In this document: positions 1 through 64,000 of the stretch, piece by piece
How positions within the stretch are numbered: position 1 is the stretch's first letter
Layout of the letters: every line of letters begins with the position of its first letter
NCBI RefSeq assembly: GCF_900155545.1
Contig: NZ_LT732526.1
Span: 1,370,796-1,434,795 of the forward strand
Direction: 5' to 3'
From: Clostridium sp. Marseille-P2415
GTDB taxonomy: Bacteria; Bacillota; Clostridia; Lachnospirales; Lachnospiraceae
DNA length: 64,000 nt
Position numbers and translations under genes: made by a program
The notes under the pieces: generated by a model
What the model saw: the letters and a program-made list of their open reading frames with translations, nothing else
Database searches by the model: none
Told to the model about the DNA's origin: nothing

Positions 1-795
1 TCCCCCTTTTCGACGGGATGCCATGTCCTAATCGCCGACGGTTTAAAAGGGACCGATGAAATCCTGGTTCCCATAAATGGGAAATACATAAAGGAAGCCA
101 AAATCGGACGTGCCGTCATGGATGCCGACATCTTTATCTCTCTTACCCACTTTAAGGGACATGAAAGCACCGGATTCGGCGGTGCCTTAAAGAACATTGG
201 TATGGGCTGCGGCTCCCGGGCAGGAAAAATGGAAATGCATAACGCCGGAAAACCACACGTAACTGTGGAAACCTGCATCGGCTGTCATGCCTGTGAAAAA
301 AACTGCGCCCACAGCGCCATCTCCTTCCATGAAAAAAAGGCTTCCATTGACCATAACCGCTGTGTCGGATGCGGCCGCTGCATCGGGGTCTGCCCGGTAG
401 ATGCCGTAGAATCGGATTGTGATGAATCCAACGATATCTTAAACTGCAAAATAGCGGAATACACCCAGGCAGTTATCAAGGACCGCCCAAGCTTCCATAT
501 CAGCCTGGTCATGGATGTTTCCCCATACTGCGATTGCCATGCTGAAAATGATATTCCCATTATCCCGGATGTGGGCATGTTTGCCTCCTTTGACCCGGTA
601 GCTCTGGATATGGCTTGTGTTGATGCCGTAAACCGCCAGCCGGTTATCGCAGGAAGTATTCTGGAGAAGCACGGAAGCCATCATCATGACCACTTCAAAG
701 ACACCCATCCGGACACAAACTGGAAAACTTCCATAGAACACGCCGTGAAAATAGGTCTGGGCAGCGCAGAATATGAATTGATTCATCTGTCGTAA
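1..795 (+). CDS. DUF362 / 4Fe-4S domain protein (5' truncated)
   Basis: The reading frame is open to the first base of the window, so the N-terminus is missing; the ATG at 118 is internal. The visible 264 residues carry the DUF362 core (a THFKGHE stretch followed by GFGGALKNIGMG) and then two ferredoxin-type clusters, CIGCHACEKNC and CVGCGRCIGVCP. This arrangement of a DUF362 fold with two inserted 4Fe-4S clusters is common in Clostridia. The family is thought to act in redox or cofactor chemistry, but its reaction is not established. A His-rich stretch (HGSHHHDHF) lies near the C-terminus. The gene is convergent with the next one, with a GC-rich hairpin between them. The family call is firm; the function is unknown. 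Confidence 0.85.
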   Translation, partial: SPFSTGCHVLIADGLKGTDEILVPINGKYIKEAKIGRAVMDADIFISLTHFKGHESTGFGGALKNIGMGCGSRAGKMEMHNAGKPHVTVETCIGCHACEKNCAHSAISFHEKKASIDHNRCVGCGRCIGVCPVDAVESDCDESNDILNCKIAEYTQAVIKDRPSFHISLVMDVSPYCDCHAENDIPIIPDVGMFASFDPVALDMACVDAVNRQPVIAGSILEKHGSHHHDHFKDTHPDTNWKTSIEHAVKIGLGSAEYELIHLS

Positions 796-845
796 AAAAT
801 CCTGATAGGAGTGCGCTGCTTGTTTGAAACGGGTTAACAAATGTA

Positions 846-880
846 GGGGAGAGAGCACATAAAACACGGGCCCTCTCCCC
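846..880. terminator. Hairpin between convergent genes
   Basis: A 10-bp inverted repeat (GGGGAGAGAG against CCCTCTCCCC, one mismatch) sits between two convergent stop codons. It lacks a long T run on either strand, so it is a likely but not ideal bidirectional terminator. Confidence 0.45.
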
Positions 881-925
881 ATTATCACTTTCGAACGGAA
901 TCAAAGTAACTTTCCTTTCACATCC

Positions 926-2842
926 TCAATCGTCCAAACTCATACGATACGTTCCATTTTCCCCGAGGGGGACCTTATCCCTTCCAATCTGCCATACAGA
1001 GATTTCCGAATCAGCCACCTTTTTTTCAGGAACATTTTTGGCTATGATGAGCTCCGGCCAGACAAATGTGGTATCCACCGCTTTCCCATCGAAGCAGATC
1101 TTAGAATAAGGAGTAAAATTCTCCCCGTAAATCAACAAATTGGAATCATTGTACACAACATTATCTATGGTAATATCATCAATACCCATTTTAAGCTTCG
1201 TCGGCTCATAAGGGCTCTCACCTCCATAAACCTCGCGGCCGCCATAAAGGATGTCATATTCCAGGGTTTTCATGTCCTCTAAATAGCTTTCTTCCTTCGC
1301 TTTTGGATTGTTTAAATACTTCTGGTGAAACCGCATCATGGTTCCTTCATGAATGCCCAGCATATCAAGTACATGGGCCGAAATCTGATAGGCTTCCACA
1401 TTTCTTTTCTCCAGCGGAAGGTTCATGTTATTCCAGACTACATATTCCGTTTGAAACAGGGAGTGGTTCTTCATCTCATCTTCCGACCACTCAAAGCCCG
1501 GCAGATGATCCCCGTACATGACCAGCACGATCGGCTCTTTCCTGGTCCGTAAGGTATTGACAAGCGAACGGATAAACTCGTCCATTTCCCCGATTTGCTG
1601 GCAGTAATATTCAAAATCCGGATATTTTCCATGCCCCTGAACCGATATGGTATAAATAAAATCAGGACCTGGAGTGGAATCCAGCGTTTTTATGATCTCA
1701 CCGGTGAGAATCTTATCCTTGCACCAGCCGGTAGGATTCCGCTCCACATTATTCATGTATTCAATCGGGGTAAACGTATCAAAGCCAAGCTGCGAAAACA
1801 CCCGGTTCCGGTCATAAAAGGTGGCTTCATTGTTATGTATGGCATGGGCACTGTATCCTAAATTTTTCAAATCAAATGCAATACTTTCACAGGAGGTTTT
1901 CTTTAACACCGTCTTATATGGATACTCACCAGGCCCGAAAAAGTCCAGATTCATTCCTGTAATGGACTCAAATTCCGTATTTGCAGTGCCCGCGCCGACA
2001 GAAGGAACGCTTATATAGCCTCCCGGATAATTTTTTTGCAGCTGATGGAAAAATGGGATCGGATCATAGTTAACAGGGTTATTTTTCCATAAGGAAGGGT
2101 CAAAAAAGGACTCCAGCTGAATCATGATCACATTGGGTTTTGTATCCTCGGACAAGGCATATGTATTCTCCGGAACCAGCTCCTCCTCCCGGATCGTCTC
2201 CATCGTCTCGGTCCCGTATCCCTCCGGTTTGGAGATTCCCGTATTAAAAAGGGAATTGGAAAAGCAATATGGAAACCCATAGGTCCGGAATGCCTCCCCA
2301 ATATTGCCGAAATGAACTGCTACCAGGTTCGTTTTCATGGCCGCACTTGTCAGCCCCAGCACAATAACCGTACTTATGGCTATGAAACCTGCCCCAGCTC
2401 CGTAACGGACCTTATCCTTTGATACAGGGGCTTTACGCCAGACAAATATTAAGAAAACAATTGAAAATGCAATGCCGGACCCAATCAGTATGATCTGCAG
2501 CCAGGTAAAATAAACAGTGGCCAGACTAACCGCATACTTCACCAGCCGAAAATCCGCCCCAGTAAAAGGCGTAGTACGGAAGATAAGCAGAATGCCGTTT
2601 ACCACCCCCATGAAAAGCCATATCACGGAAATGGTGATGCATGCAAAAGCCTTGTGCTTCGTTACAAACAAAACCGTAAATGGAAGCGCAATGATGATCG
2701 TATTTAACAGGAAAATCAACAGGCTGCCCCATACATAAGCGCCAAGGTTCATCAGAGATTTTCTGCTGGCAAGCTCAATAAAAACATTTATCATGGCAGA
2801 AAAGGCGAAAATCCTTCCCAGCCATCTGATATGTGGTTTCAT
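926..2842 (-). CDS. LTA synthase family membrane sulfatase with C-terminal IPT/TIG-like domain
   Basis: 638 aa. The first ~200 residues hold about five membrane segments. A periplasmic-type sulfatase/phosphotransferase domain follows at ~235-510. It has the opening MIQLESFFDPS, the nucleophile region AGTANTEFES (Thr expected to take the glycerol-phosphate or similar group) and VMYGDHLPG for metal binding. This matches LtaS/MdoB-type alkaline phosphatase-fold enzymes that build or modify glycerol-phosphate cell-surface polymers. The last ~90 residues (NLLIYGENFTPYSKICFDG) look like an IPT/TIG immunoglobulin-like domain, which is not part of standard LtaS. The start has a GGAG site (aaaGGAGcatatcATG). 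Single gene; the substrate polymer is not known. Confidence 0.85.
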   Translation of the reverse strand: MKPHIRWLGRIFAFSAMINVFIELASRKSLMNLGAYVWGSLLIFLLNTIIIALPFTVLFVTKHKAFACITISVIWLFMGVVNGILLIFRTTPFTGADFRLVKYAVSLATVYFTWLQIILIGSGIAFSIVFLIFVWRKAPVSKDKVRYGAGAGFIAISTVIVLGLTSAAMKTNLVAVHFGNIGEAFRTYGFPYCFSNSLFNTGISKPEGYGTETMETIREEELVPENTYALSEDTKPNVIMIQLESFFDPSLWKNNPVNYDPIPFFHQLQKNYPGGYISVPSVGAGTANTEFESITGMNLDFFGPGEYPYKTVLKKTSCESIAFDLKNLGYSAHAIHNNEATFYDRNRVFSQLGFDTFTPIEYMNNVERNPTGWCKDKILTGEIIKTLDSTPGPDFIYTISVQGHGKYPDFEYYCQQIGEMDEFIRSLVNTLRTRKEPIVLVMYGDHLPGFEWSEDEMKNHSLFQTEYVVWNNMNLPLEKRNVEAYQISAHVLDMLGIHEGTMMRFHQKYLNNPKAKEESYLEDMKTLEYDILYGGREVYGGESPYEPTKLKMGIDDITIDNVVYNDSNLLIYGENFTPYSKICFDGKAVDTTFVWPELIIAKNVPEKKVADSEISVWQIGRDKVPLGENGTYRMSLDD

Positions 2843-2941
2843 GATATGCTCCTTTGTATCTTATTTCTTTTCAGAGTCGGGTCTAGTCTACCACATTTTA
2901 CAGGAAATTTACATACCTTTTTTTAAAAAGCAAAAATTAAC

Positions 2942-2976
2942 AAAAAAGGGAAGCCGGCTCTATTCCAGGCCGGCCT
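2942..2976 (-). terminator. Intrinsic terminator of the zinc-ribbon gene
   Basis: On the minus strand a GCCGGC-centred stem is followed by CCCTTTTTTG. It lies 15 bp past the stop of the gene at 2992-3474. Confidence 0.7.
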
Positions 2977-2991
2977 CTTAAGTAACGGTTC

Positions 2992-3474
2992 TTATTCTTC
3001 TGTAGATTCAAATGCGTCTTCATTAACCGCATTAATTCCAGCTGCCGGATTCTCCTCCTCTGCAAAAGCTGCCTGCTCTTTTTCCTCTTCACTCGCTTCT
3101 TCTGTTCCCGGATTTGATGCTGCTTCCTTCACAGGTGCACCGCACTTTCCACAGTAAAAGGAATTCTTTGAAACTTTGGCTCCACACTCCGCGCAGATAC
3201 GGGTTCCCTCGCTTTGGGTCAGTTCAATCTCCAGAGCGGCAATTCTCTCCCGGCTGGCCCTGACAGCTTCATAAGCCTTTTTATAAGCTTCCTCCGGCTC
3301 TGTGTTGGCTTCATAGAATTGTTTGCCGATGACTGCATAAGCTTCTTCCAGCTTAGTTTTCTCTGCACTGATCTGTGTCTTTAACTGTATCGTCTCAGTC
3401 AGCGCTTTTGCCTTCGTTGCAACCTCTTTGCCGGTATCACTAAGTGTCTTTCCCAGCTCTTCAAAAAATGCCAT
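2992..3474 (-). CDS. Coiled-coil protein with zinc ribbon
   Basis: 160 aa. Residues ~1-85 are charged, Ala/Glu/Lys-rich and predicted helical (coiled coil). Residues ~94-117 form a double CxxC zinc ribbon (CAECGAKV, then CGKCGAPV). The remaining tail is acidic (Glu-rich) and probably disordered. This helical-plus-zinc-ribbon layout recurs in small Lachnospiraceae proteins with no assigned role. The start is supported by a GGAGG site upstream of ATG 3474. It is flanked by its own terminator and lies just upstream, on the same strand, of the LTA-synthase-like gene. Function unknown. Confidence 0.75.
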   Translation of the reverse strand: MAFFEELGKTLSDTGKEVATKAKALTETIQLKTQISAEKTKLEEAYAVIGKQFYEANTEPEEAYKKAYEAVRASRERIAALEIELTQSEGTRICAECGAKVSKNSFYCGKCGAPVKEAASNPGTEEASEEEKEQAAFAEEENPAAGINAVNEDAFESTEE

Positions 3475-3546
3475 CCGCGATTCCTCCTTTGACTTTTACT
3501 CCTATTATTTTAACTTCATTGGGAGAAAAAGTCAATGAAAGACTGC

Positions 3547-5733
3547 TTACACGCCCTTTTTTATCCTCTCGATCTCTTCTTTCACGCTCTCAGGCAATTG
3601 ATCCAGTGAGACTGTACAACGAATCACACTCTTACTTCCACCGGAGCCTGTGACAGCTGAAAAACTGACGCGCTCATCCCGTCTGTTTCCAAAAGGATTC
3701 ATGCTTGAGTACTCTTCAATCACTGCCTGGGCCATAATCTGTTCAATCTGAACCTGGTCCGTAATCGTTAAGTATTGTGATTCCACGGCCTCATGGGAGG
3801 ATTTATAGGCCTTAAACTGATCCCCCTCTATATTAATTTCCACTACATTTTTCAGGTTGTTCCAACTGTCCACATCAGCCTCACACTCTTTTAACAATTC
3901 CAGAGTCTTTTTAAAGGACGGATAAATCGGATAATAGCCTCTTGATGTAACATCGCTGTACTGCCAGGAACTCTGAGTCTCCTCCCGCTTTGTTTCCGCC
4001 TCTGCCTGTTTTTTCGTTAAAAACTGGATGGTGACTATTGGATTTTCCTTCTTCATGGTCTCGGCCTTTAAGTTTTTTAAATCCTCCTGATAAGCAAGAA
4101 GTAACTTTTCAGTCATGGCTTTTTCTGTTCCGTTTCTGTCACGGCTGACGATATTCGTCTGCTCTCCCCGGCTCACTCTCACCCACGCAGTATCTTCCGG
4201 TGTCTGGGCAAGAACCGGATACACCGCATTAACATAATCCGGATTTTCAAAAATCTCTGCGATTTCCGGACGAACCTCATCGGAAGGCAGGGAATAGGAT
4301 CGGTAAATGCTCTTTCCATTTTTTAAATTATATTTTACTGAAAAATAGTAATTATAGCTATTCACGGATTCAGTCTCCCAGCCATCAAAAAGACCGTTTC
4401 CATGATTCAGTTTCTGGTTTCTCTCCACCGCATCGTGTACCAGAGCCAGAACCGGAGCCGTATCTTTCAGCTTCATATGGCTGAAAATATAATCGTCCGA
4501 ATCCTGGTCTTCCCAATAATAATCTCCCATTAAATCCTGCCGCGGGCTTCCATAAGAAACCCAGTAGTTTGTATCCTGCATGGAAACCGCAACGGATTCA
4601 ATGGCATTTTCAGCCGGTATATACCGGTCATACCCAAACAGGTCATAACGGAAAGTGCAGAATATGAATGCCGCCAGTCCGGCAGAAACCACCATCTGCT
4701 TCCAGTGGGAAAACAGCTTACGAAAATCAAAATGATAAATGATCTCTATAACACAGTGCGACAAAAACATTCCGCAAAGCAGTCCGAATACCGCCCAGCC
4801 CATGCTGGAATGTAAAAACCAGAAAAAAATACTTCCGCAAAGGGACGATAAGACCACAATGGGAATCCGGATGACCGGCATGCTGATCTTAAATGCCATC
4901 GCTTTTCCGGCAGCTTCTGAGCCTCTCTTTTTATATACCCAGAAAGAGAGAAATGTCAGAACAGCTGTCACAACCAGTACTGCGATAATCCTGGCCGCCT
5001 GTATTTCCAAGGGAGTTCCCGCATGCAGCCGGTCTATATTGACCATAAACAATGCAAATGCGGAACATTTATCCATCAAAAAGTTAAATTGTTCCCCGCC
5101 TCCCCGGTAACTGGTAAAGAAAAACTGTCCGTAACATAATTCAAAAACAAAAATGGCGCATACGAAATAGATTTGTAATACCATGGTACCAAGAATGCCC
5201 ACAAGCACATTTCCCGTCAGCATCATAGCCAGCACCGTAACGGAATACATCATGCTGTAATGGATTATAAAAAGCAGAAAACCGGTAAGGGCCGCCCCTG
5301 TTACTTCCATGGGTGAAATACCGTTCACTGCGATAACCCCCAGGGTGATAATCAAATTCGCCCCATACACAGCTGCCGGAATAAAAATACCATTCAAGTA
5401 ATTTGCCCAGAATAAATGCTTCCTGTTGACGGGAATTCCATGGTAGAAATCCACTTTCTGCCTGGAATGGAGATAAGAAAAGCTGGTTACTCCCATGATA
5501 AGGGACAGGAGGATCAGCAGCATTGCCACCCAGCCATTCTGGAACCCCAGCCAATCCTCTAAACCGGATATCATATGCTGGTAAACAACCTTTTGTTTTA
5601 TCTGATCCCCCAGTATCAGAGCAGTCCTCACCGGAAAGGTAAAGAAAAATGCCAAAAATGCAAGTGCCATAGACCAAAGGCGTCTTTTGCCATCTTCCTG
5701 AAACAGATTAAAAAATAAGCTTTTTGATGTCAT
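3547..5733 (-). CDS. ABC transporter permease (YtrC/D-like, DUF6449-type C-terminal region)
   Basis: 728 aa from ATG 5733, which has GGAGG eight bases upstream; the frame extends further 5' but has no ribosome site there. The N-terminal ~380 residues contain several membrane segments, beginning FLAFFFTFPVRTALI. The C-terminal ~350 residues are hydrophilic, mixed alpha/beta and probably extracytoplasmic. It overlaps the ATPase gene by 26 bp and forms a GntR-ATPase-permease operon with it. Such YtrA-type operons often respond to cell-envelope stress or antibiotics acting on lipid II, but no substrate can be read from the sequence. The large soluble domain makes it longer than ordinary ABC-2 permeases. 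Confidence 0.8.
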   Translation of the reverse strand: MTSKSLFFNLFQEDGKRRLWSMALAFLAFFFTFPVRTALILGDQIKQKVVYQHMISGLEDWLGFQNGWVAMLLILLSLIMGVTSFSYLHSRQKVDFYHGIPVNRKHLFWANYLNGIFIPAAVYGANLIITLGVIAVNGISPMEVTGAALTGFLLFIIHYSMMYSVTVLAMMLTGNVLVGILGTMVLQIYFVCAIFVFELCYGQFFFTSYRGGGEQFNFLMDKCSAFALFMVNIDRLHAGTPLEIQAARIIAVLVVTAVLTFLSFWVYKKRGSEAAGKAMAFKISMPVIRIPIVVLSSLCGSIFFWFLHSSMGWAVFGLLCGMFLSHCVIEIIYHFDFRKLFSHWKQMVVSAGLAAFIFCTFRYDLFGYDRYIPAENAIESVAVSMQDTNYWVSYGSPRQDLMGDYYWEDQDSDDYIFSHMKLKDTAPVLALVHDAVERNQKLNHGNGLFDGWETESVNSYNYYFSVKYNLKNGKSIYRSYSLPSDEVRPEIAEIFENPDYVNAVYPVLAQTPEDTAWVRVSRGEQTNIVSRDRNGTEKAMTEKLLLAYQEDLKNLKAETMKKENPIVTIQFLTKKQAEAETKREETQSSWQYSDVTSRGYYPIYPSFKKTLELLKECEADVDSWNNLKNVVEINIEGDQFKAYKSSHEAVESQYLTITDQVQIEQIMAQAVIEEYSSMNPFGNRRDERVSFSAVTGSGGSKSVIRCTVSLDQLPESVKEEIERIKKGV

Positions 5734-6607
5734 ATCCTGCCACCTCCGTCTCACTAATAAATATTTCTTCCAGAGATAATGGAATAATCTCATAAAATAC
5801 CGGCTGATAGGATTCCATCACCCCTTCCACTTCTTCTCTGGTTCCCCGAACAGTTATGGTATAGAGCTTTCCTCTTGTTTCTGTCTTAATCCGCTGCAGT
5901 GCCGCCAGATCTTCCACAGCCATCCCATCTCTTAAAACACACTGCACCTTATGGATATTAAGCTTCATGTCATCCAGATCTTTAGAAAGAAGAATTCCGC
6001 CTCTGTGGAGAAGGCCCACATGATCACAGATATCTTCCAGCTCCCTCAAATTATGGGAAGCAATAATAGGTGTTAAATTCCTCTCTGCCATATCATTGGC
6101 AAATATACTCTTCACAGCCTGACGCATCACCGGATCAAGTCCGTCAAAGGTCTCATCGCAGAAAAGGTAATCCGTATTGGCACAAATGCCGCATATGACA
6201 GACAGCTGCTTTTTCATTCCCTTTGAAAAAGTATGGATCTTCCTCCTGACTTCCAGCCCAAAACTTCCCAACAGATTATGGAAACGCTCCCGGTTAAATT
6301 CCGGATACACTCTGCTGTAAAACTCCATCATATCAAGCGGCGTGGAATTGTTAAAATAGTACTGGTCATCGGAAATGTAAAAAAACCGGCTTTTCACCTT
6401 TTCCTTTTCAAAGATCTGTTCTCCATCAATGGTGACACTTCCTTCATCCGGCTTCAATATACCGCTCATCATTCTCAGAAATGTACTTTTACCCGCTCCA
6501 TTGGTTCCAATCAGGCCGAAAACACTTCCATCCCGAATTTCCGCACTAACATGGTCCACTGCCATGATATCGTCAAACTTTTTTGTCAGATTTTCTGCTT
6601 TTATCAT
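5708..6607 (-). CDS. ABC transporter ATP-binding protein (YtrB-like)
   Basis: 299 aa ATPase. Walker A is GTNGAGKST (~37-45). The signature region is degenerate, FSKGMKKQ in place of LSGGQ, which is typical of the YtrB/YxlF subgroup. Walker B is followed by FCDETFDGLDP, and the switch histidine lies in ASHNLREL. The C-terminal ~80 residues carry the usual extra domain of ABC-2 type ATPases. It partners the permease whose start it overlaps, and it overlaps the GntR gene upstream by 35 bp, so all three are probably translated from one message. A GGAGG-like site precedes ATG 6607. Substrate unknown. Confidence 0.88.
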   Translation of the reverse strand: MIKAENLTKKFDDIMAVDHVSAEIRDGSVFGLIGTNGAGKSTFLRMMSGILKPDEGSVTIDGEQIFEKEKVKSRFFYISDDQYYFNNSTPLDMMEFYSRVYPEFNRERFHNLLGSFGLEVRRKIHTFSKGMKKQLSVICGICANTDYLFCDETFDGLDPVMRQAVKSIFANDMAERNLTPIIASHNLRELEDICDHVGLLHRGGILLSKDLDDMKLNIHKVQCVLRDGMAVEDLAALQRIKTETRGKLYTITVRGTREEVEGVMESYQPVFYEIIPLSLEEIFISETEVAGYDIKKLIF

Positions 6608-6998
6608 CCTCTCTCTCCTCCCCTGTCAGATATTCCTGTTTTATCCATTCTTCTGCAACCCATGTATGGGCCTTATCCTCCGTCAGTCCTGCCCGCTTGG
6701 CCTCCTCGATCCAGTTTCCCAGCTCCTTTTTCAGTTCACTGTTCTTAAGCGCCCGAATGGAACTGGTGTCCGCCACAAAGCTGCCTCTTCCTTTCACAGA
6801 ATAAATAAATCCGCGCCGTTCCAGCTCTGCATAAGCCCGCTGTATGGTGTTGGGATTGATGGATAAGTCTGTAGCCAAGGCGCGGACAGAAGGCAGCTGC
6901 ATATCTTGTTCCAGTACGCCGCATATCATAAGATCCTTAAGTTTTTCTACAACCTGTTCGTATATTGGTCTGCGGTCTTTATAATCAAGCAGTATCAT
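6573..6998 (-). CDS. GntR-family regulator (YtrA-type)
   Basis: 141 aa. A winged helix-turn-helix occupies ~10-75 (PIYEQVVEKLKDLMICGVL, then LPSVRALATDLSINPNTIQRAYAELE). A short helical tail follows, without a FadR/HutC effector domain, which defines the small YtrA subgroup. It is first in the operon with the ATPase and permease. GGAGGTGAAAT precedes ATG 6998. The promoter just upstream (7040-7068) is followed by direct repeats of TGTATTA that are the likely autorepressor site. Confidence 0.88.
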   Translation of the reverse strand: MILLDYKDRRPIYEQVVEKLKDLMICGVLEQDMQLPSVRALATDLSINPNTIQRAYAELERRGFIYSVKGRGSFVADTSSIRALKNSELKKELGNWIEEAKRAGLTEDKAHTWVAEEWIKQEYLTGEEREDDKSRKSDKKV

Positions 6999-7010
6999 AT
7001 TTCACCTCCA

Positions 7011-7045
7011 ACAACCGTATTAATACATCTAATACAGTTAGTATA
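7011..7045 (-). promoter_or_regulatory. Candidate GntR operator
   Basis: On the minus strand, just downstream of the -10 box, the sequence reads CTGTATTAGATGTATTAATAC. It contains two TGTATTA units nine bases apart and lies at the expected transcription start of the GntR-ABC operon. YtrA-type repressors bind such sites in front of their own operon. Inferred from position and repeats only. Confidence 0.45.
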
Positions 7046-7068
7046 TCAAAGCGCCTCTGATTTGTCAA
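7040..7068 (-). promoter_or_regulatory. Sigma-A promoter of GntR-ABC operon
   Basis: Minus strand: TTGACA (7063-7068), a 17-base spacer, TATACT (7040-7045). The -35 lies in the loop and the spacer runs through one arm of the hairpin at 7049-7080. Confidence 0.75.
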
Positions 7069-7080
7069 CCAGAGGCGCTT
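7049..7080 (-). terminator. GC-rich hairpin after DUF4397 gene
   Basis: A perfect 11-bp stem (AAGCGCCTCTG with its complement) and a 10-base loop lie eight bases past the DUF4397 stop. The 3' flank on the minus strand is only weakly T-rich. It overlaps the promoter of the next operon. Confidence 0.6.
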
Positions 7081-7087
7081 GATTTTT

Positions 7088-7801
7088 CTAATCCCTTCTA
7101 TCTTCTACAATCAGGATCCGGATCGCATCCTGGGAATTGTTCCAGTTAAACGCATACAGGGTGTAAGAAGCATTTCCCCTTATATAAATGTTGGAATTCA
7201 AAAGAACATTTCCGGAATAAGCATCGCTGCTGTAAACGGAAACCATATAATAGCCGGTTAAGATATACTGAAAGCTCGTCACTTCTTTGTAATTTACATT
7301 GGGGAAGGTCACAAGGCCGGCGTTTAATAAAACATTAATACTGCGGTTTGTTATGGATAGGTTGCACACCCGGAAGCAGCCTGTGTTAATGCCGCCATTG
7401 CATTTTATATCTGCAATTTCCATTAGATCCGGTCCGGAATCCGTATTGATGATTGCAACAGTGACAGCGCCGTCAACTGGAACATTAATCTGTTTTTCAA
7501 TATAAACATAACCATACCGGCCGCCTATGGTTACCGTTTGTAACCCTGCGGAAACCCGGCCATACTGGCTCAACTCTCCATTATCCAATCCGTTCACTGC
7601 CAGTTGATTGTTAATATAAATAAAGAATGCATTATAGCCTGCGGCTGCATTGAGAAACCGGACAAGGCCAATTTGCGCGGAATCACAATAATAACACGGG
7701 ATAATTGGCTTAGGAAATACGGTAATGACAGAACTCCCGCCTGATGATTCGTCTTCTTCTGAATCAGGCAATGGATTTTGCATATATGATAAAATGCCCA
7801 T
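7088..7801 (-). CDS. DUF4397 domain protein
   Basis: 237 aa. After a short acidic, Ser/Gly-rich leader (DSEEDESSGGSS) the protein is an all-beta repeat. The first DUF4397 unit begins GLVRFLNAAAGYNAFFIYINNQ, and a second repeat follows at ~145-230 (FRVCNLSITNRSINVLLN). DUF4397 proteins are usually surface or spore-envelope beta-sandwich proteins. No signal peptide is visible here, which suits a spore-coat or cytoplasm-assembled protein better than a secreted one. GAGGG precedes ATG 7801. Transcribed alone. Role inferred only from the family. Confidence 0.75.
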   Translation of the reverse strand: MGILSYMQNPLPDSEEDESSGGSSVITVFPKPIIPCYYCDSAQIGLVRFLNAAAGYNAFFIYINNQLAVNGLDNGELSQYGRVSAGLQTVTIGGRYGYVYIEKQINVPVDGAVTVAIINTDSGPDLMEIADIKCNGGINTGCFRVCNLSITNRSINVLLNAGLVTFPNVNYKEVTSFQYILTGYYMVSVYSSDAYSGNVLLNSNIYIRGNASYTLYAFNWNNSQDAIRILIVEDRRD

Positions 7802-7869
7802 GTAATCCCTCTTTTATGATAGTTATATAGTAAGTTATTCTTACCTGACTACCCAGTGCCTGTCCTGGT

Positions 7870-9237
7870 TCAAATGCTTTTGTCCTTTTGAGCGAAAAGT
7901 TTATGCAGCCTTTTCATGACATGCTTATAGGCCGGAATCAGAAATGCATCCGCCGCGATCCAAGCTATGGGGCTGGCAAAGCATACGGCTCCGTAACCAA
8001 ATACAGGGACCAGGCAAAAGCCTGCTAAGGAACGGGCAGCCATTTCGCAAACTCCTGCAATAATAGCCAGCTTGGAATACCCCAGCCCCTGAATCATGAA
8101 CCGTACAATATTAACAAGGGCCAGCGGAAAGTAAAAAGCCGTATTCCCCAGAAGAAACCATCTTGTTTCTTTTAGAATTTCTACCTCACCTGAATCAACA
8201 AAAAGCAATGCGATGATATCGCTGAAGAAATAAACGATCACAAAAGCTATGATGGAATAAACGGCCCCAAGAAGGATACAATTCTTCATGCCCCGGTCAA
8301 TCCGGTCCAGTTTTTTGGCCCCTGCATTCTGCCCTCCATAAGTAGCCATGGTGGCTCCCATAGCGTCAAATGGGCAGCAAAAAAACATGCTGATTTTACT
8401 GCCGGCCGTAACAGATGCAACCGCCACAGAGCCAAGGCTGTTCACCGCGGTCTGAAGGATCACGCTGCCAATTGCTGTTATGGAATACTGAAGTCCCATG
8501 GGGATGCCCATGCCGCAAAGAATTTCCATTGAAATTTTATGTGGCTTCCACTCTTCTCCCCTCATTTTTAAAATGGGATATTTCTTTATCATATAAAACA
8601 GGCAGAATATGCCGGAAGTTCCCTGTGATATTATCGTCGCCCATGCTGCACCGGCCACACCCATTTTCAGTACCAGAATCGTAAATAAGTCCAGCAGAAC
8701 ATTTAAAACAGAAGACATGAAAAGAAAAATTAAAGGTGTAGTGCTGTCTCCCAGAGACCTTATGATACCGGAAAGCATATTATAAAGAAAGGTTGCAGGA
8801 ATCCCCATAAAAATAACAAATATGTACGCATAAGCCCCATCAAGGATATCCTCCGGAGTCCTCATCCATACCAATATAGGACGGCATAAAACGCAGACAA
8901 TGGAGGTCATTACAATAGAAAAAAACAGCGACAGCCAGCCGCTGTTGGCCACAAATCTCCGCAAAGCCGAATCATTTTTCTCCCCAAATTTCTGAGCCAC
9001 AGGAATGGAAAACCCACTGCACACTCCCATGCAGAAGCCAATAATCATAAAGCTAACAGATCCCGTCGAACCAACTGCCGCCAGGGCGTTTACTCCTAAA
9101 TATTTTCCTACAATAATCGCATCCACCATGTTATATAACTGCTGGAATAATAATCCAAACAGCATGGGTATCAAAAAGCTTAGAATCAGCTTCATGGGAG
9201 ATCCCGCTGTCATATCCTTCATTTTCTTGTCAGCCAT
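7870..9237 (-). CDS. MATE family efflux transporter
   Basis: 455 aa, twelve hydrophobic segments in two homologous halves, as expected for the MATE (multidrug and toxin extrusion) family. The N-terminus reads MTAGSPMKLILSFLIPMLFGLLFQQLYNMVDAIIVG, the classic start of the DinF/NorM-like Firmicute subgroup (…QQLYN-VDAIIVG). The length is normal. These proteins export cationic compounds using Na+ or H+ gradients. No local regulator is adjacent. The substrate cannot be inferred. Confidence 0.92.
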   Translation of the reverse strand: MADKKMKDMTAGSPMKLILSFLIPMLFGLLFQQLYNMVDAIIVGKYLGVNALAAVGSTGSVSFMIIGFCMGVCSGFSIPVAQKFGEKNDSALRRFVANSGWLSLFFSIVMTSIVCVLCRPILVWMRTPEDILDGAYAYIFVIFMGIPATFLYNMLSGIIRSLGDSTTPLIFLFMSSVLNVLLDLFTILVLKMGVAGAAWATIISQGTSGIFCLFYMIKKYPILKMRGEEWKPHKISMEILCGMGIPMGLQYSITAIGSVILQTAVNSLGSVAVASVTAGSKISMFFCCPFDAMGATMATYGGQNAGAKKLDRIDRGMKNCILLGAVYSIIAFVIVYFFSDIIALLFVDSGEVEILKETRWFLLGNTAFYFPLALVNIVRFMIQGLGYSKLAIIAGVCEMAARSLAGFCLVPVFGYGAVCFASPIAWIAADAFLIPAYKHVMKRLHKLFAQKDKSI

Positions 9238-9668
9238 TCTGTCATTTCCTCATTTCTTGTCGTATTCATGTTTACTACATCAACATAATTTACACTCTCA
9301 GCAGGATATTTGCAAGTGATTTTAAAACAAAAAATGAACCGATGATATCTTTCATTAAAAATGGATCAAATTCATATATAAAAGCTAAATTTATTATTTA
9401 CTTTTGATGAATTATATCTTTGTTATATCCTGTTTCTATTGTAAAATAAATATGAAAATTACAAAAAAAGGCAAACATCCAAACATTATGAATGAATACT
9501 GACAACAGCATTAAGAAGAAATAAAAAAACCATCCCTGTGACAGTCTGCTTTTTTCTGCCATAAGAATGGTTTTCATTCCTTCTTTATAAATAATACCGA
9601 AAAAAATTGATAATATATAGCGCCCGGAAGAAATCATCCGGGCGCATATTGGATTACTCTTAAGTCAA
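9238..9668. other. Intergenic region between MATE and PFOR genes
   Basis: 431 bp without a convincing gene. It is AT-rich. On the minus strand it holds the PFOR terminator (9601-9645) and a second terminator-like structure (AAAACCAT arms with a T7 tail, about 9520-9575). A 79-codon frame here starts inside the terminator stem and is not believed. The promoter of the MATE gene must lie in the low part, but no clear boxes were found. Confidence 0.5.
9601..9645 (-). terminator. Intrinsic terminator of PFOR gene
   Basis: Minus strand: GCGCCCGGA stem (9 bp, perfect), an 8-base loop, then an AT tract ending in TTTTTT. It begins 23 bp past the PFOR stop. Confidence 0.8.
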
Positions 9669-12600
9669 TTATTCATTGCCGTATAAAGTAACCAGTTTCT
9701 GCAGATATTCAAATCTTTCCTTTGCATCTGTCTCATTCTTCGTAAATAATTCAGCTGCTCTCTCAGGATTCTTCATAGCTAAGGATGCATATCGTACCTC
9801 ACCCTTTAAGAATTCCTGATAGCCCTCTAATGCAGGAGCCTTGCTGTCTAAGGAGAACTTCTTCTCAGCAGCCGGGTTGAAGCGGAAGTTGTTCCAGTAA
9901 CCGCACTCAACAGCCAGTTTCTCTTCTGTCTGAGCCTTGGACATGCCTTTCTTAATGCCATGGCTGATACATGGAGCATAAGCAATGATCAGAGATGGTC
10001 CCGGATATGCCTCAGCCTCGGCAATTGCTTTCACTGTCTGTGCATAATCCGCACCCATAGCGATCTGTGCTACGTATACATAGCCATAGCTCATGGCAAT
10101 TCCTGCCAGGTCTTTCTTCTTTGTATCCTTACCGCCGGCAGCGAACTGCGCAACAGCACCTGTCTTGGTAGCCTTGGAGGACTGTCCGCCGGTGTTAGAA
10201 TAAACCTCGGTATCGAATACCATGATATTGATATCCTTGCCGCTTGCAAGAACATGGTCAACACCGCCGAAGCCGATATCATATGCCCAGCCGTCACCGC
10301 CGAATATCCACTGGGATTTCTTAGCCAGGAAATCTTTGTCTTTGAGGATTGCCTTGCTTAAATCACAATCACAGCCTTCTAATGCTGCAACTAACTTATC
10401 TGTAGCAGAACCATTGGTTGCACCGATTGCAAAGGTATCCAGATACTCCTTGCAGGCTGCCTTGATCTCATTGGAGGCCTTCTCAGAATTGATAACTTCT
10501 TCAACCTTTGCCTTTAAGCCGTCTCTGATTGCGTTCTGAGCTAACAGCATACCATAACCGAATTCCGCATTATCCTCGAATAAGGAGTTGGACCATGCAG
10601 GACCCTGTCCATTGGCATTAACGGTATAAGGTGTGGATGGAGAAGAGTTACCCCAGATGGAAGAACATCCGGTTGCGTTTGCAATATACATTCTGTCGCC
10701 GAATAACTGGGTAATTAACTTCGCGTAAGGAGTCTCACCGCAGCCTGCACATGCACCGGAGTACTCAAGAAGCGGCTTCTTGAACTGGCTTCCCTTAACG
10801 GTTGTCTCTTTAAATTTATCAATAACTTCCTGCTTGATCGGCAGAGTCTGGCCAAAGTCAAATACTTTCTGCTTCTCATCGCAATTCGCTTCCATATTAA
10901 CCATAACAAGAGCCTTCTCGCCCTTCTTTCCAGGACAGACATTTGCACAGGAACCGCAGCCTGTACAGTCAAATGCGGATACTGTCACAGCGAACTGATA
11001 TCCCGGCATACCTGTCATAGGAAGAGTCTTCATCTCCTCCGGCTTCTTAGCTGCCTCTTCTTCTGTCAGAGCAACCGGACGGATGACTGCATGAGGACAT
11101 ACGTAGGAACAGAAATTACACTGGATACAGTTTTCCGGAACCCAGCCTGGGATGTTAACTGCAATTCCACGCTTCTCATATGCAGCAGAACCGGATGGGG
11201 TGGAACCGTCAGCGTAATCGCGGAATGCAGATACAGGCAAAGAATTACCTTCCTGTGCGCTTACTTTTGTCTGAATATTGTTCACGAAGTCAACAACATC
11301 CTGTCTGCCGCTGGTTACGGCTTTATAGTCTAAGCCTTCATCCGTGCAGTTCTTCCAGCTTTCCGGAACTTCTACCTTAACGATACCCTTTGCACCGGCA
11401 TCGATAGCAGCCCAGTTCTTCTTAACGATTTCTTCCCCTTTACGTCCGTAAGTTGCCTTAGCAGCTGCCTTCATCAGTTCATTTGCCTTTTCAGCAGGAA
11501 TGATTCCGGTTAATTCAAAGAATGCGGACTGAAGGATTGTGTTGATACGTGTCGGACCCATGCCGGTCTCAATACCGATCTTCACACCGTCAATGGTGTA
11601 GAATTTAATGTTGTGATCAGCGATGTACTTCTTTACCTGGCCCGGCAGATGCTTCTCAAGGCCAGCCATATCCCATGGACAGTTCAGCAAGAATACACCA
11701 CCGTCTACCAGTTCCTGAACCATGTTGTACTTACGTACATAGGAAGGATTGTGGCATGCTACGAAGTTAGCCTGACGGATCAAATAGGTGGACTTAATCG
11801 GCTTATGACCGAAACGTAAATGGGACATGGTAACACCGCCGGACTTCTTGGAATCATAATCGAAGTAAGCCTGAGCGTACATATCCGTGTTATCACCGAT
11901 GATCTTGATGGAGTTCTTGTTCGCACCTACGGTACCATCTGCACCAAGCCCCCAGAACTTGCAGTTTGTTGTTCCTTCCGGAGTTGTAACAATCGGAGCA
12001 CCTGTCTCAAGAGAAAGATGGGTCACATCATCCACAATACCGATGGTAAATGGAGATTTTGCTTTGTTATCATAAACTGCAACGATCTGAGCCGGTGTTG
12101 TATCCTTGGAACCTAAGCCGTAGCGTCCGGTCAAAATCTTAACCTGATCGAACTTGGTTCCCTTAAGAGCGGCAACAACGTCTAAGTATAACGGCTCACC
12201 TAAGGAACCTGGTTCCTTTGTTCTGTCTAATACGGAAATGGTCTTAACCGTATCCGGGATAGCTTTTACCAAAGCTTCTGCGCAGAATGGACGGTAAAGG
12301 CGGACTTTAACAACGCCGACCTTGTGGCCTGCTGCAGTCATATAGTCAATGGTTTCCTCAATGGTATCATTAACAGAACCCATAGCAACGATTACATGAT
12401 CTGCATCAGCTGCTCCGTAGTAGTTGAATAACTTATAATCCGTGCCGATCTTTGCATTAACCTTGTCCATATATTTCTGAACAATTGCCGGCAGAGCATC
12501 ATAATATGGATTGCAGGCTTCTCTTGCCTGGAAGAAGATGTCAGGGTTCTGAGCAGAACCTCTCTGGCATGGATGGTTTGGATTTAACGCATGACGGCGG

Positions 12601-13208
12601 AATTCGTCAATTGCTTCCATATTAACCATCTCTTTTAAGTCTTCATAATCCCATGTTTCGATCTTCTGAATCTCGTGGGATGTGCGGAAACCGTCGAAGA
12701 AATTAATAAACGGAACCTTTCCTTCCAGAGCTGCCATATGGGCAACCGGTGTTAAGTCCATAACTTCCTGTACGCTGGATTCGCATAACATGGCGCAGCC
12801 TGTCTGGCGGCATGCATATACGTCGGAGTGGTCACCAAAGATAGATAAAGCATGGCTGGCTATTGCACGTGCGGATACATTGAATACGCCCGGTAACTGC
12901 TCGCCTGCGATTTTATACAGGTTCGGGATCATAAGTAACAGACCCTGAGAAGCGGTATAGGTGGTGGTCAGCGCACCTGCTGATAAGGAACCGTGTACTG
13001 CACCTGCTGCACCTGCCTCAGACTGCATCTCTGTAATCTGTACTGTCTGACCGAAGATATTGGTTCTTCCGTCTGTTGCCCATTCATCTGAAGCTTCAGC
13101 CATAGGTGAAGATGGGGTAATCGGATAAATAGCCGCTACATCAGTAAATGCGTATGACGCATGAGCTGCTGCATGGTTACCATCCATGGTTTTCATTTTT
13201 CTTGCCAT
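9669..13208 (-). CDS. nifJ: Pyruvate:ferredoxin (flavodoxin) oxidoreductase
   Basis: 1179 aa single-chain PFOR, normal length. It oxidises pyruvate with CoA to acetyl-CoA and CO2 and reduces ferredoxin. ATG 13208 (MARKMKTMDGN) has a GGAGG site; the frame runs 23 codons further upstream without support. Domains in order: pyrimidine-binding TPP domain (YPITPSSPMAE), gamma/alpha domains, an 8Fe ferredoxin domain (CIQCNFCSYVCP and CTGCGSCANVCPG), the CAGCGE proximal-cluster motif, and the TPP-pyrophosphate domain (GDGWAYDIGFGG … NTGGQ). It is the central catabolic enzyme of this anaerobe and supplies the Rnf complex encoded at 53-58 kb. It has its own terminator and promoter. Confidence 0.97.
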   Translation of the reverse strand: MARKMKTMDGNHAAAHASYAFTDVAAIYPITPSSPMAEASDEWATDGRTNIFGQTVQITEMQSEAGAAGAVHGSLSAGALTTTYTASQGLLLMIPNLYKIAGEQLPGVFNVSARAIASHALSIFGDHSDVYACRQTGCAMLCESSVQEVMDLTPVAHMAALEGKVPFINFFDGFRTSHEIQKIETWDYEDLKEMVNMEAIDEFRRHALNPNHPCQRGSAQNPDIFFQAREACNPYYDALPAIVQKYMDKVNAKIGTDYKLFNYYGAADADHVIVAMGSVNDTIEETIDYMTAAGHKVGVVKVRLYRPFCAEALVKAIPDTVKTISVLDRTKEPGSLGEPLYLDVVAALKGTKFDQVKILTGRYGLGSKDTTPAQIVAVYDNKAKSPFTIGIVDDVTHLSLETGAPIVTTPEGTTNCKFWGLGADGTVGANKNSIKIIGDNTDMYAQAYFDYDSKKSGGVTMSHLRFGHKPIKSTYLIRQANFVACHNPSYVRKYNMVQELVDGGVFLLNCPWDMAGLEKHLPGQVKKYIADHNIKFYTIDGVKIGIETGMGPTRINTILQSAFFELTGIIPAEKANELMKAAAKATYGRKGEEIVKKNWAAIDAGAKGIVKVEVPESWKNCTDEGLDYKAVTSGRQDVVDFVNNIQTKVSAQEGNSLPVSAFRDYADGSTPSGSAAYEKRGIAVNIPGWVPENCIQCNFCSYVCPHAVIRPVALTEEEAAKKPEEMKTLPMTGMPGYQFAVTVSAFDCTGCGSCANVCPGKKGEKALVMVNMEANCDEKQKVFDFGQTLPIKQEVIDKFKETTVKGSQFKKPLLEYSGACAGCGETPYAKLITQLFGDRMYIANATGCSSIWGNSSPSTPYTVNANGQGPAWSNSLFEDNAEFGYGMLLAQNAIRDGLKAKVEEVINSEKASNEIKAACKEYLDTFAIGATNGSATDKLVAALEGCDCDLSKAILKDKDFLAKKSQWIFGGDGWAYDIGFGGVDHVLASGKDINIMVFDTEVYSNTGGQSSKATKTGAVAQFAAGGKDTKKKDLAGIAMSYGYVYVAQIAMGADYAQTVKAIAEAEAYPGPSLIIAYAPCISHGIKKGMSKAQTEEKLAVECGYWNNFRFNPAAEKKFSLDSKAPALEGYQEFLKGEVRYASLAMKNPERAAELFTKNETDAKERFEYLQKLVTLYGNE

Positions 13209-13278
13209 TCTTGATTTCCTCCTGCAAATGTGAATATTGTATAAATTGGTTCCCCTATAGGGAAAGTGACCTGACATT

Positions 13279-13306
13279 ATTATAACAATTATTCAACAAA
13301 ATGCAA
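13279..13306 (-). promoter_or_regulatory. Probable promoter of PFOR gene
   Basis: Minus strand TTGCAT, 16-base spacer, TATAAT, about 70 bases before the PFOR start. Between promoter and gene lies a small palindrome (TTTCCCTATAGGGGAA, 13250-13265) that could be an operator. Confidence 0.5.
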
Positions 13307-13348
13307 ATATTAAAACAGGAAATTTAAGTATTATTTTCGAAACAATCC

Positions 13349-13387
13349 AACCGGAAGAAACACGCTTTGCGAGTTTGTCCGCATAAA
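13349..13387. repeat. Repeated palindromic element A, copy 1
   Basis: A 39-bp sequence that recurs at 25335-25373 with three differences. It contains an imperfect hairpin (GAAACACGC, 3-base loop, GCGAGTTTG). It abuts the T tail of the minus-strand terminator at 13389-13422, as the other copy does. Confidence 0.7.
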
Positions 13388-13388
13388 T

Positions 13389-13422
13389 AAAAAGGGACTG
13401 GATAGAATATTCTGTCCAGTCC
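13389..13422 (-). terminator. Intrinsic terminator of VanW gene
   Basis: An 8-bp perfect stem GGACTGGA/TCCAGTCC followed on the minus strand by CTTTTTATTT, 18 bp past the stop codon. Confidence 0.8.
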
Positions 13423-13440
13423 TGGCTGTTTTTGCTTTAT

Positions 13441-15162
13441 TTATTGGTTCAAAGGGTTTGGCGGAACAATATTCTGGCCGCTGCCGTCAGCTGCCTCTGT
13501 CGTTGATGACGGTCCCTGGGTCTGGCCCGCCTGGGTTTCGCCGGTTGCCGGTTTATCTGCCGGTCCCTGAGCATCCGCCGATGCAGTTGTCGTCTCATTG
13601 GCCGGAGGCGTCCCGGTCTCCGCGGAATTTCCTGCCCCGCTTTCTGAACCGGTACCTGACGGATCCGCGGCCGGTATGACTACTCCGGAAGTATTCCGTT
13701 TAATTGTAGCGGATTTTCCGCGGTAGGTACTGTTATGGAAAAACTCATCGCTTACCACAACCCCATCCTTTTTGGTCACCAGATTGGTCACCCAGCGGCT
13801 TCCCTTGGTTTCGGCCTTAGCAATCTTTTCCTCCCCCGTCTGAAGCGTCTGGTCTTCCTCATATACCGGTGCCGGGGCATCCAGCTCCGCAGTCTTTTTT
13901 GATGTCATGGACAATGTGACTCCATCTTCCAGAATCGGAATTCCTACAATCGAGATCTTTAGCTTCCGGTCCGCAAAGCTGGTTCTGATGGCTATGGCGG
14001 TGGAAGAATTATTGACAAACTTCATGTCCGGTCCGCCGAAGCTTACCATGGCATCCTCTCCCGGTGTTACATAGGAGGGCTCATAGCTGTGAGCGTGGCG
14101 TTCTGTTGTCGTCAGACCTGAGAATACGACGGCATTGTACAAAGTAGAAGATACCTGGCATACGCCGCCGCCCGGCTCCTCGATCAATTCTCCATTTAAA
14201 TACGCGCCTGCCGGACGGTATCCCTTCGCCGATGAACGTTCTCCAGTTGCCTTATTAAAGGAAAACTCTTCTCCCGGCTGCAGAATCAGTCCGTTCAGCG
14301 CATTGGAGGCCAGTTCAATGTTCTTATTCCTGTCTTTATTCGTGGTGGTAGTCGTGGTATAGGTTCCAATGACCTTATACATCTCTTTGGCCTGGGCTTC
14401 GGTTATCTTCGGAGCGGTCTCATTGCCGGAAGCCGGAACATCAGCCTGGAAATTCTTCGCCTTAAGCTGCGCCAGAATATCAGCGGTCAGCTTGTCCTGG
14501 TCAATGGCAAACCCATTCTTCTCTCCGGAATAGATAAACTTTCCGGTATTGTCATCAAATCCTGAGATGGAACCATTCTTAGCTGCCACATCCCACTTTT
14601 CTGCAATGGCTTTCACCTCAGCCTGAACATCCTCTTCCAGCCCATCCGTATCAAGGGTGTAGCTTTCCTTCGGTTCCCCTTCATAAATCTCTTTCAAAAG
14701 GGCTTCCACTTTGCTGTCCATCAGATTCTTTAGTTTGTATTCTTCATCCTTATAGGTAACTTTCATCCCCCACTGGTACTGTTTATCAAGCGCTTCCCGG
14801 GCTTCTTCCCTGGAAAGACCTGTGAGGGTGATTCCATCTACCTTTACTTCTTTCTGCAAATCCGTCTCTGAAACGGTTGTGGTCCCCACTTCCGTCTCTT
14901 TCGCTTTATGGCTTCCGATAAATTTAACAGCTGCCATAATACAGATCACGGATGCAACAGCGAGAATGATTCCCAGAAGTATCTTCGTTATATCGTACTG
15001 AGGGCCTCTTTTTCTCTTCTTTCCACGTCTTTGCTGGTAGGAACTGTTCGTCCGGTAGGACTGGCTTGTCCTGCGGCCCGTTCCCGGCGTGCTTCTTTTG
15101 CTTCCGTTCTGGGAAGAATAGGTTCTTCCTCCGCTTTTTTGTCTGTTATCTACCTGACTCAT
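13441..15162 (-). CDS. VanW family protein with peptidoglycan-binding-like domain
   Basis: 573 aa. A basic, Ser/Arg-rich cytoplasmic leader (~1-55) precedes one membrane segment (ILLGIILAVASVICIMAAV). An extracellular domain with the YoaR/PG_binding_4 pattern follows (~95-250). The VanW domain at ~285-405 includes EFSFNKATGERS, GGGVCQVSSTLYNA and RHAHSYEPSYV. The tail from ~490 is low-complexity Gly/Thr/Pro/Ala-rich and ends at the wall side. VanW proteins occur in some vancomycin-resistance clusters but also widely in Gram-positive housekeeping contexts; their biochemical role is not settled. No van genes are nearby, so resistance is not implied. The start has AGGTG before ATG 15162. Confidence 0.9.
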   Translation of the reverse strand: MSQVDNRQKSGGRTYSSQNGSKRSTPGTGRRTSQSYRTNSSYQQRRGKKRKRGPQYDITKILLGIILAVASVICIMAAVKFIGSHKAKETEVGTTTVSETDLQKEVKVDGITLTGLSREEAREALDKQYQWGMKVTYKDEEYKLKNLMDSKVEALLKEIYEGEPKESYTLDTDGLEEDVQAEVKAIAEKWDVAAKNGSISGFDDNTGKFIYSGEKNGFAIDQDKLTADILAQLKAKNFQADVPASGNETAPKITEAQAKEMYKVIGTYTTTTTTNKDRNKNIELASNALNGLILQPGEEFSFNKATGERSSAKGYRPAGAYLNGELIEEPGGGVCQVSSTLYNAVVFSGLTTTERHAHSYEPSYVTPGEDAMVSFGGPDMKFVNNSSTAIAIRTSFADRKLKISIVGIPILEDGVTLSMTSKKTAELDAPAPVYEEDQTLQTGEEKIAKAETKGSRWVTNLVTKKDGVVVSDEFFHNSTYRGKSATIKRNTSGVVIPAADPSGTGSESGAGNSAETGTPPANETTTASADAQGPADKPATGETQAGQTQGPSSTTEAADGSGQNIVPPNPLNQ

Positions 15163-15344
15163 TTATTTCACCTTTTTACATGATTATGTAGCATTACATT
15201 GAGTAGTATACCATACTTTGTGGGAAATGCTATTACGATTTTATGAATTTTCTTAATAATTTTTCGCGCTTTTTCTACATTTTACAGAACGTAAAAAACA
15301 TGTTACTATAGTATTACCAAACTATTTCATTTTGGAGGTTTTTT

Positions 15345-16199
15345 ATGAAATTAATTGATTTACATGTTCATTCAAATGCTTCGGATGGAACAGATACTCC
15401 TTCCGAAGTGGTGGCTCTGGCCGTGAAAAAGGGCCTTTCGGCCATTGCTCTGACCGACCATGATACCATTGCCGGTCTTTTGGAAGCACAGACGGCTGCT
15501 GCTGGACTTCCAATCGAAATCATTCCGGGAATTGAGCTTTCCTGTGTGTACCATGGAGAAGAAATTCATATCCTGGGACTTTATGTCGATCCTATGGACC
15601 GGAAATTCCGTGCCGAAACGGATGCCCTTAAGGAGATTCGGGACAAACGGAACGGGGAAATGATACGGCGCTTCCAGGAAGCCGGTATCTCCATTACCTT
15701 GGATGAGGTAATGGCCGGTAATCCTGATACAGTCATTACCAGAGCCCATTTTGCCCGGATTCTTTTTGAAAAAGGTTATGTAAAGAGCATGGAACAGGCC
15801 TTTAAAAAATACCTGGATTACGGCGGGCCCTACTGCCCCCGCAAGGAAAAGATCACTCCGGAGCATGCCATGAAAATCCTTACGGACTGCAAAGCCTCTC
15901 CGGTTCTGGCCCACCCATACCAGTACCATCTGGGAGATAAAAAGACCGAAGAGCTGGTCCGGTATTTGACAGACTTAGGGCTTCACGGTCTGGAGGTCTA
16001 TCACTCCTCCAACAACCAGCATGAAAGCGGCAAACTAAAAAAACTTGCCGGACAGTATGGCCTGTTCCCCACAGGCGGGTCCGATTTTCATGGAAGCAAC
16101 AAGCCTGACATCGACATAGGCAGCGGTCGCGGAGGGCTCCGGATATCCGCTCTGCTTCTCGATGATATCAAAAGGATACGGCAGGAGAAGGGGCTCTGA
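15345..16199 (+). CDS. PHP domain phosphoesterase (RNase AM / YciV-like)
   Basis: 284 aa. The PHP metal-site motifs are all visible: DLHVHSNASDGT at the N-terminus, LTDHDTIAG, the HILGLYVD and LAHPYQYHLG histidines, and the C-terminal GGSDFHG. Proteins of this COG0613 group hydrolyse 3',5'-nucleotide bisphosphate or trim the 5' ends of RNAs. GGAGG precedes ATG 15345. It is divergent from the VanW gene and convergent with hemB, and probably monocistronic. The exact substrate is not readable. Confidence 0.9.
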   Translation: MKLIDLHVHSNASDGTDTPSEVVALAVKKGLSAIALTDHDTIAGLLEAQTAAAGLPIEIIPGIELSCVYHGEEIHILGLYVDPMDRKFRAETDALKEIRDKRNGEMIRRFQEAGISITLDEVMAGNPDTVITRAHFARILFEKGYVKSMEQAFKKYLDYGGPYCPRKEKITPEHAMKILTDCKASPVLAHPYQYHLGDKKTEELVRYLTDLGLHGLEVYHSSNNQHESGKLKKLAGQYGLFPTGGSDFHGSNKPDIDIGSGRGGLRISALLLDDIKRIRQEKGL

Positions 16200-16210
16200 C
16201 CCGATCCTGC

Positions 16211-16237
16211 CGCCTGATATGAAAATCAGCCGATTTT
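16211..16237 (+). terminator. Weak terminator after PHP gene
   Basis: CGCCTGAT, 6-base loop, ATCAGCCG (one mismatch), followed by ATTTTT on the plus strand. It overlaps the 3' end of hemB. Confidence 0.4.
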
Positions 16238-17209
16238 TCCTTCGTCCATAAAACGGGCAAGTTCCATTGCGTAATAAGTAATGAGGATATCCGCTCCGGC
16301 GCGGTAAATGCTTACTGCAGATTCGCATACCACCTTTTCTTCCTCAATAAAACCGGCCCTGGAAGCTGCCTTGATCATTGCATATTCCCCGCTCACACTG
16401 TACGCGGCTACAGGAAGGTCATGGCGGTCCGCCACCTCTCTGATGATATCCAGGTAGGAAAGAGCCGGCTTTACCATCACGATATCAGCCCCCTCCGCCA
16501 CATCCAGTTCCACTTCCTTTAAGGCCTCTTTTCTGTTATGGTAATCCATCTGATAGCTCTTGCGGTCCCCAAAGGCCGGGGCGGACCCGGCAGCATCCCG
16601 GAAAGGTCCGTAGAAAGCAGATGCATACTTTGCGGAATATGCCATAATCGGAATATCCGCAAACCCGGCAGCATCAAGGGCCTTTCTCATGGAACCGATC
16701 CGTCCGTCCATCATATCGGAAGGAGCCACCATATGGGCACCGGCTTTTGCATGGGATACGGCAATCCGGTTCAAATATTCCAGAGTCTTATCATTATCCA
16801 CATATTCTCCGTCCAGGATCCCGCAATGACCGTGAGAAGTATATTCACACATGCAGACATCCGTAACGACATATACCGAAGGATAATGCTCCCGGATAAA
16901 ACGGACCGTCCGCTGAACAATTCCGTTTTCGTCATAAGCCTGACTGCCGCAGACATCTTTATGAGCCGGAATTCCAAACAAAAGTACCTTTTCAACACCG
17001 GAGTTAACAAGCTGGTCCATAATAACAGAAAGCTGATCCACACTGTAGCGGTACTGTCCTTCCATGGAAGGGATTTCTTCCACGATCCCTTCCCCATCCA
17101 CCGCAAACAGCGGATATATCAGGGATTCCTTAGAGACTCTGGTCTCCCGCACCATTTTTCTTAAGGAATCTGATGTTCTCAGTCTTCTCGGCCTGTATAA
17201 AAGATCCAT
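16226..17209 (-). CDS. hemB: Porphobilinogen synthase (delta-aminolevulinic acid dehydratase)
   Basis: 327 aa from ATG 17209 (MDLLYRPRRLR), which has GGGAGG upstream; the longer frame has no ribosome site. It condenses two 5-aminolevulinate molecules into porphobilinogen for tetrapyrroles. Visible motifs are the zinc site DVCMCEYTSHGHCG (three Cys, so a zinc-type enzyme), YSAKYASAFYGPFRDA with the first active-site Lys, and MVKPALSYLDI with the Schiff-base Lys. It stands alone here, without hemA/L/C. In such anaerobes it usually serves cobalamin/siroheme synthesis. A long leader with two strong hairpins precedes it (17249-17327). Confidence 0.96.
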   Translation of the reverse strand: MDLLYRPRRLRTSDSLRKMVRETRVSKESLIYPLFAVDGEGIVEEIPSMEGQYRYSVDQLSVIMDQLVNSGVEKVLLFGIPAHKDVCGSQAYDENGIVQRTVRFIREHYPSVYVVTDVCMCEYTSHGHCGILDGEYVDNDKTLEYLNRIAVSHAKAGAHMVAPSDMMDGRIGSMRKALDAAGFADIPIMAYSAKYASAFYGPFRDAAGSAPAFGDRKSYQMDYHNRKEALKEVELDVAEGADIVMVKPALSYLDIIREVADRHDLPVAAYSVSGEYAMIKAASRAGFIEEEKVVCESAVSIYRAGADILITYYAMELARFMDEGKIG

Positions 17210-17248
17210 ATTAAGTACCTCCCTTTTATTCTCGCGAAAAAGCAACGA

Positions 17249-17276
17249 GCCAGGGTCAAGCCCGCCTGACCTTGGC
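17249..17276 (-). repeat. Hairpin 2 in hemB leader
   Basis: 10-bp inverted repeat GCCAGGGTCA / TGACCTTGGC (one G·U) around an 8-base loop. It lies between the large hairpin and the hemB ribosome binding site. Confidence 0.55.
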
Positions 17277-17287
17277 GGCTGCCCGCG

Positions 17288-17327
17288 GAGTCAGATACCC
17301 CGCAGCTTACTGCGGGGTATCTGACTC
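17288..17327. repeat. Large perfect 17-bp hairpin upstream of hemB
   Basis: Perfect 17-bp stem (arms begin GAGTCAGATACCCC) with a 6-base loop, between two divergent genes, so it cannot be an ordinary 3' terminator. There is no T run on either side. It may be a repetitive extragenic palindrome or a leader structure. Confidence 0.8.
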
Positions 17328-17438
17328 CTGTCCTATTATACACCCTCTCTAAGAAGATTCAAGTAATTCTTGCAGCATTGGAAAAGATTGCTTATAATAG
17401 TATCCGTATCATATGAATCAGAAATGAGGGATCGCTAT

Positions 17439-17693
17439 ATGGAAAAATTCTATCAGGCCATCGAAGAAGCCATCCGGAATGCCGGTTATGCAGGCCCGGT
17501 AAACGGGGAAGAGATTTACGATGAAATCTGCGACGAAATCGAGGACAAGGAACCGGGGGCATATGTATTCATGTCAAAAAAAACGGAGGATACCTTTTTT
17601 GAATACAAGATTCAGATTTTTGAAGACCAGTTCAATCTAAGCGCCATCGATATCCGCACTCCGGACCAGGTTTACCACGCAGATTTCGACTGA
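17439..17693 (+). CDS. Small acidic protein of unknown function
   Basis: 84 aa from ATG 17439 with GAGGG eight bases upstream; an ATG at 17424 and further upstream frame are possible but unsupported. The protein is strongly acidic (EEIYDEICDEIEDKE), without membrane segments or cysteine clusters, and appears to be a single alpha/beta domain ending in VYHADFD. It is not recognised. It is followed by the HPr-like gene on the same strand after 114 bp that contains a separate promoter. Confidence 0.6.
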   Translation: MEKFYQAIEEAIRNAGYAGPVNGEEIYDEICDEIEDKEPGAYVFMSKKTEDTFFEYKIQIFEDQFNLSAIDIRTPDQVYHADFD

Positions 17694-17724
17694 GGTAATA
17701 CTTCCATTTTCTGGCTTTTTTATA

Positions 17725-17753
17725 TTGTGCCAAAGTAAAAACATTGCTATAAT
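17725..17753 (+). promoter_or_regulatory. Sigma-A-like promoter of HPr-like gene
   Basis: TTGTGC, 17-base spacer, TATAAT, about 55 bases before the start codon at 17808. Confidence 0.6.
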
Positions 17754-17807
17754 AAAGATGTAAAAAATGACAGTTATTTTACTGATTTTCCAGAAGGAGG
17801 ACTTCCT

Positions 17808-18044
17808 ATGAAAGTTCAAAATATCACAGATGTAGAAAAGTCTTTTAAAGTAATCGAGCAGTGCAAAGGGACGGTTGAGCTGGTTTCCACAGAAGGCGAC
17901 CGCATCAACTTAAAGTCCAAATTAAGCCAGTACCTTTCCATGGCTACCATTTTTTCCAACGGCATCATCAATGAACTGGAACTGGTTGCCCACGACCCGG
18001 AAGATGTGGAGCGGCTCATCAAGTATATGTATCAGGGTGAATAA
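17808..18044 (+). CDS. HPr-like small protein lacking the phospho-histidine
   Basis: 78 aa with a strong AGGAGG site. The C-terminal two-thirds follow the HPr pattern: VELVSTEGDRINLKSKLSQYLSMATIFSNG aligns with the HPr stretch leading to KSIMGLMSL, and ELELVAHDPEDVERLIKYM aligns with the final strand and helix. The loop with the phosphorylated His is absent, so it should not act as a PTS phosphocarrier. Small HPr-like proteins of this sort occur in Clostridia with no known role. The fold call is inferred from pattern only. Confidence 0.6.
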   Translation: MKVQNITDVEKSFKVIEQCKGTVELVSTEGDRINLKSKLSQYLSMATIFSNGIINELELVAHDPEDVERLIKYMYQGE

Positions 18045-18049
18045 CAGAT

Positions 18050-18102
18050 ACAGGGTATCCCAAACCGGAAAGCGTTTTAAGGATACCCTGTTTTTTATTT
18101 TA
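18050..18102 (+). terminator. Intrinsic terminator
   Basis: 11-bp perfect stem ACAGGGTATCC/GGATACCCTGT followed by TTTTTATTTT, directly after the HPr-like gene. Confidence 0.85.
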
Positions 18103-19270
18103 CAGGAAAATTCTCCGAACTCGATTGTCTGATAACCTTCTGCTTTTTCTGCCTCTTCTTTCTATCCAGTCTCTCGTTTACAATTTCACGGAGAACCGTG
18201 TACAAAACGGAACAAAGAGGGATAAAGATCAGCATTCCCACAACACCCATGGCGCTGCCTCCGATGGTCACTGCTACCAGGACCCAGACGGAAGGAAGCC
18301 CCACCGAATTTCCTACCACATGGGGATAGATAAAATTCCCTTCGATCTGCTGGAGGACAAAAAACAGGATTAAAAAAATCAGCGCATCCAAAGGTTTCAC
18401 CATCAGCATCAGAAATGCGCCTATTGCACACCCGATAAACGCTCCGAACATGGGAATCAGAGCTGTAAACGCAATTAAGACACCGATGAGAAGTGCATAT
18501 GGAAGGCGAAAAACCGACAAAGTCAAAAAGAACATGCTCCCAAGAATCACTGCCTCAAGACACTGTCCTGCAAGGAAATTGGAAAAGGTATCGGAAACAA
18601 GCTCCAGAATATCAAGCGTCCGTATCATCACTCTTTCCGGAAGAAAAGCGCCCATCAGCTTCCGAAACTGGCGTGACAGGGTCTCTTTCTGAAGGAGAAT
18701 ATAAATGGCGAATACCAGCCCGATTACAAAGGTGGTTACACCATTTATAATTGACATGGCCGCAGATACCGTAGAGGACAGGACTGTTCCCGCCCCAGTG
18801 GATAAAAATCCGACTATCCCTTCCAGAAAAGATTTCCAGTCAATCTGGATCCCGTTTATATAGTCAGCTATCTCCGGGTTTTGGGCAAAGAGCTTCTCTG
18901 CCGCCTCTTTCACATTTATAAGAAATGCCGGTATGCTGTTTTGTAAGCTTAAGATGGTTTCAAACAGCTGGGGCATTACTACAAAGATAACGATAAGTAA
19001 AATCCCTACCACAAGAACCAGCGTCAGGCAAAGGCCTAACGGTCTGCGCATTTTGCTTTCTTCCTTTAACGGCAGTAATTTTTCTATCCTGCGCATTGGG
19101 ACATTGAGAATAAAAGCCATCACACCGCCCAGAAGAAATGGCGAAACAAATCCGATCAGCTTCACTCCTAACGCAAATAAGCTTCGGTAATTCAAGCCGG
19201 CAACCACTGCAGCTACGGCAAATACAATCAGCCAGCAGATTTTTTTCATTGTATTGTCATTCAATTCCAT
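18095..19270 (-). CDS. AI-2E family transporter (PerM-like)
   Basis: 391 aa, with hydrophobic segments at the N-terminus and a conserved C-terminal block of membrane helices (LAGQCLEAVILGSMFFLTLSVFRLPYALLIGVLIAFTALIPMFGAFIG … QQIEGNFIYPHVVGNSVGLP), the signature of the AI-2E/PerM family. Members export small molecules, act as ion antiporters, or have no known substrate. The start at ATG 19270 sits six bases after GGAG and overlaps the alanyl-tRNA editing gene by 14 bp, so the two are cotranscribed. A basic tail (KKRQKKQK) is cytoplasmic. The quorum-signal role in the family name should not be assumed. Confidence 0.88.
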   Translation of the reverse strand: MELNDNTMKKICWLIVFAVAAVVAGLNYRSLFALGVKLIGFVSPFLLGGVMAFILNVPMRRIEKLLPLKEESKMRRPLGLCLTLVLVVGILLIVIFVVMPQLFETILSLQNSIPAFLINVKEAAEKLFAQNPEIADYINGIQIDWKSFLEGIVGFLSTGAGTVLSSTVSAAMSIINGVTTFVIGLVFAIYILLQKETLSRQFRKLMGAFLPERVMIRTLDILELVSDTFSNFLAGQCLEAVILGSMFFLTLSVFRLPYALLIGVLIAFTALIPMFGAFIGCAIGAFLMLMVKPLDALIFLILFFVLQQIEGNFIYPHVVGNSVGLPSVWVLVAVTIGGSAMGVVGMLIFIPLCSVLYTVLREIVNERLDRKKRQKKQKVIRQSSSENFPVK

Positions 19271-20435
19271 CATTCTCTCCTTTTGATTCTTCCGCAAAAG
19301 CTTTTCTGATCTCTTCAGAAAAAGCCTGGAAGGTTCCCTGTGCCATCAGAGTACTTCCGCCTCCCCGGCCGTTTAATCTTCCATTCAATGCCTTACTGAA
19401 AGCCCGCATATCTTTAAAGCTGCTTCCCACGGCATACTGAAAACGGTTGTCCGCCCCGGAGCATACCAGTACAATGCTTCCCTTCTTCTCTTCATACAGC
19501 ATGGTGCAAAACTGTCTTAGCTGTGCCGGATCCAGACCATTTTCAAATACCAGGAGAGGGGAACCGGACTCCGGATAATCCTCTGCCTTTCTTTCAAGGA
19601 GTTCTTTTGAAAGACGGCTGACTCTTTCATCCTTTTTCAGCCCTTCCTCCTTCAGCTTATCTACCGCCTCCAGTACATGATCCGCTTTTGCCGATAGCAG
19701 GGCCGAGATACCGGACACAGACTTCTGTTTCCTCCGGTAATCGAAAAGTGCCATCCTTCCGCACAGCATGGATACCCTCACTCCGCTCTTATGATGTATC
19801 ATTCCCGTCACCTTCAAAATACCGATCTCTCCCGCCGTCATCACATGGGTCCCGCAGCAGGCGCATACATCACCGCCCGGAATCTCAATGATGCGGACCT
19901 GGCCGGTCAGTTCTTTCTTGCTCCGGTAATTCATGGAGGAAAGTTCCTCCTTTGATGGATATGATTCCAGAACCGGAACATTCTGCCAGATCAGCTCATT
20001 CACTTCCGTTTCCGCTGCTTCGATCTGCTCCTGGGTTAAGCTTCCGTTAAAATCAACGGTCACCTCATCCTTTCCCATGTGAAATCCTACATTATCCAGG
20101 CCATAATGCTTATGTACGATTCCCGATAATAAGTGCTCTCCCGAATGATTCTGCATATGACAGAACCTTCTCTCCCAGTCTATGGCTCCGGTAACCGTAC
20201 TGCCCGCGATAAGGGGCCTGTCCGTCATGTGTATGATACCTTCCGGTTTTTCCCTGACATCAAGTACTGCCGCTTCCCCCAGTTTTCCCATATCTGCCGG
20301 CTGGCCGCCGCCTTCCGGATAAAAAGCCGTCCGGTCCAAAAGCACCTCAAAGATTCCGTTCTTTCCCTGTCTGCAATCCGTTACCGTTGCTTCAAATATT
20401 TTTACATAAGGCCTGTGATAATATAATTTTTCCAT
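19257..20435 (-). CDS. Alanyl-tRNA editing protein (AlaX-L type)
   Basis: 392 aa. The N-terminal part resembles the AlaRS editing domain: YPEGGGQPADMG (~35-47), the zinc ligands NHSGEHLLSG (HxxxH) and, about 100 residues later, CACCGTH (CxxxH). The C-terminal ~100 residues contain a DHHA1-like domain ending GRLNGRGGGSTLMAQG, as in full AlaRS. These free-standing proteins hydrolyse Ser- or Gly-tRNA(Ala). There is no catalytic AlaRS core, so this is a trans-editing factor and not alaS. GAGGAG precedes ATG 20435. First gene of a two-gene operon with the AI-2E family gene. Confidence 0.92.
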   Translation of the reverse strand: MEKLYYHRPYVKIFEATVTDCRQGKNGIFEVLLDRTAFYPEGGGQPADMGKLGEAAVLDVREKPEGIIHMTDRPLIAGSTVTGAIDWERRFCHMQNHSGEHLLSGIVHKHYGLDNVGFHMGKDEVTVDFNGSLTQEQIEAAETEVNELIWQNVPVLESYPSKEELSSMNYRSKKELTGQVRIIEIPGGDVCACCGTHVMTAGEIGILKVTGMIHHKSGVRVSMLCGRMALFDYRRKQKSVSGISALLSAKADHVLEAVDKLKEEGLKKDERVSRLSKELLERKAEDYPESGSPLLVFENGLDPAQLRQFCTMLYEEKKGSIVLVCSGADNRFQYAVGSSFKDMRAFSKALNGRLNGRGGGSTLMAQGTFQAFSEEIRKAFAEESKGENDGIE

Positions 20436-20589
20436 GATCTGCTCCTCATTACTCTGTTGTTACTAATTATACACAACTATTGGATAAGTTCAATCATTAG
20501 AATTCAAAAATTTTTTAAAAAATGTGGAAACAGTGGCAAGCTAATATTCATACACTTACATTGTAAACAAATTAATTGGAGGAACTAAT

Positions 20590-20826
20590 ATGAGTGATCT
20601 GGCAGCAACTAACTGTGGAGGCGGATGCGATTGCAACAACGGATGTGGATTCAACATAATCTTTTTGATCCTGATTCTGTGCTGCTGCGGTAACAACGGA
20701 TTCGGCGGATGCGGCAGTGGATGTGGCAATGGATGCGGAAATGATGGATGTTTTCTTATAATCATCATTCTTCTGTTCTGCTGCAATGGATTCGGCGGAT
20801 GCGACAGAAATAACTTCTGCTGCTAA
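20590..20826 (+). CDS. Gly/Cys-rich membrane micro-protein (chorion-HCB-like)
   Basis: 78 aa with 16 cysteines and about as many glycines. It has two short hydrophobic stretches (IIFLILILCCC and FLIIIILLFCC), each followed by a GFGGC-type segment, so the protein is an internal tandem duplication of [GNNGFGGCG]-[hydrophobic]-[CC]. GGAGG precedes ATG 20590 and a strong terminator follows. Lachnospiraceae genomes carry similar Cys-rich proteins annotated as chorion-class high-cysteine proteins. Some may be spore-coat parts, but no function is established. The complementary frame (Ser/Ala-rich) is a shadow. Confidence 0.7.
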   Translation: MSDLAATNCGGGCDCNNGCGFNIIFLILILCCCGNNGFGGCGSGCGNGCGNDGCFLIIIILLFCCNGFGGCDRNNFCC

Positions 20827-20837
20827 ACCAAACATAA

Positions 20838-20876
20838 ACAGGGTCCGATCCTTTGATAGGATCGGGCCCTGTTTTC
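20838..20876 (+). terminator. Intrinsic terminator after Cys-rich gene
   Basis: Long GC-rich stem (ACAGGGTCCGATCC with near-perfect complement), 6-base loop, then TTTTCATT. Confidence 0.8.
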
Positions 20877-20881
20877 ATTCA

Positions 20882-21031
20882 TTAACGGCTCTGGCTCTTA
20901 TCCTGCCCAGGCCTTGTAAAGGAACTTTGTGCGTTTCCGCCTTTTCCTGAATTTTTATTCTGTTTTCTGCTCATGCAGTCGTCATCAATTTCGTATACTG
21001 AATTTCCATCTATAATTAATCGACTTCTCAT
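20882..21031 (-). CDS. Small conserved-type protein, 49 aa
   Basis: 49 aa from ATG 21031 with AGGAGAG eleven bases upstream. The N-terminal half is a compact strand-like segment (MRSRLIIDGNSVYEIDDDC). The C-terminal half is basic and polar (KQNKNSGKGG … QDKSQSR) and probably disordered. The sequence looks like a small Lachnospiraceae protein of unknown role. Its 3' end is next to the Cys-rich gene terminator. The start choice rests on the ribosome site; the longer frame upstream has none. Confidence 0.55.
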   Translation of the reverse strand: MRSRLIIDGNSVYEIDDDCMSRKQNKNSGKGGNAQSSFTRPGQDKSQSR

Positions 21032-21108
21032 ATTTAAATCACTCTCCTGTAATACTAATATATGCAGCCGCATATATTGTCAACAAGAAAAGTAAGGAAC
21101 CTCATGCC

Positions 21109-21660
21109 ATGAATAATGAACAAAATCTTCACGCAAATGATCTGGACTCCCTTGTCGGCGATAATCACCTTCAGATGATGAAGGCCGCCCTGCCCTATAT
21201 GAGTGTCTCCCAGCAGCGTTTTATCTCCTTCTTCGTCAAATTCAACGAACTGCGCCGTACCATTAACCTGTTTGAAGAAGGCGAAGTAGCTGCCATGGGA
21301 ATCTGCTCAGCAGGTGAGAGAGAAAAGCCTGAATCACCCATTGAAATGCTAAACACCATCAAGCCCTATGCAAATCCGTCGGAGCAGGATTTCATAGATC
21401 TTATCATCAATTTCTTTCAGGGCTTTAAGCTGGCCGGCTCTTATTCCGAATCAGTCCCAAGTTCCACAGTCCCGGTCCAGGCTCAGACTCAGACTCAGGC
21501 TAAGCCCGAGGGACAAAACAGACCTCAGAATCCTCACCGGCAAAACAATCCCTTTGGGCGGATATCCCTGGATCAGATAAAGAATTTTATGCCCCCGGAA
21601 CAGCAGTCAAGGTTAGAGACCATGCAGCTTATGATGTCCGCCATGCAGCAGATGAATTAA
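21109..21660 (+). CDS. Hypothetical helical protein with Pro/Gln-rich linker
   Basis: 183 aa. Residues ~1-115 look mostly helical (DDSLVGDNHLQMMKAALPYMS-type pattern, PSEQDFIDLIINFFQGFKLAG). A low-complexity linker with QTQTQ and many Gln/Pro (~118-150) follows. The tail ISLDQIKNFMPPEQQSRLETMQLMMSAMQQMN is amphipathic. No signal peptide. It is followed after 60 bp by a second small gene on the same strand, and both end before a hairpin terminator. The pair is probably one operon. Not recognised; the linker and Met/Gln-rich tail suggest a protein-interaction role, which is only an inference. Confidence 0.7.
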   Translation: MNNEQNLHANDLDSLVGDNHLQMMKAALPYMSVSQQRFISFFVKFNELRRTINLFEEGEVAAMGICSAGEREKPESPIEMLNTIKPYANPSEQDFIDLIINFFQGFKLAGSYSESVPSSTVPVQAQTQTQAKPEGQNRPQNPHRQNNPFGRISLDQIKNFMPPEQQSRLETMQLMMSAMQQMN

Positions 21661-21720
21661 AGAACGGTTACCAGTCTGATTCTCTTTATACATGCACAAA
21701 GAAAGGATGAATAATAACCT

Positions 21721-22008
21721 ATGAATGCTAACTGGAAACAAGACCCCAGACTAAAAAAAATGAATCCACAGAAGCTTTCCCTTCTGAACGAGTTCGCCAA
21801 ACGGGTGGAGTCGACCCCAAAGGACCAGCTTCTCCCCACACTGCTAAGCATAAATGCAGAAGCCAGCCAGAAAGGCATCCATTTTAATGACGATGAGACA
21901 GATCTTCTTATTTCCATTATGAGTGCCAATATGAGCCCAGCCGAACGGAAACGTATGGATACCTTACGTCTTCTTTCCAAGAATCTCGCCAACCGGAATC
22001 ATAAATAA
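21721..22008 (+). CDS. Hypothetical small helical protein
   Basis: 95 aa, charged and helical. It begins MNANWKQDPRLKKMNPQKLSLLNEFAKRV and ends with an SPAERKRMDTLRLLSKNL segment. The spacing 'DPRLKKMNPEKL … FA' recurs in small proteins next to the gene upstream in Lachnospiraceae, by impression only. An AAAGGA site lies before the ATG. Same operon as the gene at 21109. Function unknown. Confidence 0.65.
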   Translation: MNANWKQDPRLKKMNPQKLSLLNEFAKRVESTPKDQLLPTLLSINAEASQKGIHFNDDETDLLISIMSANMSPAERKRMDTLRLLSKNLANRNHK

Positions 22009-22013
22009 GAAAG

Positions 22014-22062
22014 AGGACATTATGAGTGATTCACAGGAAGAACCGCCATAATGTCCTTTCTT
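22014..22062. terminator. Terminator with CATAATGTCCT arm
   Basis: Perfect 11-bp stem AGGACATTATG/CATAATGTCCT with a 21-base loop, then TTCTTTATT on the plus strand. It ends the operon from the left and faces the flavin reductase gene. A similar structure is at 22773-22817. Confidence 0.65.
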
Positions 22063-22089
22063 TATTATCAGAACAGATACAGCAAAAAA

Positions 22090-22629
22090 CTAGTCTTCAA
22101 TCATGTACGCGCTGACAATTTCTCCACAATAGGCCGTATGAAAATCCTTGTTTGCCCCATGAAATGTACTGTCGACATCCTGCGGATAAAACATACTTTT
22201 ATTCTCTTCTGTTATTTCATTCTGATCTTGCTTTTGCTTATACACAATTCTGCATTCGAGAGTCAGAGGAAGTTCTTTAACAGCAGGAACTGTGATCGCT
22301 TCAGGGGTTTCAAGTGTCAGGTTAAGCTCCTTGGTTTTATCAACCTCATAACCGGATTTCGTTCCGCAAAAACCAAGTATTTTTTTATCAAATGTTCCAT
22401 GCGGTATATTTATAGTAAATTCGGGATTTTTTTCCAATTGTTGTTTCGTAAAACGATTTTCTCTAACATAGACTGTAAAAACTGGTTTTCCCCATATGAT
22501 TCCCAGATTTCCCCAGGAAATGGTCATAGAATTCACTCTGCCGTCTGCCTTTGTTGTTAATAATACACCTGTTTGCAAAGCTTTCATGATCTCATTGGTA
22601 TGATCAAATAGTTCAATTTTTCTTTTCAT
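22090..22629 (-). CDS. Flavin reductase family protein
   Basis: 179 aa flavin-binding split-barrel domain. The sequence starts GVLLTTKADGRVNSMTISWGNLGIIWGKPVFTVYVRENRFT, the FMN-binding pattern of flavin reductase-like proteins (ILTTxxxGxxNxMTxSW). The C-terminal half (ECRIVYKQ … HTAYCGEIVSAYM) is also typical. These proteins bind FMN and act as flavin reductases or as small flavoproteins in anaerobes. GGAG lies before ATG 22629. Direct repeats upstream (22673-22701) may bind a regulator. Confidence 0.88.
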   Translation of the reverse strand: MKRKIELFDHTNEIMKALQTGVLLTTKADGRVNSMTISWGNLGIIWGKPVFTVYVRENRFTKQQLEKNPEFTINIPHGTFDKKILGFCGTKSGYEVDKTKELNLTLETPEAITVPAVKELPLTLECRIVYKQKQDQNEITEENKSMFYPQDVDSTFHGANKDFHTAYCGEIVSAYMIED

Positions 22630-22672
22630 GTTTCTTCTCCTTCATTTTATTATTTTATAATATATTAGTACC

Positions 22673-22701
22673 AGCATGCACTTAATTACAAGTATGCACT
22701 T
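22673..22701 (-). promoter_or_regulatory. Direct repeat upstream of flavin reductase
   Basis: Two copies of AG(C/T)ATGCACTT spaced 18 bp apart (22673 and 22691), about 45-70 bp before the flavin reductase start. The spacing of nearly two helical turns suits a dimeric regulator. No regulator gene is adjacent. Confidence 0.35.
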
Positions 22702-22772
22702 TTATGTAAGCTACTATCATAAAGGATAGTATGAGCAGGCATATGGAATACATCAGATCATTTAAACACGAA

Positions 22773-22817
22773 ATAAGGACACTATAAGCCATAATTCCAT
22801 AGCCATAATGTCCTTAT
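22773..22817 (-). terminator. Terminator of leuS
   Basis: 13-bp stem with one mismatch (ATAAGGACACTAT against ATAATGTCCTTAT), 45 bp past the leuS stop. Its right arm shares CCATAATGTCCT with the terminator at 22014. Confidence 0.6.
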
Positions 22818-22861
22818 CCGAATGCTCAAATAATTTCACATCAAATGCGTAACCTGCCGTT

Positions 22862-25276
22862 TTAATTGCACACGATATTTATGATTCTTCCCGGAACATA
22901 AATTTCCTTTACAATGGTTCCGGTTATCTTATCCGGAATCAGGGCCTTGCCTGCCCCGATGGCTTCATCCTTTGATACATCTGCAGGAAGCTTCACCACT
23001 GCTCTGGTCTTTCCATTTACCTGAACGGCAATTTCGATTTCATCTTCCTTCATGGCTTCCTCGTCGCACTCCGGCCACTGTGCATGGAAAACGGAATCGC
23101 TGCCGCCAAGCTGCTGCCATAATTCCTCACCGATATGAGGAGCAAACGGAGCAACCAGAATTACAAAGGTCTTCAAAGTCTCCCTGTCAATGCCCCCTGT
23201 CTTTTTCGCCAGATCGATCAGCTTATTGTTATATTCCATGAATCCGGAAATTACCGTATTTAAGTTAAACTGATTGAAACGCTGTTCAATATCAAAGATC
23301 AGTTTATGGCGCAGGCGGATCATTTCTTTGGTCGCTTCTATATCCTTGCCGCTGCTTTCTGATACCAGGTTCCAGAAACGGTTTAAGAAACGGCTGACAC
23401 CTTCGATTCCTCTGTCATCCCATTCTGCATCAAGCTCCGGCGGTCCCACAAAAAGCTCATACATGCGGAGAGAATCACAGCCATAGTCGCGGACAAGATC
23501 ATCGGGAGAAACCACATTTCCCTTGGATTTGCTCATCTTGATTCCATTCTTTCCGGTGATCATACCCTGATTGAACAGCTTGACGAATGGCTCATCAAAA
23601 TCCACAACTCCGATGTCATTTAAAAATTTTGTATAGAAACGGGAATACAGAAGGTGAAGCACTGCATGCTCCACGCCGCCGATATACATATCAACAGGGA
23701 GATATTTATCCGCTTTTTCTCTGGATACCAGCTCCTTATCATTATGGCTGTCTACATAGCGGAGGAAATACCAGGAAGAACCGGCCCACTGAGGCATGGT
23801 ATTGGTCTCTCTTTTTGCAGGAGCGCCACACTGCGGACAGGTGGTATTAACCCATTCGTCAATGTCAGCAAGCGGTGATTCTCCTGTTCCGGTAGGCTGA
23901 TAGCTTTCCACTTCCGGCAATGTCAGCGGAAGCTGATCTTCCGGTACAGGAACATTGCCGCAGTGAGGGCAATGAATGATCGGAATGGGCTCGCCCCAGT
24001 AACGCTGTCTGGAGAACACCCAGTCACGAAGCTTAAAGTTTTCAGTCTTTTTACCCAGTCCTCTTTTTTCAATCATGGCTGGTGCTTCTTTTTTAAGAAC
24101 AGAGGATTCCATACCATTCCACTCGCCGGAATTAATCATGATACCGTTTGCGTCAGTATAAGCTTCTGTCAGGTTCTCAATTTCCTTGCCGTCCTTTGCG
24201 ATCACCTGGATGATCGGAATGTTAAATTTCGTTGCAAATTCAAAGTCTCTGTCATCATGGGCCGGTACGCACATAATGGCTCCGGTACCATAATCGGCCA
24301 GAACATAATCGGAAAGCCAGATCGGCACTTTGGCTCCGTTTAAAGGATTTACCGCATAGCTTCCTGTAAATACGCCGGTCTTTTCTTTATCCTGAAGACG
24401 GTCTACGTTGGATTTCATGGAAGAATCGTAAATATACTTTTCAACCGCTTCTTTATTTTCCGGGGTTGCAAGGGCAGCTGCGAGACCGTGCTCCGGTGCA
24501 AGAACCATAAAGGTAGCACCATGCAGGGTATCAGGTCTTGTAGTATAAACAGTAATGGCTTCTTCTCTTCCGTCTACTTTAAAATTGACCTCAGCACCAT
24601 AAGATTTGCCGATCCAGTCTGTCTGCATTTTCTTAACCTTTTCCGGCCAGTCAAGCTTATCAAGATCATTTAACAGTCTGTCTGCATAAGCAGTGATTTT
24701 CAGCATCCACTGTCTTAAGTTTTTCTTTGTTACTGCAGTACCGCAGCGCTCACAGCAGCCGTTCACTACTTCTTCGTTGGCTAATCCTGTCTTACAGGAA
24801 GGACACCAGTTAATCGGGAATTCCTTCTCGTATGCCAGTCCCTTTTTAAACATCTGGACAAAAATCCACTGCGTCCATTTATAAAATCCGGGATCTGTTG
24901 TATTGACCTCCATATCCCAGTCATAAACAGCTGCGATCTCATTGATCTGACGCTTGATGTTGGATACGTTTTCTGCTGTGGATTTTGCCGGATGAACCCC
25001 CATCTTAATGGCATAATTCTCAGCCGGAAGACCAAAAGCATCCCAGCCCATGGGATGAATCACATAATGGCCTTTTAATATCTGATACCTGCTCCATACA
25101 TCGGAGATTACATAGCCCCTCCAGTGTCCTACATGGAGTCCGCTTCCTGATGGATAGGGGAACATATCCAGGCAATAGTATTTCGGTTTTTTTCCGTCGT
25201 CGACATTGATGGGATTCTTTGCCCAGCTTTCTCGCCATTTTTTTTCAATGGCACTATGGTTATAGGATGCCGCCAT
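22862..25276 (-). CDS. leuS: Leucyl-tRNA synthetase
   Basis: 804 aa bacterial LeuRS of normal length. ATG 25276 (MAASYNHSAIEKKWRESW) has GGAGG upstream; the open frame beyond it runs through the T-box leader and is not coding. Motifs: HIGH-type FPYPSGSGLHVGHWRGY (~40-58), the CP1 editing insertion with TTRPDTLHGATFMVLAPEH, the zinc-type Cys pairs CPSCKTG/CCERCG and CPQCG, and KMSKSKGN (~570). The anticodon-binding and C-terminal domains are complete. Expression is controlled by the Leu T-box directly upstream. Single gene with its own terminator. Confidence 0.97.
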   Translation of the reverse strand: MAASYNHSAIEKKWRESWAKNPINVDDGKKPKYYCLDMFPYPSGSGLHVGHWRGYVISDVWSRYQILKGHYVIHPMGWDAFGLPAENYAIKMGVHPAKSTAENVSNIKRQINEIAAVYDWDMEVNTTDPGFYKWTQWIFVQMFKKGLAYEKEFPINWCPSCKTGLANEEVVNGCCERCGTAVTKKNLRQWMLKITAYADRLLNDLDKLDWPEKVKKMQTDWIGKSYGAEVNFKVDGREEAITVYTTRPDTLHGATFMVLAPEHGLAAALATPENKEAVEKYIYDSSMKSNVDRLQDKEKTGVFTGSYAVNPLNGAKVPIWLSDYVLADYGTGAIMCVPAHDDRDFEFATKFNIPIIQVIAKDGKEIENLTEAYTDANGIMINSGEWNGMESSVLKKEAPAMIEKRGLGKKTENFKLRDWVFSRQRYWGEPIPIIHCPHCGNVPVPEDQLPLTLPEVESYQPTGTGESPLADIDEWVNTTCPQCGAPAKRETNTMPQWAGSSWYFLRYVDSHNDKELVSREKADKYLPVDMYIGGVEHAVLHLLYSRFYTKFLNDIGVVDFDEPFVKLFNQGMITGKNGIKMSKSKGNVVSPDDLVRDYGCDSLRMYELFVGPPELDAEWDDRGIEGVSRFLNRFWNLVSESSGKDIEATKEMIRLRHKLIFDIEQRFNQFNLNTVISGFMEYNNKLIDLAKKTGGIDRETLKTFVILVAPFAPHIGEELWQQLGGSDSVFHAQWPECDEEAMKEDEIEIAVQVNGKTRAVVKLPADVSKDEAIGAGKALIPDKITGTIVKEIYVPGRIINIVCN

Positions 25277-25334
25277 AATAAAATTTCCTCCTTTTGCAAA
25301 AGGGATTTTCCCTGTTTCACGGGACCGTCTGGTA

Positions 25335-25373
25335 AACCGGAAGAAACACGCTCTGCGGGTTTCTCCGCATAAA
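25335..25373. repeat. Repeated palindromic element A, copy 2
   Basis: 36 of 39 bases match 13349-13387. In this copy the hairpin is better (GAAACACGC, TCT, GCGGGTTTC). It lies in the leuS leader immediately after the T run of the T-box terminator. Confidence 0.7.
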
Positions 25374-25660
25374 AAATGCGCCTCCAGCCGTCTTAAAACG
25401 GCTATAGAGACGCAGGATATACCGCGTGGTACCACTCTATTTCATACAGTTCTGTATGCTCTCAACCGGATATGAGCACTCATATCCGCCCGTTGTAACG
25501 GTCGGGGTTCCGGCAATACCTACACAGAAACGTTCCTTTCCTTCAGTACGCTACTCAAAGGCCAGTTCAGCCGCCATCCCCAACCGGCTTTCACCAACCG
25601 CCGGCTCTCTGCATGCTTCAGACAGCTTACTACTCCTAATCACAGTATTTTTGCTAACTG
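25371..25660 (-). ncRNA. T-box leader, leucine (CUG specifier)
   Basis: Read on the minus strand. The leader has the stem I opening GGAGTAGTAA and GAGAGCCGGCGGTTGGTGAAAG. The specifier follows the pattern GAA-NNN-(purine)CC…GAG: GAA CTG GCCTTTGAG, placing CTG (Leu) at 25563-25565. The conserved T-box AGAGTGGTACCACGCGG lies near 25420-25437. The terminator pairs GCGTCTC…/…GAGGCGC around an inner GCCGT/ACGGC stem and ends in TTTTTT (25371-25376). Uncharged tRNA-Leu should favour the antiterminator and raise leuS expression. Confidence 0.92.
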
Positions 25661-25662
25661 TA

Positions 25663-25691
25663 AATGTAACATAATTGGGGAAATGTGTCAA
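25663..25691 (-). promoter_or_regulatory. Sigma-A promoter of T-box/leuS
   Basis: Minus strand TTGACA (25686-25691), 17-base spacer, TACATT (25663-25668), just before the T-box leader. Confidence 0.75.
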
Positions 25692-25698
25692 CCGTATT

Positions 25699-26613
25699 TT
25701 ACGAAATCTCCGAAATAACAAAGGTCGCGGCGGAAGCCAGGAAAAAAAGAATCATGCCGGGGTTTAAGAACAGGATAGGAAAAGTCCCTTTCCCCCAGGT
25801 TTCTTCCATTCCGGATTCCAGCACCAGTTTTTTCCGGCTGATAAAAAAAAGAATGGTCCCGGAAAGAACCGCTGTCAGCATGAAGACCGAATAAACAGCG
25901 GAAAGCCATGCAGCATCCTCCACATGGAGCGCTGCAATGGACCCCAGGAAATTAATCATCATATGAAAGGCTATGGTATACCGAAGCCTGCCTGTTTGAA
26001 TGTAAATATAAGCAAACACCAGACCGATTCCAAAAGCATAAAAGAACTGATAGAAATTCCCATGGCTCAGCGCAAAGACAAAGCCGGATACGACGATTGC
26101 CGCTTTATCTCCATACAATCTGATCCGGTCTATCAATACCTTCCGGTACAGAATTTCCTCACAGACCGGTGCCATTACCACCATGGTAACAAAAATGGTC
26201 CAGCTGCTTAAGCCCTCCATGATCTCTTCCACCGGATTCACCATGGGCTTGCCCTGGAGAGCACACACGATACTCATCAGTGCCTGCCCGATCAGGTTAC
26301 CAAAAAACAAGGCGCTCATGCAGATTAAAAATGCGGCTGCCAGCATCTTTACTCCGGCCTTTTTTGCCTGCGGCCTGCCTAAAACCTGCATATCCTTTAC
26401 TATGAAGTACGTGACAACGCCTCCCACAGCATAAGTAGCGAAAGAGGAACCAAGTATATACCCGTCGCCAAAGACTATCTCCACTCCAAACCGTGACAAT
26501 GCTGCGGCAATGGTTCCTATCTCAAGCTGCAGAACAAACGTTACAAGCAGAAATGCTCCATATCCGATTCCAACTCTTGAAAATGCTTTCCATGCATATC
26601 TTCTGTCTCCCAC
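25699..26613 (-). CDS. CPBP family intramembrane metalloprotease
   Basis: 304 aa from GTG 26613, which has GGAGG ten bases upstream; the frame continues 28 codons upstream but without a site. About eight membrane segments. The Abi/CPBP motifs are complete: EEILYR (motif 1), FALSHGN (motif 2, His) and HMMINF (motif 3). Family members are Rce1-like glutamate proteases; several in Firmicutes act in bacteriocin immunity or membrane-protein processing. No bacteriocin gene is visible nearby, so the role is open. Monocistronic, lying upstream on the same strand of the leuS T-box. Confidence 0.88.
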   Translation of the reverse strand: MGDRRYAWKAFSRVGIGYGAFLLVTFVLQLEIGTIAAALSRFGVEIVFGDGYILGSSFATYAVGGVVTYFIVKDMQVLGRPQAKKAGVKMLAAAFLICMSALFFGNLIGQALMSIVCALQGKPMVNPVEEIMEGLSSWTIFVTMVVMAPVCEEILYRKVLIDRIRLYGDKAAIVVSGFVFALSHGNFYQFFYAFGIGLVFAYIYIQTGRLRYTIAFHMMINFLGSIAALHVEDAAWLSAVYSVFMLTAVLSGTILFFISRKKLVLESGMEETWGKGTFPILFLNPGMILFFLASAATFVISEIS

Positions 26614-26700
26614 TATTTCCGTACCTCCTGCAAGATGGTACCAGTTTAGCACAGTTCGGGGAAAAGTGCAATTCTTAAGCAGATAACATTCTCCCACGGA

Positions 26701-26752
26701 AAAACAAAAGCCCCGGAGCCTGGCATCTGTAAAATGCCAGACCCGCAGGGTC
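26701..26752 (-). terminator. Terminator of EF-G-like gene
   Basis: Stem CTGGCAT/ATGCCAG followed on the minus strand by GGGGCTTTTGTTTT. A second small hairpin GACCC-GCA-GGGTC precedes it and shares one base with it. Confidence 0.7.
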
Positions 26753-26765
26753 TTTGTGCATTGAT

Positions 26766-28868
26766 CTATCCTTCCATCTTGTCGATCTTGGAAGCCCGCT
26801 CCTCTACTTCCCGCTTCTGGACATCTCCCGGAGCCAGTTCATAACGGCTGAACTCGTATTCATAGGTCCCGATGCCTCCGGTCATGGAACGAAGATCCGT
26901 ATTGTAGCCAAACAATTCGGACATGGGCACATCCGCTTCGATGACCTGCCTGCCATGGTGATTGGAATTCATTCCCAGAACACGGCCCCTTCTGCGGTTT
27001 AAATCTCCCATGACATCTCCGGTAAATTTATCCGGAACCGTAACCTTAAGGGAAGCAATTGGTTCGAGAAGAACCGGATTCGCCTCCATAAATCCTTTTT
27101 TAAAGGCCATCGTGGCTGCCATCTTAAAGGCCAGTTCCGAGGAGTCTACCGGATGGTAAGAGCCGTCGGTCAGCGTTGCCTTTAACCCCACTACCGGATA
27201 AGCAGCAAGAGGGCCTTTTAGAACGCATTCTGCAATCCCCTTTTCAACTGCCGGGAAATAATTTCTGGGAACAGCTCCGCCAAAGACACATTCTTCAAAA
27301 ACATAAGGAGCTTCCAGATCGCCGGAGGGTTCAAAAATCATTTTTACATCGCCGTACTGTCCGTGTCCGCCGGACTGTTTCTTATACTTGCCCTGGACTT
27401 CCACTTTTTTCCGAATGGTCTCCCGGAAAGCAAATTTGGGTTTGCTCAGTTCGATTTCAACCTTATAGCGGTTTAACAGCTTGCTGACGACCACTTCCAG
27501 CTGCTGGTCGCCAATGGCGTACAGAAGGGACTGACGGTTCTCCGTATCATTGACCGCCTTTAAAGTCCAGTCTTCTTCCGTCAGCTTTGAAAGCGCATTA
27601 GAAACCTTGTCATCATCGCCTTTCGTCTTGGTCCTGTAACGCATGTATGTATACGGAGTGGAGATCTCCGGCTTATGATATACGATCGGAGCGGACCGCA
27701 AGGCTATGGTATCACCGGTCTGGGTCACGTTCAGTTTGGATACCGCGCCGATGTCTCCGGCTCTTAATTCCGGAACTTCAACGGCTTCTTTTCCTCTCAG
27801 CAGGTAAAGCTTGCCGATCTTTTCCTCTGTATCTTTATTTACATTATAAATGGTGGAGTCCGGCTTTAAGGTACCGGTACAGATCTTAAGCAGAGAATAT
27901 TTTCCGATAAACGGATCCACAATGGTCTTAAATATGCGGGCTGAAAGGGATACATGATCGTTGTACTTAGCTGTAAAGCGTTCCCCGGTAGAAATGTCCA
28001 CACCAATGCACTCATAACGGTCCGGAGACGGAAAATACTTATCTATGGCCTGAAGCACCATCCTGGCACCCTGGGCGTTGATTCCGGACCCCAGCATAAC
28101 CGGAACAATATTGCCTTCTATTACATACTCCCGAAGAGCAGAAGAAATCTCGTCCAGAGTGAACTCTTCACCGGAGAAGTAACGCTCCATATACTCCTCA
28201 CTGGTTTCCGCCACAGCCTCCATGAGAGCTTCGCGGGCAATTCCCAAATTCTTCTGACTGTAATCGGGAATCTCACATTCTTCATAATCGCTGTTAACGG
28301 TAAAACGCCGGCCTGCCATCTTCACAACATTAACAAAACCCACGAATTTTTCATTCTCACGAATGGGGAGGTGGAACGGCGCTATTTTTCTTCCGAACTC
28401 CTTTTCAAGCTTAAGCAATAATTCACGGTAACTGGCGTGGTCATCATCCATATTTGTCACAAAGAAAAGCCTTGGCAGCTTGTACTTTTCGCAAAGCTCC
28501 CATGCCTTATATGTGCCAACTTCAATACCTGCCTTGCAATTTACAACAATCACCGCTGCATCCGCAACGCTGATGGCCTCTTCGACTTCACCTACAAAAT
28601 CAAAATATCCGGGAGTATCAAGCAAGTTGATCTTGATCGGTCCATCCTCTCCTTCGTACTCCAAAGGAATCAGGGAAGTGGAGATGGAGAACTGTCTCTT
28701 GATCTCTTCTTTGTCATAATCGCTGATGGTATTGCCATCGGTAATTTTTCCCATTCTGCTGATGGCTCCGGTCACTAACGCCATAGCTTCTGCCAGGGTA
28801 GTTTTGCCGGCGCCCCCGTGCCCAAGTAAGGCGACGTTACGGATTTGTTTGGTTCCATACACGTTCAT
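26766..28868 (-). CDS. EF-G-like translational GTPase
   Basis: 700 aa from ATG 28868 (MNVYGTKQIRN), eight bases after AGGAGG; an ATG two codons upstream is too close to the site. G1 is GHGGAGKTT, G3 is DTPGYFDF. G4 is unusual, TNMDDD instead of NKxD. Domains II-V follow in EF-G order, with SGGHGQYGDVKM in domain IV and the C-terminal RRGRVLGM. It belongs to the paralogous EF-G-like group (FusA2 type), not the canonical fusA, which sits with ribosomal protein genes. Possible roles are ribosome recycling, stress or protection. Single gene with terminator. Confidence 0.9.
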   Translation of the reverse strand: MNVYGTKQIRNVALLGHGGAGKTTLAEAMALVTGAISRMGKITDGNTISDYDKEEIKRQFSISTSLIPLEYEGEDGPIKINLLDTPGYFDFVGEVEEAISVADAAVIVVNCKAGIEVGTYKAWELCEKYKLPRLFFVTNMDDDHASYRELLLKLEKEFGRKIAPFHLPIRENEKFVGFVNVVKMAGRRFTVNSDYEECEIPDYSQKNLGIAREALMEAVAETSEEYMERYFSGEEFTLDEISSALREYVIEGNIVPVMLGSGINAQGARMVLQAIDKYFPSPDRYECIGVDISTGERFTAKYNDHVSLSARIFKTIVDPFIGKYSLLKICTGTLKPDSTIYNVNKDTEEKIGKLYLLRGKEAVEVPELRAGDIGAVSKLNVTQTGDTIALRSAPIVYHKPEISTPYTYMRYRTKTKGDDDKVSNALSKLTEEDWTLKAVNDTENRQSLLYAIGDQQLEVVVSKLLNRYKVEIELSKPKFAFRETIRKKVEVQGKYKKQSGGHGQYGDVKMIFEPSGDLEAPYVFEECVFGGAVPRNYFPAVEKGIAECVLKGPLAAYPVVGLKATLTDGSYHPVDSSELAFKMAATMAFKKGFMEANPVLLEPIASLKVTVPDKFTGDVMGDLNRRRGRVLGMNSNHHGRQVIEADVPMSELFGYNTDLRSMTGGIGTYEYEFSRYELAPGDVQKREVEERASKIDKMEG

Positions 28869-28992
28869 AAACATTCCTCCTGTTCGGTATTTAAGTCTAT
28901 GAGGATATTTTACTAAAAATGTCATATAATTGCAAGTAAAAGGTGCAATTTGCACAAACATTTTTCGCGCATTTTCCCATTTCTGCAAAAGA

Positions 28993-29012
28993 AAAGAGGG
29001 CCTGGCCCTCAT
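28993..29012 (-). terminator. Intrinsic terminator after kinase gene
   Basis: Minus strand GAGGGCC-A-GGCCCTC followed by TTTTCTTTT. It ends transcripts coming from the retron/kinase region. Confidence 0.7.
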
Positions 29013-29018
29013 TCTTAT

Positions 29019-29108
29019 TCAATCTGCTTCATAAAAGTCTTCATTCAGTTTTCCGCTGGCTTCAAAATAGTAATAAGTTTCGCCTATAACAGCTGCGCCA
29101 GTGACCTT
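29019..29108 (-). pseudogene. Remnant resembling a wall-binding repeat
   Basis: A 29-codon frame closed by stops at both ends. It reads VTGAAVIGETYYYFEASGKL…, resembling one choline/glucan-binding (CW_binding) repeat with its YYF…G core. It has no start codon and sits in the 100 bp between the kinase stop and the terminator. The likely origin is the 3' scrap of a deleted surface-protein gene. An 8-bp direct repeat AGGTCACT spans the kinase stop and the start of the remnant. Low confidence because the match is one short repeat. Confidence 0.3.
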
Positions 29109-29113
29109 TCATT

Positions 29114-30037
29114 TTATTGGAGTGACCTAGCTGCCTTAAGGGCTGTATCCAGTGCACTCATTATTGGTATCCCGATCCCGATGCCCGGCATCGCTTCCCG
29201 GACTCTCTCTTCCACCATATTGCGGATGATATCATTTTTAACCAGAACGCTGCCCCAGAGCCAGAGATTAAATTCGCCCGGCGGACTTTTTAGATCCATC
29301 TTGGCTGCGGTGTCCCGTATGAGTCCCCACAGGGCTTCCCCACATTCCCGGTGAATGCGGATGGCCTCATGGTCCCCTGAGTCTGCCGCCTGATATGCAA
29401 ACAGGGATAACCTGGCGATTTCAGATTTTTCCATGAGATTGGCATTGACAAAATCGTCCATCTTTTCCAAAGTATCAAGCCCCGTTGCTTTTACAATAAG
29501 AGGCGTGAGAATGGGACACTTGATTCGGCCGGACAATTCATCCGCTGCCGCTCTTAAGACTTTCAGCCCTAAGTCAAAAGCACTTCCCTCATCGCTTAAG
29601 ATATGGTTCCAGCCGCCGGTCCGGTATATATTTCCTTTTGTATCCCTTCCAAAGCATACGGAACCGGTTCCTGATATGACTACCAGGGATGGGGTCTCCG
29701 TTAAATGGAGAAACACTTCACAGTCATTTAATACCAGAAGCCTTTCATGAGGAAATCCCATCTCTTCAAAGCTGGACCTGCAATCATGCTCATCCGACGG
29801 AGAATCGATTCCGCTGGCTGCTACGCAGATTCCAAGGCAGCTGTCCGGATCCAGTTCCAGTTTCTTAAGGGCCGGGAGCACCAGCTCACGGTAACGCAGC
29901 CTGCTCTTTTCAGCTCCATCCGTATTGATGCTGCAGCCCGGTGCAGTAAATTCGCCAAGTACTGTCCCAGCCATATCACAGACTTTAAGCCGTCCGTTGG
30001 TTCCACCGATATCCAATCCCGCATAATATCCTTTCAT
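29114..30037 (-). CDS. BadF/BadG/BcrA/BcrD-type ATPase, probable N-acetylglucosamine kinase-like
   Basis: 307 aa from ATG 30037 with GGAGGACGGGAG upstream. It has the ASKHA fold: phosphate-1 motif GLDIGGTNGRLKV at the N-terminus, an Asp-containing ASGIDSP, the phosphate-2 loop VVISGTGSVCFGRD (~107-120), and the C-terminal LWGSVLVKN adenosine motif. Sugar kinases of this group phosphorylate N-acetylglucosamine or related sugars; others are benzoyl-CoA reductase activators, but the Cys residues of those activators are absent. The ATG overlaps the reverse transcriptase stop (ATGA), so the two are translationally coupled. Either a housekeeping kinase that lies downstream by chance, or part of the retron unit. 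Confidence 0.8.
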   Translation of the reverse strand: MKGYYAGLDIGGTNGRLKVCDMAGTVLGEFTAPGCSINTDGAEKSRLRYRELVLPALKKLELDPDSCLGICVAASGIDSPSDEHDCRSSFEEMGFPHERLLVLNDCEVFLHLTETPSLVVISGTGSVCFGRDTKGNIYRTGGWNHILSDEGSAFDLGLKVLRAAADELSGRIKCPILTPLIVKATGLDTLEKMDDFVNANLMEKSEIARLSLFAYQAADSGDHEAIRIHRECGEALWGLIRDTAAKMDLKSPPGEFNLWLWGSVLVKNDIIRNMVEERVREAMPGIGIGIPIMSALDTALKAARSLQ

Positions 30038-31051
30038 GAGACTCCCGTCCTCCTCACAGGTTTCATTTTCTCTGCTTTCCTCCCCAGTACAGCTAAGAGC
30101 TTCTCCTCCGCTTCCCGAAACCACCGGTCCTCAGTATTCACCAAAAGGACATAGCGTATTCTTCCCAAAAGAGAAAGAAGATACTGATTCTCCGGAATCA
30201 ATGCATTTTCCCCGCTTCTCTCCAGATGGGACTTTACCCCGTATTTCAGGCAGTAATAAACCTCCTGCCGCAGTTTCCTCCTGTAGTCTATGGAGACCTG
30301 CGGTTTTTCATTGACCACGATTCCCGTAACCGCCTGCCTTCCGTTGCGGTACAGGATCCTGGTCTTCTCTTCATTCAGTTCAAACCCCATGGCGTTCAAA
30401 AAACCGGAGGCTTTCCGGATAACCGGACCCGGGTTAAAATCACCGGAAAACGTCATATCATCGCAGTATCTGGTATAAGAGATCCCCTTATCCCCGCACC
30501 ATTTCTTCATATATTCATCAAAATGCTTCATAACCAGGTTAGAAATCGCCGGCGAAGCAGGAGAACCCTGAGGAAGAAAATCGCTGCAGCAGCATAAGGC
30601 AGTCAGCATGGTTCCTGCTGCCGGAGGAAAATACCGGGCGGGAAATGCGCTTTTAAGAACCATAGGAAATGAAATACTCCCGAAAAAATTTTATATCCAG
30701 CTTCACCACCACATTTTTTCCCGTATGGGCCCAGGCATTCGGTACCACCCCTGCGCCTTTATGGTAGGCCGTGGCGCAGCCGGAGACTGCATACCCGTCC
30801 AGGATGTGATGCAGGATATTCTTCTGTATTCTCATTAATATTTTATCCGGCACCAAAAGCCTGCGCTCTGTTCCGTCTCTCTTGGGAATACGGACAGTAC
30901 GATAATGGCGCTCCGTATGGTTGCTGACAGCATAAAGACATGCCATTACCTTTTCGTCCGGCCAGCTGGTATTCCCAAGAAGGCGGAAAGATAGCAGCAT
31001 GTCCCTGCAATGCTTTTGCGTACAGTATTTCCACAAATCTGTCTGATACAT
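30034..31051 (-). pseudogene. Retron-type reverse transcriptase, split by a frameshift
   Basis: Start ATG 31051 (MYQTDLWKYC) has GGAGG five bases upstream. The first frame (31051-30653) carries IPKRDGTERRLLVPDK, the retron-specific NAxxH motif (NAWAH) and the first catalytic Asp (VVKLDIK). At a T6 run (30683-30688) the frame shifts. In the +1 frame the protein continues as FFGSIS, then LPQGSPASPAISN, the catalytic YCDD (YTRYCDDMTFSG), and the retron VTG region (AVTGIVVNEK … YRRKL). The total span of 1018 nt lacks two bases of a full 339-aa gene, so a 2-nt deletion or 1-nt insertion explains it. Alternatives are a sequencing error, slippage rescue, or reinitiation at ATG 30663 (inside the 11-base overlap) giving a split enzyme. 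Confidence 0.85.
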
Positions 31052-31101
31052 CGGATCCTCCATACCAGTTTATCTTAAAATTCTTTATTTTTCCGCTTAA
31101 A

Positions 31102-31294
31102 AACAACAGAAGCAATACAAACATGATGCCGTAAGATGCGAAGATGTACAAGCTGCAGGCGTAAGCACATGCAATGTGCGGAAGTACCTCGCAGCAGATT
31201 ACGGCCTTTTCCCATACCATGATGCTCCCGGCAGCGACTCGCTGCCCGGCCGGATGCTATAATCTTTCCGGAAAATACTATTGCTTCTGCTGTT
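31102..31294 (-). ncRNA. Retron msr/msd non-coding RNA
   Basis: Read on the minus strand, directly upstream of the reverse transcriptase. The a1 segment (31279-31294, ending CAGAAGCAATA) pairs over 16 bp, with one G·U, with a2 (31102-31117, TATTGCTTCTG…). The base right after a1 is G (complement of 31278), where the branching guanosine is found in retron Ec86. An msr hairpin follows (GGCAGCG-AGT-CGCTGCC, 31230-31246). Then comes a long msd stem-loop whose base pairs are GCCGTAA/TTACGGC (31199-31205 with 31128-31134). Inner stems are TGCGA/TCGCA and GTAC/GTAC, and the tip is GCACAT-TGC-ATGTGC (31165-31179). The size of about 193 nt and the order a1-msr-msd-a2-RT fit known retrons. Confidence 0.8.
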
Positions 31295-31416
31295 CTGCTA
31301 ATCATTCTATCACAATGCTTTAAAATATTCCACTGTTTTGCTTTTCAAAAAAGTGACTTAGATCCCTTCTAAATGATATTTTACGTTAAAGTGTCAAAGT
31401 TTAACGTGCAAAAGCG

Positions 31417-31445
31417 TTGACAAGTCATACACAATCTATTACAAT
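31417..31445 (+). promoter_or_regulatory. Sigma-A promoter of aroF operon
   Basis: Consensus TTGACA, 17-base spacer, TACAAT, 39 bases before ATG 31484. Confidence 0.85.
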
Positions 31446-31483
31446 GGGGATTAAATATTTTGAAAAAGTGAGGGAAAGAAAAC

Positions 31484-32503
31484 ATGATCATCATTATGAA
31501 ACCTGACGCTTCCGAGGAAGCTGTCGGAAAAGTCAGACACCTGATCGAATCAAACGGCCTTCAGGCTCATTTATCCAGAGGAACAGAGGTGACCATTGTC
31601 GGCGTCGTAGGTGACAAAACAAAACTGGAGGTCGTGAACATGGAGCTGTTGGAGGGCGTTGATAAAATCGTTGCCGTTACTGAGACTTATAAACTGGTTA
31701 ACAAAAAATTCCATCCGGAGGACACGGTCATAACCATCGGAAATACAAAAATCGGTCCCGGGCATCTAACCATAATGGCGGGTCCGTGTGCCATTGAAAA
31801 CCACGATATGGTCATAGAAACTGCTTTTGCCGTTAAAAAAGCCGGTGCCCGGTTCCTGAGGGGCGGCGCTTACAAGCCAAGAACCTCCCCATATGCATTC
31901 CAGGGCCTGGAGGAAGAAGGCTTAAAATTCATGAAGGAGGCCAGAGAAGCCACGGGCCTTAACATTGTCTGTGAAATCACAAGTCTGCGCGCTCTTGAAA
32001 CAGCCGTAAAATATGTGGACATGATCCAGATCGGCGCACGGAATATGCAGAATTTCGAGCTTTTGAAGGAAGCCGGAAAGGCAGGCATTCCGGTTCTGCT
32101 AAAGAGAGGCCTTTCCGCCACCATCGATGAATGGCTGAACGCAGCAGAATACATCGCCTCCGAAGGCAATCCGAATATCGTTCTCTGCGAACGCGGCATC
32201 CGTACATACGAAACGGCTACCAGAAACACCCTGGACATCAGTGCGGTGCCGGTGATCCGAGCCAAGAGTCATCTGCCGATCATCATTGATCCAAGCCATG
32301 CCACCGGAGTAAGAGCTTATATTGAACCCATTTCCAAGGCTGCCATAGCTGTCGGCGCCGACGGACTGATCGTTGAAGTCCACCCCTGCCCCTCTTCTGC
32401 CTTATCCGACGGTCCTCAGTCCCTGACCTTTGAGCAATTTGATAACCTGATCGAAGAATTAAAGCCTTACGCCAGACTTGCGGGGAGGGTCCTTCATGAG
32501 TGA
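31484..32503 (+). CDS. aroF: 3-deoxy-7-phosphoheptulonate (DAHP) synthase, type I-beta
   Basis: 339 aa. Residues ~1-70 form a ferredoxin-like regulatory domain ([22 protein letters not shown]), as in the Thermotoga-type enzyme. The TIM-barrel catalytic domain follows, with [34 protein letters not shown] and the metal-binding IDPSHATG. It condenses PEP and erythrose-4-phosphate, the first step of aromatic amino acid synthesis. The N-terminal domain is the usual site of feedback inhibition by Tyr/Phe. GAGGGAAAG precedes the ATG. First gene of the aroF-tyrA-aroA operon and divergent from the retron. Confidence 0.96.
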
Positions 32504-33593
32504 TGCCATAATTGCCTTTATCGGGCTTGGTCTCATTGGCGGTTCCATAGCCAGAGGGATCAAGCGTGAAGAACCGGATACAAAAATCATGGCCTATATG
32601 CGGACCCGTTCCAGGCTTTTACAGGCAAAAGAAGAGGGGATCGTGGATGTGGTCTTAGAAGGAATCGGGGAAGAACTCCGGGAATGCGATCTCATTTTTC
32701 TGTGTACTCCTGTGGAATACAATGCAAAATATTTATCCGGGATCCGGCCATTTTTAAAGCTTGGAGCCATCGTTACCGACGTAGGCAGTACCAAGACGGA
32801 TATTCACGAAGAGGTGATCCGCCTTGACATGGAAAGCTGGTTTGTTGGAGGGCATCCGATGGCCGGTTCCGAAAAGACCGGATACGGAAACTCTACCGAC
32901 CATTTGCTGGAAAACGCCTATTATATCATTACTCCTACCGCGCATTCCACGGAGGACCAGGTAAACCGGCTGGTCCGGATCTCCCGGATGATCGGCTCTA
33001 TTCCCATTGTCCTGGATTATCATGAGCATGACTTTGTGACCGCGGCAATCAGCCATCTGCCCCATATCGTGGCTTCCAGCCTTGTGAACCTGGTAAAGGA
33101 TTCCGATAATGAGCAGGGGCTCATGAAGCGGCTGGCTGCCGGAGGCTTTAAGGACATCACAAGAATTGCCTCCTCCTCACCGGAAATGTGGGAACAGATC
33201 TGCATGACAAACAGCCAGAACCTCTCCGTGATCCTGGACCGCTATATTGCTTCCCTAAGCCAGATCCAAGCCGGGTTAAAGGCAAAAGACAGCCAATATA
33301 TCTACCAGCTTTTTGAGACTTCCAGAGACTACCGCAGCACCTTTTCGGAAAAAACGCCGGGTCCTATTGCACCGGATTATTCCTTTACGGTGGACATGGC
33401 CGACAAAGTCGGTGCTATCTCCACTTTATCCGTCATTCTGGCCGCAAAGGGGATCAGCATCAAGAACATCGGCATCAACCACAACCGGGAGCACGGAGAA
33501 GGGACTTTAAGAATCGCATTCTATGACAGGGAAGCCATGGACAATGCGTGGAAACAGCTGGAACGGTATCATTATGACTTAATTTCGAATTAA
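32496..33593 (+). CDS. tyrA: Prephenate dehydrogenase with ACT domain
   Basis: 365 aa from ATG 32496, overlapping the aroF stop by 8 bp, with GGGAGG upstream. The NAD-binding motif is FIGLGLIGGSIARG. The prephenate-binding GGHPMAGSEKTGY and AAISHLPH follow. A C-terminal ACT domain (~296-365, FTVDMADKVGAISTLSVILAAKGISIKNIGI) suggests allosteric control by tyrosine. It converts prephenate to 4-hydroxyphenylpyruvate. Translational coupling with aroF is likely. Confidence 0.95.
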   Translation: MSDAIIAFIGLGLIGGSIARGIKREEPDTKIMAYMRTRSRLLQAKEEGIVDVVLEGIGEELRECDLIFLCTPVEYNAKYLSGIRPFLKLGAIVTDVGSTKTDIHEEVIRLDMESWFVGGHPMAGSEKTGYGNSTDHLLENAYYIITPTAHSTEDQVNRLVRISRMIGSIPIVLDYHEHDFVTAAISHLPHIVASSLVNLVKDSDNEQGLMKRLAAGGFKDITRIASSSPEMWEQICMTNSQNLSVILDRYIASLSQIQAGLKAKDSQYIYQLFETSRDYRSTFSEKTPGPIAPDYSFTVDMADKVGAISTLSVILAAKGISIKNIGINHNREHGEGTLRIAFYDREAMDNAWKQLERYHYDLISN

Positions 33594-33607
33594 AGAGAGG
33601 AATTCCT

Positions 33608-34885
33608 ATGAAATTCACAAAAGCCTCCCCACTAAGGGGAGAAATAACCATACCAGGCGACAAGTCCATATCCCACCGCAGCGTGATGTTCGGTTCCATT
33701 GCAAAGGGAACCACGGAGATCAGCCATTTTCTCCAGGGGGCCGACTGTCTTTCCACTATTTCCTGCTTTCAAAAAATGGGAATTCAGATTGAAAACAATG
33801 GAAACACCGTAGTTGTCCACGGCAATGGACTCCGTGGCTTAAAAAAGCCGGAAACAATCCTTGACTGCGGCAACAGCGGAACAACCACCCGCCTGATTTC
33901 CGGAATCCTGGCCGCCCAGGATTTTGACGTAACCCTGACCGGAGACGAATCCATTCGGAAACGTCCGATGAAGCGCATTATGGAACCGTTATCCATGATG
34001 GGTGCCGACTTGAAAAGCATCAATGAAAATGGCTGTGCCCCCCTCGCCATAACCGGCAAAAAGCTCCATGGCATCCATTATACCAGCCAGGTAGCCTCCG
34101 CCCAGGTGAAGTCCGGGATTCTCCTTGCCGGATTGTACGCAGAGGGTGAAACAAAAGTGACGGAACCTTATGTATCCAGAAACCATTCCGAAATCATGTT
34201 AAAATATTTTGGAGCAAATGTAAAAACAGAAGGGACCACTGCCTGCATCACTCCTGCCGAAGAACTCTACGGAAATAAAATCACGGTTCCCGGAGATATC
34301 TCATCTGCTGCCTTCTTCATCGCGGCAGGCCTGATGATCCCGGGTTCCGAAATATTAATAAAAAACGTCGGCATCAACCCTACCCGGGATGGCATCCTTC
34401 ATGTATGCCGGGATATGGGAGCCGATATCACCCTTCTGGGGGAAAATACGGATTCCGGAGAACCTACTGCTGATATCCTGGTAAAATCCGGTTCTCTTCA
34501 CGGCACCGTCATCGAAGGAGCCATCATTCCCACTCTGATTGACGAGCTTCCTGTTATAGCCGCCATGGCCTGCCTTGCGGAAGGGGAAACAATCATTAAA
34601 GATGCTGCGGAGTTAAAGGTAAAAGAATCCAACCGCATTGAAGTCATGGTACACAATCTATCCGCCATGGGAGCCGATATCAGGTCAACAGAGGATGGCA
34701 TGATCATCCGGGGTGGAAATCCCCTTCACGGAGCTGTCATTGACAGCAGACTGGATCACCGGATTGCCATGACCTTTGCGGTAACCGGGCTGTGTGCCGA
34801 AGGAGAGACCGAGATTTTAGGTGCAGAATGCGTGAATATCTCCTATCCTGGCTTTTTTAAGGATCTGGAAGAGCTGTATAAATAA
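33608..34885 (+). CDS. aroA: 3-phosphoshikimate 1-carboxyvinyltransferase (EPSP synthase)
   Basis: 425 aa, normal length. Motifs: PGDKSISHRSVMFGSIAKG (shikimate-3-phosphate and PEP contacts), GNSGTTTRLISG, RKRPMKRI and the C-terminal LDHRIAMTFAVTGL. It joins PEP to shikimate-3-phosphate in the chorismate route. The first-motif sequence (with GNSGTTTRL rather than GNAGTAMRP) is of the class II type seen in Gram-positives. It lies 14 bp after tyrA with GAGAGGA as ribosome site, and the operon ends at the terminator that follows. Confidence 0.96.
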   Translation: MKFTKASPLRGEITIPGDKSISHRSVMFGSIAKGTTEISHFLQGADCLSTISCFQKMGIQIENNGNTVVVHGNGLRGLKKPETILDCGNSGTTTRLISGILAAQDFDVTLTGDESIRKRPMKRIMEPLSMMGADLKSINENGCAPLAITGKKLHGIHYTSQVASAQVKSGILLAGLYAEGETKVTEPYVSRNHSEIMLKYFGANVKTEGTTACITPAEELYGNKITVPGDISSAAFFIAAGLMIPGSEILIKNVGINPTRDGILHVCRDMGADITLLGENTDSGEPTADILVKSGSLHGTVIEGAIIPTLIDELPVIAAMACLAEGETIIKDAAELKVKESNRIEVMVHNLSAMGADIRSTEDGMIIRGGNPLHGAVIDSRLDHRIAMTFAVTGLCAEGETEILGAECVNISYPGFFKDLEELYK

Positions 34886-34921
34886 AATTGCACAGCTTGA
34901 AGCTGTCGTTTATAAAAAAGA

Positions 34922-34960
34922 AAATGCCGGGTGAAAGTTTTTTTCATCCTGGCATTTTTG
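34922..34960 (+). terminator. Terminator of aroF-tyrA-aroA
   Basis: Stem AATGCCGGGTGAAA against TTTCATCCTGGCATT (G·U tolerated) followed by TTTGCCTTT. Confidence 0.8.
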
Positions 34961-34986
34961 CCTTTACGAATATATGGTGAAGTCTG

Positions 34987-35499
34987 TCAGGCCACCTCAA
35001 TCTGACACATCTTCATGGCATTTAACGCATTCTCATGGCTTTCCGGTGTAAAACCGGCACAGCAGGAGGAATCCACCAGAACCGGAGTCTCCGGAAGAAA
35101 AGCCTTGATCAGCATGGCGTTGGTAATCACACAGATATCCGTACACAAACCAACCAGTTCAACGGATTCATATTCTCTTTCCGTCACGTATTCTCCGATC
35201 ATGGAACTTCCAAAGTTACTCATATCAAACCGCCTTCCCTGAAACTCCTTTAAAGAATCGTCAAGTTCCCAACCAACAGTTCCCCGAATACAGTGAATCA
35301 CCGGAAGCTTTTTCCCTTCCTGGGTATCCAGATAATTCTTCTCATGGGTGTCCAGCGTAAAGATGACCTCGTCTCCTGCTGCCTGATATTCTTCTATTTT
35401 CTTTTTTACATTAGGGACGATCGCCACTGCCTCCCTGGTTCCCAGAGGCCCATTAATAAAATCCTTTTGCATATCTACTACAATCAATAACTTTTTCAT
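34987..35499 (-). CDS. Cysteine hydrolase (isochorismatase/nicotinamidase family)
   Basis: 170 aa from ATG 35499 (MKKLLIVVDMQKDF) with GGAGG eight bases upstream. Catalytic residues are visible: Asp in VVDMQKDFING, the Lys-type region with LDTHEKNYLDTQEG (metal-type D…H), and the Cys in LVGLCTDICVITNAM. The pattern …VELVGLCTDICV is that of nicotinamidase-like enzymes, which hydrolyse nicotinamide or similar amides. Length and motifs favour a PncA-like role but the substrate is not certain. Monocistronic, between two converging operons. Confidence 0.85.
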   Translation of the reverse strand: MKKLLIVVDMQKDFINGPLGTREAVAIVPNVKKKIEEYQAAGDEVIFTLDTHEKNYLDTQEGKKLPVIHCIRGTVGWELDDSLKEFQGRRFDMSNFGSSMIGEYVTEREYESVELVGLCTDICVITNAMLIKAFLPETPVLVDSSCCAGFTPESHENALNAMKMCQIEVA

Positions 35500-35625
35500 G
35501 GCCAAACCTCCAATACAGATATGCTCATAGTTTATCACAATTTGGCTACAATAAAAAGAGATTTTGACGATTTTTGAAACATCCGGTAACCAACAATTTC
35601 CTTTCAAAAGTTTTTCATTTTATTA

Positions 35626-35654
35626 TTGACAAATTCACTTTAACGCATTAAGAT
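35626..35654 (+). promoter_or_regulatory. Sigma-A promoter of Trp T-box operon
   Basis: TTGACA, 17-base spacer, TAAGAT, placed just before the T-box leader at 35677. Confidence 0.75.
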
Positions 35655-35676
35655 ATTGATTAAATAAATCAAACCG

Positions 35677-35945
35677 TTGAAAAAGAGGAGTAAGCTTTCC
35701 TGGCAATATTTCAGAGAGCCGCCGTTGGTGCGAGTGCGGTATGGAGCTGACAGCTGAATGGACTTTTGAGGGCGGCCCTGAACCATTGTTTCAGTAGGGG
35801 CTGACGGAAACCACAACCGTTATTTTCCGTGGCATATATGTTAGTATATGAAAAGTGGGCTTTTACAAAGTCAATTTGAGTGGCACCGCGGATTGTATGA
35901 TTCGTCTCAAGTACGTTTTTTTTGCGTACCTGGGACCTTTTTTAT
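35677..35945 (+). ncRNA. T-box leader, tryptophan (UGG specifier)
   Basis: Stem I opens with AGAGGAGTAAG and GAGAGCCGCCGTTGGTGCGAG. The specifier reads GAA TGG ACTTTTGAG, giving UGG (Trp) at 35759-35761. The T-box core GAGTGGCACCGCGGA is at 35878-35892. The terminator pairs TCTCAAGTACG with CGTACCTGGGA (with G·U pairs) and ends in CTTTTTT (~35905-35943). It controls the ABC importer that starts at 36006. This leader is direct evidence that the transporter answers to tryptophan starvation. Confidence 0.93.
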
Positions 35946-36005
35946 TTTCAGATAATATCCGCCCACCCCTTTGTCATATCAACGGAAATCAATTAAGGAG
36001 GAAAC

Positions 36006-37088
36006 ATGATGAAAAAATCAATCAAAACCCTGTTATTCGCAGCTTTTGCAGCTGCCGCACTCTCCGGCTGTTCTTCCAAGACAGCTCCGGAAAAGACTGT
36101 TGAAAATCCCGGCTCCCAGGCTTCTTCTGATGCAGAAACCGGAAATACCGGGGGTAAAACCGGGGAAGACGGTGCATCCTATACCATCGGCATCGGACAG
36201 TTCGCAGAGCACGGTTCCCTTGACAACTGCCGGGAAGGCTTTCTGCAGGGACTTGCAGAAGAAGGGATCGAGGAAGGAAAGAATTTAACGGTTATGTACG
36301 AAAACGCTCAGGCCGACGGAGGCACTGCAAGCCAGATCATCAATAACTTTCTTTCCAAAAAGGCGGATTTGATCTGCGCCATCGCGACCCCCATGGCCCA
36401 GGCCGCTTACAGCGGTGCCAAAAAGGCTGACGTTCCCGTCATTTATACAGCCGTCACCGATCCGGCAGCTGCGGCACTGGCAAAGGAAGACGGAACTCCT
36501 GTAGGAGAAGTGACCGGAACCAGCGATAAGCTTCCGGTGGAAAAGCAGCTGGAAATGATCCGGAAAATCCTTCCTGAAGCAAAGACCATCGGGATCCTTT
36601 ACAGCACCAGTGAAGTAAACTCGGAAACAGCCATCAAAGAATACAAGGCAGCGGCTTCCGCTTATGGTTTTGAAATCGTAGAAGGTCCTGTTGCAGCCAC
36701 GGCTGACATTCCGCTTGCCGCTGACAACATTCTTGAAAAAGTTGACTGTTTAAACAATTTAACAGATAATACCGTTGTCAGCTCTCTCCCGCTGATTTTA
36801 GACAAAGCCGGCAAGAAAAACATCCCTGTATTCGGAAGCGAAGTGGAACAGGTAAAAATCGGCTGTCTGGCTTCCATGGGTCTTGATTATGTGGATTTAG
36901 GAAAGCAGACCGGAAAAATAGCCGCAAGGGTATTAAAAGGTGAAAGCAAGGCCAGCGAAATCAACTTTGAAGTAATCAAAGAAGCTGCTTTCTACGGCAA
37001 TTCCAAAGTTGCGGAAAACTTGGGGATCACTTTGCCATCGGAACTGACCGATTCCGCTGCTGAGATTTTTACGGACATTAAACAGTAA
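36006..37088 (+). CDS. trpX: ABC transporter substrate-binding lipoprotein (tryptophan, TrpX-like)
   Basis: 360 aa. Lipoprotein signal with lipobox LSGC (Cys ~22) after a short basic start and hydrophobic core. A Ser/Gly-rich linker follows, then the ABC_sub_bind fold (YTIGIGQFAEHGSLDNCREGF … VIYTAVTDPAAAALA … IGILYSTSEVNS). This family was linked to tryptophan uptake through T-box control in Firmicutes, and the UGG T-box here supports that. GGAGG precedes tandem ATGs at 36006/36009. First gene of the operon. The specificity is inferred from regulation, not from binding residues. Confidence 0.85.
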   Translation: MMKKSIKTLLFAAFAAAALSGCSSKTAPEKTVENPGSQASSDAETGNTGGKTGEDGASYTIGIGQFAEHGSLDNCREGFLQGLAEEGIEEGKNLTVMYENAQADGGTASQIINNFLSKKADLICAIATPMAQAAYSGAKKADVPVIYTAVTDPAAAALAKEDGTPVGEVTGTSDKLPVEKQLEMIRKILPEAKTIGILYSTSEVNSETAIKEYKAAASAYGFEIVEGPVAATADIPLAADNILEKVDCLNNLTDNTVVSSLPLILDKAGKKNIPVFGSEVEQVKIGCLASMGLDYVDLGKQTGKIAARVLKGESKASEINFEVIKEAAFYGNSKVAENLGITLPSELTDSAAEIFTDIKQ

Positions 37089-37124
37089 TATTTAAAACAA
37101 GGAACATATTGGAGGAAGTTAATC

Positions 37125-38009
37125 ATGTCAATCATACTTGGCGTTTTGGAAGAAGGCCTGGTCTATGCCATTATGGCACTGGGCGTATACATCACCTATA
37201 AGATTCTGGATTTTCCGGATCTGTCCGTGGATGGAACCTTTCCCCTGGGGGGCGCAATCACCGTAACCCTGATTCTGGCCGGGATCAACCCGTTGGCAAC
37301 GCTTTTTATCGCTTTTGCCGTCGGTGCGCTGGCGGGATGTATCACCGGTTTCATCCATGTAAAATTAAAGGTAAGGGATCTTCTGTCAGGTATCATTGTC
37401 ATGACTGCCCTCTATTCGGTAAATTTAAGAGTAGCCGGTAAATCCAATGTTCCGTTTTTCAGTAACGATTCCATTTTTGAAAACCGCTTTATAAACAGTA
37501 TCTTTCCGGCAGGGCTTGCGGATATCAGCGTCGTTGTCATTCTGGCAATAATCGTTCTGGCCGTAAAGCTTTTGCTGGACCAGTATTTAAAAACCCGCTC
37601 CGGCTATTTATTACGGGCTGTGGGAGACAATGAAACACTTGTCACCTCCCTTGCCAGGGACAAAGGCATGGTTAAAATCATCGGCCTTGCAATTGCAAAC
37701 GGCCTGGCTGCTCTGGCAGGCTCTGTGTACTGCCAGCAGAAGGGATTTTTTGAAATCAGCATGGGCACCGGCACCATTGTCATCGGTCTGGCCAATGTAA
37801 TCATCGGTACAAAACTGTTTCAAAGGGCAGGATTTGTGAAATCCACCACAGCAGTCATTATCGGTTCCATCATATACAAGGCCTGTGTGTCTCTTGCCAT
37901 CTACTTCGGAATGGAGGCATCGGATTTAAAGCTGATCACATCAGTACTGTTCTTAGGCATTCTGGTGCTCAGCAACGGCAGGGAAAAGAAGGTGAAAAAT
38001 CATGCTTGA
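37125..38009 (+). CDS. trpY: ABC transporter permease (tryptophan, TrpY-like)
   Basis: 294 aa with about eight to nine membrane helices, of the BPD_transp_2 (branched-chain/ribose type) family. The start MSIILGVLEEGLVYAIMALGVYITYKILDFPDLSVDGTF is typical of permeases that pair with ABC_sub_bind proteins. GGAGG precedes ATG 37125. It overlaps the ATPase gene by 8 bp. Only one permease gene is present, so a homodimer is expected. Substrate assigned from the Trp T-box. Confidence 0.85.
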   Translation: MSIILGVLEEGLVYAIMALGVYITYKILDFPDLSVDGTFPLGGAITVTLILAGINPLATLFIAFAVGALAGCITGFIHVKLKVRDLLSGIIVMTALYSVNLRVAGKSNVPFFSNDSIFENRFINSIFPAGLADISVVVILAIIVLAVKLLLDQYLKTRSGYLLRAVGDNETLVTSLARDKGMVKIIGLAIANGLAALAGSVYCQQKGFFEISMGTGTIVIGLANVIIGTKLFQRAGFVKSTTAVIIGSIIYKACVSLAIYFGMEASDLKLITSVLFLGILVLSNGREKKVKNHA

Positions 38010-38775
38010 ACTTCAAAACATCAATAAATATTACAATCAGGGAACGGTCAATGAGATGTGCCTGTTCCGGGATTTCAACCTTACCGTGGGGGACCGGCAA
38101 TTTGTCTCCGTGGTGGGAAGCAACGGCTCCGGAAAGACTTCTCTGCTCAACATCATCTGCGGAAGCATTCCTTTGGACAGCGGTTCCATCCGCATTGGCG
38201 GCATTGACATCACCGGCATGCCGGAATACAAGCGCCAGCGCCGTATCGGCAGAGTCTATCAGAATCCGGCCATGGGGACCTGTCCCAATATGACAATCCT
38301 TGAAAATATGGCTCTGGCAGATACCAAGGGAAAACCGTTCAACCTCCTTCCCGGAACCAATAAGCAGCGGATCCAGCATTATAGAGAACAGCTTAAGTCC
38401 CTGGGCCTCGGCTTAGAGGATAAGCTGCATGTAAAGGTCGGAGTCCTGTCCGGCGGCCAGAGACAGGCCATGGCTCTTTTAATGTCCACCATGACTCCCA
38501 TTGAGTTCCTGATCTTAGATGAACATACCGCTGCCCTGGATCCAAAGACCGCTGAGATCATTATGGAGCTGACGGACAAGATCGTGAAAGAAAAAAATTT
38601 AACTACCATAATGGTGACACATAACCTTCGCTATGCGGTGGAGTACGGAAACCGCCTGCTGATGATGCATCAGGGAACTGCGATCATCGATACGGCAGGA
38701 GAAGAAAAATCCAATTTAGATGTAGATCATATTTTGGAGAAGTTTAATGAGATCAGCATTGAATGCGGAAATTAG
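38002..38775 (+). CDS. trpZ: ABC transporter ATP-binding protein (tryptophan, TrpZ-like)
   Basis: 257 aa. Walker A GSNGSGKTS, Q-loop YQNPAMGTCPN, signature LSGGQRQ, Walker B FLILDEHTAALDP (Glu present), switch His in MVTHNL. Standard single-domain importer ATPase. An AAGGTG site precedes ATG 38002. Last gene of the operon; a strong terminator follows 15 bp after the stop. Confidence 0.88.
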   Translation: MLELQNINKYYNQGTVNEMCLFRDFNLTVGDRQFVSVVGSNGSGKTSLLNIICGSIPLDSGSIRIGGIDITGMPEYKRQRRIGRVYQNPAMGTCPNMTILENMALADTKGKPFNLLPGTNKQRIQHYREQLKSLGLGLEDKLHVKVGVLSGGQRQAMALLMSTMTPIEFLILDEHTAALDPKTAEIIMELTDKIVKEKNLTTIMVTHNLRYAVEYGNRLLMMHQGTAIIDTAGEEKSNLDVDHILEKFNEISIECGN

Positions 38776-38787
38776 CGGATTATTTTC

Positions 38788-38835
38788 ACAAAAAGAAGGT
38801 CTGGCCAGATATTTCTTGCCGGACCTTCTTTTTCT
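38788..38835. terminator. Bidirectional terminator
   Basis: Stem AAAAAGAAGGTCTGGC/GCCGGACCTTCTTTTT with a 12-base loop. It has T runs on both strands and lies between the importer operon and the convergent GH127 gene. Confidence 0.85.
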
Positions 38836-38861
38836 ATGTTGCATATTTCAATTTACCATTT

Positions 38862-40805
38862 TCATTTTTCACGCATCCAGACAAGCATTTCACCCTTGCC
38901 CCGGTTATTCCAGCAGCAATAGGGAATTGCTTTAAATGTGTCATTAATATAGGAAGGACTTTCATTTTCATAGAGAGATTCACTTACCCTTGAGTAATCG
39001 ATACGCATACCTTCCAGCTCGGCACACAGAGTCCCGCCCAGTAACGATTCATCAAATACTTCTTTGGGCTGCACCGAACTGTCAATTACATCGGCTGCCA
39101 GATACTTGCCGTTATCAGCTTCCTCCAGACAATATACCATAGGCCCTTTCATCAGACAGATCTTCCCGATGTTGTCTCGTACCCTGGGATTGCATCTTAC
39201 AAAGCGGAAAGGAACATCAAACACTGCAGTTACCTTATCTCCTGCCTTCCACTTACGCGTCAGATAAATGTATCCTTTTTCCATGCATATGGCTTCCTTT
39301 ACCCCGTTTATGCTTAACTCTGCTCCGGGGGAATAGGAAGGCTTCCGGATCGCTACGGTAAACTCCCTTCCGTCTTCCTCCGGGGTGACTTCAAATGTTA
39401 CATCGCCTTTTACGGGATAATCCGAACTCAGATCAAGCCGCACGCGGCCGGAAGATAAGTCCGTTTCAATCCTGCTGCTGATAAACAAATTCACATAAAC
39501 CGTATTCTGATCCGCGGCATACAAATAATTGCCCAGGGAAGCAAGGGTTCTTGCAATATTAGGCGGGCAGCAGGCGACACCGAACCAAAGCTGTCTTGCC
39601 GTTTTTACATGGCGCAAAGTCGGATTTTTCTCTGCGATCTCAGGTACCACCTCTAAGGGATTCACATAGAAGAAATGCTTTCCATCCAGGGCAATTCCCG
39701 CCAAAAGCGTGTTGTACAATGCTTTTTCCACGATGTCCGTATATTTTCCGTCCTTTGTCAGCCGGAACATCCGGTTGGAAAACATTGCAAGCCCCACTGT
39801 GGCACAGGATTCGGAATAATTGGAATTGTTCGGCAGATCATAATCCGTCGTAAACCTTTCTCCATAAGATGCGGAACCGATGCTTCCGGTTACATACATC
39901 CTTTTTTCCACAATGTTATTCCATATGGTTTCACACTGCCTGAGCAATTCTTTGTCCTGATATTCATAAGCCAGGTCAGCCATTGCACTGTATAAGTAAA
40001 CCGCCCGTACCGCATGCCCTTCTGCTGTTTTCTGTTCCTTCAAAGGCATGTGGGACTGATTATAATCCAGATCAAAATCCTTAAATTCCGGGAAAATGAA
40101 ATCCTGGTTTTTTATACAGTCTTCGCCTAAAAAATAACAGGGTCTTTCCCCTCTGGTCCGCACAAAAAAATCAGCCAGCTCCAGATATTTTGTAACTTTT
40201 GTGACCCGGTAGAGCTTCACCAGTGCCAGTTCCACTTCCGGATGACCCGGATAACCATGGATTTTCCCCTCTTCCTTTCCAAACACCTGACACATATAAT
40301 CGGCAAACCTGCATACTACATCCAGAAATTTCTTCTTCCCGGTTGCTTCATAATATGCCACTGCTGCTTCGATCATATGTCCTGCGGTGTAAAGCTCGTG
40401 TCCCTCAAATAAATCAGACCACCTGGGTTTTCCTGTAATAGTATAATACGTATTCAAATATCCGTCTTCACACTGGGCTCTGGCAATTAAGTCAATTGCG
40501 CTGTCTGCGGCTGCTTCCAGCTTCGGATTCTTCTTTTTAGCAAGGGAATAGGCAGTTGCTTCCAGCCATTTCGCAACATCCGTATCCTGAAATACCATGC
40601 CCTTATGCTCTCCCTTTTCATCGCCGCAGGCAATGCGGAAATTTCTGATGCAATAACTCTTTTCAGCCCCTTCTACATGATCATTGATCAATTCCCATTG
40701 AAAAGGCAAAATGACTTGATCCACCAAATCAATATATCTGTTCCAGAATGGATCATTCATTGTAATGTTTTTTAATTCCACAGTTGTCAATTTATTAGCA
40801 TCCAT
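38862..40805 (-). CDS. GH127 glycoside hydrolase (beta-L-arabinofuranosidase type)
   Basis: 647 aa, normal for the family. The (alpha/alpha)6 barrel part spans ~10-430 and beta domains follow. The zinc/nucleophile residues known for Bifidobacterium HypBA1 are recognisable: ESC in SNYSESCATVGLAMF (Glu and Cys ligands) and the CC pair in VACCPPNIARTLASLGNYLY (nucleophile Cys and ligand Cys). No signal peptide, so it acts on imported oligosaccharides. It is last in the run SBP-permease-permease-lacI-GH127, suggesting that the ABC system imports arabinofuranose-containing plant oligosaccharides. GAGG precedes ATG 40805. Confidence 0.9.
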   Translation of the reverse strand: MDANKLTTVELKNITMNDPFWNRYIDLVDQVILPFQWELINDHVEGAEKSYCIRNFRIACGDEKGEHKGMVFQDTDVAKWLEATAYSLAKKKNPKLEAAADSAIDLIARAQCEDGYLNTYYTITGKPRWSDLFEGHELYTAGHMIEAAVAYYEATGKKKFLDVVCRFADYMCQVFGKEEGKIHGYPGHPEVELALVKLYRVTKVTKYLELADFFVRTRGERPCYFLGEDCIKNQDFIFPEFKDFDLDYNQSHMPLKEQKTAEGHAVRAVYLYSAMADLAYEYQDKELLRQCETIWNNIVEKRMYVTGSIGSASYGERFTTDYDLPNNSNYSESCATVGLAMFSNRMFRLTKDGKYTDIVEKALYNTLLAGIALDGKHFFYVNPLEVVPEIAEKNPTLRHVKTARQLWFGVACCPPNIARTLASLGNYLYAADQNTVYVNLFISSRIETDLSSGRVRLDLSSDYPVKGDVTFEVTPEEDGREFTVAIRKPSYSPGAELSINGVKEAICMEKGYIYLTRKWKAGDKVTAVFDVPFRFVRCNPRVRDNIGKICLMKGPMVYCLEEADNGKYLAADVIDSSVQPKEVFDESLLGGTLCAELEGMRIDYSRVSESLYENESPSYINDTFKAIPYCCWNNRGKGEMLVWMREK

Positions 40806-40831
40806 ATCGTTTCCTCACCAGCTTTTCATTT

Positions 40832-40858
40832 TTATAGTCAAGCGGATATTCGCAATCC
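40832..40858. repeat. Repeated palindromic element B, copy 1
   Basis: 27 bp identical to 45498-45524, containing the hairpin GCGGAT-ATTCGCA-ATCCGC. It lies between the lacI stop and the GH127 start. Confidence 0.75.
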
Positions 40859-40863
40859 GCAGT

Positions 40864-41895
40864 TCAGTTCAGCTTCTTTACCGACTCTCCTTCTATCAGG
40901 GCACAGGGAAGGGTAATATTTACATCTCCTACGCTGGTTCCATGGATGCTCTCAAGCAGCAGTTCCATGGAACGGTATCCCATTTCCTGAAGGGGCCTCT
41001 CCACCGTCGTAATTCTCGGCGTTACATACTGGACAATATCCGCATTGTCAAATCCTGTTACCGAAATATCGTCCGGGATCTTAAGTCCAAGTTCTCTCGC
41101 AGCATCATAGACACCGACTGCCATATCATCGTTCATTGCCACAATGGCAGTGGGAAAGTCATTTCTGTTAAGGAGCCTTCCGGCCGCTTCCTTTCCCTCC
41201 CGGTACTTCCAGTTTCCGCATGCGATATTCTCCGGCTTCAATTCTATCCCCGCCTCGTCAAGGGCTCTCTTAAACCCTTTATACCGGAGCGATGCAGGCT
41301 CTGATTCCTTAAGCCCGTTAATCACGCCAAACTCTTTATGCCCATTGCTTATCAGCATCTGTGTCATCTGATAAACCGTTTTCTCGTTACTGTAACGCAC
41401 GGATGACCCTTCCCCGTCCGTATAGCAATAACAGTATACCACCGGTTTCTTTATATCATGAAGCACATGGCTTATTTTACGGTCATGCATACCGACATAA
41501 ATAATGCCATCCACCTGCATCCCAATTAAAACATCCACCGCTTTATCGATATCCTCCTGATAATTGGAAATATGTTCAAACTGGGACTCTATCTTGCTGA
41601 GAAGCCTTAAATTATTTAAAATGGTATTGTACCCTCTTGCTTCTGCAATTTCATTAATGCCGTCAATAATATGAGCCGTGTGCCAGACCGTAATATCTTC
41701 GACAATCACTCCGATCAGAAACGATTCATTTTTCCGAAGGCTCTTTGCCAGGATATTAGACCGGTATCCTGTTTCTTTTATTATCTTTTCTACCCGTTTC
41801 CTTGTCTCTTCACTTACCTGAGCCGTATTATTGAGCACATATGACACCGTGGCTACCGATACGCCGGCCATAGAAGCAATTTCTTTTAATGTCAT
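40864..41895 (-). CDS. LacI family transcriptional regulator
   Basis: 343 aa from ATG 41895 (MTLKEIASMAGVSVATVSYVLNN), with GAGGGAG eleven bases upstream; an ATG nine codons upstream has a weaker site. A DNA-binding helix-turn-helix and hinge (~1-60) precede a periplasmic-binding-type effector domain (SNILAKSLRKNESFLIGVIVEDI … IPDDISVTGFDNADI). It is cotranscribed with the sugar importer and GH127 and is the natural candidate for the three TTTAAACGTTTAAA-type palindromes upstream of the operon (45200-45417). Confidence 0.92.
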   Translation of the reverse strand: MTLKEIASMAGVSVATVSYVLNNTAQVSEETRKRVEKIIKETGYRSNILAKSLRKNESFLIGVIVEDITVWHTAHIIDGINEIAEARGYNTILNNLRLLSKIESQFEHISNYQEDIDKAVDVLIGMQVDGIIYVGMHDRKISHVLHDIKKPVVYCYCYTDGEGSSVRYSNEKTVYQMTQMLISNGHKEFGVINGLKESEPASLRYKGFKRALDEAGIELKPENIACGNWKYREGKEAAGRLLNRNDFPTAIVAMNDDMAVGVYDAARELGLKIPDDISVTGFDNADIVQYVTPRITTVERPLQEMGYRSMELLLESIHGTSVGDVNITLPCALIEGESVKKLN

Positions 41896-41996
41896 GGTAT
41901 GGTATACTCCCTCTTCTTTCATCTTCTTTTGCCCTTTAAGCCATCACCTTGTGACGGGATTTTTGCCGGTCAGCAGCCCCAAAAATAAATTTCAGC

Positions 41997-42848
41997 CTAT
42001 CCTTTCAAACCGGAAGTTTTGATACCCTCCACCAGAAATCTTGAACCAAACAGATAAAGAAGCATGGGAGGTAAAATCATAAGGCTGGACGCTGCCATAA
42101 TCGATGGCCAGTTAATAACAAATGCATTACCAGAAGTATACATAAATGTGGTCATCAATGCAATGGTCAGTGTTCTCCATTTATCACTGTTAATATAAAA
42201 TACAGGCTGGGTCAGTTCATTCCACCAGAAAACGCTGGACAGCACACCAATTGTCGTAAAAGTGGATTTTGATAAAGGCAGCAGCACTTTAAAAAATACT
42301 CCAAGTCTCGTACAGCCGTCTATGGTCGCCGCCTCATCCAGTTCCCTTGGTATGGATCTGAAAAACTGCCGGAAAAGAAAAACATTATACGGATAGGCAA
42401 AAAATGCCGGAACAATCATGGGAAGGAGGGAATCGAGCCAGCCGATCTTCCCAAACATAATATACTGCGGAATGATCAGGGCAATATTGGGAATCATCAT
42501 CGTTCCTACAATTAATGAAAATATTAATTTCTTCCCGGGAAATTCCATTCTTGCAAGGGGGTAAGCTACAAGCGAAGAAGAAATTAAAGTCCCGACCGTC
42601 GTCCCGGCCATTAAAAGAACGGTATTTCGTACATATAAATAGTAATTTGAATGAAAAAAGATATATTTAAAGTTTTCCAGGGTTGCAGTCTCAGGGATCA
42701 GATCCGAGGAGGTTGTAAACTCCGTTAAATTTTTAAAAGATCCTGAAAATACCCATATAATTGGAGAAAACATGATAACAGCAACAAGGATCTTTAAAAT
42801 GAAAATAAGAATCCTGCCCGCTTTTTTCTTTGTTTTTGCTGAATTCAT
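41997..42848 (-). CDS. Carbohydrate ABC transporter permease (MalG-type)
   Basis: 283 aa from ATG 42848, with AAGGAGG upstream. Six membrane helices and the EAA loop RELDEAATIDGCTRLGVFFKVLLPLSK, typical of CUT1 sugar importers. The N-terminus is basic (KTKKKAGR). It lies 12 bp after the MalF-type permease, in the order SBP, MalF, MalG. The ATPase is not in the operon, so a shared MsmK-type ATPase from elsewhere must power it, as is common in Firmicutes. Confidence 0.92.
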   Translation of the reverse strand: MNSAKTKKKAGRILIFILKILVAVIMFSPIIWVFSGSFKNLTEFTTSSDLIPETATLENFKYIFFHSNYYLYVRNTVLLMAGTTVGTLISSSLVAYPLARMEFPGKKLIFSLIVGTMMIPNIALIIPQYIMFGKIGWLDSLLPMIVPAFFAYPYNVFLFRQFFRSIPRELDEAATIDGCTRLGVFFKVLLPLSKSTFTTIGVLSSVFWWNELTQPVFYINSDKWRTLTIALMTTFMYTSGNAFVINWPSIMAASSLMILPPMLLYLFGSRFLVEGIKTSGLKG

Positions 42849-42860
42849 GGTCACTCCTCC

Positions 42861-43793
42861 TTAATTCTCATAATAAACCAGTTTTTTTGATACCGCAAAT
42901 ATACCGATACCGAAGCAGCAGGCGATCAAAAACAGAACCACTGACAGGGCGCAGGCATATCCTACCTTCATATTACTGAAGGCTTCCTTATAGATCAAAA
43001 GGCTCAGGACCTGAGTCATCCCATTGGGATCCCCGCTTTCCCCGGTCAAAGGGTACAGCAATGCAAAAGAACCGTTTAATGCACTGATGCAGCCCATTAC
43101 CGCATTAAATAGTACTATAGGCGAGATCATCGGAAGTGTCACGCCGAAAAACTTCCGGAGCGGACTTGCTCCGTCAATATCACACGCTTCATAGAGTTCC
43201 CGGGGAACATCATTTAAGCCGGACCGGAAGATGAGCATCATCTGTCCGGTGTTATAAGTGAATAAGGTAATAAAAAACACGGCAATGTAAATGGTATGGC
43301 TGTCATAGAGCCAGTTCACCATAACGTTTTTTGCGGTTAATTGTGACAGGATCGCATTTAAAAGTCCTGCCTCCTTTCCGAATATGGTACGGAACGTATA
43401 TGCCAGTGCAACCGTCGGAATTACGGAAGGAAGAAAATAACAGAACTGAAAAATGCCGTTCAGCCTCTGCCTGTAATTTAACAGCATTGCCAGAATCACT
43501 GCCCAGACCGTAGTGATTATCATCATAACAACCGTAAAAAACAGGGTCACTTTTATGGAATTTAAAAATGTTCCGCTTTGAAACATATTCACATAATTCG
43601 CTAATCCTATGAAGTTTGAAATACCATTCAGTTTCCTGTTTGTCAAACTGACTGCAAACATAAAGACGATCGGAAATAAGGTAAAGCATATGAATCCTAT
43701 AAACCACGGAGCGCAAAAAGCATATGCTGTCAGATGATTCATAAGCTTTTTCTTCTTGACCGGCTTTCTTTTCTTATTTTCCATAACATTCAC
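42861..43793 (-). CDS. Carbohydrate ABC transporter permease (MalF-type)
   Basis: 310 aa with six membrane helices (YAFCAPWFIGFICFTLFPIVFMF near the start) and the EAA loop RELYEACDIDGASPLRKFFGVTLPMISP. AAAGGA precedes ATG 43793; a second ATG three codons later is further from the site. It pairs with the MalG-type permease and the binding protein on either side. Confidence 0.92.
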   Translation of the reverse strand: MNVMENKKRKPVKKKKLMNHLTAYAFCAPWFIGFICFTLFPIVFMFAVSLTNRKLNGISNFIGLANYVNMFQSGTFLNSIKVTLFFTVVMMIITTVWAVILAMLLNYRQRLNGIFQFCYFLPSVIPTVALAYTFRTIFGKEAGLLNAILSQLTAKNVMVNWLYDSHTIYIAVFFITLFTYNTGQMMLIFRSGLNDVPRELYEACDIDGASPLRKFFGVTLPMISPIVLFNAVMGCISALNGSFALLYPLTGESGDPNGMTQVLSLLIYKEAFSNMKVGYACALSVVLFLIACCFGIGIFAVSKKLVYYEN

Positions 43794-43846
43794 GTTCCTT
43801 TCGCTTAAGACACAAATAGTCTATCTTCGTATCCCCTTATTCAAGC

Positions 43847-45163
43847 TTAATAGCCAATTGTCTCCTTTGCATACTGGGAAGCATTCTTAACTGCATCTTC
43901 CGGAGTTTTCTGCCCCAATACCGCAGCATTGAATTCACTGACAGCATTGTTCGTCACGCCGGAGGGTAAGCATGTATATCCAAATACGCCGGCTTTTAAG
44001 GAATCTGTCATGGCATCCCAGTTTTCAATCGTGGTAACACCTTCGACCTTCCAGGCCCCTTTTTCCGCTATGGATTTGATCGCGGAAGGATTGCCGCTTG
44101 CTTTTGAGTTAATGGCCTGCCCTTCTTCGCTCATAAGATATTCAATAACCTTAAAAGCTGAATCCTGATTCTTGCTCTTTGCATTAATGCTGTAAAAACC
44201 GGTATGCAGCGTGTTATATTTCAGTTTTTCGGCAGGGATCGAGGCAATATCCCAGTTAAAGGCGAGTCCGCTGCCATAAGTTCCGATATTCCAGCTTCCC
44301 TGCCAGCTCATAGCCGCTTTGCCCGCTGCAAAAAGATCTGCCGTATCCGAAGAGGGTTCCGGCATTATCCCATTTTTAACCATTTGAGCCACGTCCGAAA
44401 CAAAAGAAACCGCACCGTCACCGATCACCATCTGTCCCTTGGACGGATCAAAAACCTGATCACCCGCACCGCCGATGCCCGCCCACCAGGTCTGGGTATT
44501 GGGCAGAGTACTGCCATAAACCTCAGTCTTACCATCAGCCGCCTTTTTGGTGAGTTTTTCGGCAGCCGCTTTATAATCCGCATAGGACCAGTCATTGGTC
44601 GGATAGTCAAGCCCTGCCGCATCAAACATATCCTGATTGTAATACAACAGCTCCGTAGCCGCACACCATGGCAAACCATAGGTACCGCCTAAACCTTCGG
44701 ACAGTTTCGCTACCGCATCGATAAAATCATTCGTTTTAATCGTGGACTTGGCCAGGTAGTCATCTAACGGAATAATGCCCCCTACCTGGGCAAAATTGGC
44801 AATATCATTTTCCCAGATAACATAAATATCTACGGAATCGTCTCCGGTAGAAACCATCTGGTTTAATTTAGAAGAATAATCGCTTTCCGGTATTACCGTT
44901 ACTTCCACATCAATGCCCGTCGCTTTTTCGGCCTGGGCATACATATTGAGCGCTTCATCCTTATTCGGCTCATTCCAGACCGCAATCGTTACCTTCTTAC
45001 CTGTTGCGGCCGAATCCGTCTTGGCACCTTCACTTGCCCTGGACTCCGTGTTCCCAGTCTCAGTTTTGCCCGGTTTTTCCGTTCCCTTGGCTCCGCAGCC
45101 GGCTAATGCGCCGCAAATCAGAGCTGTTGACAGAAGCAATGCCATTAATTTCTTTCTTCTCAT
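43847..45163 (-). CDS. Sugar ABC transporter substrate-binding lipoprotein
   Basis: 438 aa. Lipoprotein signal MRRKKLMALLLSTALICGALAGCGAKG (lipobox LAGC), a Ser/Thr/Gly-rich linker, then a family-1 solute-binding fold (VTIAVWNEPNKDEALNMYAQAEKATGIDVEV … GTYGLPWCAATELLYYN … AMSWQGSWNIG). It binds an oligo- or monosaccharide for the CUT1 importer. The operon context (GH127, KDG genes) points to pectin- or arabinan-derived sugar. GGAGGG precedes ATG 45163. It is the first gene of the operon and is preceded by three LacI-type operators. Confidence 0.92.
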   Translation of the reverse strand: MRRKKLMALLLSTALICGALAGCGAKGTEKPGKTETGNTESRASEGAKTDSAATGKKVTIAVWNEPNKDEALNMYAQAEKATGIDVEVTVIPESDYSSKLNQMVSTGDDSVDIYVIWENDIANFAQVGGIIPLDDYLAKSTIKTNDFIDAVAKLSEGLGGTYGLPWCAATELLYYNQDMFDAAGLDYPTNDWSYADYKAAAEKLTKKAADGKTEVYGSTLPNTQTWWAGIGGAGDQVFDPSKGQMVIGDGAVSFVSDVAQMVKNGIMPEPSSDTADLFAAGKAAMSWQGSWNIGTYGSGLAFNWDIASIPAEKLKYNTLHTGFYSINAKSKNQDSAFKVIEYLMSEEGQAINSKASGNPSAIKSIAEKGAWKVEGVTTIENWDAMTDSLKAGVFGYTCLPSGVTNNAVSEFNAAVLGQKTPEDAVKNASQYAKETIGY

Positions 45164-45199
45164 AATAAACCCTCCAATGAATGATATTGTATTATTTTA

Positions 45200-45213
45200 T
45201 TTAATCGTTTAAA
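45200..45213. promoter_or_regulatory. LacI-type operator O1
   Basis: TTTAATCGTTTAAA, one mismatch from O2, 37 bp before the binding-protein start and overlapping the putative -35 box. Confidence 0.6.
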
Positions 45214-45270
45214 TTACTTTTTTAAATTTTAGCTGATCGATATAAATATCCGTCAGCTAAATATTTTTCA

Positions 45271-45284
45271 TTTAAACGTTTAAA
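45271..45284. promoter_or_regulatory. LacI-type operator O2
   Basis: Perfect 14-bp palindrome TTTAAACGTTTAAA with the central CG typical of LacI-family sites. Confidence 0.7.
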
Positions 45285-45403
45285 CTAAGTTCAGAAAAAA
45301 ATATACACCATAATGTACAACTTAAATATATATCTTTTTTATTTATTTGTCAATATTTTAATTTAACATTATTAGCGTATTTTTTTATTGGTTATTTTAT
45401 ATA

Positions 45404-45417
45404 TTTAAAGGTTTAAA
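45404..45417. promoter_or_regulatory. LacI-type operator O3
   Basis: TTTAAAGGTTTAAA, one mismatch from O2, 133 bp further upstream. A spaced auxiliary site could allow looping. Confidence 0.5.
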
Positions 45418-45497
45418 TTATCAAAGTAACATTACATCTTAAGGATGCCTTTCGCACAGGAACCCCACTGTGCTAATATGCTCAAAAACAGGTTTAA

Positions 45498-45524
45498 ATA
45501 GTCAAGCGGATATTCGCAATCCGC
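45498..45524. repeat. Repeated palindromic element B, copy 2
   Basis: Identical over 27 bp to 40832-40858 and in the same orientation, at the boundary between the kinase terminator and the importer control region. Confidence 0.75.
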
Positions 45525-45549
45525 TTCGCTGCCTGATTCAGCTAAAATA

Positions 45550-45580
45550 GAGCAGGATCCCTTCGAATCCTGCTCCAGCA
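45550..45580 (-). terminator. Terminator of first KDG kinase gene
   Basis: Perfect stem GAGCAGGAT/ATCCTGCTC with an 8-base loop followed on the minus strand by TATTTTAG. Confidence 0.65.
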
Positions 45581-45605
45581 GCCGGCATCGTGCCTTATTC
45601 AATCC

Positions 45606-46631
45606 TTATCTGCTCATCTCACTTTGCGGTCCTTTATCGTTATGCTCTCTTATAACAGTATTGACCTCGCTTAAGTCTGAGGTAGGCAGATCTCCCGGTA
45701 TCGTATTCTTTAAAGCGGCAGTGGCATTTCCGTACTGTACAGCCTTCATACAGTCCCCTCCGCTGCTTAAAAGGCCGTAGAGCGCACCTGCGATATAAGC
45801 ATCACCGCTTCCGATCCGGTCTACAACATCAATGTTATGATAAGGCTCTTCCTCATAATATTCCTTTCTGGCAGCATCGTAAATCACAGAACCGAAGGTA
45901 TGGCTCTTGGGACTGTGCACAATTCTTTGTGTGGAAGCTACAATGGAAATCGGATATTCATCTGTAAAGCTCTTCATCATTTCTTTTGCCGTTCCCTCTT
46001 TCTTAAAGGTCAGTCTGGCCGTGTCTTCGGAACAGAAGAATATATCCACATAGGGAAGAATCTGCTCGATGCACTCTCTCGCTTCTTCACCGGTCCAGAG
46101 ATTGCCGCGGAAGTTCACATCAAAGGAAATAATGGTCCCGTTTTCTTTAAACTTGCGGATCATATCAATGGCTGTCTTCCTTGTATCTTCACACAAAGCC
46201 AGTGTGATTCCTGTAGTATGAAAGCAGGTCGTGGCCTTATACATATCTTCCGGGAAAGAGGATTCGTTTATATGAACAAACGAGCTGTTCTTCCTGTCGT
46301 AAATGACCTTGGGTTTTCTCGGATATGCCCCGTACTCATAATAATAAAGCCCCAGTCTTGCATTGGAGCTGTGATCGTATACGAAATAGTCATCACTGAT
46401 TCCGTAAGAACGGACCTTATTCTTCACAAAATTCCCCATATCATGAGCCGGAAGCTGGGTCACCACACCGGTATGAAGCCCTAAAAGAGCAGCGCCTACG
46501 GCAACATTCAGTTCTGCACCGCCGACCTGTTTCTGAAAGGAATCCCCCCGGACCAGCCGTTCCACTCCTGCCGGAGACAGACGTAAAAGCAGTTCTCCCA
46601 GGCTTAATAAATCAAATGGTCTGTCACTCAT
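45606..46631 (-). CDS. PfkB family sugar kinase, probable 2-dehydro-3-deoxygluconokinase
   Basis: 341 aa from ATG 46631 (MSDRPFDLLSLGELLLRLSP) with GGAGG upstream. The ribokinase-like fold has FQKQVGGAELNVAVGAALLG near the N-terminus, the YYYEYGA-type substrate loop, SFDVNFRGNLWT, and the anion hole DRIGSGDAYIAG with the catalytic Asp. It is close to the second kinase (46753-47784) over the full length, so this is a paralogue pair. A terminator lies between the two, implying separate transcripts or read-through. KDG is the likely substrate from context. Confidence 0.85.
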   Translation of the reverse strand: MSDRPFDLLSLGELLLRLSPAGVERLVRGDSFQKQVGGAELNVAVGAALLGLHTGVVTQLPAHDMGNFVKNKVRSYGISDDYFVYDHSSNARLGLYYYEYGAYPRKPKVIYDRKNSSFVHINESSFPEDMYKATTCFHTTGITLALCEDTRKTAIDMIRKFKENGTIISFDVNFRGNLWTGEEARECIEQILPYVDIFFCSEDTARLTFKKEGTAKEMMKSFTDEYPISIVASTQRIVHSPKSHTFGSVIYDAARKEYYEEEPYHNIDVVDRIGSGDAYIAGALYGLLSSGGDCMKAVQYGNATAALKNTIPGDLPTSDLSEVNTVIREHNDKGPQSEMSR

Positions 46632-46660
46632 TTTGATATTTCCTCCATAACTTTTAAAAA

Positions 46661-46684
46661 GGGGGTCATTCCGCAATGACCCCC
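46661..46684 (-). terminator. Terminator between the two kinase genes
   Basis: Perfect 10-bp stem GGGGGTCATT/AATGACCCCC, 4-base loop, then TTTTTAAAAG on the minus strand. A second hairpin GGCAGGA/TCCTGCC lies at ~46711-46733. Confidence 0.8.
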
Positions 46685-46752
46685 GATGTCTTATCTCTTT
46701 CTCTTGTAAATGGCAGGAATGGCTTTCCTGCCCTCAGACAGCCCGGCGAGCG

Positions 46753-47784
46753 TTATCTCTGAACACGTCCTGAACCGTCACCGCCGGCCAGATTTTCAAC
46801 ATCTTCTCTAGTTACCAGGTTGAAGTCGCCAGGGATGGTGTGCTTTAGTGCAGAAGCAGCGACCGCATATTCTAAAGCTCCCTTGAAATCTTTTTTATCC
46901 ACCATTCCGCAGATCACGCCGGCTGCAAAGGAATCGCCGCCGCCCACACGGTCAACGATCGGTGTGATGTGATATTTTCTGGAGTGATAGAATTCACGGG
47001 ACTTTCCATCCATGATACATGCGGACCAGCCGTTATCCGAAGCGGAATGGCTCTCACGTAAGGAGCTGATCACATATTTGAAGCCGAACTTATCGATCAT
47101 CTGATTGAAGATGTCAACATAGCCCTGTAATTCCAGCTCGCCTGCTGTTACATCGGTATTGCCCGGCTTAAAGCCAAGAACCTTCTCTGCGTCCTCTTCG
47201 TTTCCGATGCAGACATCAACGTACTGCATTAAGTTTGTCATAACCTTCTGAGCTTTCTCGGAAGACCATAATTTCTTACGGAAGTTTAAGTCTACGGAAA
47301 CCGTTACGCCGTGAGCTTTGGCTGCCTTTAAAGCTGCCTCAGTCAGTTCTGCTGCCGCATCGCTGACTGCAGGTGTGATTCCTGTGAAATGAAACCAGTC
47401 AGCGCCTTCGAAAATCTCGTCGAAATTGAAATCAGAAGCAGCTGCCGTAGAAATAGAGGAATGTGCTCTGTCATATACAACGGTGGAGGCTCTCATTGCT
47501 GAGCCTGTTTCCAGATAATAGATACCAAGCCTTTCCCCGCATCTTGCGATATGCTTCGTCCCTACATTGTATTTTCTTAATGCCGCAACAGCGCACTCAC
47601 CGATCGGATTCTTCGGAACTGCTGTTACGAATTCAGCGTCATGGCCATAGTTAGCCAGAGAAACCGCTACGTTCGCCTCGCCGCCGCCGTAATTTACATC
47701 AAATTCATCTGCCTGAATAAATTTTTCATTGTTCGGGGTAGATAATCTTAACATGATCTCGCCCATAGTTACGATCTTTGCCAT
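46753..47784 (-). CDS. kdgK: 2-dehydro-3-deoxygluconokinase (PfkB family)
   Basis: 343 aa from ATG 47784 (MAKIVTMGEIMLRLSTPNNEKF) with AGGAGAG upstream. PfkB motifs: VNYGGGEANVAVSLANYG, YYLETGSAMRAS, VSVDLNFRKKLWS and DRVGGGDSFAAG with the catalytic Asp. It phosphorylates KDG to KDPG. It lies 37 bp after the KDPG aldolase gene on the same strand, so the two consecutive reactions are encoded by one operon under the IclR-type operator at 48498. Confidence 0.92.
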   Translation of the reverse strand: MAKIVTMGEIMLRLSTPNNEKFIQADEFDVNYGGGEANVAVSLANYGHDAEFVTAVPKNPIGECAVAALRKYNVGTKHIARCGERLGIYYLETGSAMRASTVVYDRAHSSISTAAASDFNFDEIFEGADWFHFTGITPAVSDAAAELTEAALKAAKAHGVTVSVDLNFRKKLWSSEKAQKVMTNLMQYVDVCIGNEEDAEKVLGFKPGNTDVTAGELELQGYVDIFNQMIDKFGFKYVISSLRESHSASDNGWSACIMDGKSREFYHSRKYHITPIVDRVGGGDSFAAGVICGMVDKKDFKGALEYAVAASALKHTIPGDFNLVTREDVENLAGGDGSGRVQR

Positions 47785-47821
47785 TTTGTACTCTCTCCTT
47801 AATTCTGCTGTTAATTTTCTA

Positions 47822-48472
47822 TTATTTGCGTGCTGCTGCCACTGCCTCAACGAATTCCTTCGCCTTAGCGGTAATAGCCGCGAAATCGCCTGTCTTAGCG
47901 CCCTTTGTTAAGCTGCTGCCGGTACCAACAGCATAAGCGCCTGCCTTGATCCACTTGTCAACATTGTCAACGTCAACGCCGCCGGATGGCATGAATTCAC
48001 CCTGTGGAAGAGGACCTTTGAAGGAGCTGATCGCTGCAGGTCCCATGATGTTGCCCGGGAAGATCTTAATAACGTCACAGCCGCATTCCAGGGCGGTGAC
48101 CGCTTCGGTTGGTGTCATAACGCCCGGAAGCATCGGCACCCGGTAGCGGTTGCAAAGCTTGATCGTCTCAACATTTAAGCCTGGGCTTACTACATAGTTG
48201 GCACCCGCAAGAATTGCTGCTCTGGCTGTTTCCGGATCAAGAACAGTACCTGCACCAATAACAACATCAGCATTTTTACTATATTTTTCAGACATTTTTG
48301 CGATGAATTCAATTGGGTTTCCTTCATCCATAGTCATTGTGATTTCAATGAAATTGATTCCGCCGGCGATGATAGCGTCAACAACTTTTTCGCCCTGCTC
48401 CAAGTCTTTTGCACGAACAACAGCAACCAGACAGTCTTCTTTCATCTTTGTTAAAACCTGTTCTTTTTTCAT
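47822..48472 (-). CDS. eda: KDPG / KHG aldolase
   Basis: 216 aa. Bifunctional 4-hydroxy-2-oxoglutarate / 2-dehydro-3-deoxyphosphogluconate aldolase, TIM barrel. Motifs are LVAVVRAKDLEQGEK at the start, EITMTMDEG, GAGTVLDPETARAAI (Glu/Arg region), VVSPG and IKIFPGNIMGP with the Schiff-base Lys. It splits KDPG into pyruvate and glyceraldehyde-3-phosphate. First gene of the eda-kdgK operon, AGGAGAG before ATG 48472, with a perfect IclR-type palindrome 26 bp upstream. Confidence 0.95.
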   Translation of the reverse strand: MKKEQVLTKMKEDCLVAVVRAKDLEQGEKVVDAIIAGGINFIEITMTMDEGNPIEFIAKMSEKYSKNADVVIGAGTVLDPETARAAILAGANYVVSPGLNVETIKLCNRYRVPMLPGVMTPTEAVTALECGCDVIKIFPGNIMGPAAISSFKGPLPQGEFMPSGGVDVDNVDKWIKAGAYAVGTGSSLTKGAKTGDFAAITAKAKEFVEAVAAARK

Positions 48473-48497
48473 GATTGTTCTTCTCTCCTTCTTTAAA

Positions 48498-48511
48498 TTC
48501 GTATATACGAA
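48498..48511. promoter_or_regulatory. IclR/KdgR-type operator upstream of eda
   Basis: TTCGTATATACGAA, a perfect 14-bp palindrome, identical to the site upstream of the IclR gene (49407). Confidence 0.75.
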
Positions 48512-48582
48512 ACAGCTTCATATTTACGATTCTTATACTTGAAATATTAATCGTTTCTAACCATTTTGTCAACAGGTATTCC

Positions 48583-49344
48583 TTATATTTTTCCAAGAAA
48601 TCCTAATAACCGGGAAACCTCCATTCCCTTTTCCGATACCTGCTTTCCCAGGGCCTCATAATCTTCCTTAGGCTTATAAAGGCTGGAAATGCTTATGGCT
48701 CCGAGCACATTGCCATCCCGGTCGAAAACAGGCGCTCCCACGCACTGCATATGTTCCTCCATCTCCCTGGCATCAAAGGCATAACCGCTTTCCCGCACCT
48801 TGTCCAATTCTTTTAAAAGCTGTTCCCTGTCTTTGATTGTCTGCTCGGTGTATTGGGTAAACTGGATCCGGTTGATCATCTGCTCTCTTGTCTCTTCATC
48901 GCTGTATGCAAGAATGACTTTTCCCAGTGAGGTACAGTACATGGGATTTTTGGAACCAACGGTGGCTGTTGTAATAATAGGATTCTCCGGTTCGAACTTA
49001 CATATGTATACAACATGATGATCGGACGGAACTCCAAAAAAGACGGTTTTTCCCACTTCCTTTGAAAATGCCTTCAGCACCGGCTCAATGATCCCGATAA
49101 AATCCAGGTTATTGGTGTAATTAACGCCGATGCGGTATGCCATCAGGCCTATGGTATAGTTCTGCTTCTGTCCCCTTGTAACATTCACCATGCCCATCTC
49201 CGCAAGGGTCGTCACAATGTCGTAGGCACTGGTCTTCGGGAGGTTCAGCTTTTCACAGAGATCATCTAACGTAGCCCCTTCCGGTGTTTTGGAAATCAAT
49301 TTTAAAATCTCTACAGTTCTTTGTGCCGTTCTATTCAATTTCAT
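48583..49344 (-). CDS. kdgR: IclR family regulator (KdgR-like)
   Basis: 253 aa from ATG 49344 (MKLNRTAQRTVEILKLISKTPEGATL), GGAGG seven bases upstream. Winged helix-turn-helix ~5-65 (LCEKLNLPKTSAYDIVTTLAEMGMV) and a GAF-like effector domain (~80-253) with the family pattern MYCTSLGKVILAYS and GLGAISISS-like end. The same palindrome TTCGTATATACGAA occurs before eda and before this gene, so it probably represses both and is released by KDG or a similar intermediate. The name is by analogy with KdgR of pectin degraders. Confidence 0.88.
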   Translation of the reverse strand: MKLNRTAQRTVEILKLISKTPEGATLDDLCEKLNLPKTSAYDIVTTLAEMGMVNVTRGQKQNYTIGLMAYRIGVNYTNNLDFIGIIEPVLKAFSKEVGKTVFFGVPSDHHVVYICKFEPENPIITTATVGSKNPMYCTSLGKVILAYSDEETREQMINRIQFTQYTEQTIKDREQLLKELDKVRESGYAFDAREMEEHMQCVGAPVFDRDGNVLGAISISSLYKPKEDYEALGKQVSEKGMEVSRLLGFLGKI

Positions 49345-49406
49345 GGTATGGCCTCCATTCCTAGGTCCTAGTATACTCCCCAAAGCCGAAAAAAAGCAAG
49401 ATTAAT

Positions 49407-49420
49407 TTCGTATATACGAA
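49407..49420. promoter_or_regulatory. IclR/KdgR-type operator upstream of iclR gene
   Basis: TTCGTATATACGAA, identical to 48498-48511, in the region between the divergent iclR and lacI genes. Confidence 0.75.
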
Positions 49421-49424
49421 GTAT

Positions 49425-49440
49425 TTGTAAGTGTTTACAA
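49425..49440. promoter_or_regulatory. LacI-type operator (site 1)
   Basis: TTGTAAGTGTTTACAA, a near-perfect palindrome, similar to site 2 at 49527 and five bases from the IclR site. Confidence 0.55.
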
Positions 49441-49488
49441 AATGATACCCTTTTCTCCGGATATTTAAGGAAAATGATAAATCAGGGA

Positions 49489-49517
49489 TTGTAATATTTA
49501 TCATAATTATGTATAAT
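49489..49517 (+). promoter_or_regulatory. Sigma-A promoter of lacI-uxaC
   Basis: TTGTAA, 17-base spacer, TATAAT; the start point would be near 49524, immediately before operator site 2. Confidence 0.75.
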
Positions 49518-49526
49518 GAACAAGGT

Positions 49527-49542
49527 ATGTAAATACTTACAA
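49527..49542. promoter_or_regulatory. LacI-type operator (site 2)
   Basis: ATGTAAATACTTACAA, whose reverse complement matches site 1 in all but two positions; just downstream of the promoter, as in repression by roadblock. Confidence 0.6.
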
Positions 49543-49560
49543 TTGCGGGAGGTGATGTTT

Positions 49561-50562
49561 TTGAATATCTACGATGTTTCCGAGCATGCTCATGTATCGA
49601 TCGCCACCGTTTCCCGTGTCATCAACGGGAATCCAAATGTCAGTGAAAAGACCAGGAAACGGGTTCTTGCTGTCATGGAAGAGCTGGGCTATACCCCCAA
49701 CGTATTTGCCAGGAGCTTAGGATTGAACACGATGAAAACCATCGGGATCATGTGTGCGGATTCTTCTGACCCATGGCTGGCCGAAGCCATTTATTACCTG
49801 GAAAAGGAACTGAGGAGCAATGGTTACGACTCGATCCTCTGCTGCAGCGGTTATCTGCCCGAGACCAAAAAGAAGTATCTGGAACTGCTGCGCTCCAAAC
49901 GGGTGGATGCCATTATCCTGGCCGGTTCCCATTACATTGAAGCGAAAGCAAAGGATAATGCTTATCTTCTGGAGGCTGCCAGGGATATTCCCATCATGAT
50001 GGTCAATGGCTGCCTGGAAGGAGAACAGATTTACAGTACGGTCTGCGATGATCATGCCGCAGTCTATGACGCTGCTTCAAAACTCTTCCACTCCGGCCGC
50101 TCTTCGGTGCTCTATCTCTATTCCGGGAACTCTTACAGCAATTTACGCAAGCTTTCCGGTTACCGCGCTGCTGTTAGCGATGCCGGCTTTATGCTCCGGG
50201 AAGAACTTATGATGCAGTGCCGCAAGGATCTGGATGAGTCCATGGAACGCTTAAAGCTGCTCTCCCGTTCCGGCATCCATTTCGATGCTGTTCTGGCCGC
50301 AGAGGATATTTTAGCCGTAGGTGCGGTAAAATATGCAGACCAGGCCGGACTTAAAATCCCGGAAGATTTAACGGTCATCGGATACAACAACTCCATCCTG
50401 TCGCGGTGCACGACTCCTGAAATCACTTCCGTGGACAATAAAGTAGAAGCTCTCTGCACCACAACCGTAAACACCCTTATGAAGGTGCTGGACGGAGGAA
50501 ACGTACCGGCAAAAACCATGATTACGCCAGAGCTCATAAAGCGTGGTACTACTAATTTCTAA
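49561..50562 (+). CDS. LacI family transcriptional regulator (uronate)
   Basis: 333 aa from TTG 49561 (MNIYDVSEHAHVSIATVSRVINGNPNVSEKTRKR), eight bases after GGGAGG. Earlier ATGs (49516, 49555) either lie before the operator or are too close to the ribosome site. The HTH and hinge are typical. The effector domain follows (TMKTIGIMCADSSDPWLAEAIYYLE … IPEDLTVIGYNNSILSR). It is 30 bp upstream of uxaC and probably cotranscribed. It likely controls uronate isomerisation and itself, given two self-similar operators in its promoter region. Confidence 0.88.
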   Translation: MNIYDVSEHAHVSIATVSRVINGNPNVSEKTRKRVLAVMEELGYTPNVFARSLGLNTMKTIGIMCADSSDPWLAEAIYYLEKELRSNGYDSILCCSGYLPETKKKYLELLRSKRVDAIILAGSHYIEAKAKDNAYLLEAARDIPIMMVNGCLEGEQIYSTVCDDHAAVYDAASKLFHSGRSSVLYLYSGNSYSNLRKLSGYRAAVSDAGFMLREELMMQCRKDLDESMERLKLLSRSGIHFDAVLAAEDILAVGAVKYADQAGLKIPEDLTVIGYNNSILSRCTTPEITSVDNKVEALCTTTVNTLMKVLDGGNVPAKTMITPELIKRGTTNF

Positions 50563-50592
50563 ATTTTATATATTCAAGGAGGACTCACTCAC

Positions 50593-51993
50593 ATGAAACA
50601 GTTTATGGACAAAGACTTTTTACTGTCTACCGACGCAGCAAAGACCCTTTATCACACCTATGCCGAAGAAATGCCGATCGTAGACTACCACTGCCACATC
50701 AATCCACAGGAAATCTATGAAGACCGTAAGTTCGATACCATCACTCAGGTCTGGTTAGGCGGCGACCATTACAAATGGCGCCAGATGCGTTCCAACGGCG
50801 TGGATGAGAAATACATTACCGGCGATGCGTCTGACCGCGAGAAATTCCAGAAGTGGGCGGAAACCATGCCAAAGTTAATCGGCAATCCCCTGTATCACTG
50901 GAGCCACTTGGAGCTGCAGAGATATTTTGGCTATACCGGCTATTTAAACGGTGACACCGCAGAAGAAGTATGGAATTTATGCAACAAAAAGCTCCGGGAA
51001 AACTCCATGAGCGTCCGTAACATTATCCGCCAGTCCAACGTAAAGTTAATCTGCACCACCGATGACCCTGCCGATACCCTGGAATGGCATCAGAAAATTG
51101 CAGCTGATTCCTCCTTCGAAGTAAAAGTGCTTCCCGCATGGAGACCGGATAAGGCTATGAACATCGAAAAACCGGATTTTTCAGCCTACCTGGCAAAATT
51201 ATCTGCTGCAAGCGGCATAGAGATTAAGGATTTCGCTTCCTTAAAAGCTGCGTTAAAGAACCGTATGGAATTCTTTAAGAGCCAGGGATGCTGCGTATCC
51301 GATCATGCGCTTGAATATGTCATGTACGCTCCGGCCGGCGAGGCAGAGCTTGAAGTGATCTTTGCAAACGGACTTTCCGGTAAAACCGTCTCCAGGGAGG
51401 ACGAGTTAAAATACAAGACAGCTTTTATGTTATTCGTCGCAAAAGAATACAACCGCATGGGCTGGGTGATGCAGCTGCATTACGGCTGTAAGCGCGACAA
51501 CAACGCCCTGATGTATGCAAACCTGGGACCGGATACCGGTTATGACTGCATCAATAACTACGCTCCATCCGCGCAGATGGCAGATTTCTTAAACGCATTA
51601 AGCGCAACCGATGAGATCCCGAAAACCATCATCTACTCCTTAAATCCAAATGACAATGCCTCCATCGGTACCATCATTGGCTGTTTCCAGAGCAGATTTC
51701 CCGGAAAGATCCAGCAGGGCTCCGCATGGTGGTTCAACGATCACAAAATCGGCATGACCGAGCAGATGACCTCCCTGGCAAACTTAGGATGCCTTGGAAA
51801 CTTCATCGGAATGCTCACCGACTCCAGAAGCTTTTTATCCTACACCAGGCACGAATACTTCCGCAGAATCCTCTGCGAACTGATCGGCGGATGGGTGGAA
51901 AGCGGAGAATATCCAAATGACCAGAAGGCGCTGAAGGAGATCATCGAAGGCATTTCCTATAATAATGCGGTAAAATACTTTGACTTTTTATAA
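50593..51993 (+). CDS. uxaC: Glucuronate (uronate) isomerase
   Basis: 466 aa, full length. It isomerises D-glucuronate to fructuronate and D-galacturonate to tagaturonate. The amidohydrolase-fold motifs are visible: PIVDYHCHINPQEI (HxH), DNNALMYANLGPDTGYD, and the C-terminal WWFNDHKIGMTEQMTSLANLGCLGNFIGMLTDSRSFLSYTRHEYFRR. GGAGG precedes ATG 50593. It sits in the uronate region with KDG kinase and KDPG aldolase, but uxaA/uxaB/uxuA are not in the window. A terminator follows. Confidence 0.96.
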   Translation: MKQFMDKDFLLSTDAAKTLYHTYAEEMPIVDYHCHINPQEIYEDRKFDTITQVWLGGDHYKWRQMRSNGVDEKYITGDASDREKFQKWAETMPKLIGNPLYHWSHLELQRYFGYTGYLNGDTAEEVWNLCNKKLRENSMSVRNIIRQSNVKLICTTDDPADTLEWHQKIAADSSFEVKVLPAWRPDKAMNIEKPDFSAYLAKLSAASGIEIKDFASLKAALKNRMEFFKSQGCCVSDHALEYVMYAPAGEAELEVIFANGLSGKTVSREDELKYKTAFMLFVAKEYNRMGWVMQLHYGCKRDNNALMYANLGPDTGYDCINNYAPSAQMADFLNALSATDEIPKTIIYSLNPNDNASIGTIIGCFQSRFPGKIQQGSAWWFNDHKIGMTEQMTSLANLGCLGNFIGMLTDSRSFLSYTRHEYFRRILCELIGGWVESGEYPNDQKALKEIIEGISYNNAVKYFDFL

Positions 51994-52006
51994 TACGTAC
52001 CGATAC

Positions 52007-52036
52007 AAAAGGCAGGTCCCAAAAGACCTGCCTTTC
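52007..52036. terminator. Terminator after uxaC
   Basis: Stem AAAGGCAGGTC/GACCTGCCTTT, loop CCAAAA; A/T flanks on both strands between convergent uxaC and the merR gene. Confidence 0.75.
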
Positions 52037-52060
52037 ATGTAGCCGGATATTTTTCAGCTT

Positions 52061-52786
52061 TTATTTCTGTTCTTCAGAAGCAACCTCAATGCAATATCCA
52101 GTATGTCCGCACTGGGGACATTTTAATTTTCGCGTTTTTGGCGTATGTCTGGAAAAAAAGAATTCTCCCGGCATTGGTTTAAACTTTGTATCGCATTCCG
52201 CGCAGATATACTCTGTGTTTTTGTAGTATAACCTGACCAGCAATATTCCTGTCAGAACAACGGCCGGCATAACGATTGCATAGGATTGCCAAATCCCTTT
52301 TGCGATCCAAAGAACCAGCGTTCCAACTTGAGCGGCGGTCATAAAAAGACCAAAGACAAACATAGTAACATAAGTTCTTTTAAGTTTCTTCTTACCATTC
52401 ATCATGTTCTTTATGTCGCTTATGGAATGAACCGGAATCCTGCCGGTATCACGGATGCTCTCCCTGACAGCCTGAATCAGATCCAACTGCTTTTGCCTGT
52501 CTTTGATTTCATGGCCGATTTGTTTTGTCTGCTCATCAAGCAATAACAACAGCACTTTACCGGGACTGTCGTTATCTAATATGCCCTTAATCGAGCCAAG
52601 CGTCAGTCCTAAAGCTTTTAACAAACAGATCAGGTGCAATTGATTTAAATCATCATCGGAATACAGACGCCTGCCACCCTCCGTAAGCCCGGAAGGTTTC
52701 AGCAGTTCTTTCGTATCATAGAACTGCACGGTCCGGACAGAGACACCACACAATTTAGCTATTTCTCCGGTTGTGTATTGCGGCAT
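52061..52786 (-). CDS. MerR-type regulator with membrane segments and zinc ribbon
   Basis: 241 aa from ATG 52786 (MPQYTTGEIAKLCGVSVRTVQFYDTKELLKPSG) with GGAGGTG upstream. The MerR HTH is at ~5-75 with a short coiled-coil dimer helix to ~115 (LLDEQTKQIGHEIKDRQKQL). Two hydrophobic segments follow (~140-160 and ~167-190). The tail has CAECDTKF and, twenty residues on, CPQCGHTGYC, a zinc ribbon. A membrane-bound MerR with a zinc ribbon is unusual and suggests sensing at the membrane. No target gene is adjacent; the promoter has the 19-bp spacer expected for self-control. Confidence 0.8.
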   Translation of the reverse strand: MPQYTTGEIAKLCGVSVRTVQFYDTKELLKPSGLTEGGRRLYSDDDLNQLHLICLLKALGLTLGSIKGILDNDSPGKVLLLLLDEQTKQIGHEIKDRQKQLDLIQAVRESIRDTGRIPVHSISDIKNMMNGKKKLKRTYVTMFVFGLFMTAAQVGTLVLWIAKGIWQSYAIVMPAVVLTGILLVRLYYKNTEYICAECDTKFKPMPGEFFFSRHTPKTRKLKCPQCGHTGYCIEVASEEQK

Positions 52787-52807
52787 AAAACTCACCTCCT
52801 TGTACTT

Positions 52808-52838
52808 ATACTATCACATGACGTAACGTCACTAGCAA
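52808..52838 (-). promoter_or_regulatory. MerR-type promoter with 19-bp spacer
   Basis: Minus strand TTGCTA, 19-base spacer, TAGTAT. The spacer contains the palindrome GACGT-T-ACGTC. The long spacer with a central dyad is the hallmark of MerR-controlled promoters. Confidence 0.75.
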
Positions 52839-52893
52839 GGGGTAACGTAAGAGGATTTTTTAAAAGTTCAGAAAGTCCATGCAGTTTCCTTCC

Positions 52894-52932
52894 AAAAAGG
52901 GTCCGCCCATAATATAGAGCGAACCCTTTTTT
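52894..52932 (-). terminator. Terminator of rnf operon
   Basis: Minus strand AAGGGTTCGC … GCGGACCCTT with a TTTTT tail, just after rnfB. Confidence 0.8.
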
Positions 52933-52935
52933 CTA

Positions 52936-53724
52936 TTACACGATTACCTTCACCGGACATTTAGCCGCGCATTTCCCACAGTTCGTACACTTCTCGTAGT
53001 CAATGACCGCAACATTGTTATCCATATGAATTGCATCAAATTCACACTGCTTTGTACAAAGCGTACAGGCGATACAGCCCGCATCGCATTTGGCTTTCAC
53101 GTCTTTGCCCTTATCATGGGAATTACACTGAACCAGATGCTCTGACTTATAAGGAACCAGATCAATCAGATTGTTCGGGCAGGAGGCAACGCATTTGCCG
53201 CAGGCAACACATTTCTCCTTATCCACGACTGCCACACCGTCGACCACGTGGATCGCATCAAATTCACACGCCTTTACACAGGAGCCGTAGCCCATGCAGC
53301 CATAGACACAGGCCTTTTCGCCGGACCCGGGAACAACGGAAACCTTCCGGCAGTCATCAATTCCGTAATAATTATACTGGACCTTTGTCTTATCGCAGGT
53401 TCCCTTGCATTTTACAAATGCAACCTTCTTATCAGAAGAACCGGCCGAAACGCCCATGATCGCACCGATCTTTTCTGCTACTGCCGCACCGCCTACCGGA
53501 CAGGCCCCGACGTCTGCCTGGCCTGCCGCAATGGCCTTTGCAAGGGCATCACACCCTGCGTAGCCGCAGCCGCCGCAATTGTTGCCGGGAAGCTCATTGC
53601 GGACAAAAATCTCTCTTTCATCTACTTCTACTTTAAACTTTTCACTGGCAATCCCCAGGAACACACCGATCAGAATACCGATGATGCCTACAACGGCTGC
53701 CGCATAAATGATACCTGTTACCAT
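52936..53724 (-). CDS. rnfB: Rnf complex subunit RnfB
   Basis: 262 aa. N-terminal membrane anchor (~3-25), then the Fe-S domain GNNCGGCGYAGCDALAKAIAAG (4Fe-4S of the [NC-GGC-x-C] type). Two pairs of ferredoxin clusters follow: CVYGCMGYGSCVKAC / CVACGKCVASCP and CIACTLCTKQC / CTNCGKCAAKCP. It accepts electrons from ferredoxin on the cytoplasmic face. Last gene of the C-D-G-E-A-B order of acetogenic/fermentative Clostridia. GGAGG precedes ATG 53724; ends at the terminator. Confidence 0.97.
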   Translation of the reverse strand: MVTGIIYAAAVVGIIGILIGVFLGIASEKFKVEVDEREIFVRNELPGNNCGGCGYAGCDALAKAIAAGQADVGACPVGGAAVAEKIGAIMGVSAGSSDKKVAFVKCKGTCDKTKVQYNYYGIDDCRKVSVVPGSGEKACVYGCMGYGSCVKACEFDAIHVVDGVAVVDKEKCVACGKCVASCPNNLIDLVPYKSEHLVQCNSHDKGKDVKAKCDAGCIACTLCTKQCEFDAIHMDNNVAVIDYEKCTNCGKCAAKCPVKVIV

Positions 53725-53741
53725 TGTTTCGTCTCCTCCTT

Positions 53742-54317
53742 TTATATTAATCCGGAAAATCCGAAAAATGCGATTGCCATCAGGCCGGCGGTAATCAGGA
53801 CAATCGGTGACCCCTTAAAGGAATACGGAATGTCATTATTTTCGATTCTCTCACGGACACCTGCCAGCATTATGATGGCAATGGTGAAACCTACGGATAT
53901 GCCGATGCCGTTTACAACGCTTTCCAGGACGTTATAAGCCTTCTGCACGTTGGTCAGCGCCACGCCCAGAACCGCGCAGTTGGTTGTGATCAAAGGAAGA
54001 TACACGCCCAGTGCTTCATAAAGGGCCGGCATGGATTTCTTTAAAAACATTTCTACAAACTGTACCAGGGCTGCAATGACCAGAATGAACACAATGGTCT
54101 GTAAAAATTCCAGATTGAGTCCCACTAAGATTCCCTTGTAAATCACGCTGGTAACAAAAGCCGCAATGGTGATTACGAAGATAACGGCTGCGCCCATACC
54201 GGCAGAAGTCTTCACATTTTTGGAAACTCCAAGGAACGGACAAAGGCCAAGGAACTGGCTGAGCACTACGTTGTTAACCAATGCGGAGCCAATGGCAATT
54301 AATAACAATTCTTTCAT
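53742..54317 (-). CDS. rnfA: Rnf complex subunit RnfA
   Basis: 191 aa integral membrane protein with six helices (ELLLIAIGSALVNNVVLSQFLGLCPFLGVSK at the start). ATG 54317 lies eight bases from GGAGG; an upstream TTG is not needed. RnfA and RnfE form the homologous membrane core that holds a 2Fe-2S centre between them. Conserved Cys is visible in FLGLCPFLG and TTNCAVLG. Adjacent to rnfE and rnfB with short gaps. Confidence 0.96.
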   Translation of the reverse strand: MKELLLIAIGSALVNNVVLSQFLGLCPFLGVSKNVKTSAGMGAAVIFVITIAAFVTSVIYKGILVGLNLEFLQTIVFILVIAALVQFVEMFLKKSMPALYEALGVYLPLITTNCAVLGVALTNVQKAYNVLESVVNGIGISVGFTIAIIMLAGVRERIENNDIPYSFKGSPIVLITAGLMAIAFFGFSGLI

Positions 54318-54329
54318 CAATCCATCCTC

Positions 54330-55124
54330 CTATTCGTCTTTCTTGGAATTCGCAGCATTTGATTCTGCTGCTTTCTTTGCTGCTTCTGCCTTCTTTGCTG
54401 CCAGGGCTTCCTCCTCTGCCTGCGTCTTCCTGGTCTGAAGGACCTCATGATTGGACATACAGGAGGAACCGGTACAGGAAGCACAGTTGCCGCCGCATGC
54501 CAGTTTTGACTGAGGAACAGAGCCGTTGCTTGCGGATGGAGCTTTAAACTTATTCTGAAGCGCTGTTAAAATGGACAGTACGAAGAATGCTCCCGGAGCA
54601 AGAACGAAAATAGCAATGTGGTAATCCTCCGGAATGACGGTGTGGCCGAATATCGCACCTGCACCTAAAATCTCACGGACAAGACCGATACAGGTAAGAG
54701 CCATGGAAAAGCCAAGTCCCATACCGATTCCGTCAAAGGTAGATGCCACCACACCGTTCCTGGACGCATAAGATTCCGCACGGCCTAAAATAATACAGTT
54801 TACCACGATAAGTGGAATATAGATACCAAGTGCGGAATACAGGCTTGGAACATATGCCTGCAAAAGAAGCTGCACAATGGTAACCAGAGTCGCAACGATA
54901 ACGATATAAGCCGGAATTCTGACACGGTCCGGAATAATCTTTCGAAGCGCCGAAATAATCATATTGGAAAATAACAGTACCACAGTAGTGGAAAGCCCCA
55001 TGCCTAAACCGTTAACAGCTGATGTGGTAACAGCCAGAGTCGGGCACATACCAAGCATCAGGACGAAGGTAGGGTTTTCTTTTACGATACCGTTATATAA
55101 ACGTTCTGTACATTTGTTGTTCAT
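54330..55124 (-). CDS. rnfE: Rnf complex subunit RnfE with Cys-rich tail
   Basis: 264 aa. The first ~205 residues are the six-helix RnfE/NqrD core (YNGIVKENPTFVLMLGMCPTLAVTTSAVNGLGMG … IPLIVVNCIILGRAES). A C-terminal extension of ~55 residues follows, with the cluster CGGNCASCTGSSC and an Ala/Lys/Glu-rich end (EEEALAAKKAEAAKKAAE). The core length is normal; the extension is absent from typical RnfE. Its cysteines could bind a metal or Fe-S centre on the cytoplasmic side, which is only an inference. GGAGG precedes ATG 55124. Confidence 0.93.
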   Translation of the reverse strand: MNNKCTERLYNGIVKENPTFVLMLGMCPTLAVTTSAVNGLGMGLSTTVVLLFSNMIISALRKIIPDRVRIPAYIVIVATLVTIVQLLLQAYVPSLYSALGIYIPLIVVNCIILGRAESYASRNGVVASTFDGIGMGLGFSMALTCIGLVREILGAGAIFGHTVIPEDYHIAIFVLAPGAFFVLSILTALQNKFKAPSASNGSVPQSKLACGGNCASCTGSSCMSNHEVLQTRKTQAEEEALAAKKAEAAKKAAESNAANSKKDE

Positions 55125-55135
55125 CTTCCCACCTC

Positions 55136-55750
55136 CTATTTATTGATGCAGTTATGCACATAATATAATGCTGCATTGACTGCATTGGTTGTTGCACTGG
55201 ATGTAATGGTAGCACCGCTGATGGCATTGATTTCAGCCTCCCCGGCATTGCCGGATTTGGTGACCGTAAGGGAATCGGCATTCTTTCCCGCATACTGGTC
55301 TTTGAACGCAGGTTCTTCTGCCTTTAAGCCCAGCCCCGGTGTATCGCTGATTTCAAGAAACTCAATGCCGTTTATGGTACCGTCTTCCTTGATACCTACG
55401 GATAGCTTTACGGTTCCGCCGTAGCTGTCATCGGAATAGGAAGTAATAACATAACCGAGAACGGCTCCGCTTGCATCCACTGCCTGAAGTGCATTATCCA
55501 CGCCTACATTCCCAAAGCTCTGGGTAAGCAGCTCTGTATTACAGGCTTCCATGGCATCCTTCATCTTGTCATCAGACTTGAAATCCGTTGCTTCCGGGAA
55601 TACCGCCTTATAAGCTTCTAAATTTGCCGCCAGGGTCGCCTTCTCAATGGGCGCCTTTGTGATCTGATAAGCACCGCCCAGCAAAAAACCGGAAATCAGG
55701 GTAATAACAAATAAAATCACTGCGTCTTTCATAAATCCGCCGCTCTTCAT
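55136..55750 (-). CDS. rnfG: Rnf complex subunit RnfG
   Basis: 204 aa from ATG 55750 (MKSGGFMKDAVILFVITLISG), eight bases after GGAGGG; the frame reaches further upstream into rnfD but has no site. One N-terminal membrane helix, then the external FMN-binding domain with the covalent flavin motif SGATITS (~186) and the LGLKAEEPAFKDQY region. The FMN is attached to the Thr of S/T-G-A-T by ApbE. Between rnfD and rnfE, start adjacent to the rnfD stop. Confidence 0.95.
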   Translation of the reverse strand: MKSGGFMKDAVILFVITLISGFLLGGAYQITKAPIEKATLAANLEAYKAVFPEATDFKSDDKMKDAMEACNTELLTQSFGNVGVDNALQAVDASGAVLGYVITSYSDDSYGGTVKLSVGIKEDGTINGIEFLEISDTPGLGLKAEEPAFKDQYAGKNADSLTVTKSGNAGEAEINAISGATITSSATTNAVNAALYYVHNCINK

Positions 55751-55751
55751 C

Positions 55752-56675
55752 TTACCTGCCCTCCTTTCCAAATGCTTTCGGAAGGGAAATCTTCTCAATC
55801 AGAGGCACCAGAATATTGCTGATGATGATAGCATAGGAAACTCCCTCCGCAGAACCGCCGAAAAGACGGAACAATCCGGTCAGTACACCTAAAAGGATCC
55901 CGAAAAGGATCTGTCCTTTTGGAGTGATCGGGCTGGTCACATAATCGGTAGCCATAAAGAACGCTCCGAAGATGATGCCGCCGCCGCATAAATGAGCCAG
56001 TACATACATCAGGTCATGCTGACCGAAAATAAATACAAAAACAGAAAAAGTAATCAGATAGGCAGCCGGGATCCGGATGGAAATCACCTTTCTGATTATG
56101 AGATAAGCTGCGCCTATGAGCAGGGCGATAACAGATACCTCGCCAATGGTTCCGGGAATCTTTCCGATGAACATGGCTGTTACGTCAACTGCCTGACCGG
56201 CCTTTAACGCAGCAAGCGGCGTAGGGCTTACAACCGCATCGTTATATGTAAACGTGGTCATCTTTCCTGCAAAGGAAATGAGCAGGAAGCACCTTGCCGC
56301 CAAAGCCGGGTTCATGAAATTCTGGCCCAGACCGCCATATAACTGTTTTACAACGATGACAGCGAAAACGCCGCCCAGGAATGGGATCCATAACGGAATG
56401 GCCGGAGGCATATTAAGGCCCAGGATCATTCCGGTTACCAGAGCACTTCCGTCACTTACCGTGACAGGTTTTCCCATCAGGGTCTCGAATACATATTCAC
56501 TGAGAACACAGGATAATACACTGATCAGTAAAACCAGTGCCGCTTTTATTCCAAACTGGTATACACCATACGCAGCAGCCGGGATCATGGCAATGGCAAC
56601 ATCCAGCATGATATTCTGTGTTGTTACCTGATCCCTGACATGAGGTGATGATGATACGTTCAATAATTTACTCAT
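55752..56675 (-). CDS. rnfD: Rnf complex subunit RnfD
   Basis: 307 aa with about ten membrane helices. The start is LLNVSSSPHVRDQVTTQNIMLDVAIAMIPAAAYG. The conserved GSALVTGMILGLNMPPAIPLW and LGQNFMNPALAARCFLLISF mark it as RnfD/NqrB. The covalent FMN site is in the SPTPLAAL segment by homology to RnfD proteins. It forms the ion path together with RnfA, RnfE and RnfG. GGAGGG precedes ATG 56675. Confidence 0.95.
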   Translation of the reverse strand: MSKLLNVSSSPHVRDQVTTQNIMLDVAIAMIPAAAYGVYQFGIKAALVLLISVLSCVLSEYVFETLMGKPVTVSDGSALVTGMILGLNMPPAIPLWIPFLGGVFAVIVVKQLYGGLGQNFMNPALAARCFLLISFAGKMTTFTYNDAVVSPTPLAALKAGQAVDVTAMFIGKIPGTIGEVSVIALLIGAAYLIIRKVISIRIPAAYLITFSVFVFIFGQHDLMYVLAHLCGGGIIFGAFFMATDYVTSPITPKGQILFGILLGVLTGLFRLFGGSAEGVSYAIIISNILVPLIEKISLPKAFGKEGR

Positions 56676-56686
56676 ACTTCACCCTC

Positions 56687-58009
56687 CTACGCTTTCTTCC
56701 TGCTTGCTGCAACTTCTTTACGCATCTCTTTAAATGCCTGGGTAAGAGGTCTCCTGGCCGGGCAAACATACGTACAGCAGCCGCATTCACAGCATTCCAT
56801 ACCATCTAATTTTACAAATCTTTCCATGTCAGATCTTTCCGCCGCATCCATCATCATCTGCGGGATGACATGGCTCGGGCATACATTTACGCATCTTCCG
56901 CAGCGGATGCATGCGGTCGGCGCGTTCTCTGCAACCTCATCCTTTGTCAGGCATGTAAGCGCAGAAGAAGTTTTTGTAACCGGAATATTTAAGTTAAATA
57001 ATGCCTGGCCCATCATAGGGCCTCCGGAAATCACCTTTTCCGGCTCTGTCTTAAATCCGCCGGAAGCCTCCAAAAGCTCGGTATAGCTGGTTCCGGTCCT
57101 CACGCTGTAGTTCTGGGGATTTGCTACGGCATCTCCTGTCACCGTAACAATACGGCGGATAAGCGGAGTGCTCTTAGCAACAGCATTGTAAATGGAGATA
57201 ACCGTATCCACGTTATCCACGATGCAGCCTGCGTCTGCCGGAAGCATGGAAGAATTGATCTTTCTTCCTGTCACCGCATAGATCAGGGTACGTTCACCGC
57301 CCTGTGGGTATTTTGTCTTTAACGGACAAACGGTGATTCTCGGTTCATCTTTCACAAGCTCCGTCATTAACCTGATCGCTTCCGGTTTGTTATTTTCAAT
57401 GCCGATCACTCCCTTTGCATTATCAAAAAGCTGAAGGATTATATTCAATCCCCTGATAATGCTCTCAGGCTCTTCCAGCATCATGCGGTAATCGGAAGTT
57501 AAGTACGGCTCACACTCCGCTCCGTTGACGATGACCGTATCGATCTTTGATTCATCCTTTGGCGTGAGTTTTACGTGTGTCGGAAAACCCGCGCCTCCCA
57601 GCCCTACAATACCGGCCTCTTTCACAATGTTGCGGATCTCTTCTTTTGATAAGGTCTTTGGATCACGCTCGGCTCCAAATCCCTCCACCGCCTGATACTG
57701 CCCATCGTTCTCAATGATGACAGACGGTACCATAGAACCGTTTGCAACCATTCTTGGTTCAATGGTCTTTACCGTTCCTGAAACGGAGCTGATCACGCAA
57801 GCAGAAATAAAGCCGCCCGGCTCCCCGATCTTCTGACCAACCAGCACCTGGTCACCCGCTGCCACCAAAGGCTTTGCTGGTGCGCCGATATGCTGGGACA
57901 GCGGGAACACCATCTCGCCTTTTGGCTGCAGCACTTGTACAGGTTTACTTTCCGACAGTTCTTTTCCCTCGTAAGGGTGAACGCCGCCTTTAAATGTAGC
58001 CAAACCCAT
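56687..58009 (-). CDS. rnfC: Rnf complex subunit RnfC
   Basis: 440 aa soluble NADH/flavin subunit. It has the flavin/NAD-binding GLGGAGFPTHVKLTP, a SLBB-like stretch (~250-320), and two 4Fe-4S clusters near the C-terminus: CIRCGRCVNVCPSHVIP and CCECGCCTYVCPARRPL. It transfers electrons between the membrane part and NAD+. First gene of the operon, behind a sigma-A promoter at 58080-58108. AGAGGG precedes ATG 58009. Confidence 0.96.
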   Translation of the reverse strand: MGLATFKGGVHPYEGKELSESKPVQVLQPKGEMVFPLSQHIGAPAKPLVAAGDQVLVGQKIGEPGGFISACVISSVSGTVKTIEPRMVANGSMVPSVIIENDGQYQAVEGFGAERDPKTLSKEEIRNIVKEAGIVGLGGAGFPTHVKLTPKDESKIDTVIVNGAECEPYLTSDYRMMLEEPESIIRGLNIILQLFDNAKGVIGIENNKPEAIRLMTELVKDEPRITVCPLKTKYPQGGERTLIYAVTGRKINSSMLPADAGCIVDNVDTVISIYNAVAKSTPLIRRIVTVTGDAVANPQNYSVRTGTSYTELLEASGGFKTEPEKVISGGPMMGQALFNLNIPVTKTSSALTCLTKDEVAENAPTACIRCGRCVNVCPSHVIPQMMMDAAERSDMERFVKLDGMECCECGCCTYVCPARRPLTQAFKEMRKEVAASRKKA

Positions 58010-58079
58010 TTAACTAACCCTCTTTCTCTACAATTCTTTGTCTCTCCCGGCAAAATTTCAGTATTCTGCCACCTAGAAC

Positions 58080-58108
58080 AGTATATCATAATTTGTAACT
58101 TGAAACAA
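58080..58108 (-). promoter_or_regulatory. Sigma-A promoter of rnf operon
   Basis: Minus strand TTGTTT, 17-base spacer, TATACT, about 70 bases before ATG of rnfC. Confidence 0.7.
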
Positions 58109-58424
58109 TGCAAAATTAAATATTGTATACTGTGTTTTTAATGTAATTACATCCATTTATCACAAGAATTGTCCTGATATACCGGCCTTTTTCCTGTTAA
58201 ATACGTAACAATGCTTATTAACACAGGTTATGCTATGTTTTTAGAAAAAAACAATTACTTCAATCATCTTTTTCCTTTTTCCCTATAAGCTGCCCTTTTT
58301 TGACAGTGTTTTTAATTTTGTACATACCACTTTGTGAAATTTTTATTTATTTCATGCAACTTATAAAAGTTTTTTTTATATTTACGCAATATTTTTTATC
58401 ATTTACGCCCTTTATTTATTAAAA

Positions 58425-58502
58425 TTTTTAATAAACAAAAGGGAGCATTTCAAAAACAAAATCATTCAAAACTGCAGGATGATCGTTTTTATCCATGCTC
58501 CC
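58425..58502 (-). terminator. Terminator of ABC exporter operon
   Basis: Arms GGGAGCAT/ATGCTCCC enclosing a long 46-base loop, followed on the minus strand by TTTTGTTTATT. Confidence 0.55.
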
Positions 58503-58530
58503 TGTATGGAGGAAAGGAATGAGGCCCGGT

Positions 58531-60402
58531 TTAATCCAGCTCCGCTGCCCCGGTATAAAGCTGATAATATCTTCCTTTTTGTTTCAACAGGTCATCATGA
58601 TCCCCTCGTTCAATGATTTCCCCATTTTCTAAAACCATAATGGCGTTGGCATTGCGCACCGTGGACAGCCTGTGTGCAATAACAAAGGTGGTACGGCTGG
58701 CCATCAGGCGGTCCATGCCGCGTTCGATATGCTTTTCTGTTCTGGTATCGACGGAGCTGGTGGCTTCGTCCAGAATCAGGATAGGCGCTTTTGAAATAGC
58801 TGCCCTGGCAATGTTTAAAAGCTGTCTCTGCCCCTGGCTTAAGTTGGCTCCGTCACCTTCCAGCACAGTATCAAATCCTTCGGGAAGCCTCATGATAAAG
58901 GAGTAGGCTGACGCTGTCTTTGCAGCCTGAATCACCTCTTCATCGGTTGCATCAAGCCTTCCGTAGCGGATATTCTCCATGACAGTTCCTGTAAATAAAT
59001 GAGTATCCTGAAGGACCATCGCAATGTTACTGCGGAGGTTTTCCCTTTTGATATGGCGGATATTCTCACCGTCAATGGTGATCTCACCGCCCTGAATATC
59101 ATAAAAACGGTTCAGAAGATTTGTAATGGTAGTCTTTCCTGCTCCGGTAGAACCCACAAAAGCAATTTTCTGCCCGGGCTTGGCATAAAGGCTGATGTCC
59201 TTTAGAATCACCTTATCGGGATCATATCCAAAGGTCACATGGCTGAGCTCTACAAACCCGTTCATGGGAACCAGTTCCGCCGCATCCTTTTCATCCACCG
59301 GCTCCGGCTCCTCATCCATGATGGCAAATACCCGCTCTGCTCCCGCAAGAGCTGAGAAAACATTGCTCACCTGCATGGATATCTCATTGATCGGACGGCT
59401 GAACTGGCGGGAAAAAGTTAAAAATACAGTTAAGCCGCCTACGTCAAACCCTCTGAGGACACAAAGAATTCCTCCAATGCATGCGGTCAGGGTGTAATTC
59501 AACTGACTTAAATTTCCCATAACCGGCATCATGACCCCTCCGAAAAACTGGGCATGGATCATGTTGTTCCTCAAATCTTCATTGAGTATCTCAAACTCTT
59601 CTTCCGCCACATCTTCATGACAGAATACCTTTACAACCTTCTGGCCGCTGATGATTTCTTCTATATACCCATTGACCGCGCCCAAAGAGCTCTGCTGGGC
59701 GGAGAAGAACTTCTGGCTTCTTGATGCAACAAAGCCGCCGGCCTTCATCATGACCGGAATCATGACTATGGTCACCAGGGTCAGCCAGATATTCGTATAT
59801 ATCATGAGCGCCAGAGTCCCCACGATGCTTAAAGCTCCGGTAAAGAGCTGAACCAGGGTACTGCTTAACATCTGGCCGATGGTATCCACGTCATTACTGA
59901 AACGGCTCATCAAATCACCGTTGTTGTTGGTATCATAAAACCGGACCGGCAGCTTCTGCATTTTACCAAACAGGTCATCACGTATCCTCTGCAGAGCATT
60001 CTGCGCAACCGTCAGCATGATCCTGGATTGAGCGTAGTTGGCTATTACCCCTACAAGATACACCGCTGCCATCACCAGAAGTCCTCTTGCAAGACCGGAC
60101 ACACTGCCGCGCCCTCCGTCAAGAGGTGCAATATATTGATTGATGATAGGCCGCAGCATATAGGAGCCGGCCAATGTTGCCAGCGTACTGACGATGACGC
60201 AGAATAAAGCGGTTCCCATAAACAGCTTATATTCATTTAAATAGGACATCAGGCGGAGGATCGTCACTTTAGTGTTCTTTGGTACGCCGCCCTTTGCCTG
60301 TCTGCCGGCTCCCGGCCTGCCCATTGGGCCCCGATTCTTCGCAGGTGCCGCTGACCGGCCATAACGCCTTTTCAAGCTTTCTATTTTCATCTGGTTATCC
60401 AT
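58531..60402 (-). CDS. ABC exporter half-transporter (ATPase plus membrane domain), subunit 2
   Basis: 623 aa. A basic leader (~1-50) precedes six membrane helices (~55-340, DLFGKMQKLPVRFYDTNNNGDLMSRFSNDVDTIGQM). The nucleotide-binding domain has Walker A GSTGAGKTT, signature LSQGQ and Walker B ILILDEATSSVD (Glu present), H-loop AHRLSTV. It overlaps the upstream half-transporter by one base (TGATG), so the two proteins form a heterodimer of the LmrCD/BmrCD type. These usually export drugs or lipids. GGAGG precedes ATG 60402. Confidence 0.93.
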   Translation of the reverse strand: MDNQMKIESLKRRYGRSAAPAKNRGPMGRPGAGRQAKGGVPKNTKVTILRLMSYLNEYKLFMGTALFCVIVSTLATLAGSYMLRPIINQYIAPLDGGRGSVSGLARGLLVMAAVYLVGVIANYAQSRIMLTVAQNALQRIRDDLFGKMQKLPVRFYDTNNNGDLMSRFSNDVDTIGQMLSSTLVQLFTGALSIVGTLALMIYTNIWLTLVTIVMIPVMMKAGGFVASRSQKFFSAQQSSLGAVNGYIEEIISGQKVVKVFCHEDVAEEEFEILNEDLRNNMIHAQFFGGVMMPVMGNLSQLNYTLTACIGGILCVLRGFDVGGLTVFLTFSRQFSRPINEISMQVSNVFSALAGAERVFAIMDEEPEPVDEKDAAELVPMNGFVELSHVTFGYDPDKVILKDISLYAKPGQKIAFVGSTGAGKTTITNLLNRFYDIQGGEITIDGENIRHIKRENLRSNIAMVLQDTHLFTGTVMENIRYGRLDATDEEVIQAAKTASAYSFIMRLPEGFDTVLEGDGANLSQGQRQLLNIARAAISKAPILILDEATSSVDTRTEKHIERGMDRLMASRTTFVIAHRLSTVRNANAIMVLENGEIIERGDHDDLLKQKGRYYQLYTGAAELD

Positions 60403-62141
60403 CAGGCACCTGCCTCCTTTTCCCGTTCTCTTTGTGAGTAATAAATTTCCTGGTAAGCTTCACAGGATTCCATCAGTTCCTCATGGGTTCCCATGCCTAC
60501 GATCCGCCCGTCATCAAGCACCAGGATCTTATCCGCATTTTCCACAGACCCGATTCTCTGGGCGATGATAAGCTTGGTCGTGTCTTTTAACGTAGTCTGG
60601 AAGCACTGGCGGATCCGGGCTTCGGTTGCCGTATCCACAGCAGAAGTACTGTCATCCAGAATCAGTATTTTCGGCTTTTTTAAAAGCGCTCTTGCGATAC
60701 AGAGCCTCTGCTTCTGGCCGCCGGATACATTGGAACCGCCCTGGCCTAAATCCGTATCATATCCATCTTTAAAATTAGAAACAAACCCGTCGGCCTGGGC
60801 GCTTTCTGCCATGAGGACCACCTCTTCCATGGCGGCATTCTCATCTCCCCAGCGGAGGTTTTCTTCAATGGTTCCGGAAAAAAGCACGTTTTTCTGGAGA
60901 ACCATTCCAACGCCTTCCCGCAGGTTCCTAAGGGAATAATCCCTTACGTCAATATCATCCACCAGAACCTGACCCTCATCCGCATCGTAAAGGCGGGGTA
61001 TCATCTGCACAAGTGAGGTTTTTCCGCTTCCCGTGGAACCGATGATGCCAATGGTCTCTCCAGGCTCTGCCGTGAAATTTATATGGCTTAAAACCATTTC
61101 ATCCGTGCCCTTCGCATACTGGAAGCAGACATCCCGAAATTCTACTTTTCCCCTTGTTACCCGTGCAGACTTTTCCGCTGCATGCTCATCCGTTAAGTCG
61201 ATGGGCCTATCCAGCACTTCCTTTACACGCTTTAAAGAAGCTAATGCACGGGAAGCCTGCAAAAATACCATGGATAACATCATTAAGGACATGAGAATCT
61301 GGACAATATAGGTGGTAAATGCAGTCAGATCACCGACAGGCATCTTTCCGCCGATAATCAAATTTCCCCCATACCAGACCACGGCCAGGGTCGTGATATT
61401 CATCATCAGCATCATCACAGGCATGCTGGCAATCACGATCTTCATGGCGTCAAGGCTGCCTTCCTTCAAATCCCGGTTTGTGGCCTGAAACTTTTCCTCC
61501 TCGTAGTCCTCTCTGACAAAAGACTTGATCACGCGTACATTGGTCAAAGCCTCCTGAACGCCGGAATTCAAGCGGTCGATTTTCTTCTGCATGGCTTCAA
61601 AACGCGGAAAAGCTACCTTCAAAATAATCAAAATGATCAAAATCAGCAGCGGAATCACGACCAGCAGTATCATCACCAGCTGCCGGTTCATGAGATATGC
61701 CATGATCAGGCCTCCGATCAGCATGCCCGGGGCCCGGAACATCATCCGCAGGCTCATCATGACCACGTTCTGGATCTGCTGGATATCATTGGTCAGCCTG
61801 GTAACCAGTGATCCCGTACTGAAATCATCAATGTTTCTAAACGAAAACTGCTGGACTTTGTGAAATACATCCTTTCTTAAATCCGTACTAAAGCAGATGG
61901 AGGCCTTGGAAGAAAAATAAGAACCTCCGATCCCTCCCACTGCCATGATAACAGCGATAACGATCATGACTCCGCCAATCCTAAAAATATAGCCCACATC
62001 CCTTTCCGCCACTCCGTTATTGATGATCATGGAGGTCAGCTTGGGCAGCATGATTTCGCCGAACACTTCTGTCAGCATCAGGAGCGGCGCCAGTATAAAT
62101 GCCCCGAGATACGGCCTTATATATTTCCAATATCGTTTCAA
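60402..62141 (-). CDS. ABC exporter half-transporter (ATPase plus membrane domain), subunit 1
   Basis: 579 aa from TTG 62141 with GAGGAC upstream. Six membrane helices (~15-310), then an ATPase domain: Walker A GSTGSGKTS, signature VSGGQKQ, Walker B LILDDSTSAVD. The catalytic Glu of Walker B is replaced by Asp (ILDDS), the hallmark of the degenerate site in heterodimeric exporters, whereas subunit 2 has DEATS. The marR gene is 4 bp upstream, so the operon is marR-subunit 1-subunit 2. Confidence 0.93.
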   Translation of the reverse strand: MKRYWKYIRPYLGAFILAPLLMLTEVFGEIMLPKLTSMIINNGVAERDVGYIFRIGGVMIVIAVIMAVGGIGGSYFSSKASICFSTDLRKDVFHKVQQFSFRNIDDFSTGSLVTRLTNDIQQIQNVVMMSLRMMFRAPGMLIGGLIMAYLMNRQLVMILLVVIPLLILIILIILKVAFPRFEAMQKKIDRLNSGVQEALTNVRVIKSFVREDYEEEKFQATNRDLKEGSLDAMKIVIASMPVMMLMMNITTLAVVWYGGNLIIGGKMPVGDLTAFTTYIVQILMSLMMLSMVFLQASRALASLKRVKEVLDRPIDLTDEHAAEKSARVTRGKVEFRDVCFQYAKGTDEMVLSHINFTAEPGETIGIIGSTGSGKTSLVQMIPRLYDADEGQVLVDDIDVRDYSLRNLREGVGMVLQKNVLFSGTIEENLRWGDENAAMEEVVLMAESAQADGFVSNFKDGYDTDLGQGGSNVSGGQKQRLCIARALLKKPKILILDDSTSAVDTATEARIRQCFQTTLKDTTKLIIAQRIGSVENADKILVLDDGRIVGMGTHEELMESCEAYQEIYYSQREREKEAGA

Positions 62142-62145
62142 GTTA

Positions 62146-62649
62146 TCAGTCCTCTCTTTCTGTCATGTCCTTTTCCATAGGAATTTGAGATAAATTGTCA
62201 TAAATACGGTCCAAATACTGTTCCATGACAGCCAGCTCTTCTTTTGAAAAATCATGAAACATCTGTGTCTCCACATTATGAAAAAATTCCCGGCTGTGCC
62301 CTACCATATACTTTCCTTTTTCTGTCAGGCAAAGCTTATTCATCCGATTGTCCTCCTGATCGACGATCCGGGTGATGTAACCCCCTTTTTCCAGCTTCTT
62401 TACCGATACTGCTATGGTAGCCGTGGAGACATAAAGGCGTTGTGCAATCTCCTTCTGGGATACATTGGAGTGATCGAAAAGCATCATGAGGATCTGATGC
62501 TGGCTGCGGTATACCCCCGTCTGCTTTAAGCGCTCATCAAGAATATAGCGGTACAGCTTCATGATCCTCATATACCGTACCATCACACTGTGCATCGGTG
62601 AAATATTCCTTTTCAATCTTTCATCCTGGCATCGGCACATTGGTTTCAT
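62146..62649 (-). CDS. MarR family regulator
   Basis: 167 aa. Winged helix-turn-helix core ~55-125 (RSQHQILMMLFDHSNVSQKEIAQRLYVSTATIAVSVKKLEKGGYITRIVDQEDNRMNKL). The N-terminal ~30 residues are Cys- and Met-rich (MKPMCRCQDE) and could sense thiol-reactive agents, which is inferred. It heads the operon encoding the heterodimeric exporter and probably represses it. GGGGAGG lies ten bases upstream of ATG 62649, and a perfect palindrome sits in its promoter (62683). Confidence 0.92.
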   Translation of the reverse strand: MKPMCRCQDERLKRNISPMHSVMVRYMRIMKLYRYILDERLKQTGVYRSQHQILMMLFDHSNVSQKEIAQRLYVSTATIAVSVKKLEKGGYITRIVDQEDNRMNKLCLTEKGKYMVGHSREFFHNVETQMFHDFSKEELAVMEQYLDRIYDNLSQIPMEKDMTERED

Positions 62650-62682
62650 TTATAAATATCCTCCCCTCTGTTAGCCTGCTAA

Positions 62683-62696
62683 TAATTAGCTAATTA
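62683..62696. promoter_or_regulatory. MarR operator candidate
   Basis: Perfect 14-bp palindrome TAATTAGCTAATTA, 34 bp before the marR start. AT-rich palindromes of this kind are standard MarR boxes. Confidence 0.65.
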
Positions 62697-62788
62697 ACTA
62701 TATGAAAGTATACCATCTTCTGTTCCTGTTTGCAATCGGACAAATTATGGAAATCGACAAAATAATCGAAGAAATTTTTGTGAATTTT

Positions 62789-63379
62789 TTAAAAAAGCTT
62801 TAATTCCTGCTGTTCGTACTCCTGACGTTTTTTCAAGACAACCGGCCTTTGGCGGATCATTGACCGGAATGTTTCATCATTTAATATCCAGTCCCTGATC
62901 TCATCCCGTTCCAGAACCAGGGGCATACGGTCATGGACAGGCGCCACGGAACGATTGGCCTCTGTAGTGAGGATCACAAAACGCTCCTCTGTACCAAAGG
63001 TATTAAAAAATCCTGCTAAAAACAGTACCGGGGAGTCCTCCCGGAAAAAAGCCGCCTTTTCTTTTGCCTTGCTCCATTCATAAAACCAGGTACAGGGAAT
63101 CACTGCCCGCCGGTGCAGAATGCTTTCCCGGAACATGCTCTTGTGAAGCGCTGTCTCAGACCTGGAGTTAAAAATCACGCCATTGCCCTGAAAGCCGGAA
63201 AAGCCCCAGCGCTGCCAGGCCAGCTTCACCTGGTCATTCTTCCCGATGAGCACCGGAGCCTCTTCTGTGGGATGAACATCTCCGGCAAGCCGGCTCCACC
63301 TGGCCCTGTCATCGATTTCCTTTACCAGCTTTTCAATTTCCCTTGCAGTTTCATCATCAACATAATATCTTCCGCACAT
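62789..63379 (-). CDS. SOS response-associated peptidase (HMCES/YedK, SRAP family)
   Basis: 196 aa from ATG 63379, giving MCGRYYV so that Cys2 becomes the N-terminal nucleophile after Met removal. Further active-site motifs: NSRSETA (Asn), IPCTWFYEW (Glu) and APVHDRMPLVL (His). The protein forms covalent links to abasic sites in single-stranded DNA and shields them. It lies next to a small unknown gene and DNA polymerase IV, all on the same strand, which suits a DNA-damage group. The longer frame upstream overlaps the neighbour and would bury Cys2. Confidence 0.95.
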   Translation of the reverse strand: MCGRYYVDDETAREIEKLVKEIDDRARWSRLAGDVHPTEEAPVLIGKNDQVKLAWQRWGFSGFQGNGVIFNSRSETALHKSMFRESILHRRAVIPCTWFYEWSKAKEKAAFFREDSPVLFLAGFFNTFGTEERFVILTTEANRSVAPVHDRMPLVLERDEIRDWILNDETFRSMIRQRPVVLKKRQEYEQQELKLF

Positions 63380-63408
63380 CGTGTCCCCGCCAGCCTTTCC
63401 ATTTCTTC

Positions 63409-63726
63409 TTATTTTGGTAGTATCATAACCCATTTGCAGGCTTCCATGTAAAAAACCAGCTTAAATTCATGGAGTATGCCGCCGATCACGGCCTCGCAGT
63501 CATATTCCTTTGATGGGATGCCGGAATAATTTTTATCTTCGGCATACCTTACCGTAATATTTTTCACCGTCTGAATGATCCCGTCATCGCCTTCAAACTT
63601 AAAGCTCAAAGGCTGAGGGCTGCAGCTGGCCGTAAACCAGACCTTGCAGGCTATATGATACATTTTACCTTTTAATTCCCCGCTGTCAATCTCCCTTACG
63701 TTGACTCCGATTCCAAACGAAGACAT
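63409..63726 (-). CDS. Hypothetical protein in DNA-damage gene group
   Basis: 105 aa from ATG 63726 (MSSFGIGVNVREIDSGELKGKMYHIACKVWFTASCSPQPLSFKF), eight bases after AGGAAG; a GTG three codons upstream is possible. It is mostly beta-strand by pattern, without motifs I recognise, and ends in FKLVFYMEACKWVMILPK. It lies 19 bp after the polymerase IV stop and 29 bp before the SRAP start, so cotranscription is very likely. Function unknown. Confidence 0.7.
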   Translation of the reverse strand: MSSFGIGVNVREIDSGELKGKMYHIACKVWFTASCSPQPLSFKFEGDDGIIQTVKNITVRYAEDKNYSGIPSKEYDCEAVIGGILHEFKLVFYMEACKWVMILPK

Positions 63727-63745
63727 ACACTTCACTTCCTGTTTT

Positions 63746-64000
63746 TTATAGAATATTCTGGTTCCTGTAATCCACGGTTCTCTTTTCCCTGCTGATTCCG
63801 CCGCCCATATGATCCAGATACCGGACCTTCAAATTGCCCGGGGATTCCAGAAAAGAGGCCCTTCGTATGGCATCATTGCCGAAACGGCTCCGGATCTCAT
63901 CCACCGCTTTGTCCAGCCGTTCCAGCTTTTCGTAATCCTTCCGGTCAAACAGGCTGAACTGCCTGGAGCCTGCACCCGTCACATGACTCATGTGGATGCC
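63746..64000 (-). CDS. dinB: DNA polymerase IV, C-terminal part (truncated by window end)
   Basis: The frame is open to the end of the window, so only the last ~84 residues are present. They read GIHMSHVTGAGSRQFSLFDRKDYEKLERLDKAVDEIRSRFGNDAIRRASFL. The pattern [GI-V/M-S-x-VT…RQFSLFD…LDKAVDEIRSRFG-AI-RAS] is the C-terminal little-finger end plus beta-clamp-binding motif (QFSLF) of Y-family DinB/UmuC polymerases. Catalytic domains lie outside. The end of the protein extends past the clamp motif by ~55 residues, as in Firmicute PolIV/UmuC-like proteins. Confidence 0.85.
   Translation of the reverse strand, partial: GIHMSHVTGAGSRQFSLFDRKDYEKLERLDKAVDEIRSRFGNDAIRRASFLESPGNLKVRYLDHMGGGISREKRTVDYRNQNIL

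Follow-up and report, generated by a model that had tools for sequence, protein, structure and literature searches.

The window analysed here, a stretch of 64,000 nucleotides from Clostridium sp. Marseille-P2415, carries a stand-alone Ec107-like retron whose reverse transcriptase (RT) gene is frameshifted, and in the genus of its host the msDNA of such retrons appears to have been joined occasionally into the chromosome, leaving inserts of msd sequence only. This reading, taken as a whole, is given a probability of about three in four. The retron is real and its type is known; the interest lies in the msd inserts, which stand outside the window and were invisible to the original prediction, made from the window's letters.

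The retron RNA occupies 31294–31102 on the minus strand and comprises, in order, a1, an msr hairpin, the msd and a2 (Table 1). The presumed branching G is base 31278, just after a1, and the A-G at the a1 end and branch position does not vary among 17 aligned RNAs (that of the window, those of the family loci L006–L010 and those of L013–L025 except L018 and L025, whose a1 could not be placed by eye). In this alignment a compensatory double change was present in at least one sequence at 31 of the 47 consensus pairs, among them most pairs of a1/a2 and pairs of the msr. The RNA segment folded with an energy of −76.4 kcal/mol (z = −3.9), which none of 200 shuffled sequences equalled. The 16-bp a1/a2 repeats, the G directly after a1, the msr hairpin and the long msd stem-loop of the original prediction were all recovered at the correct coordinates, and the check proposed for them, compensatory change in a1/a2 among relatives, came out in their favour. 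The upper limit of the msd in the window was placed by homology to a terminus common to three inserts in relatives, described below. When folded as DNA, the predicted msDNA strand gave z = −1.8, and 12 of 200 shuffles were as good. Neither the 72,556 plasmid records nor the 50,697 phage records searched contained a match to the retron RNA at E ≤ 0.1. An Rfam scan of the window returned no retron family at gathering score and two T-box leaders only (RF00230), one at 25403–25652 on the minus strand (129.7 bits), upstream of a leucyl-tRNA synthetase-like ORF, and one at 35668–35912 on the plus strand (125.5 bits).

Table 1. Features of the retron, with positions numbered along the window
Feature	Positions	Strand	Basis
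a1 repeat	31279..31294	−	16 pairs with a2 (15 Watson–Crick, 1 G-U); covarying in relatives
msr hairpin, conserved GCGAGTCGC loop region	31227..31250	−	Sequence and position; conserved and covarying in 17 RNAs; motif also in Ec107
msd, predicted template of a 98-nt cDNA	31118..31215	−	Putative limits
a2 repeat	31102..31117	−	Pairing with a1; covariation
RT upstream part, 136-aa frame, with NAWAH and DIK motif	30653..31063	−	PADLOC RT_Ec107-like, 2.6e-40; 41% identity to Ec107 RT over 108 aa
RT downstream part, 209-aa frame, with QGSP, YCDD and VTG	30034..30663	−	PADLOC RT_Ec107-like, 1.5e-89; Pfam RVT_1, 5e-11; 49% identity to Ec107 RT over 192 aa
NAWAH motif	30725-30739	−	RT upstream part
QGSP motif	30559-30570	−	RT downstream part
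YCDD motif	30457-30468	−	RT downstream part
VTG motif	30322-30330	−	RT downstream part

RT_Ec107-like was the best PADLOC model for both parts of the RT (136.7 and 298.4 bits; the next models reached about 71 and 213), and identity to the Ec107 RT of E. coli was found over both (Table 1). Ec107 owes its name to a length of 107 nt. Compared by eye, its RNA shows the same order of elements as that of the window, with CAATA-G, a GGCGAGTCGC hairpin and a TATTGCC a2, and it is likewise intergenic and has no linked effector. In E. coli it lies between slmA and pyrE (L217, a record in which the RT is annotated); the description of it in PMC6868368 gives its RT a YCDD box, has the element replace a palindromic intergenic stretch of 34 bp and reports no features of a mobile element. 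On its RT and RNA sequence the window locus is thus an Ec107-like (Retron-Eco5) retron, a described type, of a Lacrimispora-group Lachnospiraceae bacterium. It differs from Ec107 in its host, in its broken RT frame and in the msd inserts of its genus. The possibility of an undescribed type, which the original prediction had raised, is not supported, given the likeness of RT and RNA to Ec107.

Thirty-five loci were found when genomes were scanned with the downstream part of the RT. In a tree of 46 rows this part fell within a Lacrimispora-group clade (100/98), grouping with retron RTs and standing well apart from the group II RT found in the window's genome; Ec107's own branch is left unfixed by the tree. 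The placement of the RT and the covariation of a1/a2 bear out the retron identity first proposed. A group II intron RT was ruled out by the family models and the tree, and a DGR RT by the family models. The second RT of the window's genome (G000:C9:2590304-2591011, L005), an ORF of 430 aa, looks like a group II intron RT. RTs from Flavobacterium, other Bacteroidota and one Desulfobacteraceae (L026–L047) are 37–46% identical to the downstream part and form a clade of their own in the tree.

Gene neighbourhoods were clustered for 14 loci (the window and L013–L025, L016 being 4.9 kb long in all), from ORFs that encode 90 aa or more and lie up to about 6 kb from the retron. The RT was the sole gene common to all 14. 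The window, L013, L014 and L015 have in common, as synteny of the genus, a block made up of aroF, tyrA, aroA and a nicotinamidase-like gene, and fusA with a CPBP protease is present in three of these four; an ABC-ATPase family occurs near the retron in L019, L022 and L025, and a few genes occur in pairs. In L. celerecrescens 152B the DAHP synthase gene beside the retron (L013, 4170-5230) was called as two ORFs, through either a break or an assembly error. A PADLOC scan of seven neighbour genes in the window matched EF-G weakly to LeoA and left six without a match. No linked effector was found within this range, and Pfam shows no further domain in either RT part; in this range, then, neither the linked effector gene nor the RT fusion of a tripartite anti-phage retron was seen. 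The original prediction was right that an effector is not evident, but this is no sign of a new type, since Ec107 is alike in this respect. Other retrons act as defence systems with effectors, according to PMC12548924 and PMC8989520, and the RT and RNA are intact across the genus, which points to a role under selection. It is a serious possibility that the locus is a retron of the anti-phage kind, with a toxic effector that has been lost or lies at another place in the genome and with the inserts as a side effect, though we hold the odds to be against it: outside the synteny block, and apart from the ABC-ATPase in three loci and the few pairs, the RT is the only gene among those of at least 90 aa that the surroundings of the 14 loci share.

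The RT lies downstream of the RNA at 31063–30034 on the minus strand and is divided over two frames, the reading frame being lost at about 30660–30690, past the DIK motif. The NAxxH, QGSP, YCDD and VTG motifs listed in the original prediction are all present, but no single frame holds them all. Its reference to a 'repaired RT' implies that the break had been noticed; of its 'complete or recently complete retron', 'complete' fails for the window copy. All 11 other congeneric retrons have an open frame, and so do all 13 loci L013–L025; the two sets overlap by three (L013, L014 and L015 are the G402, G406 and G398 loci, identical over 1,400 bases). As all 11 congeneric copies are open while that of the window is frameshifted, the window copy is probably dead or misassembled, that is, either recently inactivated or carrying an assembly error. 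A sequencing or assembly error in an otherwise intact retron would fit the run of T that adjoins the break, the lack of further stops in both RT parts, the good preservation of the RNA and the open congeneric orthologs; it is nevertheless rather unlikely, as the genes beside the retron read through without comparable breaks and the contig is 4.2 Mb long.

A 257-base RNA query found a second match in the genome of the window (C9:679824-679901, 92% identical), around which no a1, a2 or RT was seen. With an msd covariance model the retron was found in 12 of 25 genomes of the genus, five of the 12 having a second copy at E ≤ 0.01. The same 25 genomes were surveyed by BLAST with two msd queries (the window type and the G321 type) at E ≤ 1e-3, with retron loci excluded. 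This gave 24 extra msd places in eight of the 12 carriers (ten in G397, three each in G401 and G416, two each in G415, G321 and G418, and one each in G402 and G000) against one place in one of the 13 retron-less genomes (one-sided Fisher p = 0.003, an optimistic value as the genomes are related). Because G415 and G416, and likewise G321 and G418, share orthologous pieces, the distinct sites in carriers number about 22. Many pieces are short and 75–90% identical. Four carriers, G398, G404, G406 and G414, had no piece at E ≤ 1e-3; the G406 assembly is 67% complete. The single match in a retron-less genome, 43 bases at G405:C1:285064-285106 (L148, L299), is either the relic of a lost retron or due to chance. 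CRISPR spacers as the origin of the 30–42-nt pieces were ruled out by eye, since the flanks differ and there are no repeats.

In E. coli the Ec107 msd is present in 373 of 5,426 complete genomes, at one place in each, and no second msd place was found in the 5,426 at E ≤ 1. The retron element alone is thus not enough for insertion, and end-joining enzymes are one candidate for the extra factor. In a survey of 397 family genomes, weak beyond the genus and with two candidates scored per genome, second copies were seen only in G000 and G321.

The source of the pieces was examined with the whole retron locus (3.1 kb) as query in G397, G321 and G418, the best 40 of 46–60 candidates per genome being scored. 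Among the candidates so scored, 15 off-locus rows below E = 0.006 fell in the msr–msd stretch (query 1453-1601; 13 places), five fell at query 2888-2971, in a downstream gene with cell-wall-type repeats, and none fell in the RT or the leader in any of the three genomes. Two pieces are identical to the msd of their own host, that in G402 over 82 of 82 bases and that in G418 over 95 of 95, the latter ending one base from a2. Lineage was compared for 20 of the 24 places (four weaker places in G397 were left out), with two lineages set by hand: 20 of 20 inserts match best an msd of their own genus lineage. The host's own msd was best or tied for 13 of them, and the other seven, in G401, G415 and G416, fit the msd of another genome better, as older inserts would. 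Several inserts (L260, L263, L273 and L070) lie beside terminator-like hairpins, as judged by eye and without statistics.

One start base is common to pieces at three independent sites, namely in G397 C12, in G397 C11 and at the orthologous site of G321 and G418. A cDNA running from a2 to this shared terminus would measure 109 nt. At all three sites the kept end corresponds to the 3' end of the cDNA, and the a2 side is cut off. Pieces of the other half end at, or a few bases from, GGCATCAT, several bases short of a2, and pieces in G401, G415 and G416 keep the a2-side end without the other. Two matches extend into the msr, beyond the cDNA end deduced from the shared terminus: one is a piece of 57 nt in G397, and the other covers 52 bases in G418 and is not among the 24.

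An empty site, at which the piece is absent from a relative, was found for six of 12 flank sets, and no target duplication was seen. About three of these sites are near base-exact (L182, L156 and L151), the other three showing further gaps or changes in the flanks; for five sets (L176, L186, L152, L154 and L183) no full-length empty ortholog was found, and L163 is ambiguous. At the site of the G397:C20 copy the region is too diverged in G418 and G321, and in G406 the flanks lie closer together, though not base-exactly. Both identical copies sit exactly where homology switches between regions of relatives. In G410 the two flanks of the G418 copy stand in inverted orientation with about 220 bases between them; those of the G402 copy correspond to two parts of the G321 chromosome that lie far from each other, the match of the right flank covering only 110–153 bases. 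From these flanks the identical copies look like filler at repaired junctions.

The mechanism that we propose would run as follows. Intact orthologs would prime on the G after a1 and copy the msd from the a2 side, stopping after about 109 nt, to give an msDNA that combines a bulged stem with terminal hairpins. Such msDNA, whole or broken within the hairpin region, would occasionally be joined into the chromosome as filler at breaks or rearrangement junctions, and the resulting inserts would hold msd sequence but no a1, a2 or RT, and would lack a target-site duplication. The making of msDNA, its entry (rather than that of RNA or duplex DNA) and the joining step are the inferred parts of this scheme. 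Were the RT instead to use a nicked chromosomal 3' end as primer on the msd RNA, by target-primed reverse transcription without a finished msDNA, the a2-side end would be kept, as it is in the pieces of G401, G415 and G416, and a reference title in PMC6868368 speaks of the msd repeats of Nannocystis as a possible retrotransposition event. We rank this true retrotransposition lower and consider it improbable, because the three sites with the common terminus show the reverse, keeping the cDNA 3' end and lacking the a2 side. More improbable still is the reverse origin, in which the retron drew its msd from an older REP-like or terminator-like repeat family of the genus, to which the scattered pieces would belong: the hairpins beside several pieces and the match in one retron-less genome would suit it, but the pieces are concentrated in carriers, follow the carrier's lineage in every case compared and in two cases show no difference from the msd of the host.

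Capture of retron DNA has a precedent in Nannocystis exedens (Retron-Nex1/Ne160), for which a brief description in PMC6868368 (citing Lampson & Rice, 1997, and Lampson et al., 2002) gives repeats of both msr and msd that have no RT less than a kilobase away and that are attributed to possible retrotransposition. The genus studied here likewise has msDNA-like sequence in the chromosome away from the RT, a likeness in kind only: the Nannocystis repeats, as so described, are of msr and msd in a single myxobacterium, whereas the Lacrimispora-group pieces are mostly msd only, are spread over eight genomes of one Bacillota genus, have empty sites in relatives and share a common terminus. No report of chromosomal capture of retron DNA in Bacillota was found in the open literature searched, subscription papers lying mostly outside it, and within that literature such capture has been suggested only for the one myxobacterium.

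Its apparent occurrence in eight genomes of one Bacillota genus, with empty sites and a sequence-defined end, makes the capture of retron DNA open to comparison and assay, and the insert termini give predicted msDNA ends for the Lacrimispora-group retron. One question on which the finding bears is whether retron DNA, a widely used donor in genome editing, is taken up by chromosomes in nature where there is no homology. Another is the role of effector-less retrons such as Ec107. As a long shot, the RT-DNA of stand-alone Ec107-like retrons may itself be the working product, serving in DNA break repair as a hairpin-ended single-stranded patch or splint at broken ends; the chromosomal inserts would then be a record of function rather than of accident, and the keeping of an intact RT without a linked effector would be explained.
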